A stretch of DNA of 64,000 bases from a virus, in IMG/VR virus record IMGVR_UViG_3300026078_000019, positions 1 through 64,000 of that record. One strand, given 5' to 3'. The notes beneath the pieces were generated by a model that was given only the letters and a program-made list of their open reading frames with translations, was not told where the DNA came from and searched no databases. This document shows positions 1-64,000 of the stretch, piece after piece; within the stretch, counting starts at the first letter, position 1; each line of letters starts with the position of its first letter. Position numbers and translations under genes: made by a program.

Positions 1-146
1 GTTTGATTTTGGGTTAGAAGCTCGGCAGGTGGGATGGCGTGCTGCCACAGGTCGATGCCGTTGTGCAGCACGTATGCGATACAGAGCAGGCACCCGTAGT
101 TCATGCACAGGGCGAGAAATACGGCGATCGTTCCGTTCTTGGTCAT
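1..146 (-). CDS. Small membrane protein, truncated by window edge
   Basis: The frame opens at an ATG at 146 and is still open at base 1, so about 48 N-terminal residues are visible. It begins MTKNGTIAVFLALC and has one hydrophobic segment over roughly residues 6-27, so it is probably a single-pass membrane protein. The ATG follows the upstream gene's TGA by one base, with AAGGGGA as Shine-Dalgarno (SD), so the two minus-strand genes look translationally coupled. Function unknown. Confidence 0.6.
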   Translation of the reverse strand, partial: MTKNGTIAVFLALCMNYGCLLCIAYVLHNGIDLWQHAIPPAELLTQNQ

Positions 147-147
147 G

Positions 148-864
148 TCACTTCCCCTTGAAGATGTCGTGCTGCGGATCGATGATCCGGTTGCTGTTGA
201 TGTAGTAGGCGTCGACGGGCCTGAACATCACCTCTTCGAGCCCGAGCAGCGCGGCGGTATGGACCGTGGCTTCTTCGAAGCTGAAGGGGCGTCCGAGGTT
301 CTCGCCACTGCTGTAGCGGTCGGGCGCAAGATCGTAGATGTACGGCGCCATGAGGTGAGAGGTGTCGTACCCGACGAACGGGGCCTTCGCCTCGTCGAGG
401 ATGCGCTGCCACTGCTGGTTCTGTTCACGGAAGCTGATCTTCCGGAGGGCACGTTCGGGGATCCAAGCCGCGGTGTCGGGGTACATGCCGTGCGGGAAGG
501 CGTGGCAGTACAGCATCGGCTTGCGGTAGTTCATCTCCACCATCCCCCTGCTCTGGAGCAGGGAGTGGGCGTGATCGATACCCATCAGGCCGTTGTGGGT
601 GTGGGCCAGAGCCATCAGCTCGTGCTGCCACATCGAGATGATGAAGCGTACCTGCCACAGTCGCGGCAACGTCTTGCCCCGCTGCTTCAGGTACGACGTC
701 GCCTCCGTCAGGTAGCCGAGATCACCGGGATGGAACTTGGACTCCGGCATGTGTTCGCCGAAGGCGACGATCATCTCTTCGTCCGCCATCGTCATCGAGG
801 ACTGGTCCACAATGGTGATGGGAAGATCGGGGGACATGGAACCATTCGCAAGGCTGAACTGCAT
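148..864 (-). CDS. Conserved-looking protein of unknown function (238 aa)
   Basis: I chose the ATG at 864 because it follows GGAGGAAACG and, further up, CTATCAG, the promoter-like heptamer repeated through the window. The frame stays open for 107 more codons upstream, but those run antisense through the divergent plus-strand genes. The protein is rich in His, Met and aromatic residues (for example WQHELMALAHTHNG and YCHAFPHGMYPD). I see no signal peptide or membrane segment and do not recognise the family. It heads a minus-strand pair that diverges from everything else in the window. Confidence 0.7.
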   Translation of the reverse strand: MQFSLANGSMSPDLPITIVDQSSMTMADEEMIVAFGEHMPESKFHPGDLGYLTEATSYLKQRGKTLPRLWQVRFIISMWQHELMALAHTHNGLMGIDHAHSLLQSRGMVEMNYRKPMLYCHAFPHGMYPDTAAWIPERALRKISFREQNQQWQRILDEAKAPFVGYDTSHLMAPYIYDLAPDRYSSGENLGRPFSFEEATVHTAALLGLEEVMFRPVDAYYINSNRIIDPQHDIFKGK

Positions 865-936
865 CGTTTCCTCCGCTTGCTGATAGGCCTTTTCCGCTTC
901 TCTTCGTGTTTCGCGTATCAGCATGTGAGGAGATCT
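865..936. promoter_or_regulatory. Divergent promoter region between minus and plus gene blocks
   Basis: This 72-base gap separates two diverging starts. Toward the minus gene it reads CTATCAG (880-886, minus strand) followed by GCGGAGGAAACG and ATG. Toward the plus gene it reads GTATCAG (915-921), then GTGAGGAGATCT and ATG. Both arms therefore carry the same heptamer at the same distance from an SD, as seen at 13 other sites. I infer a bidirectional promoter; no classical -35 is evident. Confidence 0.55.
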
Positions 937-1122
937 ATGCCCAAGAGCAAGCCCGTTCCGCCGCGCCGTACGACCACCCCCTCTCACGACCCGGTCAAGC
1001 AGGTCATCGTCCTCATCGAAGACTTGGGCAACCCCAACAAGATGAAGCAGGATGACTACCGCGAGTTCCTGGACACCATCAACGACGAGCTTCAGATCTT
1101 GCGAACGGCTGCCCGTGCCTGA
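937..1122 (+). CDS. Small basic protein, unknown function (61 aa)
   Basis: The ATG at 937 follows GAGGAGATCT and is the first gene of the plus-strand block. The N-terminus is basic and Pro/Thr rich (MPKSKPVPPRRTTTPSH); the rest is a probable helix containing YREFLDTINDELQIL. It overlaps the next gene by 8 bases. Not recognised. Confidence 0.65.
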   Translation: MPKSKPVPPRRTTTPSHDPVKQVIVLIEDLGNPNKMKQDDYREFLDTINDELQILRTAARA

Positions 1123-1483
1123 CAGGCTAGTGGTCGTCAAGATCGCGGAGGAGTTCGTCGCTCGATCGCAGGACGCCGACATCAAGCAGGCGTTCTTCTC
1201 CTGGGCCTCGATGGGCTCGGGCTTCGGAAATGACCGGCCCGAGTACTATGGGCGCGACGTCGATCCGCGAAGCCCGCCCGAAGGAACCGTGCTTCGTGGC
1301 AAGGACGCAGAGAAATGGCTGCTGGACAGCCCGCCCGACCTGTGTTGGGAATGGCGTCTCACTGAGGAGAGCGTCAGGCACCTCATCAAGCAGATGCGCA
1401 GTAACATGGGCGACTCCCCCGTGGAGGTGGAGGCGAGCGAAGAAGTGATCAAGTCTCTGGAGAAAGTACTGGAGGAGAGATGA
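1115..1483 (+). CDS. Hypothetical protein (122 aa)
   Basis: The start is uncertain: GTG at 1115 overlaps the previous stop, and an ATG at 1052 would overlap it much more. Central residues are Gly/Pro/Asp rich (YYGRDVDPRSPPEG), followed by a charged helical C-terminus ending EEVIKSLEKVLEER. The stop overlaps the next ATG by 4 bases. No family recognised. Confidence 0.7.
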   Translation: MPDRLVVVKIAEEFVARSQDADIKQAFFSWASMGSGFGNDRPEYYGRDVDPRSPPEGTVLRGKDAEKWLLDSPPDLCWEWRLTEESVRHLIKQMRSNMGDSPVEVEASEEVIKSLEKVLEER

Positions 1484-1803
1484 GCGGAACGAGCAAGAAG
1501 TGCGGTAGCTGCGGTAGCGAGGATCTGCGGGCGAAGGTCACCATCCAGAAGATCGTACCCCTCGCCGACCGCAACTGGACCATCAAGATCGGCGGCCAGA
1601 AGATCGGTCAGGCTGACCTCAAGGCAAGCTGGGACAAGCTGGGTGGCCAGGAGAACGGCCCCGACCAGACAATCCGCGGCCCCATCATCTGCGCGGACTG
1701 CGAGACCGAGCACTTCGTCGTCATGGGCGACCCGAAGCCACTGCGCGTTGGCAGTGTGGAGGAGGCGCGCCTGCTCGGCTACGACGAGCTGAAGACGCGA
1801 TGA
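1480..1803 (+). CDS. Zinc-ribbon protein (107 aa)
   Basis: Two CxxC knuckles, CGSC near residue 8 and CADC near residue 71, predict a zinc ribbon with a long insertion between the halves. Such small ribbons commonly bind nucleic acid or protein partners; the partner is not visible here. It overlaps both neighbours by 4 bases (ATGA), so it lies within one co-translated run. Confidence 0.75.
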   Translation: MSGTSKKCGSCGSEDLRAKVTIQKIVPLADRNWTIKIGGQKIGQADLKASWDKLGGQENGPDQTIRGPIICADCETEHFVVMGDPKPLRVGSVEEARLLGYDELKTR

Positions 1804-2681
1804 AGGCGCCGCACAACTACACCGCGACCTCGATCGCTGCTGCGCGCAGCGTCGAAGCCTCCCTCGCGAAGAGGGAGGCCGAGGTCTACGCAGTGTTCGT
1901 CCTCACACCCGCAGGCTGTACGACCGAGGAGGTCGAGCTTGCGCTCAAGCAGAAGCACCAGTCGGTGTCGGCACGTATCAACGCGCTGTTCAACCGTGGG
2001 GCGCTGATCAAGACGGGCGAGGTTCGTAAGAACACCTCTGGACGCCCGGCATACGTCTACGCTATCCCTGGGCTTAGCGGCTCCCCGAAGTCCGCTCCCG
2101 AAACCGTTCCCGACAAGAAGGAGATCTCGATGGCAGGCAAGAAGAAGAGCGGAACCAAGAACGCCGATCGTTCGTGGCACAAGAAGGTGATGGGCGTGTT
2201 CGCCGCGCAGGAGGACAAGAGCGCGGGCTTCAACTACTCGGAGATCCGCCAGGCGATGGAGCTGGGCGAGGAGGACGAGGGCTTCGAGAAGATCCCCGAG
2301 GTCATGATGGACCTGCGGAACGCTTCGTTCCTCGCGCACAAGTTCACGCCCGAGGCGCTGAAGAACGACTTCTTCATGGGCGGTAGCCCCGCCGACGTCG
2401 CGAACATCGTGAAGCGCTCCGACGAGGAGGGGCAGATCCAGGTGATCTTCTACCTCTCGCCGGGCGCCGCGAGCCTCGGCGACGACCTCGACGCCGCGGT
2501 GGAGAGCGGAGAGCTGCCGAACGCGAAGCTGCCCGACGGCATCTTCATCTTCACCCGCGAGACCATGCTGGGGTGGGTGGACAAGATGGGGGAGATCATC
2601 GATCTCCACGTCAACGATCCCGCGTTCCAGATGGAGTCGGCCAAGATGCTCGTCGCGATGTCGCCTCCCGCGAAGAAGTGA
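1800..2681 (+). CDS. Winged-helix protein with possible internal start (293 aa)
   Basis: The N-terminal 95 residues look like a winged helix-turn-helix: repeated helices (TTEEVELALKQKHQSVSARI), then a basic wing with GRPAYVYAI. A linker is followed by a second part that starts at an internal ATG (2130) preceded by AAGGAGATCTCG, one of the best SD sequences in the region, so a separate 183-residue product (MAGKKKSGTKNADRSW...) is plausible. That second part also has a helical pattern like a divergent winged helix. Probably a DNA-binding regulator; target unknown. An intrinsic terminator follows at 2699. Confidence 0.7.
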   Translation: MKAPHNYTATSIAAARSVEASLAKREAEVYAVFVLTPAGCTTEEVELALKQKHQSVSARINALFNRGALIKTGEVRKNTSGRPAYVYAIPGLSGSPKSAPETVPDKKEISMAGKKKSGTKNADRSWHKKVMGVFAAQEDKSAGFNYSEIRQAMELGEEDEGFEKIPEVMMDLRNASFLAHKFTPEALKNDFFMGGSPADVANIVKRSDEEGQIQVIFYLSPGAASLGDDLDAAVESGELPNAKLPDGIFIFTRETMLGWVDKMGEIIDLHVNDPAFQMESAKMLVAMSPPAKK

Positions 2682-2698
2682 TCAAGCTCGGTCGGGTT

Positions 2699-2742
2699 AC
2701 TACGGGTCGTGCCTCACGTAGGCGCGGCCCGTAGTCGTTTTT
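2699..2742 (+). terminator. Intrinsic terminator after winged-helix gene
   Basis: An 8-bp stem ACTACGGG/CCCGTAGT (2699-2706 with 2728-2735) encloses a GC-rich loop and is followed by CGTTTTT. The next gene's SD starts 4 bases later. Confidence 0.75.
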
Positions 2743-2755
2743 GGATGGAGAAGAC

Positions 2756-3256
2756 ATGAAACAGATCACTCTCGCCCTCATCAAGCCCGACGCAGTCCTC
2801 TCCGGTTGCGCGGGACAGCTCATCACGGAGATGGAGCAGAACTTCACCATCGGAGAGATGCACGGCTGCAAGTGGCCAGCAGACCTGGTGCGCGAGTTCT
2901 ACAGCGAACACAAGGATCGCCCGTTCTTCCTCGACCTCATCGCGTTCATGGTCTCGGGGCCCATCATCGCGGTGAGTCTGGTGGGCGACGACGCGGTGGC
3001 GCGCTGGCGGACGCTCATGGGGGCCACGGACCCGAAGGCGGCGGATCCCGGCACCATCAGGCAGCGATTCGGCTCCAAGGACAAGCCGATCATGTACAAC
3101 GCGGTGCACGGCTCGGACTCCGAGAAGTCGGCCCTTCGGGAGATCGACGTCATCCGCTTCGCACAGGTGGCGACGCATCGGCATAATCGCCCGGCGCGGG
3201 TCCTCTATCCGCTGCCGGTGTTCGGAGATGGCGCCGTCCGGCTCGTGAAGGAGTAG
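2756..3256 (+). CDS. ndk: Nucleoside diphosphate kinase
   Basis: This enzyme transfers the gamma phosphate of ATP to nucleoside diphosphates via a phospho-histidine and supplies dNTPs for replication. Family signatures are clear: ALIKPDAV near residues 7-14, RPFF near 55, SGPI near 67, LMGATDP near 87, PGTIR near 98, and the active-site motif NAVHGSDS with the catalytic His at about residue 118. At 166 residues it is slightly longer than the usual 140-150. ATG 2756 has GGAG 7 bases upstream. With dcd, thyX and the MazG-like gene it forms a dNTP-supply set. Confidence 0.93.
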   Translation: MKQITLALIKPDAVLSGCAGQLITEMEQNFTIGEMHGCKWPADLVREFYSEHKDRPFFLDLIAFMVSGPIIAVSLVGDDAVARWRTLMGATDPKAADPGTIRQRFGSKDKPIMYNAVHGSDSEKSALREIDVIRFAQVATHRHNRPARVLYPLPVFGDGAVRLVKE

Positions 3257-3266
3257 ACTTCGGCCC

Positions 3267-3635
3267 ATGGCCAACGTCACGATGTCGCGCGAGCAGTACG
3301 AAGCCCTCTGCAATCTGGCGATCAAGCAGGACCCGGTGAATGGGGGGTCTCTGCGCGACATCGTCGACAAGGCGAACGGCATCCGCCGCTTCTTCCTCTA
3401 CATCCGCTGGGAGGACGTCGGTGGCGTGCCTCCGCCGCGTATCGAGCTGGGTAAGGGCTGGCCCCCGTCTCAGACCTTTCCTCTCGTGCTCGAACGGAGC
3501 ATCACACGCGCCGATGTCGATCAGGTTCTGACGACCCAGGCAACGAACCCCACCAACGTCCAGGTCACGCCAGATCGTGCCGGCATCGTGGGCTGGACAT
3601 TGATCGACGATTACAACTTCAACATCGGAGGCTGA
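3267..3635 (+). CDS. Hypothetical protein (122 aa)
   Basis: Starts with MANVTMSREQYEALCNLAIK and has an aromatic/Pro-rich middle (RWEDVGGVPPPRIELGKGW). The SD is weak. It shares a TGATG stop/start with the next gene. It appears soluble and is not recognised. Confidence 0.7.
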   Translation: MANVTMSREQYEALCNLAIKQDPVNGGSLRDIVDKANGIRRFFLYIRWEDVGGVPPPRIELGKGWPPSQTFPLVLERSITRADVDQVLTTQATNPTNVQVTPDRAGIVGWTLIDDYNFNIGG

Positions 3636-3931
3636 TGCCTAGCGACAGTATCGTTTCGAAAGAACTGATCCGGCTGGTGAGCTGGACGCACGCACCAGAG
3701 CCCGAAGAGCTGCAAGGGATCCTGGACGCCCTCACCGCCGGAGATCTGATGATGGGCATGACCCATCTCAAGCATACGCCCGCCGGCCGGTTGGCCTGGG
3801 CGGAGTACGGTCGTAGAGCGGGCTTCATCCGCTTCTCGATCAAGACGTCTGTTCTAGACGGTAAGGTGCGCGTCGACATCGGAGGCGACGGGTTGCCGAT
3901 TCACTATGGTCCGATCGTAAGGAAGGTTTGA
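3635..3931 (+). CDS. Hypothetical protein (98 aa)
   Basis: The start overlaps the previous stop by one base, with GGAGG immediately upstream. The protein ends in a probable beta-rich segment (KVRVDIGGDGLPIHYGPIVRKV). No motif recognised. Confidence 0.72.
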   Translation: MPSDSIVSKELIRLVSWTHAPEPEELQGILDALTAGDLMMGMTHLKHTPAGRLAWAEYGRRAGFIRFSIKTSVLDGKVRVDIGGDGLPIHYGPIVRKV

Positions 3932-4404
3932 TGTCAAGCGAGAACCTTGGTGGCCCTCTGCTGCGAATCATGGGCTCGGCTACCGAGCGGGAGAACAAGG
4001 CGACGATGGACGACGCCTACAAGGTGATCGACGCCATCATCGTGTCTTCGGACTTTCGCGCGCGGTGCAACACGTTGTCCACGATGCTTCAGGAGTACGA
4101 GATGTCGGCGCGCAAGAACTCGCTGCGCGCTCTGGTCATCATCATGCAGAGCCAGCGTGGTCCCCTCCTCGAAGCGCCGCGTGATGCGAACGGCAAGATC
4201 GACTACAAGTCGTACCGCGCGATGACGGCGGAGTACACCAGCCTCTGCGCACCGCTCCCCAAGTCGCGCTGGGCAGATCACGTCGAGGCGAAGTATCGCT
4301 CGAACGCTGCGGCGGAGATGGTGCGCGTCTCGCCCTACCTCGCCGAGATCATCGCTGCGATGGAACAGCTCTTCGGAGCACCTGGATCCCTGCTCACTCG
4401 GTAG
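3931..4404 (+). CDS. Hypothetical helical protein (157 aa)
   Basis: ATG 3931 follows AAGGAAGG; a TTG three bases earlier is the alternative. The composition is strongly helical with Ala, Glu and Arg throughout, and two central Cys are not arranged as a metal site. Not recognised. Confidence 0.72.
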   Translation: MSSENLGGPLLRIMGSATERENKATMDDAYKVIDAIIVSSDFRARCNTLSTMLQEYEMSARKNSLRALVIIMQSQRGPLLEAPRDANGKIDYKSYRAMTAEYTSLCAPLPKSRWADHVEAKYRSNAAAEMVRVSPYLAEIIAAMEQLFGAPGSLLTR

Positions 4405-4414
4405 TCGATTTCGG

Positions 4415-4444
4415 CTATCAGCAGGCGAACACGGAGGTGCTCCA
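4415..4444 (+). promoter_or_regulatory. CTATCAG promoter-like element before 4445
   Basis: CTATCAG at 4415-4421 precedes GGAGG and a GTG start. No obvious terminator hairpin lies before this copy, unlike most others. Confidence 0.5.
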
Positions 4445-4999
4445 GTGGAGCAAAATAACGAAGCGAATCGAGAAGCGGGAACGTCGGACGAAGCAGAGCC
4501 GAGGATCCCGAGAAGACAGATGCGTCGCAGGCGCCGGCCTCGTCGTACAACTGCGTGGTACCACGATAGTGTCGTGGGCACGGAGCTGCACAACGATCTG
4601 ACCGTCGCCCGATTCTACGTCTCGAAAAATCCCGACGAAACGCCAGAGATCTTCTTCATTCCGATGCTGAGGACATTGAGCCTCGACGCGGAAGGCAAGA
4701 TCAACGGATACCGGCCGTCATATGCCGGTGACGTGGAGCGGAATGCGATCCCGCTTAGCACGTTGGACGTCGGACTGTTCACCAAGGCGCTCGTGGATAT
4801 GAAGTCTCATCTCCTCCGGATGAAGGCGGACTTCCACGAGTCCCACGGTCGAACGCCACCGCCCGAGCCGGAGCCGCTGGCTCCGGTGGTCATTCCGCAA
4901 CCCGAGCCTCAGGCGCCGGTCCTGCATCGTCAGTACGTCGAGCCCGAGCCGGAGAAGCCGGCGACGACGAAACTCGCTGACCTGCTGCGACCCTGGTAG
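4445..4999 (+). CDS. Hypothetical protein with Arg-rich N-terminus and Pro/Glu-rich tail (184 aa)
   Basis: Residues 21-35 are very basic (RIPRRQMRRRRRPRR), which suggests nucleic-acid contact. A folded middle follows, and the last 50 residues are Pro/Glu rich with repeated PEPE/QPEP units, likely disordered. Start is GTG 4445; GTG 4438 is out of frame. A terminator follows at 5016. Confidence 0.7.
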   Translation: MEQNNEANREAGTSDEAEPRIPRRQMRRRRRPRRTTAWYHDSVVGTELHNDLTVARFYVSKNPDETPEIFFIPMLRTLSLDAEGKINGYRPSYAGDVERNAIPLSTLDVGLFTKALVDMKSHLLRMKADFHESHGRTPPPEPEPLAPVVIPQPEPQAPVLHRQYVEPEPEKPATTKLADLLRPW

Positions 5000-5015
5000 T
5001 CTGGGCTCCTATCCC

Positions 5016-5043
5016 GGGAACGCGCCTCGTGCGCGTTCCCTTT
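5016..5043 (+). terminator. Intrinsic terminator
   Basis: A perfect 10-bp stem GGGAACGCGC/GCGCGTTCCC (5016-5025 with 5031-5040) with loop CTCGT is followed by TTTGC. Confidence 0.75.
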
Positions 5044-5057
5044 GCATCGATCAGGCT

Positions 5058-5540
5058 ATGTTCTACAACTGGGATCGAATCGAACAGATCACGGACGAGT
5101 ACCGCAACAAGACGGAGGCGGCACTTCGCTCGGATACGATGTTCTTCCCGCACGGCCTTGGCTTCATCGCCAAGACTGCGGAGGAGAACGGGCTCAGCGT
5201 CATCGCAGCGAAGCAGCTCATCCGCACGCGGGTAGGGCTACAGTCGTTCCTCCAGTACACCGCGCGCTCGATCCATACCGAGGGACGGCTAGAAGCTGGT
5301 GGGTTCTTGGCGTGCTTGCCGCGCGACGTCGCGGCGGAGTACGTACCCGTGGGCGACGCACTCGATAGGATCCCCGACGTCGTTGCAGTGCTGCACGTCG
5401 AGCACGTCTACCTCGGCTTCCGAACCTGGATCTTCGACCATCCCGATGGCGAGTGGGTTCGCCTCTCCAGTACCTTCACCAAGTTCCCGACCTGTCTGCC
5501 CGCAGATGTGTACGGGCCAACGAACGTAGGACGCGCATGA
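5058..5540 (+). CDS. Hypothetical protein, possibly leaderless (160 aa)
   Basis: The ATG lies only 18 bases after a terminator stem and has no recognisable SD; the upstream bases read GATCAGGCT. Either the transcript is leaderless or initiation is weak. The protein is mixed alpha/beta with segments such as DVVAVLHVEHVYLGF. It overlaps dcd by 4 bases, so it may be coupled to it. Not recognised. Confidence 0.68.
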   Translation: MFYNWDRIEQITDEYRNKTEAALRSDTMFFPHGLGFIAKTAEENGLSVIAAKQLIRTRVGLQSFLQYTARSIHTEGRLEAGGFLACLPRDVAAEYVPVGDALDRIPDVVAVLHVEHVYLGFRTWIFDHPDGEWVRLSSTFTKFPTCLPADVYGPTNVGRA

Positions 5541-6145
5541 ATCTCAGTGATCGAAGTCTCGAAAAGCGAATCGAAGAGTTCTTTCCCAAGGACAAGGGAT
5601 CGAACAACACCATCAACCTCAGCGAGCAGCTTCAGCCCAGCACCATCGATCTTCGCCTGGGCAGCATGTTCTGGCGCATGTACGACGTGGCGCCGGTGTT
5701 CGCTGGCACCTACGAAAAGGTCATCGATCCACGATCGTCGGATGCCATCGACTTCTTCTACCAGGAAGAAGTTCCTCCGGGCTCACCGTTCATCATGAAT
5801 CCAGGGCCGGCGGGTTTCGCGCTCGGCGTCACGATGGAGCATATCTGCGTGCCCGACGATCTTGTCGCCTTCGTCGACGGGCGCAGCAGTTACGGGCGCT
5901 GGGGCCTTCGCATCCACAGCACCGCCGGTCTCATCGATGCTGGCTTCCAGGGTGCCATCACCTTGGAGATCAGCCTCGACAGTAGCCGTCCCATGCTTCT
6001 GTATCCCGGAGATCGGATCTGCCAGGTCCGCTTCGAGAAGCTCGACTTCCCGGCCCGCCGCCCCTACGGCGACAGTGGTCGGCGTTCGAAGTACCAGAAC
6101 CAGGCCTCGGCTGTCCCGAGCCTGTCACGCAAGGACCGTACATGA
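5537..6145 (+). CDS. dcd: dCTP deaminase
   Basis: Deaminates dCTP to dUTP, the first step toward dTTP, which the downstream ThyX completes. The family core is visible: the GRSSYGR triphosphate-binding motif at residues 115-121, STAGLIDAGF near 128-137, and the catalytic Glu in ITLEI (about residue 144). The C-terminal lid RRSKYQNQ also matches. At 202 residues it is close to the family's usual 190-200. I used ATG 5537 because it gives the normal N-terminus and overlaps the preceding stop by 4 bases. Confidence 0.93.
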   Translation: MNLSDRSLEKRIEEFFPKDKGSNNTINLSEQLQPSTIDLRLGSMFWRMYDVAPVFAGTYEKVIDPRSSDAIDFFYQEEVPPGSPFIMNPGPAGFALGVTMEHICVPDDLVAFVDGRSSYGRWGLRIHSTAGLIDAGFQGAITLEISLDSSRPMLLYPGDRICQVRFEKLDFPARRPYGDSGRRSKYQNQASAVPSLSRKDRT

Positions 6146-6672
6146 GCGACGAAGTATCGAACCTGAGGGCGGAGCTGGAGTCGGCGCGGGCGATCAGCAA
6201 TGGTTTCCTGCACAAGATCCAGCAGCAGGACAACGAGATCAAGCGTCTCACCACAGAGAAGGCGGCGGTCCAGCGCAAGCTCGACACCACCACGAAGCAA
6301 AGGGACAAGGCGGTGCTGCGTGCCGCCCGTCTGATGTCGCAGACCAACGCGCTTCAGGAGGTGGCGGTCGCCTATCGAGTGATCGCTCGAACCTCTCTGA
6401 GCGACGGGCTCACCGCGAGCGTGGTGCGCACGGAGTTCGACAAGCTCGACAACATTCGAAACGCGGCGCAGGTCTATGCGCTCTACTCGGAGTTGCTCAA
6501 GAAGTCGGACAGCTCGAAAGAGATCGCGGCGTTGCTGGATGGCGTGGCGGAGAGGTTCGGCATGGGGGTGCTCGAACTCATCAGCCCGCTCGGGGAGCAC
6601 TCTTCCAACCTGCTCGACCACAACAACCAATCGGAGGTGATCGTCGATGACGCTGATTCTGATCAAGGATGA
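6142..6672 (+). CDS. Coiled-coil protein (176 aa)
   Basis: Residues 1-65 form a clear heptad-rich coiled coil (LRAELESAR..., IKRLTTEKAAVQRKL), followed by a helical domain and an acidic tail. It sits between dcd and thyX with a 4-base and a 26-base overlap, so it is made together with them, but no enzymatic motif is visible. Confidence 0.75.
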   Translation: MSDEVSNLRAELESARAISNGFLHKIQQQDNEIKRLTTEKAAVQRKLDTTTKQRDKAVLRAARLMSQTNALQEVAVAYRVIARTSLSDGLTASVVRTEFDKLDNIRNAAQVYALYSELLKKSDSSKEIAALLDGVAERFGMGVLELISPLGEHSSNLLDHNNQSEVIVDDADSDQG

Positions 6673-7939
6673 CCTTCATCCGGAGAGCGAGGCGATGGTG
6701 CAGGCGCTGTACTCGCGCAGCCCGGCAAGCGTCATCGAGCATTTGAAGAAGGTGGAGCAGGTCGGCGCCGACAAGTTCATGGGGCAGTACTACGTCGGTT
6801 ACGGCCACGACAGCATCGGGGACTGCGGCACCACCACGATCTTCGTCGAGGGCGTCTCGATGCTGGCGGCCAAGGCGATCCAGGACTGGCCGTTGTATCG
6901 GGGCCAGGAGGCCAGTACCCGGTACATGGATTTCTCGGAATCCATGCCAGCGAACCCGATCGAGTCGAAAGAGGGAGAGCTGATCCAGGCGACGTGGATG
7001 GACTTCTATCGGAGAGCCGAGCCGCGCGTGGTCGAACACCTGCGCTCGCTCTACCCGATCAGTGAGGGCGAAGACGAGAAGGTGTACGGACGGGCGATCA
7101 AGGCACGAAGCTTCGACATCCTGCGTGCCTTCTTGCCCGCAGGCGTCACCACCAACCTCTCTTGGCACACCGATCTGCGGCAGGCCGCCGACCACCTCGC
7201 CTGGATGCGACGCCATCCGGACCTGGAGATCGCGGACCTCGCCGATGCCATCTACGACAAGCTCGCCCAGACCTATCCGTCGAGCTTCGGCCGCAAGGTC
7301 AGCGACGAGGTGTCGGCGTGGATGAACCAGGTCTCGGAGTACTACACGTACGACGTAGAGCCGGCGCCGAAGAACGTGCAGCTCACTTTCTCGGGATTCG
7401 GTTACACGCCCAACGGTGTGCTGGAGATGCTGAAGGATCGCCCGAAACGGGCGCCTCTGCCGCACTGGTTGGGCCAGTACGGTTCGATCGAATCTCGGTT
7501 CGAGCTGGACTTCGGCAGCTTCCGTGATCTTCAGCGGCATCGCAACGGTGTGATGCGCATGCCTCTGCTCTCCCCGTCTCGCGGCTTCCATCCGTGGTAC
7601 CTCGAACAGCTACCGGAAGAGATGCGGGATGCAGCGGTGGCTCTCATCGCGACGCAGATCCGGCGCATTCAGTCGCTCGATGCGTCGCCGGAGCAGCGGC
7701 AGTACTACTGCGCGATGGGCTTCCTCGTCTCGTGCCACGTCACGCAGCCGCTGCCTGCGTTCCTCTATCGGATCGAGCTGCGCACGAGTCCGAGCGTGCA
7801 TCCGACGCTGCGCCGGATCGCGCAGCAAGAGGCAACGATCTTCATGCAGAGGAACCCCGGCATCGCTTGCCACGCCGACATGTCCCCGGATACCTGGGAC
7901 ACGCGCCGGGGCAAGCAGACCATCGAGGAGAAGGCCTGA
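6647..7939 (+). CDS. thyX: FAD-dependent thymidylate synthase, double-domain form
   Basis: ThyX makes dTMP from dUMP using FAD and methylene-tetrahydrofolate. The 430-residue length is about twice the usual 220-250, and two ThyX-like halves can be seen: an N-terminal half with RGQEASTRYMDF near residues 85-96, and a C-terminal half with FRDLQRHRNG near 290. The RHR part and the EASTRY part, which lie in one ThyX motif in single-domain enzymes, are on different halves here, so the two halves may form one shared active site. ATG 6647 has an excellent SD (GGAGGTGAT). Confidence 0.85.
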   Translation: MTLILIKDDLHPESEAMVQALYSRSPASVIEHLKKVEQVGADKFMGQYYVGYGHDSIGDCGTTTIFVEGVSMLAAKAIQDWPLYRGQEASTRYMDFSESMPANPIESKEGELIQATWMDFYRRAEPRVVEHLRSLYPISEGEDEKVYGRAIKARSFDILRAFLPAGVTTNLSWHTDLRQAADHLAWMRRHPDLEIADLADAIYDKLAQTYPSSFGRKVSDEVSAWMNQVSEYYTYDVEPAPKNVQLTFSGFGYTPNGVLEMLKDRPKRAPLPHWLGQYGSIESRFELDFGSFRDLQRHRNGVMRMPLLSPSRGFHPWYLEQLPEEMRDAAVALIATQIRRIQSLDASPEQRQYYCAMGFLVSCHVTQPLPAFLYRIELRTSPSVHPTLRRIAQQEATIFMQRNPGIACHADMSPDTWDTRRGKQTIEEKA

Positions 7940-7967
7940 TCGGTTAGAAGCTGTAGAGGTGATATAT

Positions 7968-7994
7968 GTCGAGGAAGTACGCGGTCTTCTAAGT
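7968..7994 (+). CDS. Possible 8-codon leader peptide
   Basis: ATG 7968 follows GAGGTGAT, a strong SD, and encodes MSRKYAVF before TAA. It lies 31 bases before the next gene, whose protein begins with the similar MSRSK. It may be a leader peptide or a chance ORF; evidence is limited to the SD. Confidence 0.25.
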
Positions 7995-8025
7995 ACTGGC
8001 GTGGTGCCAGTCGGAGGATCGATCG

Positions 8026-8208
8026 ATGTCTCGAAGCAAGCACTGTGGACGGCGCGTCCACCACATGGCTCGATACGACAAGGAGTGCACGACGGCGAAG
8101 CGCATCACGATGCGGGAGTGGCGTCACCGCTGCTCCCACCTCATGCGCGCGGGCCGTTACGATGAACTGCCTCGGAAGCGGGGCACCCAGGGCTGGATCA
8201 CCTACTAG
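8026..8208 (+). CDS. Small basic His/Cys-containing protein (60 aa)
   Basis: ATG 8026 has GGAGG 8 bases upstream. The protein is Arg/His rich with three Cys (KHCGRRVHH, KECTTAKR, RHRCSHLM), which could bind a metal. It is the last protein gene before the RNA region. Confidence 0.6.
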   Translation: MSRSKHCGRRVHHMARYDKECTTAKRITMREWRHRCSHLMRAGRYDELPRKRGTQGWITY

Positions 8209-8210
8209 AA

Positions 8211-8243
8211 CAGAGACCGAAATCTCTGCTATAAGCGAGTGGA
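8211..8243 (+). promoter_or_regulatory. Hairpin plus CTATAAG element
   Basis: A 6-bp hairpin CAGAGA/TCTCTG (8211-8228) is followed directly by CTATAAG (8229-8235). This is a compact version of the terminator/CTATAAG unit found elsewhere. It reads toward 8244 and may drive the RNA region that includes the tmRNA. Confidence 0.5.
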
Positions 8244-8558
8244 ATGCTCTTCATCATCATGGCTGCTGTCCTTCTCGTCGCGCTCGTCGCTCCGAGTTGG
8301 GAGCGGTTCGAAGAGCGCGAGATCGCACATCGTCAGACCTTGTCGGTGTGCGACTCATCAGGCCCCGAAGTTGGGCCGATCGCTGAGTGCGGGGAACGGT
8401 CCAGCGCGCCCCAAGTTATGGCGCTGGCGCATCGATACCACGCGAGGTGGTACACCGGGTCCACAGCCCGCCATACTCGGGCGGGGTTCGGTCCCCGCAA
8501 TCCACGGGGGAGCCAGGAAGGGTTCCCCTGTGGATCCGTGTTTCTGTTCTGGGCCTGA
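8244..8558 (+). CDS. Doubtful membrane-anchored ORF overlapping structured RNA
   Basis: ATG 8244 opens a 104-codon frame whose first 17 residues are hydrophobic (MLFIIMAAVLLVALVAP). The remainder is low-quality: it runs through several strong hairpins (8401-8534) and ends 8 bases inside the tmRNA. The SD is poor. It could be a short membrane protein, but the distal part may be an open frame by chance over structured RNA. Confidence 0.3.
   Translation: MLFIIMAAVLLVALVAPSWERFEEREIAHRQTLSVCDSSGPEVGPIAECGERSSAPQVMALAHRYHARWYTGSTARHTRAGFGPRNPRGSQEGFPCGSVFLFWA
8401..8500 (+). other. Run of strong hairpins upstream of tmRNA
   Basis: Consecutive perfect stems occur: CCAGCGC/GCGCTGG, TACCAC/GTGGTA, GCCCG/CGGGC and GCGGGG/CCCCGC with loop TTCGGT. 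The last looks like a T-arm but its loop is one base short, and no matching acceptor stem is found, so I do not call a tRNA. It may be an unrecognised structured RNA or a 5' leader of the tmRNA precursor. Confidence 0.35.
8502..8534 (+). terminator. 14-bp hairpin just before tmRNA
   Basis: The stem runs from TCCACGGGGG to the complementary CCCCTGTGGA with only GU wobbles as imperfections, and a short A/G loop. The following bases TCCGTGTTTCTGTTCT are moderately T-rich. It could terminate upstream transcription or act as a processing signal 16 bases before the tmRNA 5' end. Confidence 0.4.
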
Positions 8559-8937
8559 CAGGTTTCGACGTGGTTGACGACGACTGTGTTGCGTGCAGGA
8601 GTTGATCGGTGGGCTCCTCTAAAAGCCGATCATCTGTAGCTGCGAACGATTCGAGCTACGCCCAGGCCCGAGCGGCCTGAGCCGTTGGGGTAGGTGGTCC
8701 GATTCGCCTATCCCGACGTCATTCAAGTCGGCACAACCTCTCACAGTGCGATCAGTGTGAGAGGCCGCGGCAGTAGATCTGATCGATGGTGGAGGATTCG
8801 CGGGCAACCGTGCATCCCTCGGAGAGAGCAGGCAACGCAGCTCACGCACTCCGTTATCAAGGCGTAAGAGCGCTGCTACGCACGTAGACGCACAGAAGAA
8901 GCAATCGCGGACCCGGGTTCGATTCCCGGCAGGTCCA
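8551..8937 (+). ncRNA. ssrA: Transfer-messenger RNA (tmRNA)
   Basis: The tmRNA rescues stalled ribosomes by acting as tRNA-Ala and then as mRNA for a degradation tag. The ends pair perfectly: GGGCCTG (8551-8557) with CAGGTCC (8930-8936), including the G3-U70 wobble recognised by alanyl-tRNA synthetase and discriminator A73. The T-arm CCGGG-TTCGATT-CCCGG is canonical. Helix P2 is present: TGCGTGCAG (8590-8598) pairs with CTGCTACGCA (8873-8882) with one bulge. Pseudoknot PK1 is visible (AGGAG/CTCCT interleaved with GATCGG/CCGATC). The tag frame starts at GCG 8642 after GTAGCT and encodes ANDSSYAQARAA, then TGA (8678-8680). CCA is not encoded. Confidence 0.93.
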
Positions 8938-8939
8938 TC

Positions 8940-9116
8940 GGCGCTGAATCAGGTGATGAGGGAACAACATCGAAGGCGAAGATCATCAGGGTCTGAAGAG
9001 TTCATGCCGCACCTCTACTTGCCCGCGGCCACTGATCTCAAAGTTGTAATACCAAAAGCAAACCCCCTGGTGTTCGAGTCCCGGTGCCCTTGGAGGTTCA
9101 AGTCCTCCCAGCGTCT
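8940..9116 (+). ncRNA. tRNA-like RNA of unusual length (about 177 nt)
   Basis: A canonical T-arm (GGAGG-TTCAAGT-CCTCC, 9092-9108) is followed by CAGCGTC (9109-9115), which pairs with GGCGCTG at 8940-8946 through seven pairs with one GU. The 5' strand begins three bases after the tmRNA. The total length is about 100 nt too long for a tRNA and I could not place a standard D-arm or anticodon arm. An internal stem TCAG+TGATGA/TCATCA+CTGA (8949-8996) is also strong. It could be a tRNA with an insertion or a different tRNA-like RNA. Confidence 0.4.
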
Positions 9117-9274
9117 GAGGTGCAACATGCGCTAGTAACCATGTGATCTAAGGGTGACGGTTCCTGGTTGCGGTAGTAGAGTGACTTCGTCACGCGCATC
9201 ATGCGTCCCGTGTTCAACGAATAGTTGGAGGCTGATCATGACGCCGCGGGAGTAACGACCCGCATACAACCTGC
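9117..9274. other. Intergenic stretch without an identified gene
   Basis: There is no ORF with an SD. Small hairpins occur (GTGAC-TTC-GTCAC near 9181, ACGC/GCGT near 9193), but no T-arm with matching acceptor. It may be the 3' trailer of the RNA cluster, which ends at the terminator at 9275. Confidence 0.4.
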
Positions 9275-9344
9275 CGAAGGGCCCGCCGGCATCGCGCCGA
9301 TCCGGGCCCTTCGATTTTGCTCCTATCAGCTAACGGAGGATCCA
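9275..9344 (+). terminator. Terminator followed by CTATCAG promoter-like element
   Basis: A 10-bp stem CGAAGGGCCC/GGGCCCTTCG (9275-9284 with 9304-9313) is followed by ATTTTGC. CTATCAG follows at 9323-9329, then GGAGGATCCA and the ATG at 9345. It closes the RNA cluster and starts the next gene block. Confidence 0.75.
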
Positions 9345-10235
9345 ATGAGTGCATCGTTCATCACGTTCAAGAACCACGCCGGCTGGATGGTGCGCGGCAA
9401 CGCGGTGGTGCCTCGTCCTTCGGGCGCCTCGCACATGGAAGCCGTGGCGTATCTGGTCTCGCAGGTGGAGACCGGCGGGAAGTTCGGCACGGTGCAGAGC
9501 TACGACGGCGCCGGGATGAGCGCGGGCCTGCTCCACAACGTGGCCGTGCTGCCCTCCACGATGACGCAGGGCGACCTCTGGCTGCTCATCGCCCACATGC
9601 GCGACGCCGTCGGGTCCCTGGGCATCGTGGGGGTCAAGATGGCGGCGGCGGGTTGGGCGCTCACCGCGGGCGGCGTGCTGATGAAGGGCGGCAAGCAGGT
9701 CACCGGCGCCGAGATCCGACAGGAGTTCGTCGGATCGCCCGACGGCAATGGGCTGCCCGGTTACACCCGCGGCAAGGAATGGGCGGAGGGCTTCAGCCTC
9801 CTCTTCTCCGATCCCTCGACGTTCGATACCCAGATCGCGTTCGCCATCCTGTGGTTGGCGAAGGGCAAGGCGGCGACCGAGCAGCAGGCGTACGCGAAGT
9901 TCGGGATAAGCGGTGATCTCAAGCTCGTGCTACGTTCGCAGCTTCAGCCCGAGATCGACATGGCGATGTCGGTCTACCATTGCTTCAGCGTGAACGCGCC
10001 GACGCCTGCGGCCGACATCCTCATGCAGGCCCTGGCGCACTACGGCAGTGGTGCCACCGCTCCACACGACTTCGCCAAGGACCTGATCAGCCGGTTCGGC
10101 AAGAGCGACTTCGCGCGCTGGCACGACGACCCGCAGGACCAGGGCAGCCGCTACGACTCCACCCGAGTCGCGGTGGAGAAGAGCGGGCTCTGGTCGCTCG
10201 ACCTCGTCCACGCCCTCATGCCGCGAAACCTTTGA
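9345..10235 (+). CDS. Possible lysozyme-fold peptidoglycan hydrolase (296 aa)
   Basis: ATG 9345 has GGAGG and begins a gene block. The segment GTVQSYDGAGMSAGLLHN (near residue 46) resembles the motif in phage virion lysozyme-like proteins where a Tyr-Asp pair precedes S-x-G-x-L-Q/H. The rest is helical (LLIAHMRDAVGSLGIVG, ILWLAKGKAATEQQAYAKFG). No signal peptide is seen. The assignment rests on one motif and is tentative; it may instead be a virion or effector-like protein. Confidence 0.75.
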   Translation: MSASFITFKNHAGWMVRGNAVVPRPSGASHMEAVAYLVSQVETGGKFGTVQSYDGAGMSAGLLHNVAVLPSTMTQGDLWLLIAHMRDAVGSLGIVGVKMAAAGWALTAGGVLMKGGKQVTGAEIRQEFVGSPDGNGLPGYTRGKEWAEGFSLLFSDPSTFDTQIAFAILWLAKGKAATEQQAYAKFGISGDLKLVLRSQLQPEIDMAMSVYHCFSVNAPTPAADILMQALAHYGSGATAPHDFAKDLISRFGKSDFARWHDDPQDQGSRYDSTRVAVEKSGLWSLDLVHALMPRNL

Positions 10236-10636
10236 TCAGCCTCGACATCGTTCCTGACTTCGGGAACCGCATCAGGTTCGTGCAGTGCCTCACCCACGAT
10301 CTGTCACGCCGGTACTACGGGTACCCGGTGTATCTCGTGGGTGGGGCTCTTCGCGACCTACCGAACGAGCCCAGAGACTTCGACCTCGTCATCGTCTTGC
10401 CCGATGATGCCTGGCGATCGTTGTACTACGGGTCGTATGACGACTGGAGAGCCGGCCGCAACATCACGAACGAGTGCTGGCTGCGCTGGGCGCGCGACTG
10501 CGCGAAGCAGAGCGAGGAGATGAGCACGACGTATCGAACCACCTTCGACATCCGAACGCAGCACGAGGAGATGGCGAAGCTGTACGCCGACAAGCCGAGG
10601 CTGAGACTGAGCAAGGAGATCATACCGAACAGATAG
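10232..10636 (+). CDS. Nucleotidyltransferase-fold protein (134 aa)
   Basis: The segment YLVGGALRDLPNEPRDFDLV near residues 32-51 matches the head-domain signature of the poly(A) polymerase/CCA-adding family (LVGGxxRD...DxD). The length covers only the catalytic head, so it is not a full CCA-adding enzyme. The start is TTG 10232, overlapping the previous stop; an in-frame GTG further in is possible. The substrate is unknown; terminal nucleotide addition to RNA is one option given the RNA genes upstream. Confidence 0.75.
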   Translation: MISLDIVPDFGNRIRFVQCLTHDLSRRYYGYPVYLVGGALRDLPNEPRDFDLVIVLPDDAWRSLYYGSYDDWRAGRNITNECWLRWARDCAKQSEEMSTTYRTTFDIRTQHEEMAKLYADKPRLRLSKEIIPNR

Positions 10637-10643
10637 GAGGCCT

Positions 10644-11063
10644 ATGCGCCTTGCAGAGGAGTGGCGCGAGGTGGAGCGACCCGATGTCGCGACCACCTGC
10701 TCCCGCACCACGTGGTGCCAGGCGATGGCGGTAGCCCTCGAAGAGGAAGCGAACCCGCACCGCAAGGGCTTCTCGGTCTATGCGATCGAGACCCGCAACC
10801 ACAACATCCGTGTCATCGGCATCGTGTACAAGAAGGCCCCCGCTGATCGGGGCGTCTTCTTGAACAAGTGCCCGTGGTGCGGCCGCAAGATCTTGTGGGA
10901 AACGTCGAAGGAGGAGATGCAGCGTGCACGAGAAAGAGATCGAAGAAAAGAAGAAGCCCGAAGCAGAGAAGACCGACCGCCCGCTGACGGACGCAGAAAA
11001 GGCCAAGGGCAGGTCCCCCGGGTACTGGGAGCGAAGCGCCGCAGATCAGTGGGCCGAAGATAG
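10644..11063 (+). CDS. Hypothetical protein with CxxC knuckle (139 aa)
   Basis: ATG 10644 has TAGGAGG upstream. Up to about residue 95 it looks like a real protein, with FLNKCPWCGRKILW forming a half zinc ribbon. The last 45 residues are Arg-rich and overlap the next gene in another frame, so that tail may be translated without being functionally constrained. Confidence 0.65.
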   Translation: MRLAEEWREVERPDVATTCSRTTWCQAMAVALEEEANPHRKGFSVYAIETRNHNIRVIGIVYKKAPADRGVFLNKCPWCGRKILWETSKEEMQRARERDRRKEEARSREDRPPADGRRKGQGQVPRVLGAKRRRSVGRR

Positions 11064-11097
11064 GCGTCTGGGTATCCTGGACTGGGACGGCACCTGA
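10924..11097 (+). CDS. Small charged protein overlapping the previous gene (57 aa)
   Basis: GTG 10924 follows GAAGGAGGAG, a near-perfect SD. It encodes a charged helix (HEKEIEEKKKPEAEKTDRP) and then a compact end with YWERSAADQWAEDRRLG, typical of small phage proteins. It overlaps the upstream ORF by 140 bases in a different frame and shares TGATG with the next gene. The strong SD makes it likely genuine. Confidence 0.65.
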   Translation: MHEKEIEEKKKPEAEKTDRPLTDAEKAKGRSPGYWERSAADQWAEDRRLGILDWDGT

Positions 11098-11324
11098 TGG
11101 GTGACAAGAAGATGATCGACTTCGCGAACTGCGAAGTCGTGGGAGAGCGCGGTACTTCACTGGAGATCGTGGTGCCGCTGACCAAGGATGGGAGCCGACG
11201 CAAGACTGTCTGGATCCCCCGCAAGATGATCGGAGAGGAGTCGGAGTGCTTCGATTACGACGAGAACCGCAAGGGCAAGCTCTTCATTCCGGAGTGGCTG
11301 GCGAAAGATCGGGGGCTGATGTGA
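11097..11324 (+). CDS. Hypothetical protein (75 aa)
   Basis: A small beta-rich protein (LEIVVPLTKDGSRRKTVWIP) whose start overlaps the previous TGA. Its stop overlaps the GTG start of the next gene. Function unknown. Confidence 0.75.
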   Translation: MGDKKMIDFANCEVVGERGTSLEIVVPLTKDGSRRKTVWIPRKMIGEESECFDYDENRKGKLFIPEWLAKDRGLM

Positions 11325-11737
11325 GTCCGAGTGACCGGCTCGTCGTGATCTTGTCGTACGCCGCGCTCCTGCTCTGTGCGTTCGGGCTCTACGGGGCGTA
11401 CGACTTCTTCAGGCAGCGCCCGTTCCCGCGACGCGACGTCACGGTGTCGGTCCAGGCGAGCCCCGATGACCCGTACTTCGACGTCAGCGAGCACCTCGTC
11501 CAGCAGGTGCTCGACCGGCTCAACGCCGTGAACCATCGCTACCACTTCGTGTTCGCGCACGAGGAGGACGACCCCGACCTCATCGTGATCTGGGGCACGT
11601 CTCGCCCGATGTGCCAGCAGATGCCGTGGGGCATAGAGATAGGCGTGCCGGAGGGCACGCAACCACAGATGCAGGGCTACCTGCGTTCAAGCCTGATCAA
11701 CTGTTTGGTACATCCGGTGGAGGTAGACGTCGAATGA
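11321..11737 (+). CDS. Membrane-anchored protein (138 aa)
   Basis: GTG 11321 opens an N-terminal transmembrane anchor (LVVILSYAALLLCAFGLYGA) followed by an extracytoplasmic domain with FDVSEHLVQQVLDRLNAV. The layout, anchor then helix then a DPDLIVIWG strand, recalls the propart of the matrixin-like protein at 49940, but there is no HExxH here. Not recognised with certainty. Confidence 0.7.
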   Translation: MSPSDRLVVILSYAALLLCAFGLYGAYDFFRQRPFPRRDVTVSVQASPDDPYFDVSEHLVQQVLDRLNAVNHRYHFVFAHEEDDPDLIVIWGTSRPMCQQMPWGIEIGVPEGTQPQMQGYLRSSLINCLVHPVEVDVE

Positions 11738-12342
11738 AGATCTTTGACAGGCACCGACTTTATGTCGCATCGAGCTGGCGCAACACGTTCTATGAAGCGA
11801 TCTTGCCACAACTGCGCGAGCATCACGATTGCTACGACTTCAGGAATCCGTTGTCTGGTGGTCCGATTCCGCCCGACGGCGTGAGCCCGACGGGCTTCCG
11901 CTGGCTCGACGCGAACCCGGAGTTCAAGATCATGCATCCCAACGCATTGGTGATGTATCGAGACATGCTGAAGCACGAGATCTCGCAGCGTAGCTTCGCC
12001 GCAGACTTTGGGGCGATGAAGTGGGCGGACACCTGCGTGCTCGTGCTGCCGTGCGGACGTAGCGCGCACATCGAAGCCGGCTGGATGGCAGGATCTGGAC
12101 GCAAGCTCGTCGTCTACATGCCGCCGGTGAACCAATACTGCTGGGACTGCGGGGGCGAGGGTAAGCAGGGGCAGTACAATCACTTGGTGTGCACTACGTG
12201 CAAGGGTACGGGCTTCCTCACGCCGCAATGGGAGTTCGAGCCCGAGCTGATGTACCTCGTGGGCGGCGACCCCGGGCTGATCTGCTTCACCATCGAGGAG
12301 GTTCTGGCCAGGATCAGGGTGGGTGATGAACAATCACCGTAA
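11734..12342 (+). CDS. Nucleoside 2-deoxyribosyltransferase-like protein with zinc-finger insert (202 aa)
   Basis: The fold signatures of the NDT/DUF4406 group are visible: an N-terminal LYVASSWRN strand, then WADTCVLVLPCGRSAHIEAG with the Glu expected at the catalytic position, and GRKLVVYM. An insert of about 30 residues carries two DnaJ-type CxxCxGxG motifs (CWDCGGEG and CTTCKGTG), so it probably binds zinc. Family members cleave or exchange the base of deoxynucleosides or deoxynucleotides; here it could act in base salvage or modification. Start ATG 11734 overlaps the previous stop. Confidence 0.75.
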   Translation: MKIFDRHRLYVASSWRNTFYEAILPQLREHHDCYDFRNPLSGGPIPPDGVSPTGFRWLDANPEFKIMHPNALVMYRDMLKHEISQRSFAADFGAMKWADTCVLVLPCGRSAHIEAGWMAGSGRKLVVYMPPVNQYCWDCGGEGKQGQYNHLVCTTCKGTGFLTPQWEFEPELMYLVGGDPGLICFTIEEVLARIRVGDEQSP

Positions 12343-12706
12343 GCTCTGGAGACCGCGCCTGCCGCCGAGAGAAGGCGGAGCGTGCGCGGGCTGCCCCTTC
12401 GGCACCGACAACAACAAGCAGTTCGGCACCATCCTCACCAAGCTGCGACAGAAGAACCACGACCCACGTCCCGTCACGGACGAAGAGATCCAGTGGGCGC
12501 GCGACGAGGTGAAGCGGGAGCGCGACATGATGGGAGGCGACTTCGCCTGCCACGCCAGCGTGTACGGCGCAGGGACGGAGGAGCGCGACGTCGAGCACCA
12601 CCGGCAGTGCCCGGGCGCCTCGGAGTACTACGTGAAACAGGGCGAGATCCTCTATCAGCAGAAGGAGAAACATGCTGAGAGGACGCGTCGCAAGCGATCT
12701 GCCTAA
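12326..12706 (+). CDS. Cys/His-containing hypothetical protein (126 aa)
   Basis: The N-terminus has GGACAGCPFG, a compact CxxC, with further Cys at FACHAS and RQCP and His nearby, arranged as a possible metal site. The C-terminus is basic. It overlaps the previous gene by 17 bases and the next by 35. Not recognised. Confidence 0.7.
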   Translation: MNNHRKLWRPRLPPREGGACAGCPFGTDNNKQFGTILTKLRQKNHDPRPVTDEEIQWARDEVKRERDMMGGDFACHASVYGAGTEERDVEHHRQCPGASEYYVKQGEILYQQKEKHAERTRRKRSA

Positions 12707-12992
12707 GCGCTATTCGCACCTCGAAGCCAGCCCTGTCTTCAGTCACAACTGGGGCCGGGGCTGGCTCGGGTACTACATCATCGGAGACACCACACAGATC
12801 TGGTTCGTGTTCCCGGACGGCGGAGCGATCGAGGTCGACTACCAGGACATCCTGGCGTATGACGACCGACGCAACGGGCTGCTCTGGTTGATCTTTCGGG
12901 CAGAGTCGTATCTGCCCTTCGTGCTCGACCCGCCCGAGGGGGCGGTGGTATTCGAGCTACCTCCGGCACTACGGAGGCTGCTGGAGGAGTGA
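12672..12992 (+). CDS. Hypothetical protein (106 aa)
   Basis: ATG 12672 follows AGAAGGAGAAAC inside the end of the previous gene. Aromatic and beta-rich (WLGYYIIGDTTQIWFVFPDG). Its stop overlaps the start of the RecD2-like gene, suggesting coupling. Confidence 0.75.
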   Translation: MLRGRVASDLPKRYSHLEASPVFSHNWGRGWLGYYIIGDTTQIWFVFPDGGAIEVDYQDILAYDDRRNGLLWLIFRAESYLPFVLDPPEGAVVFELPPALRRLLEE

Positions 12993-14080
12993 TGGACGAG
13001 GAGAAGAAAGACGAGCAGGTCACGCTCAAGGGCGAGATCGTATCCATCTCTGCGAAGTTCTGGAACGATGGCTGGGGGTTCGGCGAGTTGCGTCCTTCGG
13101 ATGGCAAGCGCCTGAAGATCGTGGGCCAGCTCGAAGGCTTCCGCATGGGGATGCACGTCAGCATCGTGGGCCAGTACGTCCAGTCGGAGAAACACGGGCG
13201 CCAGCTCAAGGTCGAGACGATCGTCATGGACGATCCCTCTGATATGAAGGGTGTTCGGCAGTGGATCATCGACCGTATCCCTCAGATAGGTCCCAAGCGT
13301 GCCGACATCATCGCGCAACGTTGGGGTGATCGGCTCTGGGAAGTCATCGAGAAGACGCCGCACGATCTGCTGGAGATCGATGGCATTACGCCCGACCGTG
13401 TCGACGCCATCATCCGAGCGTGGACCGAGCACAAGAAGGACCGGGAGCTGTACGTCCCGTACTACGAGATCGGTCTGACGCATCGAGAGGCGCATTCTGC
13501 GGCCAAGGCAGAGTTGTCGGCGGAGAAGCTGAAGCGGGACCCGTTCGCACTCTACATGGAGATCGGCGGAATCAGCTTCGCCCGGAACGATTACCTCGCT
13601 TCGAAGGCGAACGCGTCGCGCACCGCTCCTTCGCGCCTCGTCTCTGCCATCCTCCAGGTTCTGAAGGAGGCCAGCTCTGACGGTCACATCGGAGCGGACG
13701 AGGACTGGATCGAGGAGAACGCGGCGGCGCTGGCGGGCGTCAACGCGCGCTATATCAGGGACGGGCTCATGATGGCGCTTCGGGACGAGCATGTGATCGC
13801 TGGGTTCGGGCTCATCATGCTGCCGCGGTATGCTGAAGCCGAGCGTGGAATCGCGGTCAAGATCACCAAGCTACTGGAGAACATCGATGTCGAACCTCAT
13901 CCTGGATCCCGATCAGGAGCTGGCAGTGCAGATGATGCTGACCAAGCGGGTCGGAGCAGTGACCGGAGGACCGGGCACCGGGAAGTCGACGATCCTTGGG
14001 AGCTTCCTGGATCGAGTGCAGAGTCGCTGGAGGGTGGCCCTGTGCGCACCAACGGGGAAGGCGGCGAAGCGGATCGCTGA
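12992..14080 (+). CDS. RecD2-like N-terminal domains (OB fold, helix-hairpin-helix, winged helix)
   Basis: Residues 1-75 resemble the OB-like N-domain of RecD2 and 83-140 contain helix-hairpin-helix repeats (PQIGPKRADII, LEIDGITPDRVDAI). A winged-helix-like region ends at YAEAERGIAVKITKLLEN (about residue 297). In RecD2 the helicase motor follows directly; here it continues in the +1 frame (gene at 13887). The last 65 residues of this ORF are an out-of-frame reading of the Walker A region and have no homology-like features. Either the gene is split into two subunits or a frameshift joins the parts. Confidence 0.8.
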   Translation: MDEEKKDEQVTLKGEIVSISAKFWNDGWGFGELRPSDGKRLKIVGQLEGFRMGMHVSIVGQYVQSEKHGRQLKVETIVMDDPSDMKGVRQWIIDRIPQIGPKRADIIAQRWGDRLWEVIEKTPHDLLEIDGITPDRVDAIIRAWTEHKKDRELYVPYYEIGLTHREAHSAAKAELSAEKLKRDPFALYMEIGGISFARNDYLASKANASRTAPSRLVSAILQVLKEASSDGHIGADEDWIEENAAALAGVNARYIRDGLMMALRDEHVIAGFGLIMLPRYAEAERGIAVKITKLLENIDVEPHPGSRSGAGSADDADQAGRSSDRRTGHREVDDPWELPGSSAESLEGGPVRTNGEGGEADR

Positions 14081-15104
14081 AGTCACGGAGCACGAGGCGT
14101 TCACCGTGCACCGCCTCCTCGGCGGCAAGCCGCGAGGCGGCGTGTGGCAGTTCGACTTCAACGAAACGAACCCCTTGAGCCACGAGATCGTGGTGTGCGA
14201 TGAAGCCTCGATGCTGGATGCGGAGACGTGTGAGTCCCTGCTTGCCGCAGTGAACGTGATGCGAACGCGCGTCTTCTTCATCGGAGATGCGGACCAGCTC
14301 CCCAGCGTGGGACCGGGACAGGTGTTCTACGATCTGCTCAACAGCGACCGCCTGCCCACCATCCGGCTCAAGACCGTGCATCGCTCGGCGCTGAAGTCTT
14401 GGGTGTGCCGCAACGCACCCTACATTCTGAACGGCGATCTCGATATTCACACGCCGGCGGAGGACTTCAGGTACTACCAGATCGATGATGCCGAGGTTCT
14501 TGCGAACAACGTGGTGAAGCTGGTGACCGAGAAGATGCCGGCTGCCGGCGTGACGAACATCCAGGTGCTTGCGCCGCAGAACGGCGGCAGCCTCGGTATC
14601 GAGACGCTCAACAACTACCTTCAGTCCAAGATCAATCCCATAGATGGTAGGCACGACGCGCAGTGGCGCGTTCGTACGGGCAACGGCACGACGTATCAGC
14701 TTCGGGCGAAAGACCGCGTCCTGGCGACGGAGAACGACTACGACCGTTTCGTCTTCAACGGCGAGATCGGGGTAGTCACCGACGTCGACAACGAGCGTGG
14801 GCGTCTCAGCATCGACTTCGACGGTCGTCACGTGGAGTACGATCGAGAGTCGGCGAAGACCCTCCGCCTCGCCTATGCGCTCACGGTGCACAAGGCGCAG
14901 GGCTCGGAGTGGGACTGGGTGGTCGTGGTGTGCCACGGCATGCACGACTACATGTGGAGCCAGCAGCTTCTGTACACCGCGGTCACCCGAGCGAAGAAGG
15001 GTGTCGTGATCGTGGGCAACAATGAAGGGCTGAGCGCGGCGCTCAGTAACGACGAGCCGCGCCGGAGGATGACTACTCTGGCAGATCGGCTTCAGCTCAA
15101 GTAG
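13887..15104 (+). CDS. RecD2-type SF1B helicase motor
   Basis: A 5'-3' DNA helicase core. Motifs seen: LDPDQELAV (Q-motif) at the start, Walker A TGGPGTGKST near 26-35, Walker B VVCDEASM, motif III FIGDADQLPSVGPGQV, then an inserted SH3-like RAKDRVLATENDYDRFVFNG..., motif V LTVHKAQGSEWDWV and motif VI YTAVTRAKKGVVIVG. At 405 residues it is the motor only; the usual N-terminal domains are in the preceding ORF, one frame back. ATG 13887 has CTGGAG 8 bases upstream, so independent translation is possible. Confidence 0.92.
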   Translation: MSNLILDPDQELAVQMMLTKRVGAVTGGPGTGKSTILGSFLDRVQSRWRVALCAPTGKAAKRIAEVTEHEAFTVHRLLGGKPRGGVWQFDFNETNPLSHEIVVCDEASMLDAETCESLLAAVNVMRTRVFFIGDADQLPSVGPGQVFYDLLNSDRLPTIRLKTVHRSALKSWVCRNAPYILNGDLDIHTPAEDFRYYQIDDAEVLANNVVKLVTEKMPAAGVTNIQVLAPQNGGSLGIETLNNYLQSKINPIDGRHDAQWRVRTGNGTTYQLRAKDRVLATENDYDRFVFNGEIGVVTDVDNERGRLSIDFDGRHVEYDRESAKTLRLAYALTVHKAQGSEWDWVVVVCHGMHDYMWSQQLLYTAVTRAKKGVVIVGNNEGLSAALSNDEPRRRMTTLADRLQLK

Positions 15105-15113
15105 GGAGGGCAC

Positions 15114-15221
15114 ATGGATAAGATCGTGCTTTTCGTGATCATCGTCGGGGTCGGGGTTTACATCGTGTGGAACTGGGACCCGAGCCGTCCCTACAACCCG
15201 GACGAGGATCGCTTTCTGTGA
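15114..15221 (+). CDS. 35-residue single-pass membrane peptide
   Basis: ATG 15114 has GTAGGGAGGG upstream. The product has a hydrophobic N-terminus (IVLFVIIVGVGVYIVW) followed by a polar tail WDPSRPYNPDEDRFL. Its stop overlaps the GTG of the SLOG gene. Small membrane proteins of this type are common in phages; its role is unknown. Confidence 0.7.
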   Translation: MDKIVLFVIIVGVGVYIVWNWDPSRPYNPDEDRFL

Positions 15222-15571
15222 GAGTCATCATCGCGGGTAGCCGCGACATTAAGGACATGGCTCACGTAGAAGCAGCGATCGCAGCCTCTGGCTACCACAT
15301 CACTGAGGTGGTGAGCGGAGGTGCCCGCGGTGTCGATTCGTTGGGCGAGGAGTGGGCGCTGCTCAACAAGGTCCGGCTCGGTCCGGACTTCAGCGTGCCC
15401 GACTACGAGTGGAAGAAGGATCCGTACGGCGCAGGCCACAAGCGCAACGGCCGCATGGCGCGCTACGCTGAGGCCCTCATCGCGGTGTGGGACGGTGATA
15501 GCGGAGGAACCAGAAACATGATCGAGCAAGCTCGTGCACACGGACTGCTCGTATTCGTCTATCGTGTGTGA
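15218..15571 (+). CDS. SLOG-family protein (DUF2493/YspA-like, 117 aa)
   Basis: The start VRVIIAGSRDI and the core VVSGGARGVDSLGEEWA match the nucleotide-sugar-binding Rossmann-like SLOG fold, followed by the typical GHKRNGRMARYAEALIAVWDG. Family members sense or process NAD-derived or nucleotide ligands; in phages the role is unclear. Start is GTG 15218. Confidence 0.85.
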   Translation: MRVIIAGSRDIKDMAHVEAAIAASGYHITEVVSGGARGVDSLGEEWALLNKVRLGPDFSVPDYEWKKDPYGAGHKRNGRMARYAEALIAVWDGDSGGTRNMIEQARAHGLLVFVYRV

Positions 15572-15583
15572 GAGGAGAGAATC

Positions 15584-15988
15584 GTGAACGACCCGAACTA
15601 CCGAAGTCCCCCGAGCCTGTCTCAAGCTCTGCGCTGGAAGCGTGAGCTGGAGAAGGACATCTGGAACATCGAACGCCAGCTCGCTGAGAAGACCCACTTC
15701 GATCGGGGCCTGAACCGGCTTCTCACCAGCAAGGAGTATCAGAGCTGGCGTAAGTCGGCTCACGCGCGCCTGATCTACAAGAAGACCGACCACTCCTTCC
15801 TGAAGGACTGGATCGTGGAGCAGCGTCGGCGCATCGATGCCGACGAGATCGGCATTCACGACCCGAACGACCCGCGCGAGCTGCTTCAGCGTACCAAGGT
15901 CGCCATCGGCAAGGCGTTGGACGGCGACGGCGCCGACCTCGGCGTGCTGTACAACGTGATCGACCAGTACCTTCATCACGCGGCGTGA
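15584..15988 (+). CDS. Hypothetical helical protein (134 aa)
   Basis: GTG 15584 follows GAGAGGAGAGAATC. Helical and charged, with RWKRELEKDIWNIERQL likely a coiled coil. No motif recognised. It lies between two SLOG-like genes. Confidence 0.72.
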   Translation: MNDPNYRSPPSLSQALRWKRELEKDIWNIERQLAEKTHFDRGLNRLLTSKEYQSWRKSAHARLIYKKTDHSFLKDWIVEQRRRIDADEIGIHDPNDPRELLQRTKVAIGKALDGDGADLGVLYNVIDQYLHHAA

Positions 15989-15989
15989 G

Positions 15990-16451
15990 ATGAAGGAGGC
16001 GCTGCTTTACCTGGCGACGCAGGCGAAGAGCGGGCCCGTAAGGGTTGCGTTCATCGGATCAGTGAGCCGCACCTGGTTCTCGGACTGGGACACTGCCTGC
16101 GTCGTCATGGAGATCATGCGGGACACCGCGATGTTCATGCCGGTACATTCGGATCCGCGAGGCTTCGACTTCGTAATGTCCGAGGTGGCTAAGCTGATCG
16201 GACTGGCGTGCGTGGTCTATCCGGCAGAGGGCAACGACGAGCAGGGTCGCGCGCTACGGGACGCCGAGATGTTGGAGGGCGTCTCGTTGGTGGTGGCCTT
16301 CCCTCCCGAGCCTACAGAAGAAGAGAAGATCGAGCGACCCTGGACCGAGGCAGATCCTCGGCTTGCGCCGGTGGTGAAGATGCTCCAGCTACCGGTGCTG
16401 GTGGTACGAAGAAGCGGAGCTACGTCGTGGATTCCAGGAGACGAGACATGA
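15990..16451 (+). CDS. Rossmann-like protein, possibly SLOG (153 aa)
   Basis: Begins with a strand and Gly-containing turn VRVAFIGSVSRTW and later shows DAEMLEGVSLVVAFPPEP and LPVLVVRRSG, the alternating pattern of a Rossmann-like nucleotide-binding protein similar to SLOG/TIR-associated sensors. It starts one base after the previous stop. Tentative. Confidence 0.72.
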   Translation: MKEALLYLATQAKSGPVRVAFIGSVSRTWFSDWDTACVVMEIMRDTAMFMPVHSDPRGFDFVMSEVAKLIGLACVVYPAEGNDEQGRALRDAEMLEGVSLVVAFPPEPTEEEKIERPWTEADPRLAPVVKMLQLPVLVVRRSGATSWIPGDET

Positions 16452-16966
16452 GTGAAAGTCCTTCCGGGCTCGTTGTGGTCGACGGGCCGGCACTTCAGCG
16501 CCTCCCTCTTCGTACGGAGGAGGGTCGGGCAGTTCAGGAGATCTTTCGTGCCGCCGAGCGGGACCACAACGTCGATATCGATTACGCCTCGATGGAGATC
16601 CGGCTTGCCGCAGCGATGACGGAGTTCTTCGAGAAGAAGCATCCGAAGAGCAGCAACCCGAAGCCGCCGAAGAACTCGGTCCCGGCCGACTTCATGGAGT
16701 TCGTGCGTACCGATCTCACCGACTTCGTCGTGAGCCCGGGCTACATCGGAGTGACGCAGAGTCGCCGTGAGGCCGTGGTGGAGAAGATCAACAAGGTGGG
16801 CCAGAAGCTCATCATGCTGCTCTTCGCCTACCGTGCCGAGACCTCGAAGACGGAGGTCATCGACAGCCGCAAGCGTCGGAGGGCCATCGAGAAGTGTCGG
16901 CGCAAGATCACAGACCCGCTACCGAAGGGTGTTACGCTTCAGGAAGCGCTTCAGGTGCTGGCGTGA
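16448..16966 (+). CDS. Hypothetical protein (172 aa)
   Basis: Overlaps the previous gene by 4 bases. Helical and basic in its second half (DSRKRRRAIEKCRRKI). Not recognised. Confidence 0.72.
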   Translation: MSESPSGLVVVDGPALQRLPLRTEEGRAVQEIFRAAERDHNVDIDYASMEIRLAAAMTEFFEKKHPKSSNPKPPKNSVPADFMEFVRTDLTDFVVSPGYIGVTQSRREAVVEKINKVGQKLIMLLFAYRAETSKTEVIDSRKRRRAIEKCRRKITDPLPKGVTLQEALQVLA

Positions 16967-17133
16967 GAGACTACGCGGAGATGAAGTCACTCGCCTCTGA
17001 TCTCAAGGAGCTGGCGAAGAAGTATCGCGTGGTCGTCTGGACCACGCAGCAACTGCCGCCCGTCGGCCGCACCATTTCTCACAGGCCGCACACCGACATC
17101 GTGATCATTGATCGCGTTGATCTGCTGCGGTAG
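16963..17133 (+). CDS. Small protein resembling a RecA/DnaB-fold fragment (56 aa)
   Basis: GTG 16963 overlaps the previous stop. The sequence has SDLKELAKKYRVVVWTTQQ, which resembles the helix-strand of DnaB/RecA-type ATPases around the sensor Gln, and later DIVIIDRVDLL, like a Walker B strand, but in the reverse order for DnaB and without Walker A. It may be a remnant or a small interactor. Confidence 0.55.
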   Translation: MRDYAEMKSLASDLKELAKKYRVVVWTTQQLPPVGRTISHRPHTDIVIIDRVDLLR

Positions 17134-17142
17134 TCAAGAAGG

Positions 17143-17179
17143 GCCGGATTCCGGCTATAAGCGATCGAAGGAGGAACCC
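17143..17179 (+). promoter_or_regulatory. Short hairpin, CTATAAG element and SD
   Basis: GCCGG-ATT-CCGGC (17143-17155) merges into CTATAAG (17155-17161), followed by GAAGGAGGAACCC and ATG. It is the same layout as the other terminator/promoter units but with a short stem. Confidence 0.55.
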
Positions 17180-18217
17180 ATGAAGCAACTCACGATCGCG
17201 TTACTCCTGCTCGGGTGTTCCGAGCAGATGAATCTTCAACCGCAGACCGATGCAGGCGTCATGGGCGACGCCTGGATGGAGAGTGATGGCCAAGTCCAAG
17301 CAGACGCGTGGCAAGCGCCACAAGAAGACGCCGGCACCGACGCTGGAGACCCCGGCGCTGATGCAGGACTACCACCCGACGCAGCGGACGCTGGATCGAG
17401 CGTTGGTGACGTTGGAGCTGATGGAGGGCGGGACGCCCAAGCCGACGCCGGCCCGCCGCGCCCCGAAGGCGAAGCGGTCGACGTCACGGGCAGCCGCTGC
17501 GCGCTAGACCGCGCCGGCACGATGTGGTGCTGGGGGCGCTGGGCGCCGGTCCAGGACGTCCGCCGGCTCGGGACGGGCTTCGCCTCGGCCTCGGGCTCCT
17601 GCGCGCTCCGGGGCCACGAGGTGTGGTGCGCGGAGTTCCACACGCCGTCTATGGTGGCGGTGATCGATGGCAGCAGCACGCTGATACTCGACAGCATCGC
17701 GGAGTACAGCGACCTCGATCGGGGTTGTGGGCTCAGTGCGGCGGGCGAGATGGTGTGCTGGACTGACGGCGGCTCGGTCACCCGCTGGGGCGCTGGCCTC
17801 ACGCAGCCGATCGCCGTGAGCGCTACCTTCCCGCGTGAAACCGGGGCCGGTGCCGTAGGTGATGAAGCCTACGATCTCAATCCTCCGGCAACCTGCCACA
17901 GCGATGGCCACCGCGCCTCCTGCGTCCACGACACCGGCGGCGCCTTCGGGCTCGAACGCCCGGTTGGCGATCACTACATCCTCGGCTTCTCGATGAGCTG
18001 TTCGCACAACTCGTCGGGCACCTACTGCGGCGACGCCACCGTGGGCCCAAGCCCTGGTGATGTCGTGATTCCGGACGATGGCGCCTTCCACGATCACGCT
18101 GTGGCGTGGCCGATCGGCAGCGCTACCGACTGGACCGCCCGTGGTCTCTGCATCAGCGGCAGCACCCTGCGGTGCTACTCCTCTACCGGCGTCCTGGCCT
18201 ACACCGTCAACTGGTGA
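17180..18217 (+). CDS. Lipoprotein with D-A-G linker and RCC1-like motifs (345 aa)
   Basis: A type II signal peptide is clear: MKQLTIALLLLGC with lipobox LLLGC, so Cys13 would be lipidated and the protein anchored in a membrane facing outward. Residues 23-100 are a linker rich in Asp-Ala-Gly. From about 105 there are repeated Cys-x-W/G units such as RCALDRAGTMWCWGR and SCALRGHEVWC, like RCC1-type repeats. This combination is common in myxobacterial lipoproteins, so the gene looks host-derived and may alter the infected cell's surface. A second gene lies inside its linker (17286-17507). Confidence 0.88.
   Translation: MKQLTIALLLLGCSEQMNLQPQTDAGVMGDAWMESDGQVQADAWQAPQEDAGTDAGDPGADAGLPPDAADAGSSVGDVGADGGRDAQADAGPPRPEGEAVDVTGSRCALDRAGTMWCWGRWAPVQDVRRLGTGFASASGSCALRGHEVWCAEFHTPSMVAVIDGSSTLILDSIAEYSDLDRGCGLSAAGEMVCWTDGGSVTRWGAGLTQPIAVSATFPRETGAGAVGDEAYDLNPPATCHSDGHRASCVHDTGGAFGLERPVGDHYILGFSMSCSHNSSGTYCGDATVGPSPGDVVIPDDGAFHDHAVAWPIGSATDWTARGLCISGSTLRCYSSTGVLAYTVNW
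17286..17507 (+). CDS. Nested gene within the lipoprotein linker, another frame (73 aa)
   Basis: ATG 17286 follows TGGAG. It encodes a basic protein beginning MAKSKQTRGKRHKKTPAP and ending in Arg/Ala-rich residues. In this frame nearly every codon ends in G or C (by eye above 90 percent), like the other genes here, whereas the lipoprotein frame over the same bases falls to roughly 60 percent. That pattern suggests this frame is coding and the linker frame was overprinted on it or tolerates it. Confidence 0.5.
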   Translation: MAKSKQTRGKRHKKTPAPTLETPALMQDYHPTQRTLDRALVTLELMEGGTPKPTPARRAPKAKRSTSRAAAAR

Positions 18218-18236
18218 AGATCAGGATGTAGGTGGG

Positions 18237-18285
18237 GCACGGGTGATCCACCCGTGCTCTTTGCCTATCAGCCAGAGGAGGCCTT
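18237..18285 (+). terminator. Terminator followed by CTATCAG promoter-like element
   Basis: A 9-bp stem GCACGGGTG/CACCCGTGC (18237-18245 with 18249-18257) is followed by TCTTTGC, CTATCAG (18265-18271), then AGAGGAGG and a GTG start at 18286. Confidence 0.8.
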
Positions 18286-18843
18286 GTGATTGAAGAGGAA
18301 GTTGAGGAGATCAAGCGTCTACACGAAGAGAAGATTCAGCGCCTGCACGATAAGATCGCGCCGTTTGCCGAGCCCAGGGGGATCGCGCTTCTGGGAGACG
18401 ACGGGCTGGTCGCCATGGAGGACTTCCGCCTCATGGATGTCGAGCACATCATTCACGAGCTGGCGCACTGCACGCTGCTCGGGATCGACGTTCACGACCA
18501 CGACTGCATGGAGAAGCTCACCGCTCTGATGCAGCGCACGCCCGAGTACCACCAGAAGCTGAACGAGGTCGAGACCTTCGCGGTCACGATTGAAGTACTG
18601 CGCCGCCTCGGTGTAGACATCGTAGTTGATGATTTCTGGCACTCCTTGGAGATCGCTGGGTACGGGTTCGAGACGCCGAACGACGGTCGTATCGGGCTGC
18701 TCGATCCGATCAGCAATCGACGTACGCCCCAGGCAGTCCGGGCCGAGCGCTGGTGTCGAGAGTTCTTCGACATCTTCCCGAAGTCGCCCCGTGGTGATGC
18801 GGCGGCACATCGTTTGATCAATCTGTTCGAGGAGGAACCATGA
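18286..18843 (+). CDS. HExxH putative metalloprotein (185 aa)
   Basis: Residues near 57-63 read HIIHELAHC, a zinc-protease-type HExxH, with later acidic residues (NEVETFAV) that could supply a third ligand as in ImmA/IrrE-like proteins. The N-terminus is a coiled coil (EEEVEEIKRLHEEKIQRLHDK). Two other genes in this window (29415, 32631) carry a similar HExxH with divergent surroundings. Catalytic activity is not proven by the motif alone. Confidence 0.75.
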   Translation: MIEEEVEEIKRLHEEKIQRLHDKIAPFAEPRGIALLGDDGLVAMEDFRLMDVEHIIHELAHCTLLGIDVHDHDCMEKLTALMQRTPEYHQKLNEVETFAVTIEVLRRLGVDIVVDDFWHSLEIAGYGFETPNDGRIGLLDPISNRRTPQAVRAERWCREFFDIFPKSPRGDAAAHRLINLFEEEP

Positions 18844-19247
18844 GCAGCTTTCGCGTCACCCTGTCCCACTACATCAAGGAAGAGATCATCCTGGATGTGC
18901 AGGCACCGGACCACGAGACGGTGAAGGAGAGGCTCGGCGACATCCACGCCGTGGCGTGTGAGGTCCCGACGTGGAGCATCGACACCGAGGCTCAGCCCAC
19001 GCACATCGACATCGCCGTCGAGCCGTCCGAGAACTACGACAACAACCCCGACGCCACGCTTCGCGTGGAGCCGGACGGGACGGTCGGACTCGTCGAGGTT
19101 CTGGGTGATCAGGACCCGCTCACCGGGAAAGCCACGGAAGAGAAGAAGGCGAGGATCGAGCGCGCGCTCTACTCGGTGGAGAGCTGCTGCCTCGACAACG
19201 AGAACGACTTCCGCCGTGTCGTCGCGGCGTTGATGGAGGCGGTATGA
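18840..19247 (+). CDS. Hypothetical acidic protein (135 aa)
   Basis: Begins with a strand-rich domain (FRVTLSHYIKEEIILDVQA) and ends with a helical segment holding two adjacent Cys (SVESCCLDNENDF). Overlaps both neighbours by 4 bases. Not recognised. Confidence 0.75.
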   Translation: MSSFRVTLSHYIKEEIILDVQAPDHETVKERLGDIHAVACEVPTWSIDTEAQPTHIDIAVEPSENYDNNPDATLRVEPDGTVGLVEVLGDQDPLTGKATEEKKARIERALYSVESCCLDNENDFRRVVAALMEAV

Positions 19248-19795
19248 ATCAGATCACGGACTGGTCGAAGGAGATCCATCGAGTCGCGGTGGACAAGGGG
19301 TGGTGGAAAGACGAGATCATCGACGGCATCTTGCGCGTCGAGCTTGTGAAGGCGGTGGTGCCGACCAAGCTTCTGATGATCGTCACGGAGATCGGCGAAG
19401 CTACTGCGGAAGCTTGCTACAACCGGTGGGACACGAGGTGGGAGCTGGAGGGGTGGGGCACCCTTCACCTCAAAGAGTTGGAGGCGCTGCTCGACGCCGC
19501 GTACCTGAAGTCCGAGAACGCGAACGAGAAGCTGTCCAGCCTCATCGCGTATCTCGGGCTTCAAGGCGACGCTTCCGATCCCACCAGCATCGAGCGTTGG
19601 GCGTTGCGGGGCGCCCTGGTGGTGGCGCTGTGCCGCAAGTCGAAGCCGCTTGGCTTCGGTATCGAGGTCATCGACGCAGTCATCCGCGCTTGTGATCTGT
19701 TGTACGCCATGGGCTACGACGTACGAGAGCTGACGCGCATGAAGCACACCTTCAACGAGACGAGGTCCTACCGTCATGGGAACAAGCGCTTCTAG
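19244..19795 (+). CDS. MazG-like NTP pyrophosphohydrolase (183 aa)
   Basis: All-alpha NTP pyrophosphatases use helices with E-x-x-E and E-x-x-D metal ligands; here LLMIVTEIGEATAE (near 43) and GIEVIDAVIRACDLLYAMG (near 141) fit, and the C-terminal MKHTFNETRSYRHGNKRF is the familiar ending of phage MazG-like dNTPases. It would hydrolyse NTPs or dNTPs to monophosphates, or act on alarmones. It groups with ndk, dcd and thyX as nucleotide metabolism. Confidence 0.82.
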   Translation: MNQITDWSKEIHRVAVDKGWWKDEIIDGILRVELVKAVVPTKLLMIVTEIGEATAEACYNRWDTRWELEGWGTLHLKELEALLDAAYLKSENANEKLSSLIAYLGLQGDASDPTSIERWALRGALVVALCRKSKPLGFGIEVIDAVIRACDLLYAMGYDVRELTRMKHTFNETRSYRHGNKRF

Positions 19796-20009
19796 AACCA
19801 ACGTCGAGGGGCTGACCTGGGAAGAGTGGGCGTACGCGGCAGGCGTGGAGCCCACCACTCCAGGGTACGTGTTCGCCTACGGCTACTCGTATCCGTACGA
19901 CCCGCAACGTGAGCTGCGCCGGGCGTGGAAAGCCGGAGAAGATCCGACTGACTGGCGTAAGCATCATGCTGATCTTGCGCATGCGAAGTATCGGGAGGCC
20001 TCGACATGA
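19776..20009 (+). CDS. Hypothetical protein (77 aa)
   Basis: Starts inside the end of the MazG-like gene (20-base overlap). The segment RAWKAGEDPTDWRKHHADL is a pattern often seen in small phage proteins. No function assigned. Confidence 0.7.
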   Translation: MGTSASRTNVEGLTWEEWAYAAGVEPTTPGYVFAYGYSYPYDPQRELRRAWKAGEDPTDWRKHHADLAHAKYREAST

Positions 20010-20656
20010 TCTATCTCAACTTCGATCTGGAGACCGGCGGGCGCAGGCCCGATACCGCTCCGATGCTGAGCTTCGGCGCCGTCGCCATCCGCTCCGGTGT
20101 CTGGGAGAGCGCGGGTGAGCTGAGCTTCAACCTCTGGATCCCGGAGAAGCGGATCTGGGAGCCCGACTACAGGCAGTGGTGGGATTCGCAGCCGAAGGAG
20201 GTCTTCGAGGCCTGCCGCGTCAACCCCGTGCATCCGTGGTGGGGTATGAACGCGATCATGGATTGGATCCTGCACTTCACGGCCGAAGGCGAGCGTATCG
20301 CCTTCGTCGCCAACCCCGTGGCGTACGACATGCCGATCCTGCGCAGCTACCTCATGGACTTCGCCGGGGCGAAGTGGTCGGCGTGGGCGGAGCAGAACAA
20401 AGCCGGACTCGGCGGAGTCGACCTGCCTACGATGAGCATGATGCTGCTCGGGCGCGACTACCCGGACTCCTCGCGCTCGCGCTCGCCCAAGGAGTGGTTT
20501 CCGAAGCAGAACACCGATCTTCCACACATAGCGATCGAGGATGCGCGCATCCAGGCGCACTGGTTCGTGTCCATGATGAAGGAGGCAGCTACGCTGCCGA
20601 AGGTGCAACGTGAACCCTACGACCCCGATCGTGGATACGGAGATCGAACAGGCTGA
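20006..20656 (+). CDS. DnaQ-fold 3'-5' exonuclease (216 aa)
   Basis: DEDDh-type motifs are visible: NFDLETGG at residues 5-12 (Exo I, Asp7 and Glu9), NPVAYDMPILRSYL near 103 (Exo II Asp), and HIAIEDARIQAHWF near 175 (Exo III, His and Asp). It would degrade single-stranded DNA or RNA 3' ends, for example in proofreading or repair. The 216-residue length fits the catalytic domain alone. Confidence 0.87.
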   Translation: MIYLNFDLETGGRRPDTAPMLSFGAVAIRSGVWESAGELSFNLWIPEKRIWEPDYRQWWDSQPKEVFEACRVNPVHPWWGMNAIMDWILHFTAEGERIAFVANPVAYDMPILRSYLMDFAGAKWSAWAEQNKAGLGGVDLPTMSMMLLGRDYPDSSRSRSPKEWFPKQNTDLPHIAIEDARIQAHWFVSMMKEAATLPKVQREPYDPDRGYGDRTG

Positions 20657-21041
20657 GCTGGACGAGTTCATCGCCCAGTTCTATCGCTACCCTGGGCCCG
20701 TGCGCGCGTGGACGCCCGCAGACATTGCGGCCATGAACGTGACGATGGCCAAGATCGAACAACACTTCGCGTACCAGCGGTTCATCGAGCTGCCGCCGCG
20801 ACGTTTCACCCGTGAGTGGTGGCGTCGCTGGTACCGAGCACGGAACATCGAGTTCCGCTTCAAGCACGACGTCAGGCGATTGAAACGCTACGCCACTCTT
20901 GTCCTCGCCTTCGCGATCTTCGACGCCGGTGTGGCGGCCGGCTGGTACCTACACGGAGTTCATCATGCAGAGCTACAGCGAGAGCCGGATCTTTCCCCTG
21001 TCGTATATCCGGTCGATGAGAGTGGTGGCGAGGCTCGTTGA
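20610..21041 (+). CDS. Membrane protein with basic cytoplasmic part (143 aa)
   Basis: GTG 20610 starts 47 bases before the exonuclease ends. Residues about 90-115 form one transmembrane helix (YATLVLAFAIFDAGVAAGWY); the region before it is Arg/Trp rich, giving a probable N-in topology. Function unknown. Confidence 0.72.
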   Translation: MNPTTPIVDTEIEQAELDEFIAQFYRYPGPVRAWTPADIAAMNVTMAKIEQHFAYQRFIELPPRRFTREWWRRWYRARNIEFRFKHDVRRLKRYATLVLAFAIFDAGVAAGWYLHGVHHAELQREPDLSPVVYPVDESGGEAR

Positions 21042-21384
21042 GCTTCTTCCCGATCTGGTTGACAAGGAGCCTATCCGCTGCCACGAGATCGCGCGCCTGG
21101 CCCGGCGCGCTCTCGAACGTGCGGAGCCGCACCTAACCGTGATGGTCTACGACGGTCACTACGGGCCGGTCGAACACTCGTGGTTGGTGATCCAGGACGA
21201 TGACAGCACGCCCTGCATCCTCGACCCCTATGCCTGCTCCAGGCTTCCGCAGGTTCAGCTCATCGCGCCCAACCTCGGTCATGCTCTGCCGTACAGGGTC
21301 GGCAAGCCGCGCGACGACATCAAGTCACACGCGGTGCTCGACCTCTGGTCGGTGTACTCGGTCGAGATCCCGGATCACCGATGA
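20965..21384 (+). CDS. Hypothetical protein (139 aa)
   Basis: ATG 20965 follows GGAGTTCATC and overlaps the previous gene by 77 bases. A central EHSWLVIQDDD...CILDPYACS pattern (His-Ser-Trp, then Asp-Pro-Tyr) occurs in several phage proteins of unknown role and hints at a cysteine-hydrolase-like fold, but the catalytic Cys is not identified. Confidence 0.68.
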   Translation: MQSYSESRIFPLSYIRSMRVVARLVELLPDLVDKEPIRCHEIARLARRALERAEPHLTVMVYDGHYGPVEHSWLVIQDDDSTPCILDPYACSRLPQVQLIAPNLGHALPYRVGKPRDDIKSHAVLDLWSVYSVEIPDHR

Positions 21385-21995
21385 TCGTCATCGGCGTAGA
21401 TGAGTCAGGCACCGGAGCCTGGGCAGGTCCCTTCACGGTGTGCGCGCTGGCGCTTTACGCCGAGGACCAGGCGCAGCTTCGGCAGCGGGGCGTGAAGGAC
21501 TCCAAGGTTCTATCCGACGACCGGCGGCGCAAGCTGGTGGATGAGATCGTGGAGGTAGCGGTGGTTGGGTTCTGCGCCTTCGCCGAGGTGCAGGACATCA
21601 AGAGCCATGGGCAAAAAGAGGCGTGGAGGCGAGCAGCGTACACGTCGATCATCCACGTGGTGAGCGCACTCCCGTCTGGGGCGGAATCCGAAGTCATCGT
21701 AGACGGCAACGTCGATCTGACTCTGAAGGATCAGCTTCTTCGGGCCGGTGTTCGAGTACAGTTTCAGGTGAAGGCTGATGCCACCGTTCCGGCGGTGAGC
21801 GCGGCCAGCATCGTGGCGAAGACCTTGCGGAACGATCGCATGGCTGAACTGAGTGTTCTGTATCCCGAATATCTGTGGATCTTGAACGCCGGTTACGGAA
21901 CTCCAGAGCATCAAGCAGCGATCGAGAAGTACGGAAAGACGATCTGGCATCGTCCCGTAAAGAATCTCGCCGGTGTGTCTTTGCGGACACACTGA
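21381..21995 (+). CDS. rnhB: Ribonuclease HII
   Basis: Removes RNA from RNA-DNA hybrids and single ribonucleotides in DNA. The start MIVIGVDESGTGAWAGP matches the RNase HII active-site loop (D7, E8), followed by GVKDSKVLSDDRR and the conserved KADATVPAVSAASIVAKTLR with the further acidic ligand. The 204-residue length is normal. It overlaps the preceding gene by 4 bases. Confidence 0.93.
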   Translation: MIVIGVDESGTGAWAGPFTVCALALYAEDQAQLRQRGVKDSKVLSDDRRRKLVDEIVEVAVVGFCAFAEVQDIKSHGQKEAWRRAAYTSIIHVVSALPSGAESEVIVDGNVDLTLKDQLLRAGVRVQFQVKADATVPAVSAASIVAKTLRNDRMAELSVLYPEYLWILNAGYGTPEHQAAIEKYGKTIWHRPVKNLAGVSLRTH

Positions 21996-22113
21996 TCGTC
22001 CGTAGGCTGGACAAACGGATCCAGATGGCATAGGAAGGTGTGCCCATCTTCCGATGCCTCACGGCGTCATGCGTTCCCAGCATTGGTGCTGAGATCGAAA
22101 AAGGAGAGTGGTG

Positions 22114-22794
22114 ATGAGATTGATCCTAGGGTTCTTGATCGTGGGAAGCGTGCTGGCTTGCAGCGGGCTCGTGGAGGCCCAGGCACAGGCCAGTACGGAG
22201 CCCAGCATCTCGTGGAACGACTCCACGCGGCTCGCGCTCGGGCAGTGCTACGTGGCGGAGAATCGGTGGAGGAACCGGACCGAGCACGCAGCCATGGCCT
22301 ACGTGCTCTTGCGAAGGTGGCGCCGGTATCTGCGGATGCATCCCGGTTCCACCTACAGTTTCGAAGATCAGATTCGAGACTATTGTGCCGTGCACCGCAC
22401 GTCGTCCCCTTCGCCGCACCAGACTTGGGTGCGTGCGTTGCCGTGGGGAACGATGGAGACCAACCCCGGCATGGATCCCGAGCAGACGGATTGGAGGAAC
22501 TGGGTCGACGACTGGGACTATGCGAGAGAGACCGTCACGCTGTTCGAGACCGGCGCGCTACGCGACCCGTTGCCCGGTGCGATGAACTGGGGCTCGACAG
22601 ACGACGGTAACCCGCATCGAGGCATTCCGATGCCGCGGGTGATCGCCTCGGTGGTAGACGACGGCTTCGTGCTACTGAACAATCACTTCTACGCTCTCGA
22701 TCAGGATGCGGTTCGGTGCTACCGACCGGTCATGATGACAGGGACAGGTGGGAGTAGGGTTCAGGTCTACACGGCCGATCGATGTAGGGACTGA
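22114..22794 (+). CDS. Exported SleB-like cell-wall hydrolase (226 aa)
   Basis: An N-terminal signal (LILGFLIVGSVLACSG) has a possible lipobox VLAC or a Sec cleavage site after AQA. The remainder follows the SleB hydrolase plan: VAENRWRNRTEHAAMAYVLL (near 48), FEDQIRDYC, then a tail with DPLPGAMNWG...NNHFYAL. It would cut peptidoglycan from the periplasmic side, for lysis or entry. ATG 22114 has AAAGGAG upstream; GTG codons at 22108 and 22111 are alternatives. The 118 bases before it hold no evident gene. Confidence 0.65.
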   Translation: MRLILGFLIVGSVLACSGLVEAQAQASTEPSISWNDSTRLALGQCYVAENRWRNRTEHAAMAYVLLRRWRRYLRMHPGSTYSFEDQIRDYCAVHRTSSPSPHQTWVRALPWGTMETNPGMDPEQTDWRNWVDDWDYARETVTLFETGALRDPLPGAMNWGSTDDGNPHRGIPMPRVIASVVDDGFVLLNNHFYALDQDAVRCYRPVMMTGTGGSRVQVYTADRCRD

Positions 22795-22808
22795 ACCAAG
22801 GAGGAATG

Positions 22809-22830
22809 GGGCGGCTTCGGCCGCCCTTTT
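22809..22830 (+). terminator. Intrinsic terminator
   Basis: A perfect 7-bp GGGCGGC/GCCGCCC stem with a TTCG tetraloop is followed by TTTT. The next ATG is only 11 bases beyond the T-run, without CTATAAG. Confidence 0.85.
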
Positions 22831-22840
22831 CATTTGATCT

Positions 22841-23608
22841 ATGAAGCTGTATCACAGTGAAGCTGCGCTCTGCGAAGCCTTCGTTGCTCGGGCCAGAGAG
22901 CAGGGCTGGGAGGTGTATCCGGAGACTGGCTTCGATCTTCTTCTGGTAGCTACCGACAGGGTGCAGACGCGTGGTACGCGTCCCGGAGATCAAATCGGAG
23001 TAGAGGCGAAGGTGCACTGCAACATCGAGGTGTTGTTCCAGGCGATGCCGAAGGACTGGGGCGAGGCAGGCCCGAACTTCCACGCCGTGCTGGTGCCGTT
23101 CGCCACCAAGGAGTTTGCGTCGCTGTGTCGCCGCCTCAACATCGTGCTCTTCTCCGCTTCCAAGGATCGTACGTCCTATTCCACGGGTAGGGCGGTGGTG
23201 GAGCACAGACCGGGCGTCGATCACCTTCTCAGCAGCATCCCCGAGACCTTTCGGACGTACTACGATGCTCCTGCGTGGAAGCCCGATACCGTGATCTGGA
23301 CACCAGCGGGTGTGAAGAGCCCCAGCACCATCTCTCCGTGGAAGGTGAGCAGCATCAAGCTGATTCTCTACATCGAGGAGAAGGGGCACTGTACCTTGGC
23401 TGACTTCCGTCAGCATAAGATCGATGTGACGCGGTGGCGGAATGGTGGCTGGATCGTGGCCACGGGAGTCCGGGACGGCAAGTTCATGACGTATCGTCTC
23501 GGTACCGAGGCCGACTACAGGAAGCACAATCCTCCGCCCCACATCGCGTATCCTGAGATCACGGCGCAGCTACGGAAAGACCGAGAAGAGTCGAAGAAGA
23601 AGCGTTGA
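22841..23608 (+). CDS. PD-(D/E)XK-like nuclease with C-terminal domain (255 aa)
   Basis: The N-terminal 75 residues fit the restriction-enzyme fold: a helix with E (ALCEAFVARAREQGWEVYPE), strand GFDLLLV with an Asp, and GDQIGVEAKVH with the E-x-K pair. The rest (DTVIWTPAGVKSP..., helices, WIVATGVRDGKF) is a second domain, perhaps DNA binding. It has no SD and starts close to the terminator, so initiation may be leaderless. Target unknown. Confidence 0.72.
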   Translation: MKLYHSEAALCEAFVARAREQGWEVYPETGFDLLLVATDRVQTRGTRPGDQIGVEAKVHCNIEVLFQAMPKDWGEAGPNFHAVLVPFATKEFASLCRRLNIVLFSASKDRTSYSTGRAVVEHRPGVDHLLSSIPETFRTYYDAPAWKPDTVIWTPAGVKSPSTISPWKVSSIKLILYIEEKGHCTLADFRQHKIDVTRWRNGGWIVATGVRDGKFMTYRLGTEADYRKHNPPPHIAYPEITAQLRKDREESKKKR

Positions 23609-23614
23609 GATCAG

Positions 23615-23635
23615 CTATCAGTTCGTGGAGGAACC
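23615..23635 (+). promoter_or_regulatory. CTATCAG promoter-like element
   Basis: CTATCAG (23615-23621) follows GATCAG and precedes GTGGAGGAACC and ATG. The wider string GATCAGCTATCAGT is repeated at 31005-31018. Confidence 0.6.
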
Positions 23636-24148
23636 ATGGACTGGGATCAATACAAGCGCCTCAGAAACGACTACATGAGGCAGACCGGCCGTCAGAATCG
23701 CGGTGTTCTACCGGAGGCGGCGCAGCATCGAAGGTCGGAGCGTCAGCGCATCGAGATCGACAACGCGCGCCGGGCGCTCCAGAAGGCGTCCCACGAAGCT
23801 CGGTCGGCGAGCCTCGACTGGAAGAACTGCCTGCTGACCGGGTTCGGGGACCGGGAGGCTCCTGGTCTTCAGCAGCTCGTCGCGATGAAGCGCGCTCGCC
23901 ATCGTCGGCTCACGGCGAAGCGCCTCGCCCGTGACATGAACCGCCGCTACCTCATGGCGATCGAGGTGCCGTTCTTCCGGGCACACTTCAGCTTCAAGAT
24001 CGACCGGCCCGAGGATGCGCTCATTACGCCCGAGGGGCGAGAGGCGAGGTTCCCGAACAGACCGGTCGTGCCCTTCCCCAAGGAAGAGGGCACGACCGGC
24101 TCCCTCGTCGACCACTTCCTTCGTACCTATCCGAAGATTCCGCGCTGA
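23636..24148 (+). CDS. Hypothetical basic helical protein (170 aa)
   Basis: Starts a block with a good SD. Highly basic and helical in the first 110 residues (RARHRRLTAKRLARDMNRRY), with a Pro-rich end. It could bind nucleic acid. Not recognised. Confidence 0.75.
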   Translation: MDWDQYKRLRNDYMRQTGRQNRGVLPEAAQHRRSERQRIEIDNARRALQKASHEARSASLDWKNCLLTGFGDREAPGLQQLVAMKRARHRRLTAKRLARDMNRRYLMAIEVPFFRAHFSFKIDRPEDALITPEGREARFPNRPVVPFPKEEGTTGSLVDHFLRTYPKIPR

Positions 24149-24174
24149 TCCAACAACGAACCGAAAGAGAGAAC

Positions 24175-24624
24175 ATGGGTAACAACAGCCGCAGCAACGC
24201 CACTCGTCTGCAACGTCCGCCGCTGGAGTGGAGGCCGCTCGCCGTCTTCACCGGGCCGGATCCCGTGGTCCCCGACAACCTCCCCGAGCACGTGAAGGAG
24301 AAGGCGCGCCGTAAGGCCGCCGTTCTGGTCGAGATCGCTTCGGCCGGCTTCGACCACAAGAACGGGGTCGACCGCGTGAAGTTCAGCTACAAGATCGGCT
24401 GGGAGGTGGACGAGAAGTTCATCCCGACCAGCCACATGCCGGACGAGCGCGTGACGGAGTTCATCATCGCGCTCCAGAAGGCGTCGGCCGAGGCGAAGGT
24501 GGCGCACAACAACGCCATCAAGTCGGCCAAGGGCGCGCTCACCGCGAACCTGGAGAAGCAGCTCGGCCGTGCCGTGGCTCGTGCGGAGGCCGCGGCGCCG
24601 CAGAAGACGAGCGCGGCGGAATGA
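24175..24624 (+). CDS. Hypothetical protein (149 aa)
   Basis: ATG 24175 has GAGAGAAC upstream. The N-terminus is basic and polar; the C-terminal half is an Ala/Lys-rich helix. Overlaps the alarmone hydrolase gene by 4 bases. Not recognised. Confidence 0.75.
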   Translation: MGNNSRSNATRLQRPPLEWRPLAVFTGPDPVVPDNLPEHVKEKARRKAAVLVEIASAGFDHKNGVDRVKFSYKIGWEVDEKFIPTSHMPDERVTEFIIALQKASAEAKVAHNNAIKSAKGALTANLEKQLGRAVARAEAAAPQKTSAAE

Positions 24625-25175
24625 GCGTCGATCGGAACTCGGTGTGGGAGGCGGCGAAGTTCGCCGCCACCGCCCACGCCAATCAGAAGCGCGGAGGCAA
24701 GGGCGTGCCCTACGTCACTCACGTGATGGACGTCGCCCGGCGTGTGGAGTCGTTCGGTGTGACGGCGCCGGTGGTGCTTTGCGGCGCCCTGCTGCACGAC
24801 ACTGTTGAGGACACCGCGGTCACGATCCCCGAGATCGAGAAGTTCTTCGATCCGGAAGTCGCTCTCATCGTGGGGTGGCTCACACTGCCGAAGAGCATCG
24901 GAGACGACTACGTCGCCAAGACGAAGCACCAATCCGACGTCATGAAGCAGATGAACGACTCCGGCCGCATCATCAAGATCGCGGACAAGTGGTCGAACGT
25001 CGCCGACCTCATCACCGATCCTCCGAGCTGGGGGCGCAACGCCTATCTCGGCTACGCCAACGATGCCGCCACGGTCATCCGTGCCGGCATGGAGGCGTCG
25101 AAGTCGGAGGCGGTGCACTACATGGGCATCGCGGCTCTGAAGTCGGTGGACGATGTCGTCCGTCGATACGGATGA
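24621..25175 (+). CDS. Small alarmone (ppGpp) hydrolase, HD domain (184 aa)
   Basis: Matches the hydrolase domain of SpoT/MESH1: AHANQKRGGKGVPYVTHV (metal His34), CGALLHDTVEDT with the HD pair (59-60) and the E-D catalytic pair (63-64), then IIKIADKWSNVADL (Asp122, Asn126). No synthetase, TGS or ACT domain follows, so it is a stand-alone hydrolase. It would remove the 3'-diphosphate of (p)ppGpp and could suppress the host stringent response or alarmone-triggered defence. The substrate is inferred from family. Confidence 0.88.
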   Translation: MSVDRNSVWEAAKFAATAHANQKRGGKGVPYVTHVMDVARRVESFGVTAPVVLCGALLHDTVEDTAVTIPEIEKFFDPEVALIVGWLTLPKSIGDDYVAKTKHQSDVMKQMNDSGRIIKIADKWSNVADLITDPPSWGRNAYLGYANDAATVIRAGMEASKSEAVHYMGIAALKSVDDVVRRYG

Positions 25176-25491
25176 GTTCGACGCCGAAGCAATCCAGATC
25201 GCTCACCTCGTAGCTCACTACACCGCAAGGTGGACTGAGCTGTACGTGGACCGTGAGGGCTGGTTGGAGGCCATGGGTAAACCCCTGGGCTTCCTCCTGC
25301 CCTCACGGAGCGACATGGATGAGCAGCTTCGGTATACCGATCTCGATCTTCTTTTCTGTGACAACGAACATGTGGAGACGGCGATCAGACGATTGATCGC
25401 CTGGGCGGGCGAAGAGTACCCCGGCTTCATCATGGCGAGGTGGCATGCGATCGCTATCAAGTTGGCCCTCGACAATCCCTCGTACTGGTGA
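25153..25491 (+). CDS. Hypothetical protein (112 aa)
   Basis: Starts inside the end of the alarmone hydrolase gene (23-base overlap). Acidic and helical with aromatic residues (HYTARWTELYVDREGWLEAMG). Not recognised. Confidence 0.7.
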   Translation: MSSVDTDEFDAEAIQIAHLVAHYTARWTELYVDREGWLEAMGKPLGFLLPSRSDMDEQLRYTDLDLLFCDNEHVETAIRRLIAWAGEEYPGFIMARWHAIAIKLALDNPSYW

Positions 25492-25972
25492 TCTGTTTGA
25501 TCCCTTCGACTGGCAGGCGTGGAGAATGGCGTGGCGCATCCTCGACGAGCTGCCGGACACCTGGGGTCTTCGGGAGTGGTTGACGTACGTCCATGCGGAC
25601 GTCGCGCCTCCGCCGAGCATCACGTACGAGGAGATCAAGCAGTCCGTACTTCTTCCTCCCAAGACAGGGCCCAAGGGGTCGAAGGAGAAGTCAGAGCGTC
25701 ATCAAGTCTATGATCGAGCGCAGGCATTCGTGGTGTATTACGGCATAGATCGAGATGCGGTGGTAGGCACGAAGGAGCGCCCGGTCTTTCGGCGGGATCA
25801 CTACGCGAACTGGCCTTACCTCGCCGCTGGGCTGCGTCTCGTGGTAGAGATGGCAAAGGAGACCACAGATGCGGTGCATGTCGTGCGGAAACGAGTTGAG
25901 CGCGACCTCAACAAAGATCTTCGGCAAGATACTCATCTGCACGCCGTGTTTTACGTTGGCCGAGAAAGCTGA
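25445..25972 (+). CDS. Hypothetical protein (175 aa)
   Basis: ATG 25445 is the only clear start, though it overlaps the previous gene by 47 bases and the true start may be a non-ATG codon near 25490. The middle has repeated Trp (WQAWRMAWRILDELPDTWG). The last 35 residues overlap the next gene. Confidence 0.6.
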   Translation: MRSLSSWPSTIPRTGDLFDPFDWQAWRMAWRILDELPDTWGLREWLTYVHADVAPPPSITYEEIKQSVLLPPKTGPKGSKEKSERHQVYDRAQAFVVYYGIDRDAVVGTKERPVFRRDHYANWPYLAAGLRLVVEMAKETTDAVHVVRKRVERDLNKDLRQDTHLHAVFYVGRES

Positions 25973-26318
25973 GCGAGAAATCACTCAGCTCATCGACCGT
26001 GCGAAGCAGATGGCTGGGCACTGGCTCGAAGCCTACATCCTCGAAGGTGGCCTCCTGAAAGGTGGCAGTGGTGTCGGACCCGAAGGATCAGGACTACCGG
26101 TTCCTCTTCAAGCTGAAGTGCGGAAGCTGTGGGGCATTCAGGATGCTCCACATGCCAGCGTACCCGTGGCCGATCAACGAACCCCTGCCGACGCAGGGGA
26201 TGGGGCAGGACGCGTGCTGTCCTCGGTGCGGGAAGGAGGACATGCGGCCGCAGAACGCCCCGGACCCTCCACCTCCACCCCCGCCACCGAAAGGCTGGGC
26301 AAGAGACCCAAGAGGTAA
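25869..26318 (+). CDS. Zinc-ribbon protein whose tail overlaps the next gene (149 aa)
   Basis: Residues 1-30 hold a compact ribbon (MRCMSCGNEL...ICTPC), followed by a helix to about residue 65. Beyond that the frame overlaps the next gene for 257 bases and becomes Gly/Pro/Ala rich with mixed third-codon bases, so only the first half seems constrained. Confidence 0.6.
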   Translation: MRCMSCGNELSATSTKIFGKILICTPCFTLAEKAEREITQLIDRAKQMAGHWLEAYILEGGLLKGGSGVGPEGSGLPVPLQAEVRKLWGIQDAPHASVPVADQRTPADAGDGAGRVLSSVREGGHAAAERPGPSTSTPATERLGKRPKR

Positions 26319-26325
26319 GAAGTGA
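26062..26325 (+). CDS. Zinc-ribbon protein with polyproline tail (87 aa)
   Basis: GTG codons at 26062, 26068 and 26071 are possible starts; AAAGG precedes them. Two CxxC pairs (KLKCGSCGAF and CCPRCGKED) form a zinc ribbon, followed by a run of about ten prolines and a basic end. Codon third positions are strongly G/C, supporting this frame over the overlapping one. Confidence 0.7.
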   Translation: MAVVSDPKDQDYRFLFKLKCGSCGAFRMLHMPAYPWPINEPLPTQGMGQDACCPRCGKEDMRPQNAPDPPPPPPPPKGWARDPRGKK

Positions 26326-26729
26326 AAGAACTGTACGATCGGGTGACGAAGGCCAAGGGTAAAGATCGCCCGAGTGTGATGTTTCCTGGCCACGAGCTGG
26401 TCGACATCATCGAAGATGCTGCGGCCATGGCGTGGCAGGACAACATCGAGAACGCCACGAAGATCCGTACGCGTATGTCTTACATGCGCAGCGGTGGCAA
26501 GATCACGGGCGTGCTTATCTCCGTGCGTCAGATGGACGGAGAGCGGAACCGCATCGAGATGTCTGGTACGCTGGGTGATCTCGTGGCGGCCAAGATAGTC
26601 GAGGCGCTGGACCAAGAGTCGAGTCTTCGCCATCGCATGACAGTGCCCGAGGCGCGAGCGCTACGTGTCTGGATCACGAAGATGCAGGAAGAGAATGCCC
26701 GAGCAGAGCCGGCTCGAACTCCTACGTGA
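26322..26729 (+). CDS. Hypothetical protein (135 aa)
   Basis: GTG 26322 overlaps the previous stop. Mixed alpha/beta with KITGVLISVRQMDGERNRIE in the middle and a helical end. Not recognised. Confidence 0.72.
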   Translation: MKELYDRVTKAKGKDRPSVMFPGHELVDIIEDAAAMAWQDNIENATKIRTRMSYMRSGGKITGVLISVRQMDGERNRIEMSGTLGDLVAAKIVEALDQESSLRHRMTVPEARALRVWITKMQEENARAEPARTPT

Positions 26730-27060
26730 CGGCACCGCGCTGGCCTGGACCACGCTCTGGCTGGTGAAGGCGTACGGGGGGCACCGACTCGTCGCCATTC
26801 CACGGCTCAGGCTCGACCAGGAGACCTGCCTCTCGCTGACCCAGCGCATCCCTTACCAGCGCGTCTTCGCCGGAGCCACGGTGCAGCTCCTCGAAGATCC
26901 TCCACGGGAGTTCGTGGTTGTGCATGCGTCGTTCGACCTGTACAAGACCGGCGAGGCCGACATCTCCGGCTTCGCTATCCTGGTTCCCGACCTGTCACTG
27001 CCTCTGCCGCCGCAAGAGTTGGTGATCAAACTTACTGCGGCTATGCTGAGGGGTGAATGA
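26695..27060 (+). CDS. Hypothetical protein (121 aa)
   Basis: Starts with GGAAGAG upstream, within the end of the previous gene. Alternating strands such as EFVVVHASFDLY and SGFAILVPDLS suggest a small alpha/beta fold. Not recognised. Confidence 0.7.
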   Translation: MPEQSRLELLRDGTALAWTTLWLVKAYGGHRLVAIPRLRLDQETCLSLTQRIPYQRVFAGATVQLLEDPPREFVVVHASFDLYKTGEADISGFAILVPDLSLPLPPQELVIKLTAAMLRGE

Positions 27061-27269
27061 GGATCAACAAGTTCCGCGAGAAGCTGCTCAAGCACATCGA
27101 CAAGGCTCTCGACGGTGAGGTCGACGAGGAGATGGAGTTCTCCGAACTGTGGGCGCACTGCCGCGACCACGTCGATGCTCTCGCCGACGACGAGGACATG
27201 AACAACCAGGGTTCTTCTGACGACGAGGAAGACGAGATCGGAGAAGACGAGAACGACGAGGAGCCGTGA
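27057..27269 (+). CDS. Small protein with very acidic tail (70 aa)
   Basis: The N-terminal helix MRINKFREKLLKHIDKAL is basic, and the last 25 residues are almost all Asp/Glu. Such polarity is typical of DNA-mimic or chaperone-like small proteins, but this is only compositional. Confidence 0.72.
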   Translation: MRINKFREKLLKHIDKALDGEVDEEMEFSELWAHCRDHVDALADDEDMNNQGSSDDEEDEIGEDENDEEP

Positions 27270-27631
27270 ACCGGCAGGACAAGGCGGAGGAGGCCGTACG
27301 GAAGCACTTCATCGAAGAGATGGATGATCGCACCAAGTCCCTCCGCTTCTGCGCCCTCTTCGATCTACACTTCGGCCCCATGGGCGCGGAGTACTACAAG
27401 GACTCGCACGAGTTCTCCGACTGGCCCGGGTACGTCTCGGCGGTGTCCGAGCTGGAAGCTTGGGCCGAGGGTCGTATCGCCGACGTGTGGGTCGATCTGG
27501 AGACCATGTTCGTGGCATCACTGCCGCCGGACAACGAGGAGATGCTCGAAGAGTATCGCCACTTCACGACCAAGCAGGTCGCCATCGCGGTGTTTCGCGA
27601 GCTGGTGACCGACGGTGGGATGGATATCTGA
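27266..27631 (+). CDS. Hypothetical protein (121 aa)
   Basis: GTG 27266 overlaps the previous stop. Acidic, helical, with GAEYYKDSHEFSDWPGYVSA in the middle. It ends a block; a host-type promoter follows at 27639. Confidence 0.72.
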   Translation: MNRQDKAEEAVRKHFIEEMDDRTKSLRFCALFDLHFGPMGAEYYKDSHEFSDWPGYVSAVSELEAWAEGRIADVWVDLETMFVASLPPDNEEMLEEYRHFTTKQVAIAVFRELVTDGGMDI

Positions 27632-27638
27632 TCTGTCC

Positions 27639-27740
27639 TTGACACCCGATCCAGGGTGTGTAACTACTCACCGATCCCCGCTAGAAGATCGGGGGCGCGG
27701 TGCCCCTGTCCGGACAAGCAAACGAAAGAAGGTTCTGATC
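27639..27740 (+). promoter_or_regulatory. Sigma-70-like promoter and structured leader of the H1-like gene
   Basis: TTGACA (27639-27644), a 16-base spacer and TAACTA (27661-27666) make a plausible host promoter; the -35 is a perfect consensus and the -10 is poor. The roughly 75-base leader contains CCGATC...GATCGG, a stem-loop (27672-27692), before AAGAAGG and the ATG. Confidence 0.55.
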
Positions 27741-27989
27741 ATGGGAAAGAAGGAGCTGACCAAGGACGACGTCGCGAAGACCGTCGGCGCCTACGCGAAG
27801 AAGCACGACATCTCGGAGCAGGCGGCCAAGGAGCGTCTCCTGATGATGGGCGTCTCGCGCTACCACGCGCTCTCGAAGTACCAGGGCCCGGCGAAGCCGA
27901 AGGCGGCCAAGAAGGCGCCGAAGCCGAAGGCGGCCAAGAAGGCGACGAAGAAGGCCGCGGCGAAGAAGGCCAGCGAAGCGCCGGCCTGA
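27741..27989 (+). CDS. Histone-H1-like / nucleoid protein (82 aa)
   Basis: The N-terminal 45 residues form a small helical domain (KELTKDDVAKTVGAYAKKHD); the C-terminal 35 are rep eats of Lys-Ala-Pro such as KAAKKAPKPKAAKKATK, the hallmark of eukaryote-like H1 tails found in some bacterial nucleoid proteins. It probably binds DNA nonspecifically and could compact phage or host DNA. It has its own strong-looking -35 promoter and terminator, so it is a single-gene unit likely to be highly expressed. Confidence 0.8.
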   Translation: MGKKELTKDDVAKTVGAYAKKHDISEQAAKERLLMMGVSRYHALSKYQGPAKPKAAKKAPKPKAAKKATKKAAAKKASEAPA

Positions 27990-28014
27990 TCTCTTCCTGC
28001 TCGATTCGGAAAGG

Positions 28015-28069
28015 GGCGGTACTTCGGTACCGCCTCTTTTCTTTTGCCCTATAAGATCTTGGAGGATCT
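28015..28069 (+). terminator. Terminator followed by CTATAAG promoter-like element
   Basis: Stem GGCGGTAC-TTCG-GTACCGCC (28015-28034) is followed by TCTTTTCTTTTGCC, then CTATAAG (28049-28055), ATCTTGGAGG and the ATG. It is the clearest example of the recurring unit. Confidence 0.88.
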
Positions 28070-28276
28070 ATGGGCTATCGAACGTTCGCCGGAGTGAAGT
28101 TGTACTGGGAGGGCAACCCCGAGGGCATGTGGGTGGAGCTGCCGGACCGCCCGGTCAAGGGAGACACGATCGTCTTGCAAGCCGGTAAGCTGTGGGTGCT
28201 CGAAGTCGAGCTGCACATGGACGCCGTCAAGGTGAAGTGCACGATCAGAGACCCTGATCGAGAAGGAGGGATGTGA
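28070..28276 (+). CDS. Hypothetical beta-rich protein (68 aa)
   Basis: Small, strand-rich (GMWVELPDRPVKGDTIVLQA, KLWVLEVELHMD). Overlaps the ligase start. It may be functionally linked to the ligase, with no motif to say how. Confidence 0.75.
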   Translation: MGYRTFAGVKLYWEGNPEGMWVELPDRPVKGDTIVLQAGKLWVLEVELHMDAVKVKCTIRDPDREGGM

Positions 28277-29418
28277 TGCACTGCGAGAAGCTCTACAAGA
28301 GGACCAGCACCGGCGCGATTCAGGTGTGGTGGCTGGAGCTGGAGACCACCAACGGGCGCTACCGCACCCACAGCGGGCAGAAGGATGGGGCGATCGTAGT
28401 TTCGGAGTGGACGAACGCGAAGGCGAAGAACGTCGGCCGAGCCAACGAAACGACCCCGGGTCAGCAAGCTCTGCTGGAGGTGGAGTCCGGCTACGATCGC
28501 AAGAAGAAGGACGGCTACTCCACGACCGTCGATGCTGCGCAGTCCTCCACCCGGTTCCAGCCCATGCTGGCCAAGGACTACGCCGACTACAAGGCGAAGA
28601 TCAACTTCTCGCCCCAGTTCCCGCATCTGCCCCCGGTGTACGCGCAGCCGAAGCTCGATGGCATCCGCTGCATCGCCGACGCCAAGGGACTGTGGTCGCG
28701 CAAGGGTGACCGCATCGTGAGCTGCCCACACATCGAGAAGGCGCTGGCGCCGTACTTCGCAGCCATCCCTGGTTTGCGCTTCGACGGCGAGCTGTACAAC
28801 CACGAGCTGAAGGACAACTTCAACGAGATCACTTCTCTCGTGAAGACGCTGAAGCCCTCGCCCGAGCATCTGGCCAAGACCGCAGAGATCGTGCAGTACC
28901 ACATGTACGATTCGCCGATGAACGGCGTCGACCTCTTCCACGCTAGGTTCTCGCGGATCTATGACGTGGTGAACGAGGTGGGCAAGCCGCTCGTCATCGT
29001 CCCCACCATGCCGATCTTCGCCGAGAAGGCGCTCGACACCTGGTACGAGGAGTGGCTCGCCATGGGCTACGAGGGCCAGATGGTCAGGATCGACGGCGAG
29101 TACGAGGAGAAGCGGACTAACAAGCTGCTCAAGCGCAAGGAGTTCAAGGACTCCGAGTTCGTGGTGTTGGAGATCTTGGAGGGTGAAGGCAACGCCAGCG
29201 GTGGTGCCAAGGTGGCCTGGCTCCAGCTCGACATCGATCCCACGCGGAAGTTCAAGGCCGACGTCGTGGGGACGAAGGCGGAACGCGTCGCCATCCTCGA
29301 GAACGCCGACAAGCTGATCGGCAAGAAGGCAACGGTGAAGTACTTCGCACAGCGCACGCCGGCCGGGGTCCCTCGGTTCGGCAAGATCAAACTCATTCAC
29401 GAGACCGAGAAGTGGTGA
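28276..29418 (+). CDS. ATP-dependent DNA ligase with N-terminal WGR-like domain (380 aa)
   Basis: Seals nicks using a lysine-AMP intermediate. Motif I QPKLDGIR puts the catalytic Lys at about residue 126; motif III-like RFDGELYN, motif IV YEGQMVR and motif V LLKRKEF follow, and the C-terminus holds an OB-like domain (KADVVGT...KATVKYFAQ). The first 85 residues (LYKRTSTGAIQVWWLELET...NVGRANETTPGQQA) resemble a WGR domain, seen in some phage ligases. ATG 28276 has AAGGAGGG; GTG 28273 is the alternative. Confidence 0.92.
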   Translation: MHCEKLYKRTSTGAIQVWWLELETTNGRYRTHSGQKDGAIVVSEWTNAKAKNVGRANETTPGQQALLEVESGYDRKKKDGYSTTVDAAQSSTRFQPMLAKDYADYKAKINFSPQFPHLPPVYAQPKLDGIRCIADAKGLWSRKGDRIVSCPHIEKALAPYFAAIPGLRFDGELYNHELKDNFNEITSLVKTLKPSPEHLAKTAEIVQYHMYDSPMNGVDLFHARFSRIYDVVNEVGKPLVIVPTMPIFAEKALDTWYEEWLAMGYEGQMVRIDGEYEEKRTNKLLKRKEFKDSEFVVLEILEGEGNASGGAKVAWLQLDIDPTRKFKADVVGTKAERVAILENADKLIGKKATVKYFAQRTPAGVPRFGKIKLIHETEKW

Positions 29419-30002
29419 ACGACGAGTACTACGGCAAGATCCTTCAGAAGTTGGGGGAGTTGGCCAAGAGCTACGGCATCAAGCTCTGCATCGAGCACCA
29501 CTCAGACCCGGACGTCGAACAGAACCAGCCGCAGTTACCCGAAGACTTCACTTGGGGCCCACAGGGTGACGTCGGCTTCAGCACCAAAGCCAGGCTGGTC
29601 TACGCCTACGATCCGATGCCGGAGATACTGCTGCACGAGATCGTGCACTGCATTCTTGGCGAGCCCAGCCGAGTGATCTGTGAAGCCTACCTGCTCATGC
29701 CCTTCGAGCTGGAGCTGGCGAAATGGCTAGTGCGCGGAGAATCCTGGGCTGACTACTTCCTGAAGTGCGTGATCGACTACCAGCTGGTCACGGAGGTCGG
29801 GTATCCGGGTAGTGCTCTCAGGGAGTGGGGCGAGCGGTACATGTTCCTGCGGTTCTGGAGGCGAGGCATCAAGCGCGCGCGGCGCTTGGGCCTGCTGAAT
29901 GGGCGCAACGAGCCAACCTTCGGAAGACCGCGCTGGATCGGAAGTGGAGTGTGCCCGGTGGCCACCTATTGGAACCCGGATGTCGATTCCGAGTACGCAT
30001 GA
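29415..30002 (+). CDS. HExxH putative metalloprotein (195 aa)
   Basis: EILLHEIVHCILGE near residue 74 gives a zinc HExxH, with ICEAYLLMPFELELAKWL following at the spacing of the third ligand in ImmA/IrrE-type proteases. The C-terminus is basic. It overlaps the ligase by 4 bases and is followed by a terminator. Substrate unknown. Confidence 0.75.
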   Translation: MNDEYYGKILQKLGELAKSYGIKLCIEHHSDPDVEQNQPQLPEDFTWGPQGDVGFSTKARLVYAYDPMPEILLHEIVHCILGEPSRVICEAYLLMPFELELAKWLVRGESWADYFLKCVIDYQLVTEVGYPGSALREWGERYMFLRFWRRGIKRARRLGLLNGRNEPTFGRPRWIGSGVCPVATYWNPDVDSEYA

Positions 30003-30006
30003 GCGA

Positions 30007-30041
30007 GGGGCCGAAAGGCCCCTTTCTCTTTGCCCTATAAG
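30007..30041 (+). terminator. Terminator followed by CTATAAG promoter-like element
   Basis: GGGGCC-GAAA-GGCCCC (30007-30022) is followed by TTTCTCTTTGCC and CTATAAG (30035-30041). The next start is 32 bases further, longer than usual, with AGGAGAAC as SD. Confidence 0.87.
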
Positions 30042-30072
30042 ATCTTGGACGAGGATGCGTCCAGGAGAACAT

Positions 30073-30483
30073 ATGACCAAGCTGATCGACAGAGTGAAGG
30101 ATGCTGCGGCCAAGGCTGCGTTCCACGAGGCGGAGGCCGCGAAGTACAACCAGGTCTTGGAGGATCTGCTCAACGGCAAGACCGCGACCACACTCGACCC
30201 CGCAGTGGTGGGCAGGCTCATCGCCAAGGCCGCGCCGAAGCGCAAGCGTAGTCGGAGGGACATCGCCACGGCGAAGAACAACGTCTTCGCCTTCATCAAG
30301 ATCGCGAAGCGACCGATGAGCATCTCGGAGATCGAGGACGGTGTGCCGCACAGCTTCGAGACCGTGGCGCGCTGTCTGAAGTCGCTTCAGCTCGCGAACT
30401 CGATCGAGACCGTTAGTATGGTCGGAAGCAACGGTAAGCCCTACCGTGGCTATCAGATCAAGAAGACGGAGATCAAGCCGTGA
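30073..30483 (+). CDS. Small DNA-binding-like protein with wHTH features (136 aa)
   Basis: ATG 30073 has CCAGGAGAAC. Residues 1-60 are a helical/coiled region; 68-130 look like a winged helix (MSISEIEDGVPHSFETVARC, then wing GSNGKPYRGYQIKKTE). Probably a DNA-binding regulator; the target is unknown. Confidence 0.72.
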   Translation: MTKLIDRVKDAAAKAAFHEAEAAKYNQVLEDLLNGKTATTLDPAVVGRLIAKAAPKRKRSRRDIATAKNNVFAFIKIAKRPMSISEIEDGVPHSFETVARCLKSLQLANSIETVSMVGSNGKPYRGYQIKKTEIKP

Positions 30484-30992
30484 AGCCCAAGACGAAGAAG
30501 CGTCCTGCGGCCCGGACGAAGTCTGCGAAGCCGAAGGAGCCCAGCATTCAGGAGAGGATCGCGGTTCTCGCCGAGCGCGTGGAGTACGACCTGATGCTGC
30601 CCAGCATGCTGACGGACATGCTTGGGATCGCCACGGCGTGGAGATTCCAGCGCCCGACGCAGGTCCACTTCGACGTGCAGCCGGCCCTCCCGCAGCCCAT
30701 CAACATCGGGATGTGTTCGCAGCGGCACATCCATGTCGTCTTCAACGGCGACGTCACGCTCTCCACCATGAACATCGCGGCGGTGCTCGCGTGGAGCATC
30801 GCGCTCTGCTGCGATCGTCTGGAGGTCTGGAGCGAGAAGCCCACGACGGAAGGCGTCATCGCAGCGATGCGAGAGATCGTGACGGATTCCTCTCTCGAAG
30901 AGATGCAGCCGTACCTGATGTCCATCTACGACCATGCCGAGGAGTTGATCGTTCCTCTTCTCGGAAAGGATACCAACGTCCTGTACCACTGA
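30480..30992 (+). CDS. Hypothetical protein with basic N-terminus (170 aa)
   Basis: GTG 30480 overlaps the previous stop. The first 20 residues are Lys/Arg/Pro rich, the rest is helical with several Met. Not recognised. Confidence 0.72.
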   Translation: MKPKTKKRPAARTKSAKPKEPSIQERIAVLAERVEYDLMLPSMLTDMLGIATAWRFQRPTQVHFDVQPALPQPINIGMCSQRHIHVVFNGDVTLSTMNIAAVLAWSIALCCDRLEVWSEKPTTEGVIAAMREIVTDSSLEEMQPYLMSIYDHAEELIVPLLGKDTNVLYH

Positions 30993-31004
30993 ACCTCGTT
31001 CTAA

Positions 31005-31056
31005 GATCAGCTATCAGTAGTTGAAGGGCCATGCCCATCAACGGGAGAAAACGAAC
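31005..31056 (+). promoter_or_regulatory. CTATCAG promoter-like element and 40-base leader
   Basis: GATCAGCTATCAGT (31005-31018) is identical to the copy at 23609-23622. The SD (GGGAGAAAAC) is 30 bases further down, so the leader is longer than at other sites. Confidence 0.55.
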
Positions 31057-32163
31057 ATGAAGATCATCGAGAACCTGACCGAAGCCCAGCTCATCGCTAC
31101 CTACATCGTGCAGAAGATGGGGAGCGCCACGATCGCCAACATCGTCGAGACGGCGGCGACCGCGCTCGACTGCAACTTCGGACCGAACAACAACCTGCTC
31201 ACGCAGGCGCTGAAGGGCCTGAAGAAGCGCGACATCATCGCGGAGAACCAGCGCCCGGTCGGCGCCAACTCCAAGATGGTGAAGGTCTGGGAGATGAAGA
31301 AGCTGGGGTGGAAGTCCCCGCCGGAGTACGCGCACGTCGGCGATCTGCTGCCCGAGCTGCTTCGCACTGTCGAGCTGGAGGATCTGAAGTCCGGCTTCGA
31401 CAAGAAGGAGAAGCAGGGTGACGAGAAGGCGGGCCGCGGCAACATCATCGACGAGTACCGCAGCTACCTGCTGCGCGTGCGCACGCTGACGCCGCTGCTC
31501 GGCTCGCAGATCCCGAGCGAGATGATGCTCAAGGCCCGCGGCGTCCACGAGAAGGACGAGGACATCACCGGCAACGGTATCTTCGAGCGTGATCTCAACA
31601 CCAAGGAGATCATCATCACGCCGGACGTGCAGCGCGGCTGGTTCCGCACCAACGTGATGCATCCGGCCGGGCTGCCGGCGGCCCGTGCCGACTACGTCGC
31701 GTTCCAGCCCATCCGCATCCCGGCCGACGCCCCGATGGAAGAGGTCGTGCTGCCGGTGCAGAGCGCGAACGGTCCCGCGGCGCCGAAGAAGTACGAGGCG
31801 CTGCTGCCGGGCGTGGAGTTCGAGATCCGGTTCAGCGCGCCGGTCAAGGGCTTCCTCGCCCCCGACCAGCTCGAACGCATGCTGTGGGTGGCGTGCTTGC
31901 AGCCGCGTCGCGGCCTCAGTCCCGCCCGAGGCACCCGCTACGGTACGCTGCTGCCCATCAGCTTCGAGCAGCTCGGCAAGGTGAAGGAGGGCCCCCTCGA
32001 TCACCTGCTCGCCGGTGTGCCGGCGGAGCTTCGACAGCAGTACGCCGGCTACCTCGACAAGACCGTGGCGCGCCTCAGCGGCGTCAAGATCGCGGGTGTC
32101 GTCAACTCGAAGGGCATGGACGACCTCGAAGCGGCGGAAGCTGCCGAGGTCTCCGCGGAGTAG
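31057..32163 (+). CDS. Conserved-type phage protein, wHTH plus large unknown domain (368 aa)
   Basis: Residues 1-80 look like a winged helix (ATYIVQKMGSATIANIVETA...). After a Lys-rich linker, a larger domain starts LLRVRTLTPLLGSQIPSE and has FERDLNTKEIIITPDVQRGW. That L-L-G-x-x-P then F-x-R-D pattern resembles a widespread phage protein family of unknown function that I cannot name. The C-terminus ends in an acidic helix. It is the last gene before the first non-coding pseudoknot cluster. Confidence 0.75.
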   Translation: MKIIENLTEAQLIATYIVQKMGSATIANIVETAATALDCNFGPNNNLLTQALKGLKKRDIIAENQRPVGANSKMVKVWEMKKLGWKSPPEYAHVGDLLPELLRTVELEDLKSGFDKKEKQGDEKAGRGNIIDEYRSYLLRVRTLTPLLGSQIPSEMMLKARGVHEKDEDITGNGIFERDLNTKEIIITPDVQRGWFRTNVMHPAGLPAARADYVAFQPIRIPADAPMEEVVLPVQSANGPAAPKKYEALLPGVEFEIRFSAPVKGFLAPDQLERMLWVACLQPRRGLSPARGTRYGTLLPISFEQLGKVKEGPLDHLLAGVPAELRQQYAGYLDKTVARLSGVKIAGVVNSKGMDDLEAAEAAEVSAE

Positions 32164-32205
32164 GAACGCGATCTTTCGCGAGTAGCCGAGAGAACTCAGG
32201 CTGCG

Positions 32206-32233
32206 CCGGGGCCACCGCGGTGAAGCAGGTGGC
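32206..32233 (+). repeat. Pseudoknot element copy 1
   Basis: Stem 1 is CCG/CGG and stem 2 is GCCACC/GGTGGC (6 bp), interleaved, with loop TGAAGCA. This is the only copy whose loop reads GAAGC. Confidence 0.55.
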
Positions 32234-32246
32234 GCTTCAAGGATGG

Positions 32247-32342
32247 ATGGGACGCCTGAAGGCGGTCGAAGTATCGCTGGTGGCACAGGACGCGGGAACG
32301 TACTACGTCCAACAAGATCGATCCCAGGGATACCGTGGGTAA
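32247..32342 (+). CDS. Possible 31-residue ORF ending inside a pseudoknot loop
   Basis: ATG 32247 follows AAGGATGG and the frame ends at the TAA of copy 2's loop (32340-32342). The product contains KAVEVSLVAQDAGTYYVQQD, which looks like real protein sequence. Three residues before the stop are YRG, and the genes ending at copies 6 and 12 end DRG and RRG. Short and unproven. Confidence 0.35.
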   Translation: MGRLKAVEVSLVAQDAGTYYVQQDRSQGYRG

Positions 32343-32351
32343 GCCGGTGTC
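32323..32351 (+). repeat. Pseudoknot element copy 2
   Basis: Stem 1 is CCCA/TGGG; stem 2 is GATACC/GGTGTC, differing from copy 1 by compensatory changes including a GU pair; loop TAAGCC. Confidence 0.6.
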
Positions 32352-32418
32352 GTCCATTCTCTGGGGGCTAGCGTTGGCGAACAAGAGACGTCGGGCTCGC
32401 TCTTTCAGATCGAAACTT

Positions 32419-32446
32419 CCGGGGCCGCCGCGGGTAAGCAGGCGGC
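32419..32446 (+). repeat. Pseudoknot element copy 3
   Basis: Stem 2 is GCCGCC/GGCGGC, a double compensatory change from copy 1; stem 1 is CCG/CGG; loop GTAAGCA. Confidence 0.6.
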
Positions 32447-32474
32447 ACCACCTCCAGTATCACAGGGCGGCCGG

Positions 32475-32506
32475 CCATATGACTGAACAGCCATATGACT
32501 GAACGA
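32475..32506 (+). repeat. Tandem 16-bp repeat
   Basis: CCATATGACTGAAC occurs twice in direct tandem with a 16-base period. It lies between pseudoknot copy 3 and the terminator. It could be a protein-binding site or a recent slippage duplication. Confidence 0.65.
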
Positions 32507-32579
32507 TTGGGGTATAGAACTTCGGTAGCTACGATAGGTGGTAGGAACGGATCATAGCTCTGCGGAGAGCTGGGTACTA

Positions 32580-32630
32580 AAGATCAACTTTCGGGTTGAT
32601 CTTTTTGTCTATAAGCATGCGGAGGAAGGC
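32580..32630 (+). terminator. Terminator followed by CTATAAG promoter-like element
   Basis: A 9-bp stem AAGATCAAC/GTTGATCTT (32580-32588 with 32595-32603) runs into TTTTTG, then CTATAAG (32609-32615), GCATGCGGAGG and ATG 32631. It ends the 467-base non-coding stretch that holds copies 1-3. Confidence 0.87.
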
Positions 32631-33158
32631 ATGGTCGCGTTGAACACGGTCGCAGGGCGCAACATCATCAAGCTGGCGAGCAAGCACGGGCTGCGGTGGA
32701 TCGAAGGTGAGTGGCCGTACTACGACGAGGAAGAGGACGCCCATACCGCAGATACCGCTGAGCACTTGGCGCACGAGCTGGCGCATCTGCTGGTCGCACC
32801 ACCATCGCGCAAGGAGCTGCCGTACTTCGGTCTCGGTGATCCGCACAGGCTTGGCCAGCATCGCGCCGAGATCTCAGAAAGACTTGTTGATGCAGAGGAG
32901 GAGATCGCGTCTCTGCTCAGCATCGGGCTGGCTCGGCAGAACGGGCTCGGCGTGGAGTCCACGCTCAACATGTTCGACGATCATGGCTGGGCACGCGAGA
33001 GAAGGGACAAGGTGGCGCGTCGTCTGCGCCAGGCCGTGTTCCGCCGCCATCTCACTCCCGAGACCATCGCAGAGCTTCGTCGCATCCAGGCCCGCCTGTA
33101 CGCGGTGGTGAAGAAGAACCGCGGCAGACCACCGTATCGAAGAAGGAGACGATCATGA
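32631..33158 (+). CDS. HExxH putative metalloprotein (175 aa)
   Basis: AEHLAHELAHLLVAP near residue 45 gives HExxH, followed by ISERLVDAEEEIASLLSIGLA where a third ligand Glu could lie. The C-terminus is basic (RGRPPYRRRRRS). ATG 32631 has GCGGAGG. It belongs with the genes at 18286 and 29415 by motif, though the sequences around it are different. Confidence 0.75.
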   Translation: MVALNTVAGRNIIKLASKHGLRWIEGEWPYYDEEEDAHTADTAEHLAHELAHLLVAPPSRKELPYFGLGDPHRLGQHRAEISERLVDAEEEIASLLSIGLARQNGLGVESTLNMFDDHGWARERRDKVARRLRQAVFRRHLTPETIAELRRIQARLYAVVKKNRGRPPYRRRRRS

Positions 33159-34267
33159 ATAAGAAGCGAGTGCAGAAGATCAAGGAACGTACGACGAACA
33201 AGGAGTTCGGGATCAAGAAGACGGTCGCCGACTACGAGCGGGAGATCGAGAAGTTGAAGACGGAGCTTTACGGCGAGCGCCGTAAGGTTCTGGAGCTGGA
33301 GCGAGTTACGGACCGCGTCCGAGAAGTTCTCGATCGCAACAACATCCCACGGGATAAGATCTTGCATCTCGGGGTCGAGGCGCTGTCTGCCCGTATGCGG
33401 GAGGAGGGCTTCAGGCGGATGGAGGCACAGTTCGAGTCACGGACGCGAAAGATGCTCTACGATCTCGGCGTCAGGGTGTGGGCGGAGGCGACGTCACGTC
33501 ATCTTCGTGGCGGCACCTTGGTTGGAGGCGTGGACACCCGATTCGTGAACTACTGCATCGCTGAGATGTTCGGGGAGATCTCGCCTCGCGCGTTGTGGCT
33601 GAGCAAGCTCTTCGTGTCGCTTACCGCCGAAGACCTGACGCTTCTCTCCGAGACCGGCGACATCGAGCTGATGAACAAGCTCGGGCTCAAGCTCGCGGCG
33701 TTCGACAAGTTCCCGGACTTCCCTGATCCCAAGATACCGCCGCCCAAGCCGGAGGAGGGCCGAGATCCTCTTCACGAGGAGTGGGCCCGGCTCGTCTCCA
33801 CTCCGGCAGGATCGAGTGCGGCAATGAGTGCGCTGCTCGCTACTGGCTTCAGTAGCACCGAGCTGTCTCAGATGAATCCGGCACAGCGTCGAAAAGCGTT
33901 CGCAACACATCTTCGGATCGATGAGGTGTGGGACGCCATCTTTGTGAACTGGATCAAGACCCAAGGTGAGGGAAGCGCCTCGGCGATGATCGCTCTTCAC
34001 TGGCTGTTCATCACCACGCATCCGCTCGCTGAGGTGAGAGCCTTCGCCACGGATCAAAGAGCGAAGGAGAAACCGCTTGCGCGTACTGACGTATCGGCGC
34101 ATGAGATCGCGATGGAGATACGTACGCCCCTGGGCGAGACCAAGGTGGCATCCAGGTCTGGTCTGCTGGTGGAAGCCGGTGCCTACGAAAAGGCTCGCCA
34201 GGCTCAGATCTTCCATCCTGAAGGTTCGGGGAAGGCCGCCGATAAGCAGGCCGGAATCCAGATGTAA
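33155..34267 (+). CDS. Coiled-coil N-terminus, unknown function (370 aa)
   Basis: Residues 20-60 form a coiled coil (TVADYEREIEKLKTELYGER...). The rest is helical with no catalytic motif that I recognise; a Pro-rich linker PDPKIPPPKPEE lies near 195. Pseudoknot copy 15 sits inside the last codons. Overlaps the previous gene by 4 bases. Confidence 0.75.
   Translation: MNKKRVQKIKERTTNKEFGIKKTVADYEREIEKLKTELYGERRKVLELERVTDRVREVLDRNNIPRDKILHLGVEALSARMREEGFRRMEAQFESRTRKMLYDLGVRVWAEATSRHLRGGTLVGGVDTRFVNYCIAEMFGEISPRALWLSKLFVSLTAEDLTLLSETGDIELMNKLGLKLAAFDKFPDFPDPKIPPPKPEEGRDPLHEEWARLVSTPAGSSAAMSALLATGFSSTELSQMNPAQRRKAFATHLRIDEVWDAIFVNWIKTQGEGSASAMIALHWLFITTHPLAEVRAFATDQRAKEKPLARTDVSAHEIAMEIRTPLGETKVASRSGLLVEAGAYEKARQAQIFHPEGSGKAADKQAGIQM
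34226..34252 (+). repeat. Pseudoknot element copy 15, inside coding sequence
   Basis: Stem 1 is TCGG/CCGA and stem 2 is GGCC/GGCC; loop TAAGCA. It ends 12 bases before the TAA stop of the gene at 33155. It is the only copy wholly within a CDS. Confidence 0.5.
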
Positions 34268-34306
34268 CGTTTGAGGGTATGTGGGACGGATGAGAAGTCG
34301 GTCCGG

Positions 34307-34358
34307 GGAGAGGCATCGCGCCTCTCCTTTTGCCTATAAGATCTAGAGGAGAGATGCC
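34307..34358 (+). terminator. Terminator followed by CTATAAG promoter-like element
   Basis: Stem GGAGAGGC-ATCGC-GCCTCTCC (34307-34327) is followed by TTTTGC and CTATAAG (34334-34340), ATCTAGAGGAGAG and the ATG. Confidence 0.87.
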
Positions 34359-34982
34359 ATGACTCAGATCGTAAATCCCATCACCGAAGACAAGAGCGTC
34401 GGCTTCGACGAGCGCGGCCAGCTTCTGCACGAGAAGCAGGAGGGCTACTACATCTCCACCCACCACATCAGTGACGTGCGAGGCAAGACCTGCGCGTTGT
34501 GCGGTCGCGGCTGGGAGCTGAATGGTCCTGCCTTCAGCGATCAGCGCTACGTGCAGACGCAGGAGAAGTGGGTGCACGAGACCTGCCTGATGAGGAATCG
34601 GGCGTGGGACGAGTTCTACTCCGTGCAGGGAGCGTTCTCTGCTGCGCGCATGCCGCACTACGGGCTGAAGGAGATCCCGAACCAGTACTGGAGGAACGAT
34701 CGGCTGTACTCTATGATTCCGTGGTACTCGATCGCGCCGAAAGAGAAGGCGGGCCTCGGCATCATGTTTGTGGTGGGCCACCGCAAGAACGTGTGGAGCA
34801 TCGAGGTGATGGCGGAGTCCGGTCTCGCCGTCATCCCGGAGCGCCTGAGCAAGGCGTTCGAGAACGAGGACGTGACGAAGGAGTTCGGTCCGGCCAAGGG
34901 GCTCATCCACGCATGGGGAGATCAGAAGATGAAGGACTACATCAAGGTGATGGTCGACGTCCTCGGACTGGCGAGGCCGTGA
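34359..34982 (+). CDS. Zinc-binding hypothetical protein (207 aa)
   Basis: CALCGRGW near residue 45 and HETC near residue 74 make a possible Cys3-His zinc site. The remainder has aromatic-rich segments (QYWRNDRLYSMIPWYSIAP). The start is ATG 34359; ATG 34353 is out of frame. Function unknown. Confidence 0.75.
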   Translation: MTQIVNPITEDKSVGFDERGQLLHEKQEGYYISTHHISDVRGKTCALCGRGWELNGPAFSDQRYVQTQEKWVHETCLMRNRAWDEFYSVQGAFSAARMPHYGLKEIPNQYWRNDRLYSMIPWYSIAPKEKAGLGIMFVVGHRKNVWSIEVMAESGLAVIPERLSKAFENEDVTKEFGPAKGLIHAWGDQKMKDYIKVMVDVLGLARP

Positions 34983-35488
34983 TGAAGTGGTGGCTGGTGA
35001 AGCCGGAGAACGCTCGCGAAGGCCGGCGCTGCGTCTCTCCGATGTGGATCAGCGACGAGGCCCTGGCCATCAAGGAGCCTCGATGGCGCGAAGACCCCGA
35101 CCTGGAGCCATGGGCAAAGCAGGAGATCAGCAGTGTGGCGCTGGATGGCGGAGGCGTGATGCGCATCGGTGCGCACCGCTTCTCGACCCCGTTCTTCGAC
35201 TCCACGCTCTACATCTTCGCGACGCAGGTCGAGGGCTTCATCGACACGCTGCGCGACATCGAGTCGAGGCCTAGTGGTCTCTACAACGTCGTATGCTGGC
35301 CCTGCCTACTGGTCCTGACGAAGGAGCAGGTGCTGTTCGCAGAGCGCTGGCTCCACACCATCGCAGCCGAAGCCGCGGCGATCGCTGAAGTGGAGAACGA
35401 GGACTTCAATCGAACCTTCATTCACAACCCGAAGCCGCACGTGATGCTCACGCCGCGCCCAGTGCGCGGCAAGATCGAGGAGGCGTGA
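34982..35488 (+). CDS. Hypothetical protein (168 aa)
   Basis: ATG overlaps the previous TGA. Mixed alpha/beta with Trp-rich start (MKWWLVKPEN) and a helical middle. Not recognised. Confidence 0.72.
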   Translation: MKWWLVKPENAREGRRCVSPMWISDEALAIKEPRWREDPDLEPWAKQEISSVALDGGGVMRIGAHRFSTPFFDSTLYIFATQVEGFIDTLRDIESRPSGLYNVVCWPCLLVLTKEQVLFAERWLHTIAAEAAAIAEVENEDFNRTFIHNPKPHVMLTPRPVRGKIEEA

Positions 35489-35802
35489 TGCCGTACAGAG
35501 AGAGCGAGAAACCACTCGAAGTTGAAGAGAAGGCTGAGCGCGGAATCACCGCCGGCATGATCGTGTGCGCTGCGCTGTGTGCGATCTCCGGCTTGCTTTC
35601 CCTGACAGCCTTCGCCTTGTGGTGGAGTACCGGGGCGCCGCGTGTTGGTATTCCGATCGGCTTGGCGTGCAACTCAGTCACGTTCGCCGTGTTGTACAGA
35701 ACGCTGAGCCTCAACGCGAGTACCGCCCGGCGCATCAAAGAGGCGGAGAAGATCATGAGCCGTCAGTCGGCCGAGATCCAGGAGCGAGGAAGGGGACTAT
35801 GA
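35488..35802 (+). CDS. Two-pass membrane protein (104 aa)
   Basis: Two hydrophobic helices (MIVCAALCAISGLLSLTAFAL and GIPIGLACNSVTFAVL) with polar ends; the C-terminal tail is charged (TARRIKEAEKIM). The first helix is flanked by acidic residues. Role unknown; too acidic for a typical holin. Confidence 0.72.
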   Translation: MPYRESEKPLEVEEKAERGITAGMIVCAALCAISGLLSLTAFALWWSTGAPRVGIPIGLACNSVTFAVLYRTLSLNASTARRIKEAEKIMSRQSAEIQERGRGL

Positions 35803-36377
35803 CGAAGCGTGAGGTGGAACTGCTGCGCATGGCGTTGCTCGGTGGCCCGCTGGGCGGGCCCTTTGGGCGCGACTACGACAAGCTGCCCGACTTCGCCAGA
35901 GATCATATCGACGGTACGATCGAGGGCATTGTGGAGCAGTACGAGGCGAAGCATGGCAAGCCCGTGGTCGTCACCACCACGATCGGCAATCGTCTCAAGG
36001 CCGCGGTCGAGCTGTCGGCGAAGCTCTTCGAGGCGCTCAGTCGTACGCGCGGCATGCTGTACAGCATCAGGTACGGCGTCGGTGGTGTGTCGGAGATCCA
36101 TCCCGCCATCGACAACGTGCTCAAGGCTACGGCGGGCGACTACGAGATCGCGGGCAATCCCGTTGATGTCATGATGCGACGCTTCGGCTTCGATCAGATC
36201 TATGACATCAAGAAAGGCGTATTGACCTGGGTGGCCCTCCCCGCAGATGAGGGTGCGCGCTACGAGACGTTGCGCGTGAAGGCGCAGCTCGAACCGCTCA
36301 GCGCGGAGGAGGCGGCGGAGCTTCGTCATCTGGCGGAGCGACGCGTGGGTGACTCTGATCTCGACGACGGATGTTAG
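35799..36377 (+). CDS. Hypothetical protein (192 aa)
   Basis: ATG 35799 overlaps the previous gene by 4 bases. Contains a Gly-rich stretch LLGGPLGGPFGRDYD and otherwise mixed structure. Not recognised. Confidence 0.72.
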   Translation: MTKREVELLRMALLGGPLGGPFGRDYDKLPDFARDHIDGTIEGIVEQYEAKHGKPVVVTTTIGNRLKAAVELSAKLFEALSRTRGMLYSIRYGVGGVSEIHPAIDNVLKATAGDYEIAGNPVDVMMRRFGFDQIYDIKKGVLTWVALPADEGARYETLRVKAQLEPLSAEEAAELRHLAERRVGDSDLDDGC

Positions 36378-36385
36378 GAGGCGAC

Positions 36386-36892
36386 ATGCTCATCGTGGTG
36401 ACAAAGGCTCAGATCATCGACGCGCTGGAGAACGAACCCATCGAGCAGTTGCGGCCCGGGGCGTGGTTCGGCACGGCGCAGTTCCCGTCGCAGTTGCCCT
36501 TCTGCGCACGGTGTGCAGTGGGTTCGGTGCTCAGCACCTTGGTGCAGTACGAAGAGGTTCGGACTGCGGCACGTCAGCTCGTTCGAACGGACGACACCTG
36601 TCCTGACTTCCCGCTCTCCTCTCTTGCAGAGCTGGAAGTTGCGGCGATCAAGCTGATCGAGAAATCGCCGATGGCAGCACTGAGCTACTTCTTCGAGGGC
36701 GCCTGTACGTGGCACAGCGGTGAAGAGGTGTCCGACTACATGCTGCCGGCAGACGTCGAGCTGGCGCGCCGCGACACCGTCAAGTTCGTGCAGCAGAGGT
36801 TCCCCGATTCCATGCTGCTCGATATCGTCGGCGTGCATCCGCGCGAAGGCGTGGAGACGCGATCGTACCCGGATACCTCGCCGGCAAGCTGA
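36386..36892 (+). CDS. Hypothetical protein (168 aa)
   Basis: ATG 36386 has a strong SD (TTAGGAGGCGAC). Contains a C-x-x-C near residue 38 (FCARCAVG) and another single Cys. Followed by the second non-coding cluster. Confidence 0.75.
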   Translation: MLIVVTKAQIIDALENEPIEQLRPGAWFGTAQFPSQLPFCARCAVGSVLSTLVQYEEVRTAARQLVRTDDTCPDFPLSSLAELEVAAIKLIEKSPMAALSYFFEGACTWHSGEEVSDYMLPADVELARRDTVKFVQQRFPDSMLLDIVGVHPREGVETRSYPDTSPAS

Positions 36893-36979
36893 GGACGGCG
36901 GACAGTTGCAACGACTGATGCCCCGTTAGTTAGTCGGACAGGAATCAAGTAGCTATGTCGGGTGTCCCGATCTGAAGCT

Positions 36980-37008
36980 CCTGGGGCCACCGCAGGTAAG
37001 CAGGTGGC
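36980..37008 (+). repeat. Pseudoknot element copy 4
   Basis: Stem 1 is CCTG/CAGG and stem 2 is GCCACC/GGTGGC; loop TAAGCA. The stem-1 change (CCCA to CCTG with TGGG to CAGG) is compensatory. Confidence 0.65.
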
Positions 37009-37147
37009 GCTCTAGCGGAGGGGTGAAGTTGGGGAGGACGGCTGGTTCCTAGGGATTGCAGGAACGATCACAGGAATGAATGGAGAGACGAAGCAGCGCT
37101 TGGCGGTACTGCTGTAGCTGATGATCTGAGGAACAGGCTCGATCTAT

Positions 37148-37176
37148 CCGGGGACCACCGCTGGCAAGCAGGTGGT
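37148..37176 (+). repeat. Pseudoknot element copy 5
   Basis: Stem 1 is CCGG/CTGG with one GU pair; stem 2 is ACCACC/GGTGGT; loop CAAGCA, so no UAA here. Confidence 0.6.
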
Positions 37177-37262
37177 GATCTAAGGAAGTGTTGGCTGATG
37201 AAATAGCTGGACGAATGAAGGATTCGAGTATTTCGTCGGTTGTACGAAGTCCAGTACGGACG

Positions 37263-37309
37263 AAGGAAGGACAGCCTTCCTTTTTGCCTATAAGATCTTG
37301 GAGGAACAC
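37263..37309 (+). terminator. Terminator followed by CTATAAG promoter-like element
   Basis: Stem AAGGAAGG-ACAG-CCTTCCTT (37263-37282) is followed by TTTGC, then CTATAAG (37288-37294), ATCTTGGAGG and ATG 37310. It ends the 417-base non-coding stretch with copies 4 and 5. Confidence 0.87.
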
Positions 37310-37921
37310 ATGGGTGAATGGCAAGATCGAACCGTCGACGAAGTAGAGGGCACGATCGAGAAGGCTCAGGAAGAGCTTCGCGAGAAACGGGCCGCCGACA
37401 TCAACGAACTCAGCTTCGCCGTCAACGAGGTGAAGCTGGCGAGCGAGACGCTCGACAACGCGCGCAAGAGCATCCAGCACCGACTGCGCGAGTACTGGCT
37501 GGAGGGGGCGATGAGCCCGCACGCGTCTCGACGCGCGGAGGTCACCGCGGCGCTGCGGATGTGTGGGCTGAAGCCTCCTCAGTACATGGCGTGGACGGGA
37601 GAGGAGCGTGCGATGTGGCTCGCAGATCGGTTGGTGGCGCCAACACAGCCCAACCCCATCGCGGTGCAGACGCCCAAGCTCATGCTACTCATCACCGACC
37701 GTAGGGCGGACCAGGACCTTCTGATCTTCGAGGTCGGCGACATCGTCATCACTGCGGGTCGTACGCTCGAAGGTCACGTCACGCTCGACGTGCAGCGGGA
37801 CAACGGTGAGGACGAGGACTGCGACAACCTCCTCAGCTTCAGCATGGCGCCCGACGCGCAGCCGAAGAGCGACGCCGGACGTATGTACGACGTCGAGATC
37901 AACCCGGACGACCGCGGGTAA
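37310..37921 (+). CDS. Coiled-coil hypothetical protein ending in a pseudoknot (203 aa)
   Basis: The N-terminal 70 residues form a helical coiled coil (VDEVEGTIEKAQEELREKRA). The C-terminal half contains LLIFEVGDIVITAGRTLEGH and ends NPDDRG. Its TAA stop is the first base triplet of the loop of pseudoknot copy 6, so termination and the RNA structure coincide. Function unknown. Confidence 0.75.
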   Translation: MGEWQDRTVDEVEGTIEKAQEELREKRAADINELSFAVNEVKLASETLDNARKSIQHRLREYWLEGAMSPHASRRAEVTAALRMCGLKPPQYMAWTGEERAMWLADRLVAPTQPNPIAVQTPKLMLLITDRRADQDLLIFEVGDIVITAGRTLEGHVTLDVQRDNGEDEDCDNLLSFSMAPDAQPKSDAGRMYDVEINPDDRG

Positions 37922-37930
37922 GCAGGCGTT
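37903..37930 (+). repeat. Pseudoknot element copy 6, overlapping a stop codon
   Basis: Stem 1 is CCCG/CGGG; stem 2 pairs GACG(A)CC with GGCGTT with one bulged A; loop TAAGCA. The loop's TAA is the stop of the gene at 37310. Confidence 0.6.
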
Positions 37931-38023
37931 GGACCTTCTGTTTGGTGATTCGAGAGAATGAACAGGCGGTGGATGCGAAGGAAGACGGCAGTGGTCTGAG
38001 CACGCCCGCCAGTCATTGCGATC

Positions 38024-38052
38024 TCGGGGCCCACCTCCGATAAGACGGTGGG
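38024..38052 (+). repeat. Pseudoknot element copy 7
   Basis: Stem 1 is TCGG/CCGA and stem 2 is CCCACC/GGTGGG; loop TAAGAC. Both stems differ from the other copies yet stay paired, which is strong covariation. The loop TAA also ends a 32-codon frame from GTG 37945. Confidence 0.65.
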
Positions 38053-38096
38053 ATCGAGTATGTTCTGAGATCAGGACGTAGTACGTAGAAGGTGTT

Positions 38097-38291
38097 GTGC
38101 TGAAAGTACGGGTACAGGTTGTCACGGAAGACGGAACGGGGACCTGGCTGTGGGAAGGAAAGTTTTTCAGATCATCCCGGATACGCGCGGGTAAGCGGCG
38201 AGATCGACCGTTCGCACACTTGGACGGGCGGCGAGTGGAAGTGGATGGCGTGAGAAGATGGGTGGGCGTGGAGGTCCGCGCTCTGTGTTGA
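38097..38291 (+). CDS. Doubtful small ORF in the non-coding cluster
   Basis: GTG 38097 opens 64 codons (MLKVRVQVVTEDGTGTWLWE...), but there is no clear SD and pseudoknot copy 8 lies in its middle. The second half is Arg/Val rich. I regard it as likely chance, though the first 20 residues look protein-like. Confidence 0.25.
   Translation: MLKVRVQVVTEDGTGTWLWEGKFFRSSRIRAGKRRDRPFAHLDGRRVEVDGVRRWVGVEVRALC
38176..38200 (+). repeat. Pseudoknot element copy 8 (degenerate)
   Basis: Stem 1 CCCG/CGGG is intact, but stem 2 is reduced to about 3 bp (CGC/GCG); loop TAAGCG. Confidence 0.45.
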
Positions 38292-38292
38292 T

Positions 38293-38320
38293 CCGGGTGC
38301 GCCGCCGGTAAGCTGGCGCG
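38293..38320 (+). repeat. Pseudoknot element copy 9
   Basis: Stem 1 is CCGG/CCGG and stem 2 TGCGCC/GGCGCG (with one GU), different from the other copies but paired; loop TAAGCT. Confidence 0.65.
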
Positions 38321-38392
38321 GTTCGGTCAGGGATGAACGAGGGGTCGGCAACCAGGCGGAAGGTACGGACGCTCGGACTTTCGCGCGTCGCT

Positions 38393-38420
38393 CCGGGACC
38401 ACCGCGGCTAAGCAGGTGGG
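38393..38420 (+). repeat. Pseudoknot element copy 10
   Basis: Stem 1 is CCG/CGG and stem 2 is CCACC/GGTGG; loop CTAAGCA. Confidence 0.6.
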
Positions 38421-38557
38421 TACCGCAGTAACGATGATCTTGGTGGCTGGCGGTAGGAAGACACGCAAGTGCGAAGGCACGTTCGACTGCGTCGCGAGTG
38501 GTGGGGATAGGGGGTCTTGAAGTCGGGAGAATGTGCGATCGGTGATACCGCCGATGA

Positions 38558-38586
38558 CCCAGGACCACCGTGGGCAAGCCGGTGGT
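38558..38586 (+). repeat. Pseudoknot element copy 11
   Basis: Stem 1 is CCCA/TGGG and stem 2 is ACCACC/GGTGGT; loop CAAGCC. Confidence 0.65.
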
Positions 38587-38664
38587 ATCGACGAGAGATG
38601 GAGGGTAGAAAGGCGCGTCTGCTTCGTGTGATCGCTGGAGGGTGAGGGCATCCGCTTGGCATCT

Positions 38665-38715
38665 AGAACACGCTTTGGCGTGTTCTTTTTGCCCTATAAG
38701 ATCTTGGAGGTAGAG
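38665..38715 (+). terminator. Terminator followed by CTATAAG promoter-like element
   Basis: Stem AGAACACGC/GCGTGTTCT (38665-38673 with 38678-38686) is followed by TTTTTGCC and CTATAAG (38694-38700), ATCTTGGAGG and the ATG. It ends the 794-base non-coding stretch with copies 7-11, the longest in the window. Confidence 0.88.
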
Positions 38716-39354
38716 ATGTTTCGACTGTATCGGAGGGAAGACGGCACCATCCACACCCTGGGGTGGATCACCGATGCGACGAAAGCGGTGGTGGAAGAGG
38801 CGAAGCGCACCGGCAACACCGAGGTCTTGGTGTTCAACGACGTTCGCATCGAGATCACGGCGAGTAGTGATCCGGTGGAGCGCGCGAACTACTACTACGC
38901 GGCGCACGAGGAGAGATGCCGCATCGCGGAGGAGAAGAAGAGCCGCGCCACGATGCTGGACTGGGAGAAGAAGCATGCCGATGGTCTTGCGCTGCTCGTC
39001 GAGCGCCTGGCGCTGAGCGAAGAGCAGGCGATGTGGCTGGCGGAGGAGATTCGGGATGCGTTCGAGGGCGCGACCGAAATCAACGAGGGGATGTACCGAC
39101 TGATGCGGCTCAGCGCGGAGATCGATCCGCCGAGAAGCAAGGGAGGTCGGGGACGCAGGGTCAACGCCGCGATGGTGAAGGCCGAGCTGTGGGGTGATCC
39201 CGAGAAGCTGTACGAGAAGGTGCACGCCCTGCGCGCCGAGGCCGACACCTTCGTCGCGAAGCTTCGCGCCGAGGCCGCAGAGATGTGGGGAGTCGATCAC
39301 TGCGCCGACCTCGACTTCTTGCTCGAACGCGTGAAGCCGGGGAGCACGAAGTGA
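38716..39354 (+). CDS. Hypothetical helical protein (212 aa)
   Basis: Starts with a strand (MFRLYRREDGTIHTLGWITD) and continues as long charged helices. No motif recognised. Overlaps the next start by 4 bases. Confidence 0.75.
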   Translation: MFRLYRREDGTIHTLGWITDATKAVVEEAKRTGNTEVLVFNDVRIEITASSDPVERANYYYAAHEERCRIAEEKKSRATMLDWEKKHADGLALLVERLALSEEQAMWLAEEIRDAFEGATEINEGMYRLMRLSAEIDPPRSKGGRGRRVNAAMVKAELWGDPEKLYEKVHALRAEADTFVAKLRAEAAEMWGVDHCADLDFLLERVKPGSTK

Positions 39355-39662
39355 ACGAGGTGAGGTGCATCTGCGAGGAGTGCGGCGGGAACCTGGCCCG
39401 TGATGTGTACGGGGATCAGCACGAGTTCGTGGCTGGTGCTGAGATGGAAGGTGTCTACGCTCACGACCTCTGCGCGCACTGCGGCAAGTCGCACGAAGAT
39501 GCGGCGCACTTCGACGATACCGGGCATGAGGTGCGCGACATCAACAACATCATCGATCGGATGGATTCGCGCGGTGACGTCAGGCCAGCCATCGACCTCA
39601 CGATGTGTCCGCACGGCCCGCATCGTGTGAGACCGAAGATGCTCCCGGAACGCCGCGGGTAA
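39351..39662 (+). CDS. Zinc-binding protein ending in a pseudoknot (103 aa)
   Basis: GTG 39351 gives VNEVRCICEECGGN and later CAHCGKSHEDAAHF, two Cys/His clusters of a zinc ribbon. Its stop TAA lies in the loop of pseudoknot copy 12. The last residues are PERRG. Confidence 0.75.
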   Translation: MNEVRCICEECGGNLARDVYGDQHEFVAGAEMEGVYAHDLCAHCGKSHEDAAHFDDTGHEVRDINNIIDRMDSRGDVRPAIDLTMCPHGPHRVRPKMLPERRG

Positions 39663-39671
39663 GCCGGCGCT
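39644..39671 (+). repeat. Pseudoknot element copy 12, overlapping a stop codon
   Basis: Stem 1 is CCCG/CGGG; stem 2 is AACGCC/GGCGCT with one mismatch; loop TAAGCC. The TAA is the stop of the gene at 39351. Confidence 0.6.
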
Positions 39672-39753
39672 GTGTGATGAACGGAAAGGGCCGACGACGG
39701 AAGTCTACGTGAGAAGGTCGGGCCTCCTGGCAGGGGACGAGACCTGCATCGAT

Positions 39754-39781
39754 CCGGGACCACCGCGGAAAAGCTGGTGGT
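39754..39781 (+). repeat. Pseudoknot element copy 13
   Basis: Stem 1 is CCG/CGG and stem 2 is ACCACC/GGTGGT; loop AAAAGCT. Confidence 0.6.
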
Positions 39782-39862
39782 GTTGTTGAGATGTAAGTCT
39801 CGCGCGGATGCGCCGCGAGCTTTGTTGCGCGCAGCATGGGAGGGATCAGCTTGGCGCAGTAA

Positions 39863-39890
39863 CCCAGGACCACCGTGGGTAAGCAGGTGG
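39863..39890 (+). repeat. Pseudoknot element copy 14
   Basis: Stem 1 is CCCA/TGGG and stem 2 is CCACC/GGTGG; loop TAAGCA. It is the last copy. About 140 bases without a recognised feature follow before the promoter at 40033. Confidence 0.65.
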
Positions 39891-40032
39891 GTCTCAAGCT
39901 AACGCGCCGGGCCTAGGCCGAGCATGGAAGCGATGACGAACGAGAGTTGTAGGGTTGGAGACGATCGCGGGATGGAATGTGCGTCGTACCGATCTCAGAG
40001 ACTGGGGCTTCTCCCCATCTCTTTGCCCGCTG

Positions 40033-40068
40033 TTGACGCCTTGTGTATTCGCATGTATTCTCATACTG
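40033..40068 (+). promoter_or_regulatory. Host-type leaderless promoter with TGTATTC repeats
   Basis: TTGACG (40033-40038), exactly 17 bases, then TATTCT (40056-40061), with the ATG 7 bases after the -10, so the transcript is likely leaderless. TGTATTC occurs twice (40044-40050 and 40054-40060, 10-base period), overlapping the -10. The same architecture lies before the ribbon-helix-helix gene at 63563. Confidence 0.72.
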
Positions 40069-40512
40069 ATGTCACGACGACCCTCTACGCTAAGCCGACG
40101 ACGCCAGAAGCCCGAGCACGTACAGGCGCAGATACAGCGGGCCCAAGCTCGTGCTGCGGACACGACGTCGCGCCAGGAACGCGTTGTACCCCCGGGGGGT
40201 CTGTCCAGCACGACGGGTGGCCTGCGACGCCCGCTGGAGGCCTGGGTTGGTGGCGGGCATCTGTGCCTGTGGTTTGACCATCGCGAGGAACCGACGAGGT
40301 TCGGTCCCCAGGACGAGGTCCGGTTGATGCTGTACCTGCTTGGCCTCTTGGCCGGCGAGATCTGGGATGGGCGCATCACCAAGCTCGACGCGCTGCTGAG
40401 CAGCAAGGCGAACGGCTGGCCCAACGACTACGCCTCGGCGTGGTTGGATCGGTGTGTGAACTCGGCGTGCGAGCGTGAGCATGCGGTCAAGGAGATCCTG
40501 CGATGGCTGTGA
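40069..40512 (+). CDS. Hypothetical protein with basic N-terminus, probably leaderless (147 aa)
   Basis: I chose ATG 40069 because of the promoter placed 7 bases upstream and the lack of an SD. The N-terminal 55 residues are Arg/Gln/Thr rich (SRRPSTLSRRRQKPEHVQAQ); the rest is helical with DEVRLMLYLLGLLAGEIWDG. Its regulator is probably the ribbon-helix-helix protein at 63563. Function unknown. Confidence 0.65.
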   Translation: MSRRPSTLSRRRQKPEHVQAQIQRAQARAADTTSRQERVVPPGGLSSTTGGLRRPLEAWVGGGHLCLWFDHREEPTRFGPQDEVRLMLYLLGLLAGEIWDGRITKLDALLSSKANGWPNDYASAWLDRCVNSACEREHAVKEILRWL

Positions 40513-40802
40513 CTTGCCCGTTCTGCAAGTTGGGGATCGATCCTCTGAGTTGGACCGACGTCAACGGGATCAAGTACCACCCGAAGTGCGTGGGGCTGAT
40601 GGAGGAGGAGAACCGATCCACCAGCGAGATGAACCAGCGTACGGAGCTGACCCGCGTTACCGCGCTGTATCAGATCGGCGAAGTGGTGCTGGAGCTGAGC
40701 AAGGACTCCGGGCAGTGCGCGCTGTGCGGCTTCGACGAGGATCGTGGTAAGCCGCACGCCGAGGACTGCGCTGTCGGCGCTGCCGTGCTCGCAGGTTACT
40801 GA
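40503..40802 (+). CDS. Double zinc-finger protein (99 aa)
   Basis: Two metal sites are visible: CPFC...HPKC in the first 30 residues and CALCGFD...HAEDC at the end. They flank a helical middle. Overlaps the previous gene by 10 bases. A small nucleic-acid or protein-binding factor by type. Confidence 0.75.
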   Translation: MAVTCPFCKLGIDPLSWTDVNGIKYHPKCVGLMEEENRSTSEMNQRTELTRVTALYQIGEVVLELSKDSGQCALCGFDEDRGKPHAEDCAVGAAVLAGY

Positions 40803-40843
40803 GTCAAGATCGTTTCTCTCTTTTGTCCCCAATGGAGAACCGC

Positions 40844-41857
40844 ATGCCGTTTCCGCCCAAGATCGCCCCCAAGCCGCCGGTCGTCCTCGGTGGCATCGAC
40901 ACCACCAAGGACCCGCTGGTGCAAAAGCAGGCGCCGCCGCAGGTCAAGAAGTACGGCGCCGGTGTGGCGGAGCGCGCGGCCGCAACCCGCGCCGCCAAGC
41001 CGCCTATCGGTGATCTCGCCGCCGCCAATCAGGCGTACAAGCCGGAGAGGGATGGCAAGATGACCATCGGCCAGATCACGGAGAGCCACAGACGTGCTAC
41101 GGCTCCCGACGGCACGCCCTCGGCGCTCAGCCCCGGCAGCCTGGAGCTGCTGGGTGCGGTGAAGAAGGCCGCCGACGAGTCCGCAAGCAAGAAGGAGAAC
41201 AAGATGGCCGATCAGATCCCGACCCCGCCCACCCCCACACCCGACACGCAGCCCAACACCTCCACCAAGGCCGAAGGCCCGGCGGCCAAGGAGGACAAGG
41301 AGGCGCTGCTTCGTCGCATCGACGACCTCGACGACCTCGAATACGAGCAGGTGATGCGCTCGATTCAGAAGGACGTCATCCAGAACACGAAGGAGCGCGA
41401 TCACGTCAAGGATCCCGCCAACAAGCGCATCTCGGAGATCGACTTCGCCACCGGCGTCGCTACCGGCGAGTTCACGCAGTGGGTGGAGGTGGTGCCGAGC
41501 AAGCTGCGCGTGCTCTACCGCACCGTCACCGCCATGGAGCTTCAGGCCGCGCGCCTCTGGCTCTTCAACATGACGCAGCAGGATCCGCGCAACGAGCGTC
41601 TGGCTTCCGAGATCTACGGTCTCGCCGTGCTCGTGCTCAGCGTCGTCCAGATCAACACCACCAAGGAGGTCGACCACCTCAAGCGCAACGGCCAGGGGAC
41701 GTGGGATGCCGACTTCGACGAGAAGGCGTTCGAGGCGAAGTACAAGAAGTACTCGCGCATGCCGCAGCCGCTGCTCCACGCCCTCGGCACGCACGGGCAG
41801 TGGTTCGATCTTCGGGTGCGCGAGAACTTCACCTCGGACTTCGCAAAAAATGGCTAG
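40844..41857 (+). CDS. Tail-assembly-chaperone-like protein, pre-frameshift product (337 aa)
   Basis: ATG 40844 has GGAG 6 bases upstream (ATG 40832 is an alternative). The first 145 residues are Pro/Ala/Lys rich and probably flexible; from 146 the sequence is helical. The frame stops at a TAG four bases after the slippery heptamer A AAA AAT at 41845-41851, and a matching open frame continues in -1. This G / G-T design is the hallmark of tail assembly chaperones, which act on the tape measure. No tape measure gene is in this window, so the role is inferred from design only. Confidence 0.75.
   Translation: MPFPPKIAPKPPVVLGGIDTTKDPLVQKQAPPQVKKYGAGVAERAAATRAAKPPIGDLAAANQAYKPERDGKMTIGQITESHRRATAPDGTPSALSPGSLELLGAVKKAADESASKKENKMADQIPTPPTPTPDTQPNTSTKAEGPAAKEDKEALLRRIDDLDDLEYEQVMRSIQKDVIQNTKERDHVKDPANKRISEIDFATGVATGEFTQWVEVVPSKLRVLYRTVTAMELQAARLWLFNMTQQDPRNERLASEIYGLAVLVLSVVQINTTKEVDHLKRNGQGTWDADFDEKAFEAKYKKYSRMPQPLLHALGTHGQWFDLRVRENFTSDFAKNG
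41845..41851 (+). promoter_or_regulatory. Programmed -1 frameshift slippery site
   Basis: In zero frame the codons read GCA AAA AAT GGC TAG, giving the heptamer A AAA AAT, a classical -1 slippery sequence (X XXY YYZ). The -1 frame is open to 42270. The stop is two codons downstream. No obvious stimulatory pseudoknot was identified, though the sequence after it is GC-rich. Confidence 0.75.
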
Positions 41858-42270
41858 AGTCTCCCGTGGGCTGGGCCCTGGCGAACTTGTGGTACGACAA
41901 GTTCAACGGGCTGCCTCCGCGCAACAGCCTTCTGGAGACGATCTTCCTCATGGTGATGGTGCAGCGCCGTCAGGCGCAGCTCCTTGAGACCCGCGCGCTC
42001 GTCCAGAGCATCGTCGGTCTCCACGAGTCGAAGAAGACTCAAGATCCTGCGATCGAGGCGTTCGAAGCCTACTGTTCGAAGATGTTCCCGGTCCTCAGCC
42101 GGGCGATGGACAGCGACAAGGAGAAGGCCCGGACCAACCTTGCCGACTTCGTGAAGAAGAGGGCGAAGATCTCGATGCATCAGATCTACAAGCAGCAGGC
42201 CGAGCACGCCAAGAAGATGGCGACCCTCAAGCGGTTCAAGCTCCAGCCCAAGATGCCGGGCACGCACTGA
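41851..42270 (+). CDS. Post-frameshift extension of the chaperone-like protein (139 aa)
   Basis: After the slip the fused product continues WLESPVGWALANLWYDKF and ends QPKMPGTH, adding 139 residues for a total of about 475. This part has no start codon with an SD of its own at the junction, which supports expression by frameshift. It is helical with MVMVQRRQAQLLETRALVQ and a basic C-terminus. Confidence 0.7.
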   Translation, partial: WLESPVGWALANLWYDKFNGLPPRNSLLETIFLMVMVQRRQAQLLETRALVQSIVGLHESKKTQDPAIEAFEAYCSKMFPVLSRAMDSDKEKARTNLADFVKKRAKISMHQIYKQQAEHAKKMATLKRFKLQPKMPGTH

Positions 42271-42299
42271 AACCGCGTAGAAGACGGTGGAGGTAGATC

Positions 42300-42653
42300 A
42301 TGGGTCTGGAAGACACGATCGAACAGATGCACAGCAGGATGGCGGACGAGATGCTGCCCGCCATCGTTGCTTCTCTCACGGAAGAGGAGAAGGAGCGGAT
42401 TCGCGCAGAAGTGGTGGAGGCCACCATCCGCAAGATCCGTGAGGGCAAGTCCTCGACCATGCGGTCTCTACTGGAGCGATCCGAAGGAGAAGTGTGGAAG
42501 ATGCTGAGGGAGCACCCGGCCGTAGTGGACGCGATCCGCGAGTCGGCGAATCAGTTGGCCGAGGCGTGCGTTCAGGCCGTCAAAGCAGCAGAAGGCACGG
42601 TGCGATCCAACCTCGTGGGTCGATTCAACAAGTTCATCCGGGACGGGTTCTGA
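42300..42653 (+). CDS. Hypothetical helical protein (117 aa)
   Basis: ATG 42300 has GGTGGAGGTAGATC. Long helices with charged residues (EEEKERIRAEVVEATIRKIREG). It lies just after the frameshift gene, where tail genes often cluster, but carries no marker. Confidence 0.72.
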   Translation: MGLEDTIEQMHSRMADEMLPAIVASLTEEEKERIRAEVVEATIRKIREGKSSTMRSLLERSEGEVWKMLREHPAVVDAIRESANQLAEACVQAVKAAEGTVRSNLVGRFNKFIRDGF

Positions 42654-42654
42654 G

Positions 42655-42849
42655 ATGCCCAAGACGAAGAAGAAAGATCAGGAACCCAAGGAGTTCGTAG
42701 TGCGCGTGGAGGCGACGATCGTGGGCAGCGTCACCGTTCACGCCATGGACGAGGACGAGGCGAAGGAAGCGGCGCACGGCAGTATCCCGGTTCCGCCGAA
42801 CTTCAGCCTCACGGACTGGGACGTCGGCAAGCCCAAGGAGGTCGTATGA
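42655..42849 (+). CDS. Small protein with basic start and beta domain (64 aa)
   Basis: Starts two bases after the previous stop. Lys-rich N-terminus then FVVRVEATIVGSVTVHAMDEDEAKEAA, which recalls small DUF-type modules with a strand-helix plan. Not recognised. Confidence 0.72.
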   Translation: MPKTKKKDQEPKEFVVRVEATIVGSVTVHAMDEDEAKEAAHGSIPVPPNFSLTDWDVGKPKEVV

Positions 42850-43292
42850 GCAGCGGGAAGTGCGAAGCCCGCGTCGGCAACTACGACGAGGTCTATCCGT
42901 GCGGTAAGCCGGCGCTGGGCAACAGCACCCGCTGCCCCGATCACATCGAGGCTGGGATCAAGTCGCTGGTGGCGGACATCGCCGGCATCACGACCGAACA
43001 GGGGCGCCTCTTCAAGGAGAAGTCCAAGAAGCAGCACGAGTTGGCCACCCTGCGATCTGCGTTGCAGGTCCAGCCCTACACCATCCTCGTGACGACGAAG
43101 GATCATCGCGAGATTCGGATGAACTTCAGTGATCGTGAGTCGTTCTTGGAGCGAGACGCGCTGCTGCACGGGATGTCCAAGCTACGTGGAGTGGATACCG
43201 GAGTGGCGACTGGCGACACCAACGTGGTGTTCACGGACGTGCCGTACACGTGGGATGAGATGTTGGTGGTGTTCGCAGTGAAAGGGAACTGA
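42846..43292 (+). CDS. Zinc-binding N-terminus, unknown (148 aa)
   Basis: The first 35 residues contain Cys at KCEAR, PCGKP and RCPDH, a likely C3H site, followed by a coiled coil and a beta-rich end. Not recognised. Confidence 0.72.
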   Translation: MSSGKCEARVGNYDEVYPCGKPALGNSTRCPDHIEAGIKSLVADIAGITTEQGRLFKEKSKKQHELATLRSALQVQPYTILVTTKDHREIRMNFSDRESFLERDALLHGMSKLRGVDTGVATGDTNVVFTDVPYTWDEMLVVFAVKGN

Positions 43293-43293
43293 C

Positions 43294-44727
43294 GTGAAGA
43301 AGATCGATCCCAACTACATCATGGACGAGGTCAGCCTGATCGGCGACATCGTCTTGGGCGCGCTCGATCGCGTTTCACTACGGCTCCAGTCGCCGCACTT
43401 CCTCGGTCTCGTGGACGAGCTGCGCGAGCGTAAGATGCTGCGTGAGAGCACGAGGTATCGCAGTTACGGTGCTCCAGCAGGAGAGGTGACGCTGCGCAAC
43501 ATCGACGATCTGCTCGCCGCGCTGGAGCGCCTGCCTCTGTTCGACGCTGCGGTCGCCATTCTGGTCGCCGAGGCCACCAAGAAGCGGGCGAAGGAGATGA
43601 AGCTGGATCAGAAGATGATCTACACCGCTCAGTCGTCGAACGCGCCGCGTACTACTCTGCGCGACGAGGCCCATGGTGAGCAGCGTGAGATCATCATCAC
43701 GCAGAACGCGCCTTTCCTTCCCGGCGATGTGCAAGCGGAGTGGGATGCGGAGAAGGTCCGCATCGAACAGCGCTTCGCCGCCATGTCGCAGTTCGAGATC
43801 TTCGAGGAGTACGTGCGGTACGTCGCCGATACCCTGCGCTTCTACGCCATGGGCCCGGACGAGCGCATCATCGGCCTGCACGCCGTCACCGACCTCACCG
43901 CGTACAACTCGCCCGATCCCTCCTGGACGGAGACCACGGAGGAGAATCTGGAGCATCAGTACCTCGACGACTTCTGGGTGCGTGAGGTGCGCACCGAAGA
44001 TCACGGCGGGGATTGGGTGAACTGGAACGGTGAGGGACAGGCGCCCTTCAGCATCCACGTTCTGTTTCGTCCACGTCTGAAGTGGCCGCAGAAGCGCCTG
44101 ATCGTGACCCAGACCAAGGACATCGAGGTCGTGAACCGGTCGGATACTGGCATGATCGACTTCCGCATGCGCGACGAGGACGGCCATCTCACGGTTGCGT
44201 CCGTACACCCGGGCGTCGCAGTGGAGCTGCTCGCCAGCCCATGGATCGCGTTCTACTTCGGCTCGAACTTCATGCCTGATGTCTGGGGCCCTGGAGCCAC
44301 GAAGATGGAAGCGATGGTGAAGGCTGTCCATCCCGAGCCGCTGGCCCGCATGAATCGCGCCGTGTATCCGTCGCCCGACAACATCGACGCTGCTGCGTAC
44401 GTGATGACGAAGACGGAGAACACGGAGACCGAGGACGAGCTGTGGTCGATCATCGCTCGCACCACCTCCGACATGGGCGGCAGGCGCGTGCTGCTGATCT
44501 GGCACTTCCGTGATATCGAGCGCTGGATGGACGCCGCCCACACTCTGGGCGCCGTCTACATCTTGGGCTCGGAGACCGTGCCGCACGGCCCGGACCCCAT
44601 CGCGGACGAACGCGATACAGATCACATCCTCTACTTCGACATTCCGTTCAGCGCAGACGACACCAAGCTCTTCCTTCGCACGGAGGGCTCGATCTACAAG
44701 CTGGCGGAAGAAGGAGACTGGCCGTGA
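43294..44727 (+). CDS. Large hypothetical protein (477 aa)
   Basis: GTG 43294 starts one base after the preceding stop. The N-terminal 110 residues are helical; the remainder is mixed with many Trp/Asp (TEDHGGDWVNWNGEGQ) and ends acidic. I see no catalytic motif. It is the largest unknown in the middle of the window and may be a structural or accessory protein. Confidence 0.75.
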   Translation: MKKIDPNYIMDEVSLIGDIVLGALDRVSLRLQSPHFLGLVDELRERKMLRESTRYRSYGAPAGEVTLRNIDDLLAALERLPLFDAAVAILVAEATKKRAKEMKLDQKMIYTAQSSNAPRTTLRDEAHGEQREIIITQNAPFLPGDVQAEWDAEKVRIEQRFAAMSQFEIFEEYVRYVADTLRFYAMGPDERIIGLHAVTDLTAYNSPDPSWTETTEENLEHQYLDDFWVREVRTEDHGGDWVNWNGEGQAPFSIHVLFRPRLKWPQKRLIVTQTKDIEVVNRSDTGMIDFRMRDEDGHLTVASVHPGVAVELLASPWIAFYFGSNFMPDVWGPGATKMEAMVKAVHPEPLARMNRAVYPSPDNIDAAAYVMTKTENTETEDELWSIIARTTSDMGGRRVLLIWHFRDIERWMDAAHTLGAVYILGSETVPHGPDPIADERDTDHILYFDIPFSADDTKLFLRTEGSIYKLAEEGDWP

Positions 44728-45275
44728 AAGATCGTGATGCCATCATGGGCGGGCGGGACGAGGAGTTCCGCTACGTCCTCAGCCGCCACGCCGACGAGCG
44801 CATCAACCCGATGATGGCGCAGCGTCTGCTGTGGATCATGCTCAACCCGAGCACCGCGGACGCGAAGTACGACGACGCTACGATCCGCAAGTGCATGAGC
44901 TTCTCGAAGCACTGGGGCTTCGGCCTCATGCGCGTCGTGAACCTCTACGCGTTCCGCGCCACCGATCCTAAGGACCTGAAGAAGAGCGGGTTCCAGATCG
45001 GTCCGAGCAACGACAACTACATCAAGGATATGGGGCGCTGGAGCGGTGAGGTGTGCCTGGCTTGGGGCGCACACGCCGAGCCCGCACGCGCCGCGCAGGT
45101 GATGAAGGTGCTCGACGCGGTGCAGACCGCCGATCGCATCTTCTACCTCAACCTCACGGCGTCAGGCATGCCGGTGCACCCGCTCTACCAGAAGCTCAGC
45201 ACGCCGCGGCAGTACATCGGGAACAACGAAGCGCTGCCGAGTGAGGCGTGGGAGAAGATGAACCGTGGCCGATAG
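44724..45275 (+). CDS. DUF1643 family protein (183 aa)
   Basis: Strong family features: LLWIMLNPSTADAKYDDATI near 35, FSKHWGFGLMRVVNLYAFRATDP near 59, and NLTASGMPVHPLYQKL near 151. DUF1643 proteins occur in phages and bacteria; no biochemical role is established to my knowledge. Overlaps the previous gene by 4 bases. Confidence 0.88.
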   Translation: MKDRDAIMGGRDEEFRYVLSRHADERINPMMAQRLLWIMLNPSTADAKYDDATIRKCMSFSKHWGFGLMRVVNLYAFRATDPKDLKKSGFQIGPSNDNYIKDMGRWSGEVCLAWGAHAEPARAAQVMKVLDAVQTADRIFYLNLTASGMPVHPLYQKLSTPRQYIGNNEALPSEAWEKMNRGR

Positions 45276-45810
45276 CATGGATCGCTTCAGTAGGCTGATG
45301 CCCGTCGGAACGGGTGACGAGCGGTCACACGCCACGTCGTTCCACGACGATCAGGGCGTGGTGTACTCGCTCGACGAGCGCCGGGGCATTGCGGTGCGCT
45401 GGCCCAACAAGGTCGTCACGGCGGAATGGGTGGAGCGCGGCTGGATGGCGGTCAAGGTCAACGGCCTCATCATACAGATCAGGGTCACCGAGGTCGAGGT
45501 CGACGTCTCCAAGCTCGGCAGAGATCTGTTGGAGTCCAGTCCCGTCGATGCTGCCACGATCCCCGCAGATGCGGTTCGCTGCCCTCAGTGCAATGGGCTG
45601 ATGCAGAAGAAGATCAACCTCAACAAGCATCAGTTCCTGGGCTGCAACAACTTCCCGACGTGCAAGGGCAGCCGTCCGTTGTGTCCGGACGAAGGCACCT
45701 GCCACCACGACTGCGTGAAGAAGTGCTTCCGCGTTGGTAGTTGCGAACCGCTCTCCGGCGTGTTCCCCAACGATCAGTGGCCCGTGCACATCAAGAAGAG
45801 GCACACATGA
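45265..45810 (+). CDS. Protein with topoisomerase-I-type zinc finger (181 aa)
   Basis: Residues about 109-145 (VRCPQCNGLMQKKINLNKHQ... FLGCNNFPTCKGSRPL) match the zinc-finger repeats of topoisomerase IA C-termini, and more Cys follow (CPDEGTCHHDCVKKC). These bind single-stranded DNA in topoisomerases. No topoisomerase core is present. Confidence 0.8.
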   Translation: MADSMDRFSRLMPVGTGDERSHATSFHDDQGVVYSLDERRGIAVRWPNKVVTAEWVERGWMAVKVNGLIIQIRVTEVEVDVSKLGRDLLESSPVDAATIPADAVRCPQCNGLMQKKINLNKHQFLGCNNFPTCKGSRPLCPDEGTCHHDCVKKCFRVGSCEPLSGVFPNDQWPVHIKKRHT

Positions 45811-46028
45811 TGGGCGCAGAGCTGAGGGTCGGATCGAGGATCTGGGGCCGCCTGGTCGTGGCTCTGAGGCCTGTGCAGGTGCCCGCGCACGTGCTCGTCG
45901 ACTGCGTGGCCAAGGAGAACCCGGCTGGTCTTCCGGCATGGGATGCGACAATCACCAGCCCTTACACCAAGAGCGGGACCATTGGGGTCACGATCTTTCA
46001 CAACGAGTACTTCCCGGAGCAGCCATGA
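45807..46028 (+). CDS. Hypothetical protein (73 aa)
   Basis: ATG 45807 overlaps the previous stop. Beta-rich and hydrophobic in the middle (RIWGRLVVALRPVQVPAHVL). Not recognised. Confidence 0.7.
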   Translation: MMGAELRVGSRIWGRLVVALRPVQVPAHVLVDCVAKENPAGLPAWDATITSPYTKSGTIGVTIFHNEYFPEQP

Positions 46029-46240
46029 GCAACGCGTGCCGAACCAAGCCGCCCGTGGTTGTGGAGGTGGCGAAGCCGCCGCCCCGCAACTGCGTGGTGC
46101 GCCTCACCGTCTACCGCAAGGACAACACCACCATCGATCTCGACTCCCCACTGATGACCAAGGCGGAGGCCTATGCCGAGATCGAGAACATCACGCAGAG
46201 CGAAGACGAGGCCAGGGCCGCGATCCGGCGCGCGTCGTGA
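46025..46240 (+). CDS. Hypothetical protein (71 aa)
   Basis: ATG 46025 is close to GGAGCAGCC. The sequence has VVEVAKPPPRNCVVRLTVYRKDN and an acidic helix. Not recognised. Confidence 0.7.
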   Translation: MSNACRTKPPVVVEVAKPPPRNCVVRLTVYRKDNTTIDLDSPLMTKAEAYAEIENITQSEDEARAAIRRAS

Positions 46241-46398
46241 GCCTGAGGAGTAGGAAGCGCAGGCGGCTGCAACGCCGCCTCGCCCGAGCACTGCACCTCG
46301 TGTCGAGGCGATGGAGCGGTGGGCCATGGAGAGCGCTCGCCGCCGTGTACCTGGCGAAGAAGCAGATGGAGAGGTTCGATGGATCGCGACGGTACTGA
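46237..46398 (+). CDS. Small very basic protein (53 aa)
   Basis: GTG 46237 overlaps the previous stop. The product is Arg-rich (RSRKRRRLQRRLARALHLVS) with one hydrophobic stretch, so it could be nucleic-acid binding. Being short and Arg-rich it might be a chance ORF, but it fits the packing with no gap. Confidence 0.55.
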   Translation: MSLRSRKRRRLQRRLARALHLVSRRWSGGPWRALAAVYLAKKQMERFDGSRRY

Positions 46399-46657
46399 CA
46401 AGATCCTGATTGACGACTTGCTGTCCAGAAACCTGAAGTGGGCGGAGCACTGGGATCGGCCCGGTGATTACGCCATGATCGCTCGCGGTCTTCGGGTCGA
46501 TGAACATCAGGCCGACTCCTGGGCCAAGGACCTCACACCTCCCGGAGATCCCAACGGCTACAAGGCGAGCGTGGAGGGCATGGCGCACTACGCGCGCAGA
46601 GCCGGTCACGCGAGAGGTCTCGCCACCGCTCTTCTACTCGGTGACATCAAGATCTAG
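46379..46657 (+). CDS. Hypothetical protein (92 aa)
   Basis: ATG 46379 has GGAGAGGTTCG. Acidic N-terminus, then Ala-rich helix (MAHYARRAGHARGLATALLL). Not recognised. Confidence 0.72.
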   Translation: MDRDGTDKILIDDLLSRNLKWAEHWDRPGDYAMIARGLRVDEHQADSWAKDLTPPGDPNGYKASVEGMAHYARRAGHARGLATALLLGDIKI

Positions 46658-46666
46658 GAGACAGCG

Positions 46667-46984
46667 ATGGACCGTGACGTACGATGGTGGTGTTTCGGTG
46701 CCAGCCACAGCAAGCCGGTGGACAACGGGCACGACTGCAACTGCGCGCGCCGCATCGTGAAGCTCGGCGTGGAGCGCAAGCATCTTCATCTCGTTCCCGG
46801 GATGGAGATCAAGTTCAGCAAGCACGGCGGCTGGTGGACGCTTCTCGCGTTTCGCACTGCCGAGTTGGATCTGGTGGTGGGCACCGCGCGCATTCGCGAG
46901 GAAGCTCGGGCGCGTCGAGACGTCCTGAAGGTGCGATCTAAGCGCGGCGATGGTTGGCAGGTCGTGGAGGTGTTCGATGCTTGA
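46667..46984 (+). CDS. Hypothetical protein with Cys/His N-terminus (105 aa)
   Basis: ATG 46667 has TAGGAGACAGCG. The first 30 residues hold WCFGASHSK and HDCNCARR, a possible metal site. Beta-rich middle (IKFSKHGGWWTLLAFR). Overlaps the TOPRIM gene by 8 bases. Confidence 0.72.
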   Translation: MDRDVRWWCFGASHSKPVDNGHDCNCARRIVKLGVERKHLHLVPGMEIKFSKHGGWWTLLAFRTAELDLVVGTARIREEARARRDVLKVRSKRGDGWQVVEVFDA

Positions 46985-47975
46985 GTTCTACGAGCGGTAC
47001 CGGCCCGAAGATAAGACCGTGGCCCTGCTGCACAAGATCATCGACATCATCAAGGAGTACCAGGCGGCTGGGCTCACGATGACGCTCCGCCAGCTCTTCT
47101 ACCAGCTTGTCTCTCGCGACGAGATACAGAACACGAAGAACGAGTACAAGCGCCTCGGCGAGATCGTCTCGAAGGCGCGACGGGGCGGCATCCTGGACTG
47201 GCTGGCTGTGGAAGACCGCATCCGCATCCCGTTCATGCCGCCGGAGTTCAGTGGGCTCACCAACCTGATCGATTCGGCCGTCGAGAGCTACCGCCTGCCG
47301 CGGCTTCACGGACAGGATCGATACGTGGAGCTGTGGGTGGAGAAGGACGCGCTCGCAGGAGTGCTGGCACCGATCGCGAACGAGTACCACGTGCCTCTCA
47401 TGGTGAATCGTGGGTATTCGTCGACCTCGGCGATGAAGGAAGCTGGCGAGCGCGTCCGATCTCAAGTCAACGCCATCGGCTGCGACGACGTCACCATCCT
47501 CTACCTCGGGGACTTCGATCCCAGCGGCGAGGACATGGTGCGCGACATCCAGGTGCGCCTGGACGAGTACGTGAACTCCGGCACGATCTTCAAGCTCAAC
47601 GAGAAGACCAAGAAGTGGGAAGCGGAAGCCTCCCATGCCCGCGCTATCAGGCTGCGGAGAACCTCGGTCGAGGTGGAGAAGCTCGCCCTCACCATGGAGC
47701 AGATCCAGCAGTACAAGCCGCCGCCGAACGTCGCCAAGCCCACGGACTCCCGGTACGCCGCGTTCGTGAAGAAGCACGGCCACAGCTCGTGGGAGGTCGA
47801 CGCGCTGCCACCCACGGTGCTGCGCGATCTGATCGTGGAGCGGTTGGACGACCTCATCGACGCCAAACTCGTCGCCAAGATCAAGAAGCAGGAGGAGCTG
47901 GATAAGAAGCGCCTCGCCAAGGCGATGAAGAGCATCCAGAAGAAGCCGCGCAAGGCGCGGAGGAAGAAGAGCTGA
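46977..47975 (+). CDS. Spo11/TopoVI-A-like TOPRIM protein (332 aa)
   Basis: Signatures of the topoisomerase VI A / Spo11 fold: TLRQLFYQLVSRDEIQ near residue 35, SKARRGGILDWLAVEDRI near 62, then TOPRIM elements VELWVEKDALAGVL near 119 (Glu) and ILYLGDFDPSGED near 181 (D-x-D). Similar stand-alone proteins occur in phages and plasmids. The nucleophilic Tyr expected upstream in a WHD is not clearly placed; a Tyr lies in QLFYQL. It could cut or bind DNA; the activity is not established. Confidence 0.8.
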   Translation: MLEFYERYRPEDKTVALLHKIIDIIKEYQAAGLTMTLRQLFYQLVSRDEIQNTKNEYKRLGEIVSKARRGGILDWLAVEDRIRIPFMPPEFSGLTNLIDSAVESYRLPRLHGQDRYVELWVEKDALAGVLAPIANEYHVPLMVNRGYSSTSAMKEAGERVRSQVNAIGCDDVTILYLGDFDPSGEDMVRDIQVRLDEYVNSGTIFKLNEKTKKWEAEASHARAIRLRRTSVEVEKLALTMEQIQQYKPPPNVAKPTDSRYAAFVKKHGHSSWEVDALPPTVLRDLIVERLDDLIDAKLVAKIKKQEELDKKRLAKAMKSIQKKPRKARRKKS

Positions 47976-47977
47976 TT

Positions 47978-48211
47978 GTGGGAACCGAGCGATGGGTCAA
48001 GAAGGTCCAGTTCATCATTCACGAGGAGAATGATGGTGCCGCGTTCTTGCGGCACGGTAGCCAGAAGACAGAGACCACGGTCGACGGATCGGACCGTACC
48101 GCGCTGATGATCAAGCCGGATGATCTCGCCGACTCACTCAAGCGACAGCTCGGGGACTGGCCGGCGGGTTGGTGGGACAAGCTCATCGAAGAGATCAAGA
48201 AGAGGCCGTGA
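47978..48211 (+). CDS. Hypothetical protein (77 aa)
   Basis: GTG 47978 lies two bases after the TOPRIM stop. Ends with WPAGWWDKLIEEIKKRP. Not recognised. Confidence 0.68.
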   Translation: MGTERWVKKVQFIIHEENDGAAFLRHGSQKTETTVDGSDRTALMIKPDDLADSLKRQLGDWPAGWWDKLIEEIKKRP

Positions 48212-48513
48212 TGGACGAGTTCAAGCGCAAGGTGGTGCGGTGCGTGAAGACCGAGGAGGAGAAGTCCTCTGTCCGCGGCCGCACCTTCACCTGGAACAAG
48301 AAGACGATCAGGACTGTGACTGCGGAGTGCGGCCACGTCAGGATCCTTCGTGGCTTTACTGCCAAGACGCCGAAGCACTTCAGCCCGTGCAAGGACTGCG
48401 CGGCGGGTGTGCCAGCCGTCCCGGTCGATGGTCCGCTGGGCTTCATCGATCTCACTTCCAACGACGTCAAGGACCCGGTGGCGGCAGCGCTGTTCCGCCG
48501 GCATCAGGGCTAA
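48211..48513 (+). CDS. Hypothetical protein with zinc-like motif (100 aa)
   Basis: ATG overlaps the previous TGA. Contains ECGH and PCKDCAAG, a possible C2HC ribbon. Not recognised. Confidence 0.7.
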   Translation: MDEFKRKVVRCVKTEEEKSSVRGRTFTWNKKTIRTVTAECGHVRILRGFTAKTPKHFSPCKDCAAGVPAVPVDGPLGFIDLTSNDVKDPVAAALFRRHQG

Positions 48514-48704
48514 TGGCCACCAAGAGCACAGCGGTGCACCGAGTCGCGTACTTCGACGTGCACCACCCCAACGGCAGCAAGACGCGCATGCTCGATGTGG
48601 CCTGGACCGATCCCAGTAATCCACACAAGAGCATGATCGAACGCTTTGTGTGGCCCCAGGCAGCGGCCGAGTTCATCATCCTCAACATGGAGGTCAAGCC
48701 ATGA
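48513..48704 (+). CDS. Hypothetical protein (63 aa)
   Basis: ATG overlaps the previous TAA. Small alpha/beta protein (VHRVAYFDVHHPNGSKTRML). Not recognised. Confidence 0.68.
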   Translation: MATKSTAVHRVAYFDVHHPNGSKTRMLDVAWTDPSNPHKSMIERFVWPQAAAEFIILNMEVKP

Positions 48705-49174
48705 CGCGTCCTGGTCCCAGCCTCTTCAACACCCCAGACGGCCACTACGCGATGACCGAGGACATCCAAGGATTGATTCCGTGGATCCGTGAGTCGTGGG
48801 CGAATGCTGCTCGGCTGTGGTGCGCATTTTCGAACGTGACATGGAGGAAGGGTGAGATCGAGTTCAGTGTCACGTTTCGTGGTGCCGGTGCTTACGTAGG
48901 TGAGATCTACATGGGCACCGAGCGGTACATGCGGGACTCGATGAACTACATGGAGTTCTACTGCTCTGGGCACGATGGAGTGGTGGATCCGAAGATCTTC
49001 GAGTACCTCACTGCTCTAGGCTGGAAGCCCTACGGCTACAGCCCCAAAGGGCCGTACATCATCAGTTCGACTTCCGCGAACGTGTCTCCTACGGAAGTGG
49101 AGATCACAGAACCGGTCACGCAAGAGATCGAGCAGGCCAACAATCCCCATAATGTATCTCCTGAGGGCGCATGA
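48701..49174 (+). CDS. Hypothetical protein (157 aa)
   Basis: ATG 48701 overlaps the previous stop. Aromatic rich (ESWANAARLWCAFSNVTW, MNYMEFYCSG). Ends with a polar, probably disordered tail. Not recognised. Confidence 0.72.
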   Translation: MTRPGPSLFNTPDGHYAMTEDIQGLIPWIRESWANAARLWCAFSNVTWRKGEIEFSVTFRGAGAYVGEIYMGTERYMRDSMNYMEFYCSGHDGVVDPKIFEYLTALGWKPYGYSPKGPYIISSTSANVSPTEVEITEPVTQEIEQANNPHNVSPEGA

Positions 49175-49929
49175 AGATCACGGAAGTCAAGCACGCCCAG
49201 ACGAAGCAGGAGTGCCGGAAGTGCGGTGCCAAGATTCGTCCGTCTCGCTTCGAGATGCAGACGGTCGTCGACAAGCGCACGGGCAAGAAGAAGCGCAAGC
49301 GCGTCCGCGTGCTCGGCGACAGCTACCGGTGGATCAAGTTCAACCGGCGGCCCAAGACCATCCGCTGCATGCGGAACGAGTGCAGGTTCCGGCCGTCGGA
49401 CATGACGTCGTCGGACAAGCTGAGCCGCATCTACGCCGCGCAGGAGACTGCCGAGGATGCGGCGGACGATTGGGACCCGGAAGAGGGGACCGATGCCCTG
49501 GAGAGCATCATCGAAGATCTCAAGAACGAGATCGATGAGGTGGCGCAGGAGTACCAGGAGTCGGCCGACAACATCGAGGCAGTGTTCACCGGGGGCAGCT
49601 CCACGGCCGAGGACTGTAAGGAGAAGAGCGAGAACCTGGAGAGCTGGTCCAGCGATCTCGACAGCCTCGACTTCAACGACTGGGATGGGCCTGGCGAAGA
49701 CGAGAATCTCATCTGTACGCACTGCGAGAATCCGATCGTGAAGAACGAGGAGAAGAGCGCAGACCGCGAGTACGACCACGACGTGGAGGGGGAAGAGGGC
49801 AGGAAGCTCGACTCCGATCACGAGGCCGAGCCGGCGGAGCAGCGCAACAGCAACAACGAGACCCGCGAAGAGTGGGCGGACGCGCAGCGCGAGATCGCGC
49901 TCGATGCAATCGGTAACTGCCCGATTTGA
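49171..49929 (+). CDS. Zinc-ribbon and acidic coiled-coil protein (252 aa)
   Basis: CRKCGAKI at residue 15 and CMRNECRF near 70 make one ribbon with a long insert; CTHCENPI near 183 may be another half. Between them is an acidic coiled coil (ALESIIEDLKNEIDEVAQEY). The acidic character recalls DNA mimics, but this is compositional. Confidence 0.75.
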   Translation: MKITEVKHAQTKQECRKCGAKIRPSRFEMQTVVDKRTGKKKRKRVRVLGDSYRWIKFNRRPKTIRCMRNECRFRPSDMTSSDKLSRIYAAQETAEDAADDWDPEEGTDALESIIEDLKNEIDEVAQEYQESADNIEAVFTGGSSTAEDCKEKSENLESWSSDLDSLDFNDWDGPGEDENLICTHCENPIVKNEEKSADREYDHDVEGEEGRKLDSDHEAEPAEQRNSNNETREEWADAQREIALDAIGNCPI

Positions 49930-49939
49930 GGAGGAGAGC

Positions 49940-50527
49940 ATGGCGGATTTCATCAAGAGCTGGAAGTTCATGGCGATCATCATCGGACTGCTGACGTTGG
50001 TCTGCGGCGGGCTGGTGATCTACGGCGTCACCACGCACACGGAGCCCGGGCTCATGGCGGAGACACCAGGCTTCGGCGCCTCGGACACGCCCATCTTCGT
50101 CTGCCCGCGCTCCTACGCCCCCGACGGCACCGAGCACGCCTACACGCTGGTGGAGAGCGCCATCAACACCACGAACACCCGGCTGGGGCTCAACGTGCTC
50201 GATTACGCCGCCCCGGGCAGTGCCGGCATCTGTCACATCACCGTGGTGGTCGGCGCGCCGTCGGAGCACGGCTGGCGTGACCCCGGAGGCGATGCCGTCT
50301 TCACCGCGGGCAGCCGGCACTGCGACATCACCACCTCGAACACCGGTACCGATGAGATCACCTTGCTGGTGCTGCAACACGAGCTGGGGCACTGCCTCGG
50401 GCTCGACCACGATCCGTTCGAGTCCAGCATCATGCGTGCGGTGCAGTCACCGACCTCGGGCGGCTTCCCGCCCCGCATAACCGACAGCGATCGCAATCTC
50501 CTCCGTCACATCTTCGAGGCACCATGA
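49940..50527 (+). CDS. Membrane-anchored matrixin-like metalloprotease (195 aa)
   Basis: An N-terminal helix (MAIIIGLLTLVCGGLVIYG) is followed by an outward domain ending in the metzincin signature VLQHELGHCLGLDHDPF (zinc ligands His147, His151 and His157, catalytic Glu148) and a Met-turn SSIM at about residue 165. No prodomain Cys-switch is seen. It should cleave protein outside the cytoplasm; the target may be a host envelope or virion protein. ATG 49940 has GAGGAGAGC. Confidence 0.87.
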   Translation: MADFIKSWKFMAIIIGLLTLVCGGLVIYGVTTHTEPGLMAETPGFGASDTPIFVCPRSYAPDGTEHAYTLVESAINTTNTRLGLNVLDYAAPGSAGICHITVVVGAPSEHGWRDPGGDAVFTAGSRHCDITTSNTGTDEITLLVLQHELGHCLGLDHDPFESSIMRAVQSPTSGGFPPRITDSDRNLLRHIFEAP

Positions 50528-50925
50528 GAGTCGAGAAGGGCTACTTCGTCCACTACAAGGGCGGCATCTACTTCGTGCACGGCTGCGCCAGCAACGGCGA
50601 CACGCACGATGACGACGATCAGCTCGTGATCTACGAAGCGGTCGCGCTGGAGAACGGCATCGCCGAGGGCGGCTCGAAGATGCGGTTCCGCACCGTCGAG
50701 GACTTCATCAAGGAGATCGACTGGCGCACTGGCCTCAGCGACGAAGAGGCGCTCGCCAAGGGCGTCGAGAATCGCGGCCAGGAGATCCCGCGCTTCCAGG
50801 CCATCGTGGGCTGGAACAAGGGCCGGCCGCTCGTGCTCGATCCCGGAGGTCGCAACGATCTGCCGTACACCTTCGTTCCGCAGCTCGACAACCCAGGCGG
50901 CGTCTACCAGGGAGTGGACGAGTGA
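50524..50925 (+). CDS. DUF1653-like protein (133 aa)
   Basis: GYFVHYKGGIYFVHGCASNG near the start resembles DUF1653 small domains (G-x-Y-x-H-x-K-G-x-x-Y), with QLVIYEAVA following. The second half is not recognised. Overlaps the protease gene by 4 bases. Confidence 0.7.
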   Translation: MRVEKGYFVHYKGGIYFVHGCASNGDTHDDDDQLVIYEAVALENGIAEGGSKMRFRTVEDFIKEIDWRTGLSDEEALAKGVENRGQEIPRFQAIVGWNKGRPLVLDPGGRNDLPYTFVPQLDNPGGVYQGVDE

Positions 50926-51542
50926 ACGTCCTCGAAAAGGGGAACAGCATCGTTCTGGACGGCATCTTGCGGGACAGCGCGCCGTCCTACATCTTGCCGG
51001 TGATCGAGCAGGTCTGGCCGGGTGTGATCGTAGCCGACCCAACCACCGGGCTGATCGTGCTCAGCCGCTCGCACCTCTCGTGGGGCTCGTCCGTCTTCCT
51101 GTATCCCAGTTCCCGAGAGGCTGTGAAGAAGGAAGAGGCGCGGCGGATCTACATCGAGTTCAACGCGGCCAGCACCAAGTTCTCCTACACCCACGACGAG
51201 GACGAGAGGCTGATCAAGCACATCATCACCACGCTGCGGGCCGCCGGTCTCGTGCAAGAGCAGAAGCCGCATCCGCGGAACGGCTACGTCGTCGCGTTGT
51301 ATGTCGGCATCAAGGGCCGGTTGGACGAGGACGAGGTGCTGATCGAGGTCTTCGAGACCTACAACGTCTGGGGACAGGAGAGCAGCAAGAAGTACCACTA
51401 CCAGTCGTATCACTTGCGTCCGCCGATGGTGGGCGAGGTCAAGACCATCGGCAGCATCGATCCTCCGGCCGAGGGATCGCACCAACCTCCGAGCTTCGTG
51501 CTCGGCCAGTACAAGGGTTACGACTGGCGGAGACTGCGCTGA
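50922..51542 (+). CDS. Hypothetical protein (206 aa)
   Basis: GTG 50922 overlaps the previous stop. Beta-rich, with one adenine-handling-like pattern not visible; the middle has FSYTHDEDERLIKHIITTL. Not recognised. Confidence 0.7.
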   Translation: MNVLEKGNSIVLDGILRDSAPSYILPVIEQVWPGVIVADPTTGLIVLSRSHLSWGSSVFLYPSSREAVKKEEARRIYIEFNAASTKFSYTHDEDERLIKHIITTLRAAGLVQEQKPHPRNGYVVALYVGIKGRLDEDEVLIEVFETYNVWGQESSKKYHYQSYHLRPPMVGEVKTIGSIDPPAEGSHQPPSFVLGQYKGYDWRRLR

Positions 51543-51808
51543 TGGAGTACGTGATCAGATACGACAGCGAGAAGCATCCGGGTTACTACCGGGGCAACGG
51601 CACCATGTTGCCGGCTCTCGGTGCCACGCTCGAAGAGACACCGAAGTACAGCAGCATGCAGCAGGCGGAGCAGGTCCGCCTTCGATTCCCGATCGTCGCG
51701 CAGATCATGTGCGGCACCTATCCCGTGGACACCGCAAAGCGGATGGACGAGGGGCTCAAGCGCAAGAAGCAACGAACCGCAACGAAGACGAAGAGAAAGG
51801 CCAGGTAG
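51542..51808 (+). CDS. Hypothetical protein with basic tail (88 aa)
   Basis: ATG overlaps the previous TGA. The last 20 residues are Lys/Arg/Thr rich. Not recognised. Confidence 0.72.
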   Translation: MEYVIRYDSEKHPGYYRGNGTMLPALGATLEETPKYSSMQQAEQVRLRFPIVAQIMCGTYPVDTAKRMDEGLKRKKQRTATKTKRKAR

Positions 51809-51811
51809 ATC

Positions 51812-52513
51812 ATGGACAAGGACTTCACGTACATCGGCATGCTGCTGGACCGCTCGGGCTCGATGAGGGGCTCGGAGAGCGAGGTAGTCGGCGGCGTCAA
51901 CAAGTTCCTCGAAGATCAGCGGAAGGTGCCCGGTCGGGCCTCGGTCACCGTGGTCAGCTTTGACAACCTCTACGAGCTGATCTACGAAGATCAGGACGTG
52001 CTCACCGCGCCCAACATCATGGTCGAGAACGTCTCGCCGCGGGGCATGACGGCGCTCAACTACTCGCTGCACCGGCTCATCACGAGCATGGGCGCCAAGC
52101 TTGCCGCGATGCCGGAGGAGAAGCGGCCGTCGAAGGTCATCGTGCTGATCTTCAGCGACGGTGGTGAGAACCAGCCCCAGATGGACGTCACCGGCGAGCA
52201 GATCCGCAAGCTGGTGAAGGAGCAGGAGACGAAGTACAACTGGAAGTTCCTCTTCTTCGGCATGGACATCGACGCGCAGCAGACCGGCGGCAGCGTCGGC
52301 GTGCGGGGCTTCAGCGCGTCGAAGTCGCGCGGCGGCATCATGAAGGCGGCGCGCATGGGCAGCGCGTACGTCGGCAACTCGCGCATGGGCAACACGGCGG
52401 AGGTCGACAAGCTCTACGGATCGCGCGGCATCGACGATCCCAACGCGATCAGCGCCACCGAGGACTTCGCCAAGAAGCTCAGCCAGGCGAAGCCCGAGGA
52501 CAGCAAGCCGTGA
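51812..52513 (+). CDS. von Willebrand factor A (vWA) domain protein (233 aa)
   Basis: A MIDAS metal site is present: DRSGSM at residues 13-18, TALNYSLHRLI near 79 (Thr), and IFSDGGEN near 112 (Asp). In phages, vWA proteins are often adhesins or partners of an AAA+ ATPase; no MoxR-type ATPase is seen next to it. The C-terminus is acidic/Lys mixed. The strand order fits a complete domain. Confidence 0.88.
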   Translation: MDKDFTYIGMLLDRSGSMRGSESEVVGGVNKFLEDQRKVPGRASVTVVSFDNLYELIYEDQDVLTAPNIMVENVSPRGMTALNYSLHRLITSMGAKLAAMPEEKRPSKVIVLIFSDGGENQPQMDVTGEQIRKLVKEQETKYNWKFLFFGMDIDAQQTGGSVGVRGFSASKSRGGIMKAARMGSAYVGNSRMGNTAEVDKLYGSRGIDDPNAISATEDFAKKLSQAKPEDSKP

Positions 52514-52974
52514 GTGCGGCGTTCAAGACGCCGACCGTCCGCCTCGTTGGGGTGGATCGGCCGGCCCTTGAGCTTCCCGAGGACTCCGGGGAGTTCGAGG
52601 AGTTCATGCACGATGATCTTTCGCGCCGGTTCACGAACCAGGCGTATGGTGACCGGCTCGGCGCGGCCATCACGCTTAGAATCATCGATCTACTCGAATA
52701 TGGCAACTACCGCTACAACTGGCGGCTCCGTAATCCGCGTGCGTTCTGGAAGGCGGAGGCGAGCTTCGACATCCGATCGCTTCGTATGAACATGACGTAC
52801 TCGCCTCGGGCACTCATCGAGCCCGCGTATGCGGTGGTCGACGTCGGTCCACTCGGCGGCATCCTGGCCGTCACGCTGCGTCTGAACGAGCATAGCTCGA
52901 TCTTTTGCGTAGGTCCCAATCACATCGAGGCGCTCGTCGGCCTCGGCAAGCTCATGGATCCGGAGGAACGCTGA
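52510..52974 (+). CDS. Hypothetical protein (154 aa)
   Basis: GTG 52510 overlaps the previous stop. Mixed alpha/beta (YAVVDVGPLGGILAVTLRLN). Not recognised. Confidence 0.7.
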   Translation: MSAAFKTPTVRLVGVDRPALELPEDSGEFEEFMHDDLSRRFTNQAYGDRLGAAITLRIIDLLEYGNYRYNWRLRNPRAFWKAEASFDIRSLRMNMTYSPRALIEPAYAVVDVGPLGGILAVTLRLNEHSSIFCVGPNHIEALVGLGKLMDPEER

Positions 52975-53519
52975 TGTCCGAAGTTCGCTACGCCTGTCCC
53001 GACTGTGGTGGCATCGATCTCATCACCACCACGGTGGGGTCGCTGATCACCGCCGATGGGCAGAGCCCCAACAACAACGCGGAGTGCGTGAACTGCGGCT
53101 GGACCGGCAAGGTGTCGGAGACCACAGGCTTCGCCACGACCGAGAAGATCTGGTCGATCGAGCGCATCGGCATCGTGCTGCTTAGGGTCATGGCGACGCG
53201 CGCCGCGGGCCCGCTCGTGCAGGCGTTGGAGTTCATCGGTCTCCTGCCTCGGAAGTTCGAAGAGAAGGAGAGCATGACGACGGAAGAGCGCGTTCGCGTC
53301 GTGATGTGGAATCGTGAGGCCCAGCACTCGCGTGACGCCGTGATGCAGCGCGTCTGCGAGAAGGCGATCACCGCGGCGTTCGAGGAGGCAGAGCGCCAGA
53401 ATCGCCGGTTCGCCAGAGTCATGGGCACCGACATCCATCCGCTCTTCGCCGCCGAGGACAAGGAGCACGCCGACAAGATCAGAAATCGCAAGGAACGTAG
53501 AAAGGCCAAGCACAAGTGA
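52974..53519 (+). CDS. Zinc-ribbon protein (181 aa)
   Basis: CPDCGGI at residue 8 and CVNCGWTG near 41 form a canonical ribbon similar to those of transcription factors or helicase partners. The rest is helical, charged and basic at the end (RNRKERRKAKHK). Confidence 0.77.
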   Translation: MSEVRYACPDCGGIDLITTTVGSLITADGQSPNNNAECVNCGWTGKVSETTGFATTEKIWSIERIGIVLLRVMATRAAGPLVQALEFIGLLPRKFEEKESMTTEERVRVVMWNREAQHSRDAVMQRVCEKAITAAFEEAERQNRRFARVMGTDIHPLFAAEDKEHADKIRNRKERRKAKHK

Positions 53520-53686
53520 CCACCGGCATCCAGTTCAAGCTTCCCCCGACGGCGCAGGAGTTCGTGGGGCGGTTCCTCAAGTTCCTGCGCAGCAAGTACT
53601 ACCGCGACAACGTCGCGGTGGATCCCACCGATCAGCAGCTCATCGAGCTGTTCGAGAAGTGGCTCAACGACGGCGAGCCCACGTGA
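53516..53686 (+). CDS. Small hypothetical protein (56 aa)
   Basis: GTG 53516 overlaps the previous stop and TGA 53684 overlaps the next ATG, so it fills the gap exactly. The product has FKLPPTAQEFVGRFLKFLRS and is helical. Not recognised. Confidence 0.68.
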   Translation: MTTGIQFKLPPTAQEFVGRFLKFLRSKYYRDNVAVDPTDQQLIELFEKWLNDGEPT

Positions 53687-54069
53687 TGGCCAAAGATCGC
53701 GACAAGGAGCTGGAGGACCTCGACGAGGTGGAGCGCGGGCTCAAGGCGAAGCCGCGTCCCTTCATCGAGCGTCCGGCCCAGCTCGACACCGGCAAGGGCG
53801 CGCTGTGCTGGGGTGACGGCACCCGGCTCTGCGGACCCGACTGCGTGGCGTTCAACGCCGAGCAGGGCCTTGACGCCAACGGCTTGCCCGTCGACTCTCC
53901 CAACAAGTGCTTGATCTTGCTGTACTCGGGACAGCAGGGCAGCGCTGCGCTCTCGCAGGTTGCGCTCAACCGCAGCTTGCTCAAGAAGGTCCAGGACGAG
54001 GCGCGGACGGCCGTCACGGGGAATCCTCCACCGCCGGCCGTAGCGATGCCCGGAGGAAACAAGCGATGA
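53686..54069 (+). CDS. Cys-containing hypothetical protein (127 aa)
   Basis: The ATG overlaps the previous TGA. It contains LCWGDGTRLCGPDCVAF, a compact Cys cluster that might bind iron or zinc, and ends with a Pro-rich tail. Not recognised. Confidence 0.72.
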   Translation: MAKDRDKELEDLDEVERGLKAKPRPFIERPAQLDTGKGALCWGDGTRLCGPDCVAFNAEQGLDANGLPVDSPNKCLILLYSGQQGSAALSQVALNRSLLKKVQDEARTAVTGNPPPPAVAMPGGNKR

Positions 54070-54713
54070 AGCTCATGATCGACCTCGTGTCTGCCAACCA
54101 GATCTGGAAGGCCGACACCAACACGCAGCACAACGTCGTGGTCCTCTCGATCGCCGGCGTCATCAAGGAGATCGAGTGTACGGCGGATGAGCTGGGGGCC
54201 ATCATCAAGATGGCGGTGACCGGCACGCACCCGGACCCTCTTCAGCGGCCGAAGGTCTTCGCGCCGCAGATCGAGCACGGAGAGGACCCCTTGGAGAGTA
54301 TGCTCGCCGAGGGCGGAGAGGGCAGTGACGAGATCTTCGGGGGTGACGTGGAGAACGAAGTCACCGAGCCTCCGACCATGTTCCAGAGCGAGCCCAGTCT
54401 CGCCGCGGCGATCGAAGAGGCTTCACCGCCTGCGCCCACTCCGCCGAAGAGCGGTCTTGCTCAGCGTCAAGAGCTGATCAAGGCCCGGGTGGCCAATGAC
54501 CCCGCGGCCACCCGCCTCAACGAGAAGCTGGTGCGGCGGGCGCGCGCTCAGCAGAACCCACCCCGGCGCGTGGAGAAGGACGACATGGGCAATCCGGTCG
54601 TTCACGCCTCCGCGCGCCCCATCACCGGCAGCGCGGGAGCACCGGAGGTCGTCCGTAGGCCTCCGTCGAACTCGGTGGGCGGAACCGACGATGACGGATT
54701 CTCCCAGGGGTGA
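54066..54713 (+). CDS. Hypothetical protein with disordered tail (215 aa)
   Basis: The N-terminal 60 residues are strand-rich; after residue 70 it becomes acidic, then Ala/Pro/Ser rich and polar, probably disordered. Overlaps both neighbours. Confidence 0.72.
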   Translation: MKLMIDLVSANQIWKADTNTQHNVVVLSIAGVIKEIECTADELGAIIKMAVTGTHPDPLQRPKVFAPQIEHGEDPLESMLAEGGEGSDEIFGGDVENEVTEPPTMFQSEPSLAAAIEEASPPAPTPPKSGLAQRQELIKARVANDPAATRLNEKLVRRARAQQNPPRRVEKDDMGNPVVHASARPITGSAGAPEVVRRPPSNSVGGTDDDGFSQG

Positions 54714-55008
54714 TGCGGTGGTGATCGGATACGACCTGGCGTTGAGCGGGCACGACTACACAGCCGTGCAGCTCTTCAAGCGCCACGAGGACGGCAGCCT
54801 CGAACTCCTGCACGACGAAACCACCCCGGGAGGTACGATCTCCCGGGGCCAGCTCCTTGTCTTTTGCCTCGCTTGGATCTGTGAGAACAGGCCCAGGGGA
54901 GTTTGGGTTCGCGTCGGTCAGGGCGCGCCCATCATGATCAACCAGAGAACCGTCGAGGAGATCCTCGATGGACGCAAGACGGTCAAGGACCTCCTGATCG
55001 GGTCCTAG
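54691..55008 (+). CDS. Small RNase-H-fold-like protein (105 aa)
   Basis: ATG 54691 overlaps the previous gene; GTG 54718 or 54721 could start it too. VIGYDLALSGHDYTAVQLF resembles the first strand of RNase-H/RuvC-type nucleases with an Asp after the first strand, but the other catalytic acids are not identifiable. Tentative. Confidence 0.62.
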   Translation: MTDSPRGDAVVIGYDLALSGHDYTAVQLFKRHEDGSLELLHDETTPGGTISRGQLLVFCLAWICENRPRGVWVRVGQGAPIMINQRTVEEILDGRKTVKDLLIGS

Positions 55009-55023
55009 AAAAGGAAAGAGAAG

Positions 55024-55371
55024 ATGCCCACCATCCAAGGTCCCAAGGCGGCTCCCGAGTTCGTGAACGGCAAGCGCAGCACGGTCACCGCCGTCGCGCC
55101 CGCCAACCTCCTCTGCGTCAACTGGGTCGACGCCGATGGCCAGAAGCACATGGCCCTCGCGATCCAGTTCGGCCACGACACCGAAGACAAGGCGCCCGGC
55201 GTCTACGTCATGGCCGACGAGGAGGAGATGAAGAGCCAGCTCAAGATCGCCAACAAGACGATCAAGGCCGGCGTTCGTGCATGGCTCGCGGCGCAGAAGG
55301 AGCAGTCGGCGGAGGAGATCCCCTCGGCCGGTGACCTCTTCGGCGGAAGCGACGAGTCCGAGAACGGCTGA
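55024..55371 (+). CDS. Hypothetical protein (115 aa)
   Basis: ATG 55024 has AAGGAAAGAGAAG. Contains LLCVNWVDADGQKHMALAI and ends acidic. Not recognised. Confidence 0.72.
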   Translation: MPTIQGPKAAPEFVNGKRSTVTAVAPANLLCVNWVDADGQKHMALAIQFGHDTEDKAPGVYVMADEEEMKSQLKIANKTIKAGVRAWLAAQKEQSAEEIPSAGDLFGGSDESENG

Positions 55372-55387
55372 GCGAACGGAGGGCTGC

Positions 55388-55633
55388 ATGTGGATCATTC
55401 TTACGCTCTGGATGGTGATGTGGCCGTCGTTGGACGTTCTGCTTCGCTCCATCCTCTATGATCGTAAGTTGTCCACATGCAGCCACCCCATGCCGGACGA
55501 GCGGTTCCCTTGGGACCGCTGCGTCTTCGGCGGATGTTGGTGGTGCGACGCCATGCAGCACTGGATCGGTACCGAAAAGAGATCTTCCTCCCGACAAGGC
55601 CCCTACAGATCGGAGCGTATATGCAACAGGTGA
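55388..55633 (+). CDS. Membrane-associated Cys/Trp-rich protein (81 aa)
   Basis: ATG 55388 has CGGAGGGCTGC. The first 20 residues are hydrophobic (MWIILTLWMVMWPSLDVLL); the rest has CVFGGCWWCDA, a possible metal-binding cluster. It overlaps the next gene by 13 bases. Confidence 0.65.
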   Translation: MWIILTLWMVMWPSLDVLLRSILYDRKLSTCSHPMPDERFPWDRCVFGGCWWCDAMQHWIGTEKRSSSRQGPYRSERICNR

Positions 55634-55911
55634 GTTCGTTGAAGGACAGTATCCCGCGCACCAGCGCCGAGCCCGCCGCCACGCTTAGCGTGGAGCTGGT
55701 GATCAAGAAGGGCGCCGTACCCTTCTTCAACCAAGAGCTGCGCGCCGTGGCCAAGGTCCCCATCGACCTGCCGGCCGATGGCCAAGACCTCAGCCTCTAC
55801 CTCGAAGAGGCGTGGCGACGCGCTGCCGCCAGCATGAAGATCGAAGCGATGCCCGAGCGGGCTATCAGCCGTCGCAAGCCGGCTGCTCGTAAGAAGCCGC
55901 GCAAGCACTAG
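55621..55911 (+). CDS. Hypothetical protein with basic tail (96 aa)
   Basis: No clear SD precedes ATG 55621. A beta-rich N-terminal part (LSVELVIKKGAVPFFNQELRAV) is followed by a Lys/Arg tail. Not recognised. Confidence 0.7.
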   Translation: MQQVSSLKDSIPRTSAEPAATLSVELVIKKGAVPFFNQELRAVAKVPIDLPADGQDLSLYLEEAWRRAAASMKIEAMPERAISRRKPAARKKPRKH

Positions 55912-55920
55912 GAGGCGATC

Positions 55921-56457
55921 ATGGACGAGAGCATCAAGAGGAGCACGGCTTACATACAGGAGTACATCCGGCGTGGCCTCGAAGGCTACGTCAAGCGCGA
56001 CCCCACGCCGCAAGCTCTGGAGGCAATGAAGGGGACGATCGTCTCGATGCTCGACATCGGCCTGAAGTCCATTTCCGAAGAGAAGGTGGAGGATTGGGGC
56101 GTCGAGGCCTTGTCTGACCCTGAGAACAAGGACAACATCCGCATCACCATCACACCCAAGAGCTTGCTCGCCCGAATGGTCGTGGCGAACATGATCGATC
56201 GGATGAACGGCGTCGAGAAGAGGCCGAACATCATCTTCGAGTTCGAGATCACGGAGGAAGACATGGAGAAGAACGGCAACACCTTCACCCCGGGCGCGCG
56301 CGTCCAGATGCCCCAGAAGCCGGGGGAGAAGAACGCGGCCCCGCCTCGTACCGGAGTCGTCACCGGCGACGTCACGGACGATGGCAAGATGAAGGTGGCC
56401 TGGGACGAGGGAGGCGAGAGCTTCGAAGACCCGGGCACCCTGCGCAACAAGACCTGA
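55921..56457 (+). CDS. Hypothetical protein (178 aa)
   Basis: ATG 55921 has TAGGAGGCGATC. Helical N-terminal half; the C-terminal part reads GVVTGDVTDDGKMKVAWDEG, like a small beta barrel. Not recognised. Confidence 0.75.
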   Translation: MDESIKRSTAYIQEYIRRGLEGYVKRDPTPQALEAMKGTIVSMLDIGLKSISEEKVEDWGVEALSDPENKDNIRITITPKSLLARMVVANMIDRMNGVEKRPNIIFEFEITEEDMEKNGNTFTPGARVQMPQKPGEKNAAPPRTGVVTGDVTDDGKMKVAWDEGGESFEDPGTLRNKT

Positions 56458-56491
56458 TCCTACCCCAGAGAACCCAAGAAGGAGACGATCC

Positions 56492-57241
56492 ATGCCCCAG
56501 AACGATCACAAGCTCGAATCCTTGCGTCAGCAGGCTCACCAGCTCGTCGACGCCCTCTTCGCCGATCTGCCGACGAACTCGGCCGGTGAGCCCATCGACG
56601 CGGTCGGCGTCGTGCAGAAGAAGCACATCGAGCGCACGGGCTCCGACGGGTTCGTCGTCGAGGGCCTCGCGATCCAGGTCAGCGTCGAGTACCGGACACC
56701 GAAGCCGATGCCCAACCCCGACAAGCCGATCCTCATCATGGACGGCCGGCGCAACCTCTACACGCTGGCGGATTCGACGCCGGATCGCATCCTCGGCGTG
56801 TGCAAGAGTCTCCAGGACAGCGGCCTGGACGCACACACGATCGTCGATCGCATCAACGCCGGCCAGCCCTTCGAGACCGATCGCCTGATCGACGAGGTCG
56901 CGCGCGCGACGAACATGCACTTCAAGCCGGTCACGGCGTTGGAGAGTGCGGCTCCGGCACCGGAGACCGCGGATCGGGCCGAGCCTCAGTACCCGCGCAA
57001 GACCATGCTGATCGGCAACCATCTCAGCGAGACGGTCGAGGCCGAGGTCGAGCTGGAGACCGACGGCCGCTATCTCTGCGTGGCGGAGAGCGTGCCGGGC
57101 GTCATGGCTTACGGTGCGACCGACGAGGAAGCGGTGCAGAACACGCAGGTGCTCTATACACAGGTGCTGGCGGATCGCAGCCGTCCGCCGGAGACCTCGG
57201 CGCCGCAGACCGACATGACCAAGGCCGACACGAAGGAGTGA
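56492..57241 (+). CDS. HicB-like protein with N-terminal extension (249 aa)
   Basis: The C-terminal portion (VELETDGRYLCVAESVPGVM, then AYGATDEEAVQNTQVL) is the HicB fold, the antitoxin half of HicAB. The preceding 165 residues are unrelated and contain DGRRNLYTLADSTPDRIL. No HicA toxin lies next to it. It may be an orphan antitoxin-like protein that neutralises host toxins, or a regulator. ATG 56492 has AAGGAGACGATCC. Confidence 0.78.
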   Translation: MPQNDHKLESLRQQAHQLVDALFADLPTNSAGEPIDAVGVVQKKHIERTGSDGFVVEGLAIQVSVEYRTPKPMPNPDKPILIMDGRRNLYTLADSTPDRILGVCKSLQDSGLDAHTIVDRINAGQPFETDRLIDEVARATNMHFKPVTALESAAPAPETADRAEPQYPRKTMLIGNHLSETVEAEVELETDGRYLCVAESVPGVMAYGATDEEAVQNTQVLYTQVLADRSRPPETSAPQTDMTKADTKE

Positions 57242-57244
57242 TCG

Positions 57245-57655
57245 GTGAAGAAGAGACTCCCGCATAACGAGTACGTCTTCGCCGATGGCCGCAAGATCCG
57301 GCTCATCAACGAGGACGTGCTCGTCAAGGTGATGCCGCTCCGAGAGAAGACCTCGGGTGGCATCATCGTACCGAAGACGGTGGGTGATCACGGAGACTCC
57401 GGCATCCACGCGATGGGCGAGGTGCTCGCCTACGGCTTCACCACGTACGGTGGTCGGAAGCTGGAGCATCCGCTCACCCGCATCCCCATCCCCGACCTGG
57501 AGGTCGGCGGTATCGTCGTGTTCATCAAGTGGCTCGCCGAGCAGGAGAGCAACAAGCACATCCGGACCAGCTTCGGCGACGACATCATCCGGATCAAGCT
57601 GCCGTCGGTGTTCTTCACCGCCGACCGCGAGGACGTGGACAAGCTTCTGAGGTGA
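57245..57655 (+). CDS. GroES-like co-chaperonin (136 aa)
   Basis: INEDVLVKVMPLREKTSGGI at residues 21-40 followed by IVPKT matches GroES including the GroEL-contacting mobile loop (KTSGGIIVP). The body then has GEVLAYG and LEVGGIVVFIKWL. It is longer than GroES (about 95 aa) by an insert of about 25 residues and an acidic C-terminal extension, as in T4 gp31-type phage co-chaperonins. It would reprogram host GroEL to fold phage proteins. Start is GTG 57245. Confidence 0.87.
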   Translation: MKKRLPHNEYVFADGRKIRLINEDVLVKVMPLREKTSGGIIVPKTVGDHGDSGIHAMGEVLAYGFTTYGGRKLEHPLTRIPIPDLEVGGIVVFIKWLAEQESNKHIRTSFGDDIIRIKLPSVFFTADREDVDKLLR

Positions 57656-57657
57656 TC

Positions 57658-58059
57658 ATGCTCACGTGGGGATTCATCGCGTTCACGGCTGTGATCTTGT
57701 CCGCTGCGGTATCGTGGCGGTTGATCATGCATCTGGATTCGAAAGAAGAGGGGCGCCGTGCACACGCAGCCAAGCTCCACGACTTCGAGGTGAGGCGGTG
57801 GCAGGCGGCGATGGAGGAGAAGGCGTTGTTCCAGGCGCCAGGCCTGTCGGCGAAGCCGCTTGGCAAGAGACTGGCTCCTGTGCTTCCGATCAAGCCGTCT
57901 ACGAAGATGAGAACGATCCCGCCAGAGATCGAGCGGCAGGTGAAGGAGGTGACGAGCCTGCTCGATATGGCGGAGAAGATGGATCCCGAGACGAGGAAGA
58001 GATTTCTCGCCTCCCATGGGATCGATACCGAGGATCCGCCCGGCTGCGACAACGCGTGA
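57658..58059 (+). CDS. Single-pass membrane protein (133 aa)
   Basis: ATG 57658 follows the co-chaperonin by two bases. Hydrophobic N-terminus (WGFIAFTAVILSAAVSWRLI) then a charged cytoplasmic helix (KEEGRRAHAAKLHDFEVRRW). Not recognised. A terminator follows. Confidence 0.72.
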   Translation: MLTWGFIAFTAVILSAAVSWRLIMHLDSKEEGRRAHAAKLHDFEVRRWQAAMEEKALFQAPGLSAKPLGKRLAPVLPIKPSTKMRTIPPEIERQVKEVTSLLDMAEKMDPETRKRFLASHGIDTEDPPGCDNA

Positions 58060-58062
58060 GGC

Positions 58063-58102
58063 AAGGGACCACAGGCTTCGGCCCGTGGTCCCTTTTCTCT
58101 TT
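58063..58102 (+). terminator. Intrinsic terminator before the tail fibre gene
   Basis: A 10-bp stem AAGGGACCAC/GTGGTCCCTT (58063-58072 with 58085-58094) with a GC loop is followed by TTCTCTTTGC. Confidence 0.85.
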
Positions 58103-58154
58103 GCACCCTGTAGGGACTTCGGGTTGACGGGGGTCTTCTGCTATGCTCGTCGGC

Positions 58155-60557
58155 ATGGCGGCACAGTTCAGGATCGATCAAGCGACCCCCGGATCCGGAA
58201 CGCCGGATGTCACACGTCACGATCTCGTTCCGGGCGAGGTCATCACACTCGTCGCGACCTCTCCGGCCCCCGGACCCGGCGTCAGCTATACGTGGGAGCT
58301 GCTGGACGTCGTGGGATCTGCCGCGACGCTGTCGGCGACCACCGGCACGTCGGTGACCATCGGACCGTTCGGTGACATCACGCCACCGTGCGCCTTCCGG
58401 ATCCAGCTCACTGCCAACGACGGCGTCACGATCACCAAGTCGGTACGTATCGCCTCGGTTCGGACGGTCGCTGCCGGGCTGCGGGCCCTCGTGTTCTCGG
58501 AGTCTGCGCCTCCGGGAGCGACGCTCAATGCGCACAACCCTGCCCTCAGCGAAGACAACGCCTTCTACGCCGATCTCGCTGGTCGCGGGATCTCCGCGCA
58601 GAACTGGCGCGACTGGGCGGAGTGGGTGTGGGAGATCACCAACGCAGTCGAGGCGGTGGCCGCAGGTGGTGGTGGCGGCGGATCCGACACCAGCGACAAC
58701 TTCATCGGCGCCGGGGACGGCTGGATCAGCTCACCCGAAAACATCGGCGTACAGTTCGCGGCGTTGCCGTACTTCGACTCCGTCGGCGTGGTTGGCTTCG
58801 CGCTGCCGGGCTCGGACTGTTTCGTCATCAAGCCGGGTTGGGGCCGCATGCTCGGCCCCTCGGGCCCGCTGGTCCTCGAATGGCGTGCGATGTTTCCCAT
58901 CGATCAGACGCAGACCACGTCGGATACGCAGTGCCATTACGCTTTCGGCGTCGGAGGCGGAATCGGAGACAGCGGCGTCACGAACGCTATCCTCTTCTCT
59001 GCGAACTGGGCGGAGTCCGCTCGATCGTGGTCGCTGGTCACCATCCGGAACACGGTCCTCCACGACGAGCCCATCACACTCGACATCGGGGACAGCGTCT
59101 ACTTCAACGTCCGCCTCACGATCAAGACGACTGGGACGAAGGTCGAGATCAGCCTGGAGGATGATCCCTTCACGACGCTGCTCGACAGTTCGTACGCTCC
59201 GATCCACGACGCCTACGTCCCGTTCTTCACCGGCAAGCTCGATGGCGATGTTCAGCGCTACGTCATGGTGGATCGGGTCGACTGGAGCGGCCCGAGCACC
59301 GCGGCTGGATTCGCGGGCTCTCTGCCCGATCCACCGGCATGGCCGGCGGGCGGCGGGGTCACGGAGGGTGCCGTTCGTTCGGCACTGGCGTCGTCTACTG
59401 GCGACGTTTCGGTCAACGGCCACAAGATCGTCAACCTGTCGGGTCCCTCCAGCGGCAGTGACGCCGCGAACAAGAACTACGCCGATAGCGCAGCAGCGAG
59501 TGCCGCCAACACCGCGGCCAATGATCCCTCCAACATCCAGAACGCGATCCACAGCGCTTCGGTCGACTTCGACTTCAACGGCCACAAGATCACCAACATC
59601 GCTGGGGGCGTCTCTCTGCAAGACGCGGTCAACCTCGGGCAGACCAACAACATGTTCCTCGACGGGGCCAACCTCGTCTCGCTGGCCTCTCATCTGACGG
59701 GCCCGGCCGCCTTCGCCGGTCAGCAGCTTCGGAATGTCGCTGATCCCTCTTCGGCGCAGGACGTCGCGACGAAGAACTACGTCGACACCCACGTGGGCAG
59801 TCCGGTGATCTGGAGGTGGAACGAGTCCGATGCTTCGCAGTTCACCGTGGGCTGGGATACGCTCAGCAGCGGTTCGCTCACGATGAGCATGGTAACGGGC
59901 CGTGAAGGTCCTCGCCTCCGCATCGCGTTCCCGACGAAGCTCACGGGCAATCAGCTCGCCACGATCTACATCAACGACCTGACCCTGCCGCTGGTGCACA
60001 CGGATGTGCGCCGTTTCATCTTCCAGTTCCGTTTGGTGGGTGTCGCCGACTTCACGCACTACACCGAGTGGTACTCGATGGGCCCGTCGATGCTGATGAA
60101 CAAGGCATCGGGTCTCAGCCATTTTGCGGCTTGTGCTCAGGCCCAGGTCGGTACCGCGACTCGCGGGGCGTTGGTCGAGGGAGCGGCAGGTGCCTTCATC
60201 TCCAACGGTACGCCGTCGTGGATCAACATCGGTGGCCTGATGTCGTCGGCAGACGAGCGGTCGTTGGTCGTTCCCTTCCGCTCGACGATGGTTCAGCGCC
60301 ACCCTTCGGGGGGCAAGCCGCAGTGGAAGTGCGAGCACTACGCCGACTTCCCTGGTTCCAGCTCTGGCGCTCATCTCTTCGATTTCGCCACCGATCAGAA
60401 GTATGCCGCTGACAAGGGCTCGGCCCTCAGCTCGAACTGGATCGGCGCGACGCTCGACACCGTGGGCTTCTCGTTCCTCGGCGCGACCGGCACAACCTCG
60501 AACTATTACTTCGAGATCGATCAGATGTGCGTTCTGAAGCATCCGATGGATCTCTGA
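58155..60557 (+). CDS. Tail fibre protein (800 aa)
   Basis: The N-terminal 110 residues look like an Ig/PKD-type domain (PGEVITLVATSPAPG...). The middle is a beta-rich part, followed by repeated fibre motifs NGHKIVNLSGP...DAANKNYAD, NGHKITNIAGG...QDAV and QLRNVADP...DVATKNYVD, the hallmark of phage tail fibres and tip proteins. The C-terminus ends with a jelly-roll-like region. It recognises the host surface. The start may be ATG 58143 or 58155; TATGCT lies 8 bases before 58155, so the message may be leaderless. Confidence 0.85.
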   Translation: MAAQFRIDQATPGSGTPDVTRHDLVPGEVITLVATSPAPGPGVSYTWELLDVVGSAATLSATTGTSVTIGPFGDITPPCAFRIQLTANDGVTITKSVRIASVRTVAAGLRALVFSESAPPGATLNAHNPALSEDNAFYADLAGRGISAQNWRDWAEWVWEITNAVEAVAAGGGGGGSDTSDNFIGAGDGWISSPENIGVQFAALPYFDSVGVVGFALPGSDCFVIKPGWGRMLGPSGPLVLEWRAMFPIDQTQTTSDTQCHYAFGVGGGIGDSGVTNAILFSANWAESARSWSLVTIRNTVLHDEPITLDIGDSVYFNVRLTIKTTGTKVEISLEDDPFTTLLDSSYAPIHDAYVPFFTGKLDGDVQRYVMVDRVDWSGPSTAAGFAGSLPDPPAWPAGGGVTEGAVRSALASSTGDVSVNGHKIVNLSGPSSGSDAANKNYADSAAASAANTAANDPSNIQNAIHSASVDFDFNGHKITNIAGGVSLQDAVNLGQTNNMFLDGANLVSLASHLTGPAAFAGQQLRNVADPSSAQDVATKNYVDTHVGSPVIWRWNESDASQFTVGWDTLSSGSLTMSMVTGREGPRLRIAFPTKLTGNQLATIYINDLTLPLVHTDVRRFIFQFRLVGVADFTHYTEWYSMGPSMLMNKASGLSHFAACAQAQVGTATRGALVEGAAGAFISNGTPSWINIGGLMSSADERSLVVPFRSTMVQRHPSGGKPQWKCEHYADFPGSSSGAHLFDFATDQKYAADKGSALSSNWIGATLDTVGFSFLGATGTTSNYYFEIDQMCVLKHPMDL

Positions 60558-60587
60558 GTTCGATCAACGCCTCATTGGGAGCTGGGT

Positions 60588-61025
60588 ATGGAAGAGGCAG
60601 AGCAGATCCACAATGCCACAGGTCAACTGTTGCAGTATGGCGTTCTGGGCATCGTTGTCATCGCGTTCGCGGTGGTTATCGTATTCCTCTGGCGCTGGTC
60701 GACGGCGCAGCAGGAGAAGCTCTACGGCAAGATCGACGAAGCGCAGCAGGGACGCCTCAAGGACGCAGCCGAACACCAGGCGAAAGTCGAAGCCCTGACC
60801 AAGCAGTGCTCGGCGGAGATGGCTGAGCTAAACCGAGAGCGTCGGAAGGACATCGAGGCGAGCCAAGAGAAGTTCGTTGACTTGCTGAAGCAGACCACCA
60901 GCGTTCTGAACAACACAGCGATCATGCTCGAAGGAATGAAAGACACCGTATCGGAGGCGAAGAACGCGATGCGCGAGATCGCAGAAGACTTGCGCAACAT
61001 GAGGAGGAACGATCATGGCCGATGA
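60588..61025 (+). CDS. Membrane protein with long coiled coil (145 aa)
   Basis: One transmembrane helix (VLGIVVIAFAVVIVFLW, near 19-35) is followed by about 100 residues of helix (EKLYGKIDEAQQGRLKDAAE...). An N-out, C-in anchor with a long coil is a possible spanin or holin-regulator design. Sits right after the tail fibre. ATG 60588 has GGGAGCTGGGT. Confidence 0.72.
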   Translation: MEEAEQIHNATGQLLQYGVLGIVVIAFAVVIVFLWRWSTAQQEKLYGKIDEAQQGRLKDAAEHQAKVEALTKQCSAEMAELNRERRKDIEASQEKFVDLLKQTTSVLNNTAIMLEGMKDTVSEAKNAMREIAEDLRNMRRNDHGR

Positions 61026-61242
61026 GACCAAGCGCCGCGAAGACGACACGATTCGCCGCACCATGGTGGACTCCATGGAACATGCGGCGAGCGACATCCC
61101 CGACGCCATACAGCGCGTCGCCAACGCGGCGGAGAGCGTGAGGAAGGAGGGCCGTTTGCTCCGCATGGAGAGCCGGAAGGTGCGCAACAGCCGCCCCGGT
61201 CTTCTTCGTCCGGAGATCAAGACTGGCGGTTCGTCCAAGTAG
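61015..61242 (+). CDS. Hypothetical basic helical protein (75 aa)
   Basis: Overlaps the preceding gene by 11 bases. A charged helix (TKRREDDTIRRTMVDSMEHA) with a basic tail. Not recognised. Confidence 0.7.
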   Translation: MADETKRREDDTIRRTMVDSMEHAASDIPDAIQRVANAAESVRKEGRLLRMESRKVRNSRPGLLRPEIKTGGSSK

Positions 61243-61259
61243 TGGGGTAAGCTCGGGCG

Positions 61260-62918
61260 GTGCCCGCCACCTTCCCCAACCGACGCTGCACCTGCGGCTA
61301 CACGCGCTTCGCCACAAGACGGCGTCGCGATGCGGTAGCCGTTGATCGTTGGATGGAGTTCTTCACGCCTTCGGGCGTCGGTAGCACGCCGGTCGGCAGC
61401 ACCCTCGGCGGTAGTGGTACGACGTCGTGGGGCCTGTTCAGCTCGACGCTGAACGCCGTCGCCAACGTGACGAGCTGCGAGAGCTGCGGACGAGAGCGCA
61501 GCGAAGTCCGTCTGGGCGGCATCGCACTCTTCGCCAGTTACACCGAGAACGGGCAGATCTTCGTGGTGGGCAGCGATGTGACGCCGCCGGTGACCTGCTT
61601 CAGCGTGCGCTGGGATGGGCCGAGCGGCAGCAGCTTCGTCACCAGCCTGAGCTTGGTGCCTGCGCTCCCCCCGGCGATCAGTACGATGGTCGTTCCGTCG
61701 CAGACAGCGCCGACGCCTCCGGCTGGAGCACAGCTCGCCACGTCGTTGCTCGTCGCCGCGCTTCCCGAGGTCGACGTCACCGGGCTCTACACCGCAACTC
61801 TGGTGGATCGATGCGGTGGCATCGAGACGCCGCTGGACACGTTCTCGCTGGAGGCTCCGCCCATGATCCATTCTCCGTTCGACGCCGACCTGGGTGGCGC
61901 GCCCCGCGCCTGGATCGACCGTGCCGCCGGTCGCGTTCCTGGTGCACAGCCGGGCAGCGGTTCTCGCGCCAGCATCCCGTTCGACAAGTGCGCCGCCGTG
62001 ATCGAGTACGACGCGCGCCGTGGCACGCTGCCGGCGGCTCAGGGGTTCACGCATGCGGGCAGCGGGTCCGCCGGCAACTTCCAGCTCATCGAGGGCGGAG
62101 TGCTGCATGGCGTCACCACTTCGACGCTGCCCTCGTACTTCGCCAAGCAGCTCACCTTGTCTGCCGATCCCGGCGAGGTGCACAGCTACGCCGAAGCTCT
62201 TGTGATCGCGGGCACCCACACCAGCCCGAGCGACGGCCTCGTCTTCGACGGCCGCTACACCGCCACACCCAGCGGAGCGTTCCAGGGAGTGCGCTACGCG
62301 CTCGTGGTCCCGAACCAGTGGCGCACCACCAAGCTTGACTCCAGCTCCGACAACGCCGTCGCCGGTCGTGCCGATGGCTGGACCCGCTTCGCCACCTCCC
62401 ACATCGCGGGTTCGCCCGCCCACGACCAGCAGTGGATCGAAGAGCAAAGCGCGTACGTCGCGCAGCTCTACGGTACGACCGGTACCAATGCGGCGATCGT
62501 CTGCCAGATGATCTTCGGCGACATCAACGGCAGCGGCATCGACGCGCTGGTCCGCAACGCGATCGTGTCTCTGGGAGGTCGCTTCATCCGTGCAGGCTGG
62601 TCGAGCTTCACGCAGGTGAGCAATCCGGTGATCAGGCTCTACCTGACCGCCGATGCGAATGGATCGGCCTCGAAGACGGCGCGGTTCCGCATCAGCTATG
62701 GCACAGGCACCGGCAACCCCTACGCCGCGCTGACCGTTACGGCCGAGGCCACCGTGGCGTTCACCACCGCGAACATCGTGTACGAGGTGCCCTTCCAGCT
62801 CAGCGCGCTGACCCCCAACTCCCCGTTCTGGTTCACCGTGGAGCGCGTCTGGGATCACGGCGACGACAAGCTCACCGCCACCGCTCACCTGCTTCAGGCC
62901 ACGGTCCGATCGGTATGA
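61260..62918 (+). CDS. Large structural-type protein with N-terminal Cys cluster (552 aa)
   Basis: GTG 61260 has no SD; GTAAGCT lies just upstream. The first 15 residues contain RCTCGYTR, and another CESCGRER lies near 78, a possible zinc site. From 85 on it is Ser/Thr/Ala/Gly rich and beta (VVGSDVTPPVTCFSVRWDGP), typical of virion adhesins or tail-tip proteins. It follows the fibre and membrane genes, so a virion role is likely. Confidence 0.72.
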   Translation: MPATFPNRRCTCGYTRFATRRRRDAVAVDRWMEFFTPSGVGSTPVGSTLGGSGTTSWGLFSSTLNAVANVTSCESCGRERSEVRLGGIALFASYTENGQIFVVGSDVTPPVTCFSVRWDGPSGSSFVTSLSLVPALPPAISTMVVPSQTAPTPPAGAQLATSLLVAALPEVDVTGLYTATLVDRCGGIETPLDTFSLEAPPMIHSPFDADLGGAPRAWIDRAAGRVPGAQPGSGSRASIPFDKCAAVIEYDARRGTLPAAQGFTHAGSGSAGNFQLIEGGVLHGVTTSTLPSYFAKQLTLSADPGEVHSYAEALVIAGTHTSPSDGLVFDGRYTATPSGAFQGVRYALVVPNQWRTTKLDSSSDNAVAGRADGWTRFATSHIAGSPAHDQQWIEEQSAYVAQLYGTTGTNAAIVCQMIFGDINGSGIDALVRNAIVSLGGRFIRAGWSSFTQVSNPVIRLYLTADANGSASKTARFRISYGTGTGNPYAALTVTAEATVAFTTANIVYEVPFQLSALTPNSPFWFTVERVWDHGDDKLTATAHLLQATVRSV

Positions 62919-63247
62919 TGAAGGAGCGAGAGAAGCGGCTCGAACTGCTGACGCAGGCCGACCCGCATTGGGCCTCGGAGAACGGGCGTGTTGGTGTCGT
63001 GATGGTCTTCGAGTGTCCGATTCACGATCACTACCTCAGCGTACCGCTGCGTCATCCGCTCGACGGTGGCCCGGCTCTCACGAACTGGTTCCCGAGCGGC
63101 GCGACGTGGGAGATGACGGGCGATCGGAACGACTTCAGCACGCTGACGTTCGCTCCGAGCATTCACGTCGAGGGCGGCGAGAAGGGGTGTGAGTGGCACG
63201 GCTTCATCCAGAACGGCCGCTTCGTGCATTGCGGGGATTCGCGATGA
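62915..63247 (+). CDS. DUF6527-like protein (110 aa)
   Basis: The closing pattern LTFAPSIH...CEWHGFIQNGRF resembles DUF6527 proteins (S-I, then C-x-x-H-x-x-I-x-x-G). Preceding residues have ECPIHDHYLSVPLRH. It may bind a metal through Cys/His. Start ATG 62915 or 62918 overlaps the previous stop. Function unknown. Confidence 0.72.
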   Translation: MMKEREKRLELLTQADPHWASENGRVGVVMVFECPIHDHYLSVPLRHPLDGGPALTNWFPSGATWEMTGDRNDFSTLTFAPSIHVEGGEKGCEWHGFIQNGRFVHCGDSR

Positions 63248-63522
63248 GGCTCGTTCAGATCAGAGATGGCGCGTTGGAGATTCGGTGGACCTGGCTGCCG
63301 TACTGGCTGGCGGTGAACCCCCGGCTCAAGACCGAGTTGGAGCGCGAGCTGCGGGACGCCGTGCTGCTTCAAGGCGTCACCACCGCCGACCACGACCTCG
63401 AAGCGATGCACGAATGGGTGCTGGTGCGCCTCCAGGCCCTCTTCCCCGCCTTCCCCGGGCTCAAGGACTACCTCGCCGGGCTCCAGAACCTGCGCGAGCC
63501 TACGGGCGCCGCACCGACGTAG
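63244..63522 (+). CDS. Hypothetical protein (92 aa)
   Basis: ATG 63244 overlaps the previous stop. Aromatic start (LEIRWTWLPYWLAVNPRLK) then a helical region. Not recognised. Confidence 0.72.
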   Translation: MRLVQIRDGALEIRWTWLPYWLAVNPRLKTELERELRDAVLLQGVTTADHDLEAMHEWVLVRLQALFPAFPGLKDYLAGLQNLREPTGAAPT

Positions 63523-63562
63523 TTGACGGTCATGTGTATTCCTTGTATTCCTACGAATACAC
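63523..63562 (+). promoter_or_regulatory. Host-type promoter with TGTATTC operator
   Basis: TTGACG (63523-63528), 17 bases, TATTCC (63546-63551), then the ATG 11 bases further. TGTATTC occurs at 63535-63541 and 63544-63550, and GAATACAC (63555-63562) is the inverted repeat of GTGTATTC (63534-63541). Likely an autoregulated operator for the downstream ribbon-helix-helix gene. Confidence 0.75.
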
Positions 63563-63757
63563 ATGCCCCGTGGAGACAAGAAGACGCCTCCGACGACCGT
63601 GCGGTTCTTGCCCGATCTGCACGAGTTCATCCGCGAGCAGGCGGCACACCATCCTCGGGGGCAGAGCGGCGTCATCAACGACGCCATGGCGCACTACATG
63701 CGCCACATCAAAGAGCACGGAAGCAAGATCATGAAGACGATCGCGGGGAATCGATGA
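63563..63757 (+). CDS. Ribbon-helix-helix DNA-binding regulator (64 aa)
   Basis: TTVRFLPDLHEFIREQAAHH near residues 10-29 is the strand-helix start, and GQSGVINDAMAHYMRHIKEH gives the second helix, matching Arc/CopG-type RHH repressors that bind DNA as dimers. Its promoter carries inverted and direct TGTATTC repeats, so it is probably an autorepressor; the promoter at 40033 is a second probable target. Confidence 0.83.
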   Translation: MPRGDKKTPPTTVRFLPDLHEFIREQAAHHPRGQSGVINDAMAHYMRHIKEHGSKIMKTIAGNR

Positions 63758-64000
63758 AGCTGCGGGTCCACAACGAGCCGCTGCCCAAGGGCGTGGAGCG
63801 TGTCGTGTCGCTGTTCAAGCGCGTGATGCAGCTCAGCGGCATCCAGAAGGTCGAGGTCACGCCCGAGGAGTTCATCGTCTCGCGGCTGATGGAGGACGAG
63901 GACGATTCGCCGGTGCTGCCGAAGACCGAGACGAAGATCGACGTCGATCTGGAGTTCCTCATGGGCAAGATCCGCCTGCTGACTCAGGAGTTCAAGCCCG
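63754..64000 (+). CDS. Hypothetical protein, truncated by window edge
   Basis: ATG 63754 overlaps the RHH stop and the frame is open to base 64000. Visible residues include PKGVERVVSLFKRVMQLSGI and acidic segments. It is co-transcribed with the regulator, which hints at a linked role, perhaps a toxin-antitoxin-like pair, but no toxin motif is seen. Confidence 0.6.
   Translation, partial: MKLRVHNEPLPKGVERVVSLFKRVMQLSGIQKVEVTPEEFIVSRLMEDEDDSPVLPKTETKIDVDLEFLMGKIRLLTQEFKP

Follow-up and report, generated by a model that had tools for sequence, protein, structure and literature searches.

tmRNA is an RNA that releases stalled ribosomes and tags incomplete proteins for degradation. Phage-encoded tmRNAs are known but uncommon. 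A survey from 2014 listed tmRNA in ten phages, most of them mycobacteriophages (PMC4131195), and phages of Bradyrhizobium elkanii have since been added to the carriers (PMC12656738); both papers agree with an earlier sequence-only reading of the DNA studied here, which had ranked its tmRNA gene among a known but rare kind. The phage groups concerned are few. A related component, SspB, was found in phage pf16 and was unreported in any other phage at that time, while no tmRNA was found in pf16 (PMC5587285). Here, we analyzed the tmRNA gene of the window, which covers the first 64 kb of the 149,872-bp record of a large uncultured virus of bacteria. It shares its architecture with bacterial one-piece ssrA and, as far as the sequences tell, belongs to a phage-specific tmRNA lineage common to unrelated phages.

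The window carries a complete one-piece tmRNA gene

ARAGORN recognized one tmRNA in the window, at 8551-8937 on the plus strand (as are all window features below), with the tag ANDSSYAQARAA encoded by nucleotides 92-130 of the gene. When all 4227 Rfam families were searched with cmscan, RF00023 was the sole match above threshold (8551-8940, 120.7 bits with a gathering score of 47, E = 1.3e-46), and the match covered the full model, positions 1-374. A complete gene had been read from the letters alone, with ARAGORN and the Infernal tmRNA model proposed as checks; both were run and both match, ARAGORN to the nucleotide.

The individual parts were recovered as well. The acceptor stem P1 consists of GGGCCUG (8551-8557) and CAGGUCC, the latter followed by the discriminator A (8930-8937), and it contains the G3-U70 alanine identity pair that had been noticed in the paired ends. 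The 3' end of the gene reads UCC-A-UCG, so that no CCA is encoded. The D-region is GGUUUCGAC, the T-arm is CCGGG-UUCGAUU-CCCGG (8913-8929), canonical as predicted, and the P2 and PK1 helices, also predicted, are present in the Rfam alignment. The tag frame (8642-8680) has 12 codons, starting with the resume codon GCG, continuing with NDSSYAQARAA and closing with UGA, and is preceded by UA at -5/-4; ARAGORN returned the same tag as the sequence-only reading. A hairpin, CAGGCC-CGAGC-GGCCUG (8663-8679; consensus fold columns 115-147), overlaps the end of the frame.

Structure and tag frame are conserved among phage copies

We compared eight phage copies of the tmRNA, whose pairwise identities range from 49 to 99.8%. 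All seven P1 pairs and all five T-stem pairs are formed in every copy. G3-U70 is invariant, and the other P1 pairs change on both sides, as does the closing pair of the T-stem (C-G, U-A or G-C among the copies). Also invariant in 8/8 copies are A73, UA at -5/-4, the resume codon GCG, AND[SN]SYA at the start of the tag and AA at its end, with the tag kept in frame throughout. In a MAFFT alignment of six copies, in which the 5' end is out of register by one or two columns, double changes were found in 30 of the 91 consensus pairs; the eight-copy table of P1 and T-stem pairs avoids this shift. A comparison of the window with G014, one of the relatives (further IMG/VR records found by TerL and Thy1 searches), is also informative. 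The Thy1 proteins of the two are 52% identical, and the DNA that could be aligned in the region was limited to 8548-8939, i.e., the RNA itself, the flanks not being conserved (blastn of L002). Compensatory pairs, together with the invariant G3-U70, UA and in-frame tag, indicate a tmRNA gene under selection. Thus, we conclude from these sequences that the gene is intact and selectively conserved.

The tmRNA gene lies between phage genes

The tmRNA is flanked by phage genes on both sides and does not lie at an attachment site. Genes of the window phage include Thy1, parts of a RecD2-like helicase, an ATP-dependent DNA ligase, a topoisomerase and a tail fiber; the rest of the record encodes a large terminase subunit, a DNA polymerase, a DnaB-like helicase, a UvsX-like recombinase and a 2110-aa RNA polymerase. 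The nearest named phages, Vibrio phages D69, D148 and D181 and Salmonella phage Arash, are distant, with about 27-29% amino acid identity in RNA polymerase and terminase. No tRNA genes were found in the entire record by ARAGORN and Rfam, and neither SmpB nor SspB gave a match in it. Lacking a phage SmpB, the window tmRNA would depend wholly on the host for its function.

The RNA polymerase (L007:11228-17560; G000 135228-141560) is a single chain of the multi-subunit type. In the five relatives whose polymerase was read it is encoded by a single open frame of about 2060-2080 aa, and in Arash and D69 by two genes. An in-frame TAG suspected in the polymerase of the relatives was dismissed, as the codon falls upstream of the reading frames proper, which are intact (2062-2080 aa).

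Upstream of the tmRNA lies the gene for a ThyX-type thymidylate synthase, Thy1 (6647-7939; PF02511, 50.8 bits), a neighbor kept in relatives. A 15-bp GC-rich hairpin (8500-8535; z of -3.85 for the stretch 8445-8548) ends 15 nt before the mature 5' end, and is possibly a processing signal or the terminator of the upstream transcript. Hairpins of unrelated sequence occur in a similar place near the tmRNA 5' end in G014, G012, G013 and G004. A scan for a sigma-70-like promoter upstream of the tmRNA found none, a result of little weight because the phage has its own RNA polymerase. Downstream, a mini-ORF, MTPRE* (9238-9255), stands behind a GGAGG site and is followed by a terminator-like hairpin and then CGATTTTG (9277-9311). 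The same order of GGAGG site, mini-ORF and terminator-like hairpin is found 3' of the tmRNA in four phages, namely that of the window (9238-9311) and G004, G014 and G012 (L151, L002, L150). The mini-ORFs have five codons (MTPRE, MRSAG, MKWQG) or eight (MQPRRSGW), their peptides are not conserved, and the whole window phage contains only three such units. The next gene (9345-10235) has homologues in G004, G014 and G012 with 36-40% amino acid identity and no Pfam or PHROG match. A degenerate tRNA considered at about 9068-9108 on account of T-arm-like stretches was rejected, since the fold is no better than shuffles (z of 0.53) and ARAGORN reports no tRNA there.

Relatives of the phage with and without the tmRNA

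One record, G016, is the same phage as that of the window (14.5 kb at 100% identity). Both the RNA polymerase and the tmRNA are present in G004, G012, G013 and G014; the polymerase of the relatives is 54-80% identical, and TerL of the diverged relatives is about 48-76% identical. In all carriers of this RNA-polymerase group the tmRNA lies 3' of Thy1, with a homologue of gene 9345-10235 on its downstream side in G004, G012 and G014; this synteny recurs in independent phage contigs of 172-196 kb. Three further relatives (G017, G018, G019; 160-177 kb) share the polymerase and TerL but show neither a tmRNA nor a Thy1 match; their records may be incomplete. Unless they are, the tmRNA is dispensable within the group. 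On the TerL tree the tmRNA carriers fall into two separate supported clades, so at least two changes are needed. Given the Thy1-tmRNA synteny and the shared downstream gene, the simplest reading is one old block with losses, or exchange of the gene set as a block. Arash and D69 have no tmRNA and show 25 and 22 tRNA matches, respectively; carriers in the window group show none or one.

One tmRNA lineage occurs in two unrelated phage groups

The tmRNA trees were built from about 170 columns, without the tag codons, and with bacteria from two phyla. When 89 tmRNAs of Pseudomonadota and Bacteroidota are included, the phage copies fall into a single clade (100/99). The clade is retained (98/98) when tmRNAs of mycobacteriophages and other viruses are added, and the mycobacteriophage tmRNAs fall outside it. 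Thus, the window tmRNA does not share the lineage of the mycobacteriophage (cluster C and Wildcat) tmRNAs, from which it is separated by its clade and by the absence of a long acidic tag. When named phages were searched at the nucleotide level for the tmRNA region, no match reached 1e-5, and with E allowed up to 10 most of the weak matches were ends of mycobacteriophage tmRNAs and tRNAs. Two viral contigs carry tmRNAs of other kinds according to ARAGORN, L155:6180-6528 (ANAPVRLAA, beside about 18 tRNAs) and L156:5338-5646 (GNTVSLRKAA).

Within the phage clade, the copies of G020 (IMGVR_UViG_3300036985_002246) and L201 group with that of G014 and are nested among the tmRNAs of a phage group to which G020 is unrelated. 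G020 has no homologue of the window-phage RNA polymerase, and within 13.6 kb around its tmRNA it has no protein in common with the window phage. Two phage groups that are not related therefore have the same tmRNA lineage, probably because it was passed from phage to phage; alternatively, each may have captured it independently from one unsampled bacterial group. All of the nearest relatives in our search are viral. This points to a tmRNA version that viruses maintain and exchange among themselves.

Endonuclease and SspB genes accompany some phage tmRNAs

In G020, 60 bp separate the end of a LAGLIDADG endonuclease gene (L159:7538-8461; PF03161, 59.1 bits) from the tmRNA that follows. The tmRNA of G013 is followed after about 40 bp by an HNH-type endonuclease gene (L026:1926-2450; phrog_3322, E = 1.3e-20), and in Mycobacterium phage Cosmo an HNH gene (L327:1-342) overlaps the tmRNA start. 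No endonuclease adjoining the tmRNA was recognized in the window, G004, G012 or G014.

A further gene of G020, immediately after Thy1 (L197:1441-1836, minus strand; G020:C1:56278-56586), encodes a homologue of SspB, with matches to PF04386 (43.4 bits) and to an SspB homologue in the PDB (E = 2e-4). The C-terminus of the G020 protein, ...WTPKVLKGGKS, looks by eye like the ClpX-binding tail of SspB. An SspB-like protein (L196:1390-1851, minus strand; 29.4 bits) is also found in Vibrio phage D69, a distant relative of the window phage without a tmRNA. Taken together, we can offer a tentative scenario, which we hold to be possible rather than probable: neighboring homing endonucleases may have moved the tmRNA lineage among unrelated phages, and in some of them, such as G020, a phage SspB may let the virus, in place of the host, decide how rescued fragments reach proteases, the RAA and NAA tags being adaptor-dependent.

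The tag keeps its final Ala-Ala and varies just before it

The tags of the phage copies are ANDSSYAQARAA in the window, ANDSSYAPAALAA in G014, ANDNSYAPAALAA in G004, ANDNSYASAAIAA in G020 and L199-L201, and ANDSSYAQPVLANAA in G012 and G013. For G013 (L026:1501-1885) ARAGORN gave ATPSPFSRTRPEPSAGRVA, which is wrong; the ANDSSYAQPVLANAA frame is present and was used after correction by hand. The tag ends thus vary, with RAA in the window, LAA in G014 and G004, IAA in G020 and NAA in G012/G013, and the varying codons sit inside the hairpin that overlaps the frame end.

As a bacterial baseline we used 116 tags, sampled evenly from Pseudomonadota and from the phylum to which a Rhodothermia genome belongs (Bacteroidota). 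The 68 Pseudomonadota tags end in LAA (32), AAA (19), YAA (15), IAA (1) or KAA (1), and 23 of them have 13 residues; the 48 usable Bacteroidota tags end in LAA (28) or MAA (20). Arg at -3 of the window tag falls outside the usual pattern. R or N before the final AA was seen in 0 of the 116 sampled tags, and KAA in one, so R or N is rare there, and a charged residue is not unprecedented. In E. coli the terminal Ala-Ala is the main determinant for ClpX, and replacing the Leu before it causes no more than a modest rise in KM (PMC7652416). It had been proposed that the RAA end could weaken recognition by ClpXP; considering this result, the final AA kept in all phage tags and the bacterial KAA, any such effect is probably smaller than was implied. 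The idea of a phage-specific tag spacing that mimics the engineered DAS+4 was dropped, as 13-residue tags are common among the Pseudomonadota sampled.

Identification of the host by tag match was also abandoned. Most hits in a pattern scan of bacterial genomes were Burkholderiales, whose tags came as close as ANDSSYALAA, identical in the first seven residues. However, the trees place the phage tmRNAs apart from these bacteria, and the match is thus convergence or a shared codon preference. For Burkholderiales tmRNA genes (L042, L047, L060, L069 and others), ARAGORN reports about 480 nt with the tag at 202 and not at 92, due to either an insertion or a misplaced 5' end.

Discussion

The intact gene, its compensated structure, the conserved in-frame tag, the phage context and a lineage apart from the sampled bacteria point to a functional phage tmRNA, a reading to which we assign a probability of about 75%. 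The RNA would be transcribed from the phage genome, trimmed, and provided with CCA by host enzymes. Host AlaRS would charge it with alanine via G3-U70, and host SmpB would bind the charged molecule and deliver it to ribosomes halted on mRNAs that are broken or lack an end. These ribosomes would switch to the tmRNA frame, add (A)ANDSSYAQARAA and be released, and the tagged fragment would go to ClpXP and similar proteases, probably with host SspB recognizing AND..Y. What the phage gains is most likely a reserve of ribosome rescue while it infects the cell and many mRNAs are broken. Extra rescue late in infection and an altered protein fate had both been suggested in the earlier reading, and both are plausible.

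The most interesting alternative is that the phage replaces host tagging with a tag which is degraded by ClpXP less readily, or only with SspB, and so changes the fate of truncated or regulatory proteins. The RAA and NAA ends depart from the usual hydrophobic residue while the SspB-type AND..Y is kept, an unrelated phage of the same tmRNA lineage (G020) has an SspB homologue, and in the engineered DAS+4 tag weak ClpX ends combined with spacing make degradation SspB-dependent (PMC8138137). However, the changed C-end is not shared by G014 and G004 (LAA) or G020 (IAA), the long spacing is ordinary in bacteria, one of which even has KAA, and the residue before Ala-Ala has no more than a modest influence in E. 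coli (PMC7652416), so we consider this rather unlikely. Lower still we place the view that the tmRNA is a passenger of a mobile segment, spread among phages by homing endonucleases and of little benefit itself. It would account for the endonuclease genes beside or overlapping the tmRNA in G020, G013 and Cosmo and for the nested position of the G020 copy, but it does not fit the tmRNAs of the window, G004, G012 and G014, beside which no endonuclease was recognized, and strong compensatory conservation needs selection on function.

Conservation also bears on whether the RNA could be a decoy that ties up the SmpB or AlaRS of the host, blocking trans-translation there. Mycobacteriophage DS6A has little beyond the tRNA-like domain of tmRNA, a similar molecule inhibits tmRNA (PMC4131195), and no SmpB was found in the window phage. 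Nevertheless, a decoy has no need of an mRNA-like part, a resume site and an in-frame tag, all of which are conserved, and we regard it as improbable. As for an origin from the host, the 3' end of ssrA is the integration site of many temperate phages, and short tmRNA 3' ends occur in prophage records. A remnant of integration in ssrA, or a contaminant in a chimeric contig, is nevertheless rejected as hardly credible: both gene ends are present with phage genes on either side, the synteny is repeated in independent 172-196 kb phage contigs, and the RNA groups with phages and not with bacteria.

With a functional phage tmRNA as the preferred reading, the window group provides several diverged carriers with almost no tRNA genes, in which the question of rescue can be separated from codon supplementation, the usual explanation. 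The comparative set shows the charging pair, the resume site, AND..Y and the final AA to be fixed, in contrast to the freely varying residues directly ahead of the tag end. One lineage in unrelated phages, adjacent endonucleases and one SspB homologue also make a phage-controlled tagging route a testable proposal.

Compared with bacterial one-piece tmRNA/ssrA (RF00023), the window tmRNA has the same P1 with G3-U70, D-region GGUUUCGAC, P2, PK1, resume codon, tag ending in AA and T-arm, but differs in being phage-borne, in lacking an encoded CCA, in its clade apart from the sampled bacteria, in Arg at -3, in the UGA stop and in the absence of SmpB from the record. The mycobacteriophage tmRNAs (Bixzunavirus/cluster C: Tonenili, Shifa; Wildcatvirus: Cosmo) are likewise phage-encoded with a tag of their own, in Cosmo with an adjacent endonuclease. 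However, they are located in tRNA arrays, have acidic tags of 22-25 residues (ATDTDATVTDAEIEAFFAEEAAALV, AVDTDVDFAMWEAELASDLVAA) and lie outside the window clade, whereas the window phage has no recognized tRNA gene and a short proteobacterial-like tag. By description, the Bradyrhizobium elkanii phages (PMC12656738) are similar in having a tmRNA and no tRNA genes; the window region has no similarity in the phage collection. The tmRNA of G020 (L159) belongs to the window clade, with the tag ANDNSYASAAIAA, but its phage differs in having no RNA polymerase homologue, a major head protein gene and the LAGLIDADG gene as neighbors, 34 tRNA matches and the SspB homologue. Pseudomonas phage pf16 has SspB with no tmRNA found (PMC5587285), the window phage has the tmRNA only, and G020 has both.

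Follow-up and report, generated by a model that had tools for sequence, protein, structure and literature searches.

Fifteen to sixteen diversified RNA pseudoknots tile the 3' ends of five transcription units in a large uncultured phage

Results

A family of small covarying pseudoknots

Five neighbouring transcription units of a large uncultured phage carry 15-16 independently folding H-type pseudoknots of 28-29 nt, which are maintained by compensatory change. The family is a fold without a counterpart in the collections searched, and its evenly spaced tiling of five 3' ends, from stop codon to terminator, goes beyond the initial annotation. The window analysed comprises 64,000 nucleotides (positions 1 to 64,000 of IMG/VR record IMGVR_UViG_3300026078_000019). 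Fifteen copies and one probable extra copy were located, all on the plus strand (Table 1). The initial annotation had listed all 15, although four of its starts were off by one base and stem 1 (S1) truly begins at 32205, 32418, 38392 and 39753 in these cases. When the whole record (149,872 bp) was scanned with a pattern, 12 matches were obtained on the forward strand, all of them within 32.2-39.9 kb, and 0 on the reverse strand or with the control; a covariance model recovers 15/15 listed copies at E<=5.4e-4. For the probable 16th copy the same model gives 15.5 bits (E 0.3-0.8), which is weak when taken alone, but its position and its perfect stems support it.

The consensus consists of S1 with 4 bp, loop L1 with G or GG, S2 with 4-6 bp, a G as L2, and YAAGCN as L3. 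The AAG of L3 is invariant, whereas TAAGCA, which had been described as the usual loop, is found in 6/15 copies. The reported variation of the stems was confirmed and is larger than had been listed, with 10 distinct sequence pairs for S1 and 11 for S2 among the 15 copies. As loop nucleotides are invariant while stem sequences vary, it is the shape that is conserved and not the stem sequence. The fold alone could require the conserved loops, without any protein being involved.

Table 1. Pseudoknot copies, 3' ends and the conserved module of the phage (elements are written as S1-L1-S2-L2-S1'-L3-S2').
Feature	Coordinates	Strand	Remarks
Pseudoknot copy 1	32205..32233	+	GCCG-GG-GCCACC-G-CGGT-GAAGCA-GGTGGC; unit B; covariance model 36.1 bits
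Pseudoknot copy 2	32323..32351	+	CCCA-GG-GATACC-G-TGGG-TAAGCC-GGTGTC; unit B
Pseudoknot copy 3	32418..32446	+	TCCG-GG-GCCGCC-G-CGGG-TAAGCA-GGCGGC; unit B; 45.2 bits, top score
Pseudoknot copy 4	34226..34254	+	TCGG-GG-AAGGCC-G-CCGA-TAAGCA-GGCCGG; S2 4 bp; within end of last CDS of unit C
Probable 16th copy	36869..36894	+	CCGG-ATA-CCTC-G-CCGG-CAAGCT-GAGG; unit D; overlaps stop codon of CDS 36386-36892
Pseudoknot copy 5	36980..37008	+	Unit D
Pseudoknot copy 6	37148..37176	+	Unit D
Pseudoknot copy 7	37903..37930	+	Unit E; stop codon of CDS 37310-37921 is the TAA in L3; S2 poorly paired
Pseudoknot copy 8	38024..38052	+	Unit E; L2 G->T with L3 C->A, junction pair kept
Pseudoknot copy 9	38176..38203	+	Unit E; S2 poor
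Pseudoknot copy 10	38293..38320	+	Unit E
Pseudoknot copy 11	38392..38420	+	Unit E; S1 with one mismatch
Pseudoknot copy 12	38558..38586	+	Unit E
Pseudoknot copy 13	39644..39671	+	Unit F; TAA of L3 is stop codon of CDS 39351-39662
Pseudoknot copy 14	39753..39781	+	Unit F
Pseudoknot copy 15	39863..39891	+	Unit F
Unit B 3'UTR array	32164..32606	+	Non-coding by codon score; terminator hairpin 32579-32604, -11.7 kcal/mol, z -4.6
Unit C 3' end	34268..34332	+	Terminator ~34305-34329, -17.5 kcal/mol
Unit D 3'UTR array	36893..37285	+	Non-coding by codon score; terminator 37262-37283
Unit E 3'UTR array	37922..38691	+	Non-coding by codon score; terminator 38665-38686
Unit F 3'UTR array	39663..40024	+	Non-coding by codon score; terminator 39997-40022
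TTTTTGYCTATAAG...GGAGG module	32602..32625	+	Conserved, promoter-like, with ribosome-binding site; after unit B array

Both stems covary between copies

In an unedited MAFFT alignment of the copies, which are paralogues within one virus, standard pairs occupy 89.0% of pair cells compared with 71.3 +/- 2.0% in shuffled alignments, two-sided changes occur at 8 pairs, and the observed value was reached by 0/500 shuffles on each of five measures. When the registers of this alignment are slid, pairing falls to 32-53%. When registers were set by hand, 59/60 cells are paired in S1 and 80/90 in S2, where the highest values among 20,000 shuffles are 55 and 76, and slid versions reach at most 33/60 and 51/90 cells, respectively. 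The covarying H-type pseudoknot with interleaved stems that had been proposed is thus borne out, also in the suggested comparison with shuffled alignments, and a chance origin of the family is ruled out by the controls of the pattern scan together with the shuffled and slid-register tests. Since the copies are without exception paralogues from a single virus, and a second IMG/VR record shows 100% identity over 21 kb, this is covariation between copies and not between species.

When pseudoknots are disallowed, a nested hairpin formed by S2 and two inner pairs is the structure of minimum free energy. However, it leaves the covariation of S1 unexplained and was rejected; its inner L2:L3 pair is also accommodated in the pseudoknot, as the junction pair, and this pair beside the G of L3 covaries between copies.

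Search for relatives

The initial statement that the family matches nothing known holds, as an Rfam search of the record gave nothing relevant even at E<=10. At the gathering threshold, the only Rfam match was a tmRNA at 8551-8940. In pattern scans of IMG/VR, the only further occurrence of the family was in a second record of this virus, the remaining matches occurring singly. No relatives were found in sequenced phages, phage contigs that share the ligase are without the family, and bacterial genomes, among the matches listed, contain lone sites here and there, whose form follows from the query pattern, but no family. One covariance-model match lies in a Myxococcus genome that had been selected for such a match, and of a host among the Myxococcota, whose genomes had been proposed for the search, there was no evidence. 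As no relative turned up in the collections searched, the host cannot be named.

Arrays extend from stop codon to terminator

Copies occupy the 3' ends of five transcription units in a row, beginning at the stop codon with which the last gene ends and reaching to a strong terminator; the four non-coding stretches noted earlier were confirmed, and to these a fifth, short unit carrying a single copy is to be added. Copies are spaced at 95-168 nt, more evenly than expected by chance (P=0.0004), and within arrays a copy-free untranslated stretch never exceeds about 140 nt. The arrays amount to about 2 kb of non-coding DNA with 35-39% G and 20-25% C. Downstream of the unit B array lies a conserved module (Table 1) with sister sites at 34327, 37281 and 38687, and also at 28042 and 30028, where no pseudoknots precede it; these 6 matches compare with 0.04 expected, and there are 0 elsewhere in the record. 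In the comparable units at 28.0 and 30.0 kb, the 3'UTR is almost absent and there are no pseudoknots.

This layout bears on the main rival to the function proposed below, namely that the pseudoknots protect 3' ends as roadblocks against 3'-5' exonucleases, 5'-3' decay or Rho and thereby stabilise the upstream mRNAs. Copies lie between stop codon and terminator in 5/5 units, their tiling leaves no fold-free untranslated stretch of more than about 140 nt, the G-rich and C-poor composition is unfavourable for Rho, and the fold alone can account for the conserved loops. We nevertheless consider such protection rather unlikely, because similar units at 28.0 and 30.0 kb do without it, 330-740 nt of extra untranslated RNA would be an expensive safeguard for a message, unit E has six copies although one or two would be expected to suffice, and S2 is weak in two copies.

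The same region could be read as transcription control in cis, with the elements acting on the downstream terminator and promoter module as nascent-RNA antiterminators or read-through regulators. Every array ends with a strong intrinsic terminator, behind which a gene lies, and HK022 put, an antiterminator that binds RNA polymerase to suppress termination, provides a precedent for such action by a nascent structured RNA (PMC9378689). Both are structured nascent phage RNA elements in a terminator-rich region. However, put elements are about 70 nt long, form two hairpins and occur in two copies near promoters, whereas here up to six copies stand just before a terminator, and copies are absent from two units that carry the same terminator module, which makes this explanation quite improbable.

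Linkers and flanks

The linkers (66-139 nt) are mutually unrelated, and the codon score rules out protein-coding content of linkers and arrays. Conservation ends at the element edges; flank positions are all <=0.9 bit and nearly all <0.6, near background, and a larger conserved unit around the element was therefore rejected. Upstream of the copies there is a weak excess of GATC (7/15 versus 2.1, P=0.0015), a post hoc observation on a motif that is common across the whole window. Linkers are not enriched in GGA (55 versus 50.8 +/- 5.3 in shuffles), so a CsrA/RsmA sponge was discarded.

A constant structured repeat alternating with unique non-coding sequence at regular spacing might suggest that the pseudoknot is a handle on an RNA of 95-168 nt whose unique part is a guide or antisense sRNA. 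We regard this as very improbable: compared with the rest of the virus, linkers gave only matches of 11-16 nt, none of them convincing (best 15 nt, E 0.007), so that the idea that they copy or target sequence elsewhere in the virus was rejected, no TnpB/Cas12-type effector scored over the cut-off, and the repeats are not identical.

Neighbouring genes and CRISPR-like systems

Neighbouring proteins had no match to toxin families. The profile of the ToxN family (PF13958) matched nothing in the record, and a control likewise matched nothing in the same search. Gene 31057-32163 looked RAMP-like (Cas6/Cas7) by eye but had no match in Pfam, NCBIfam, PADLOC, PHROGs or PDB, and its AlphaFold2 model, calculated without an alignment, has a pLDDT of 35. 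No cas model matched among the ten neighbour genes scanned and stems vary between copies, which leaves the mimicry of CRISPR repeats that had been considered without support. CRISPR arrays combine near-identical repeats, spacers of 30-40 nt and cas genes, whereas the phage family has 10 S1 types in 15 copies and linkers of 66-139 nt. RNA anti-CRISPRs (Racrs) are likewise small phage RNAs and possible decoys; however, they copy CRISPR repeats, and the phage elements vary among themselves and had no match to any repeat.

Comparison with ToxI and other phage pseudoknots

The tertiary core of ToxI comprises a 4-bp S1, a guanine in L1, AAG in L3 and a junction pair beside that G (PMC8860590); the ToxI repeat sequence was confirmed in NC_011767. 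The phage family likewise is H-type, with a 4-bp S1, a G opening L1 and A-A-G in L3, a likeness that is a match to the published description and not to a solved structure. Several copies followed by a terminator are also found in toxIN loci. The parallel with type III antitoxins drawn earlier holds for the core nucleotides, but not for conserved overhangs or tandem order, which the phage copies lack. ToxI repeats are tandem, head-to-tail and 34-36 nt long, whereas phage copies are interspersed between unrelated linkers. Where the nucleotide preceding S1' pairs with that following the G, ToxI has U:U and the phage family G:C or U:A. The family is also GC-rich and differs further by a longer S2 (4-6 bp), a bulged base before S2', and the absence of A-rich cut sites. 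The ToxI-like core may be convergent, few loop solutions fitting a 4-bp S1.

The elements might be true decoys that neutralise a host toxin of the ToxN family, for which phage RNA mimics of ToxI, pseudo-ToxI of phage PhiTE, are the precedent (PMC3475682), and topology, core nucleotides and terminators after the arrays would fit. However, ToxN binding needs single-stranded overhangs and core pseudoknots free of them do not bind (PMC8860590), and the phage flanks show neither conservation nor an A-rich cut site. Together with the interspersed copies, the longer S2, the extra bulged base and the lack of an Rfam match even at E<=10, this renders such decoys improbable; since arrays are interspersed, flanks unconserved and no toxin was found, the family is probably not a type III antitoxin. 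The PhiTE repeats, also phage-borne pseudoknot RNA outside coding regions, are direct tandem and nearly identical to ToxI, whereas the 15-16 phage copies are diversified, with unique linkers and no model RNA identified. The gene 32 mRNA pseudoknot of T4/T2 is another small phage H-type pseudoknot, bound by protein, but it is a single-copy translational operator in a 5' leader, unlike the many copies in 3'UTRs described here.

Discussion

We tentatively favour the reading that the copies are a putative multicopy binding platform, a sponge or decoy titrating a shape-recognising protein. It is favoured by the covariation of both stems with loops invariant while stems vary, by the roughly 2 kb of non-coding DNA spent on 15-16 copies when the 28.0- and 30.0-kb units are almost without a 3'UTR, by the restriction to one strand and to this part of the record with even spacing and unrelated linkers, and by the coincidence with the ToxI core nucleotides (PMC8860590) together with the phage mimic precedent (PMC3475682). 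It is weakened by the failure of overhang-free cores to bind ToxN (PMC8860590), flanks being unconserved, by the poor S2 of copies 37903 and 38176, by the search for a ToxN-like gene, which found none in the record (nor did its control find anything), and by loops that the fold alone could require and a core that may be convergent.

For such a sponge or decoy, transcription of each unit would start at the CTATAAG module, and the untranslated 3' end would be an RNA with 1-6 copies of one rigid shape. This shape would be a ToxI-type core, in which L1 turns sharply at its G, AA of L3 lies in the shallow groove of the 4-bp S1 and G stacks on the junction pair. The titrated partner would most likely be a defence or regulatory protein of the host, RNA-binding or of the RNase type. 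Even spacing might leave room for a bulky partner on every copy, and unique linkers with diversified stems may provide dosage without loss of copies by recombination. With somewhat more reserve, we suggest that the family possibly represents a new class of phage ncRNA, evenly spaced beads with a ToxI-type core in operon 3'UTRs that form a high-dosage decoy for a host protein (a defence RNase or regulator, as yet undescribed, that recognises pseudoknots), in which diversified stems and linkers would let the array withstand recombination.

Very few cases of RNA-based phage counter-defence are known (pseudo-ToxI, Racr). If the proposed role is true, a set of 15-16 covarying pseudoknots in five 3'UTRs would rank among the most elaborate RNA devices described from phages, would indicate a host factor that reads the shape of a pseudoknot, and would provide natural variants from which the nucleotides that make up a minimal 29-nt pseudoknot could be learned. 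If their role is mRNA protection, tiled pseudoknots in phage 3'UTRs would still be an unusual case.

Covariation and architecture of the pseudoknot family

All fifteen small H-type pseudoknots that the initial annotation had placed between 32.2 and 39.9 kb are present on the + strand, although four of its starts were off by one base. Their consensus, N4-GG-N3RCC-G-N4-YAAGCN-GGYN3, comprises in order the S1 5' strand, L1, the S2 5' strand, L2, S1', L3 and S2' (S, stem; L, loop). S1 has 4 bp and occurs as 10 different sequence pairs across the 15 copies (for example CCCA/TGGG, CCTG/CAGG, TCGG/CCGA and TCCG/CGGA), and S2, of up to 6 bp, as 11 (for example GCCACC/GGTGGC, GATACC/GGTGTC and CCCACC/GGTGGG). 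The proposed interleaving of covarying stems held up: in an unedited MAFFT alignment standard pairs filled 89% of cells versus 71% after shuffling, two-sided changes occurred in 8 of 10 pairs and none of 500 shuffles attained the observed value on any measure, while with hand-set registers S1 was paired in 59/60 cells (maximum of 20,000 shuffles, 55) and S2 in 80/90 (shuffle maximum, 76), a significance somewhat overstated as the copies are paralogues. Slid-register controls preserve this relatedness, yet clearly failed, with pairing of only 32-53% in the unedited alignment.

The L2 nucleotide (G) can pair with the fifth L3 nucleotide (C), and this junction pair is probably real, since in the copy starting at 38024 both partners are altered together, L2 to T and the fifth L3 base to A. 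The element would then combine S1 with a junction pair that adjoins an invariant G; L3 would place its A-A across from S1, and one base would bulge out ahead of S2'. Flanking positions lie near background level, which argues that the unit under selection is the 28-29-nt fold.

A covariance model recovered all 15 copies, and its next-ranked match (E 0.8 in the whole record, 0.34 in the window alone) has perfect 4-bp stems, G as L2 and CAAGCT as L3, and, like copies 37903 and 39644, overlaps the stop codon of its unit's final CDS. We consider it a probable sixteenth copy, short of certain because its L1 is ATA.

ToxI is, by our comparison, the closest structural parallel. In E. coli ToxIN, A19 and A20 stabilise the four-pair S1 through A-minor contacts, G5 in L1 makes the turn and G21 contacts the U12-U22 pair (PMC8860590); the Pectobacterium repeat reads AGGU-GAUU-UGC-U-ACCU-UUAAGU-GCA (confirmed in plasmid NC_011767). 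The elements likewise show, in the same order, a 4-bp S1, a G opening L1, and Y-A-A-G after S1', the next base pairing with the base preceding S1'. The match is one of architecture and may reflect convergence. As to the earlier suggestion of decoys of the type III antitoxin kind, the tandem repeats and conserved overhangs of ToxI are both missing, and a direct ToxN decoy is disfavoured because the core pseudoknot alone is reported not to bind ToxN (PMC8860590); a true type III decoy appears improbable.

Occurrence in a single virus

The IMG/VR virus record to which the window belongs (149,872 bases) carries genes for a DNA polymerase, a DnaB-like helicase, a UvsX-like recombinase, a terminase, a DNA ligase and a RecD/Dda-like helicase besides a tmRNA, and this gene content indicates a large tailed phage. 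Rfam holds no relative of the element, in line with the initial impression of an unrecognised family, and the array region matched none of about 50,000 phage records in a nucleotide search. Phage contigs sharing the ligase of this virus lack the family. Two pattern scans of IMG/VR found multiple copies only in a second record (172 kb); the two show 100% identity across the 21,140 bases compared, and we take them for a single virus, the only one represented here. The remaining matches were single and several resembled coding sequence by eye. A pattern scan of bacterial genomes gave single sites among the matches listed, which does not prove absence from bacterial genomes.

No similar phage tmRNA was found by blastn in the phage collection. 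ARAGORN called no tRNA at the T-arm-like stretches around it, which are possibly degenerate or unusual tRNA genes.

Arrays at the 3' ends of transcription units

From 28 to 39 kb, the transcription units are delimited by six modules, each a terminator followed by CTATAAGATCTTGGAGG and a gene (gene starts are our own choices). We infer that these modules are promoters, possibly of a phage-specific late type; no further copies occur elsewhere in the 150-kb record.

Features of the window and their positions
Feature	Position	Strand	Remarks
T-arm-like stretches GGTTCGGTCCCC, GTTCGAGTCCCGG, GGTTCAAGTCCTCCC	about 8484-8500, 9070-9090, 9093-9112		either side of tmRNA
Phage-encoded tmRNA	8551-8940		predicted tag ANDSSYAQARAA
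Terminator tail + GCCTATAAGATCTTGGAGG module	28042, 30028, 32602, 34327, 37281, 38687	+	promoter-like plus ribosome-binding site
Orphan proteins with HExxH motifs	29412-30002, 32631-33158		HEIVH, HELAH
Pseudoknot arrays	units starting 30.0, 32.6, 34.3, 37.3, 38.7 kb		3, 1, 3, 6, 3 copies, including the sixteenth
Orphan protein	31057-32163		just upstream of first array
Direct repeat CCATATGACTGAAC, two in a row	about 32473-32506		first array tail, between last pseudoknot and terminator
Holin-like protein	35485-35802		Pfam match at cut-off
Probable sixteenth copy	36868-36900	+	
Small CxxC-rich protein	39351-39662		weak below-cut-off match to MqsA-family antitoxin model (E 0.008)

Relative to the final base of a unit's last stop codon, its first copy begins anywhere from 41 nt ahead to 42 nt past; the last copy precedes the terminator by 79-161 nt (start to start). 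Copy-to-copy intervals of 95-168 nt (mean 124, sd 26), close to the 95-170 nt first reported, are more regular than those of randomly placed copies (minimum interval, P=0.0004; sd, P=0.0002). Neither the unit ending at 28.0 kb nor the one ending at 30.0 kb has any copy, and both have hardly any 3'UTR. Such tiling of G-rich untranslated RNA from stop codon to terminator would suit a protection of 3' ends, a reading we regard as somewhat doubtful; antitermination is quite improbable. The linkers are non-coding, as initially described, with stops in every frame and a negative codon score. They are mutually unrelated in sequence, show no GGA enrichment and have no convincing match to the rest of the virus; guide-like linkers are very improbable. 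GATC occurs 759 times in the whole window (11.9 per kb), against about 250 expected were all base frequencies equal, and is slightly in excess immediately upstream of pseudoknots.

Except for the holin-like protein, proteins beside the arrays had no informative family match. In the orphan protein encoded just ahead of the first array, the C-terminal half has a RAMP-like appearance by eye (LTPLLGS..., GLSPARGTRYGTLLP), without a supporting match in any library searched. The HExxH proteins, possibly small zinc peptidases, matched no family.

A type III decoy, antitermination and guide-like linkers are each less likely than titration or 3'-end protection. With fixed loops and free stems, what is kept is shape, and it recurs many times on a single strand, regularly spaced at 3' ends and separated by unique linkers. 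On this combination of dosage and shape, we tentatively favour the reading that the copies may titrate a protein.
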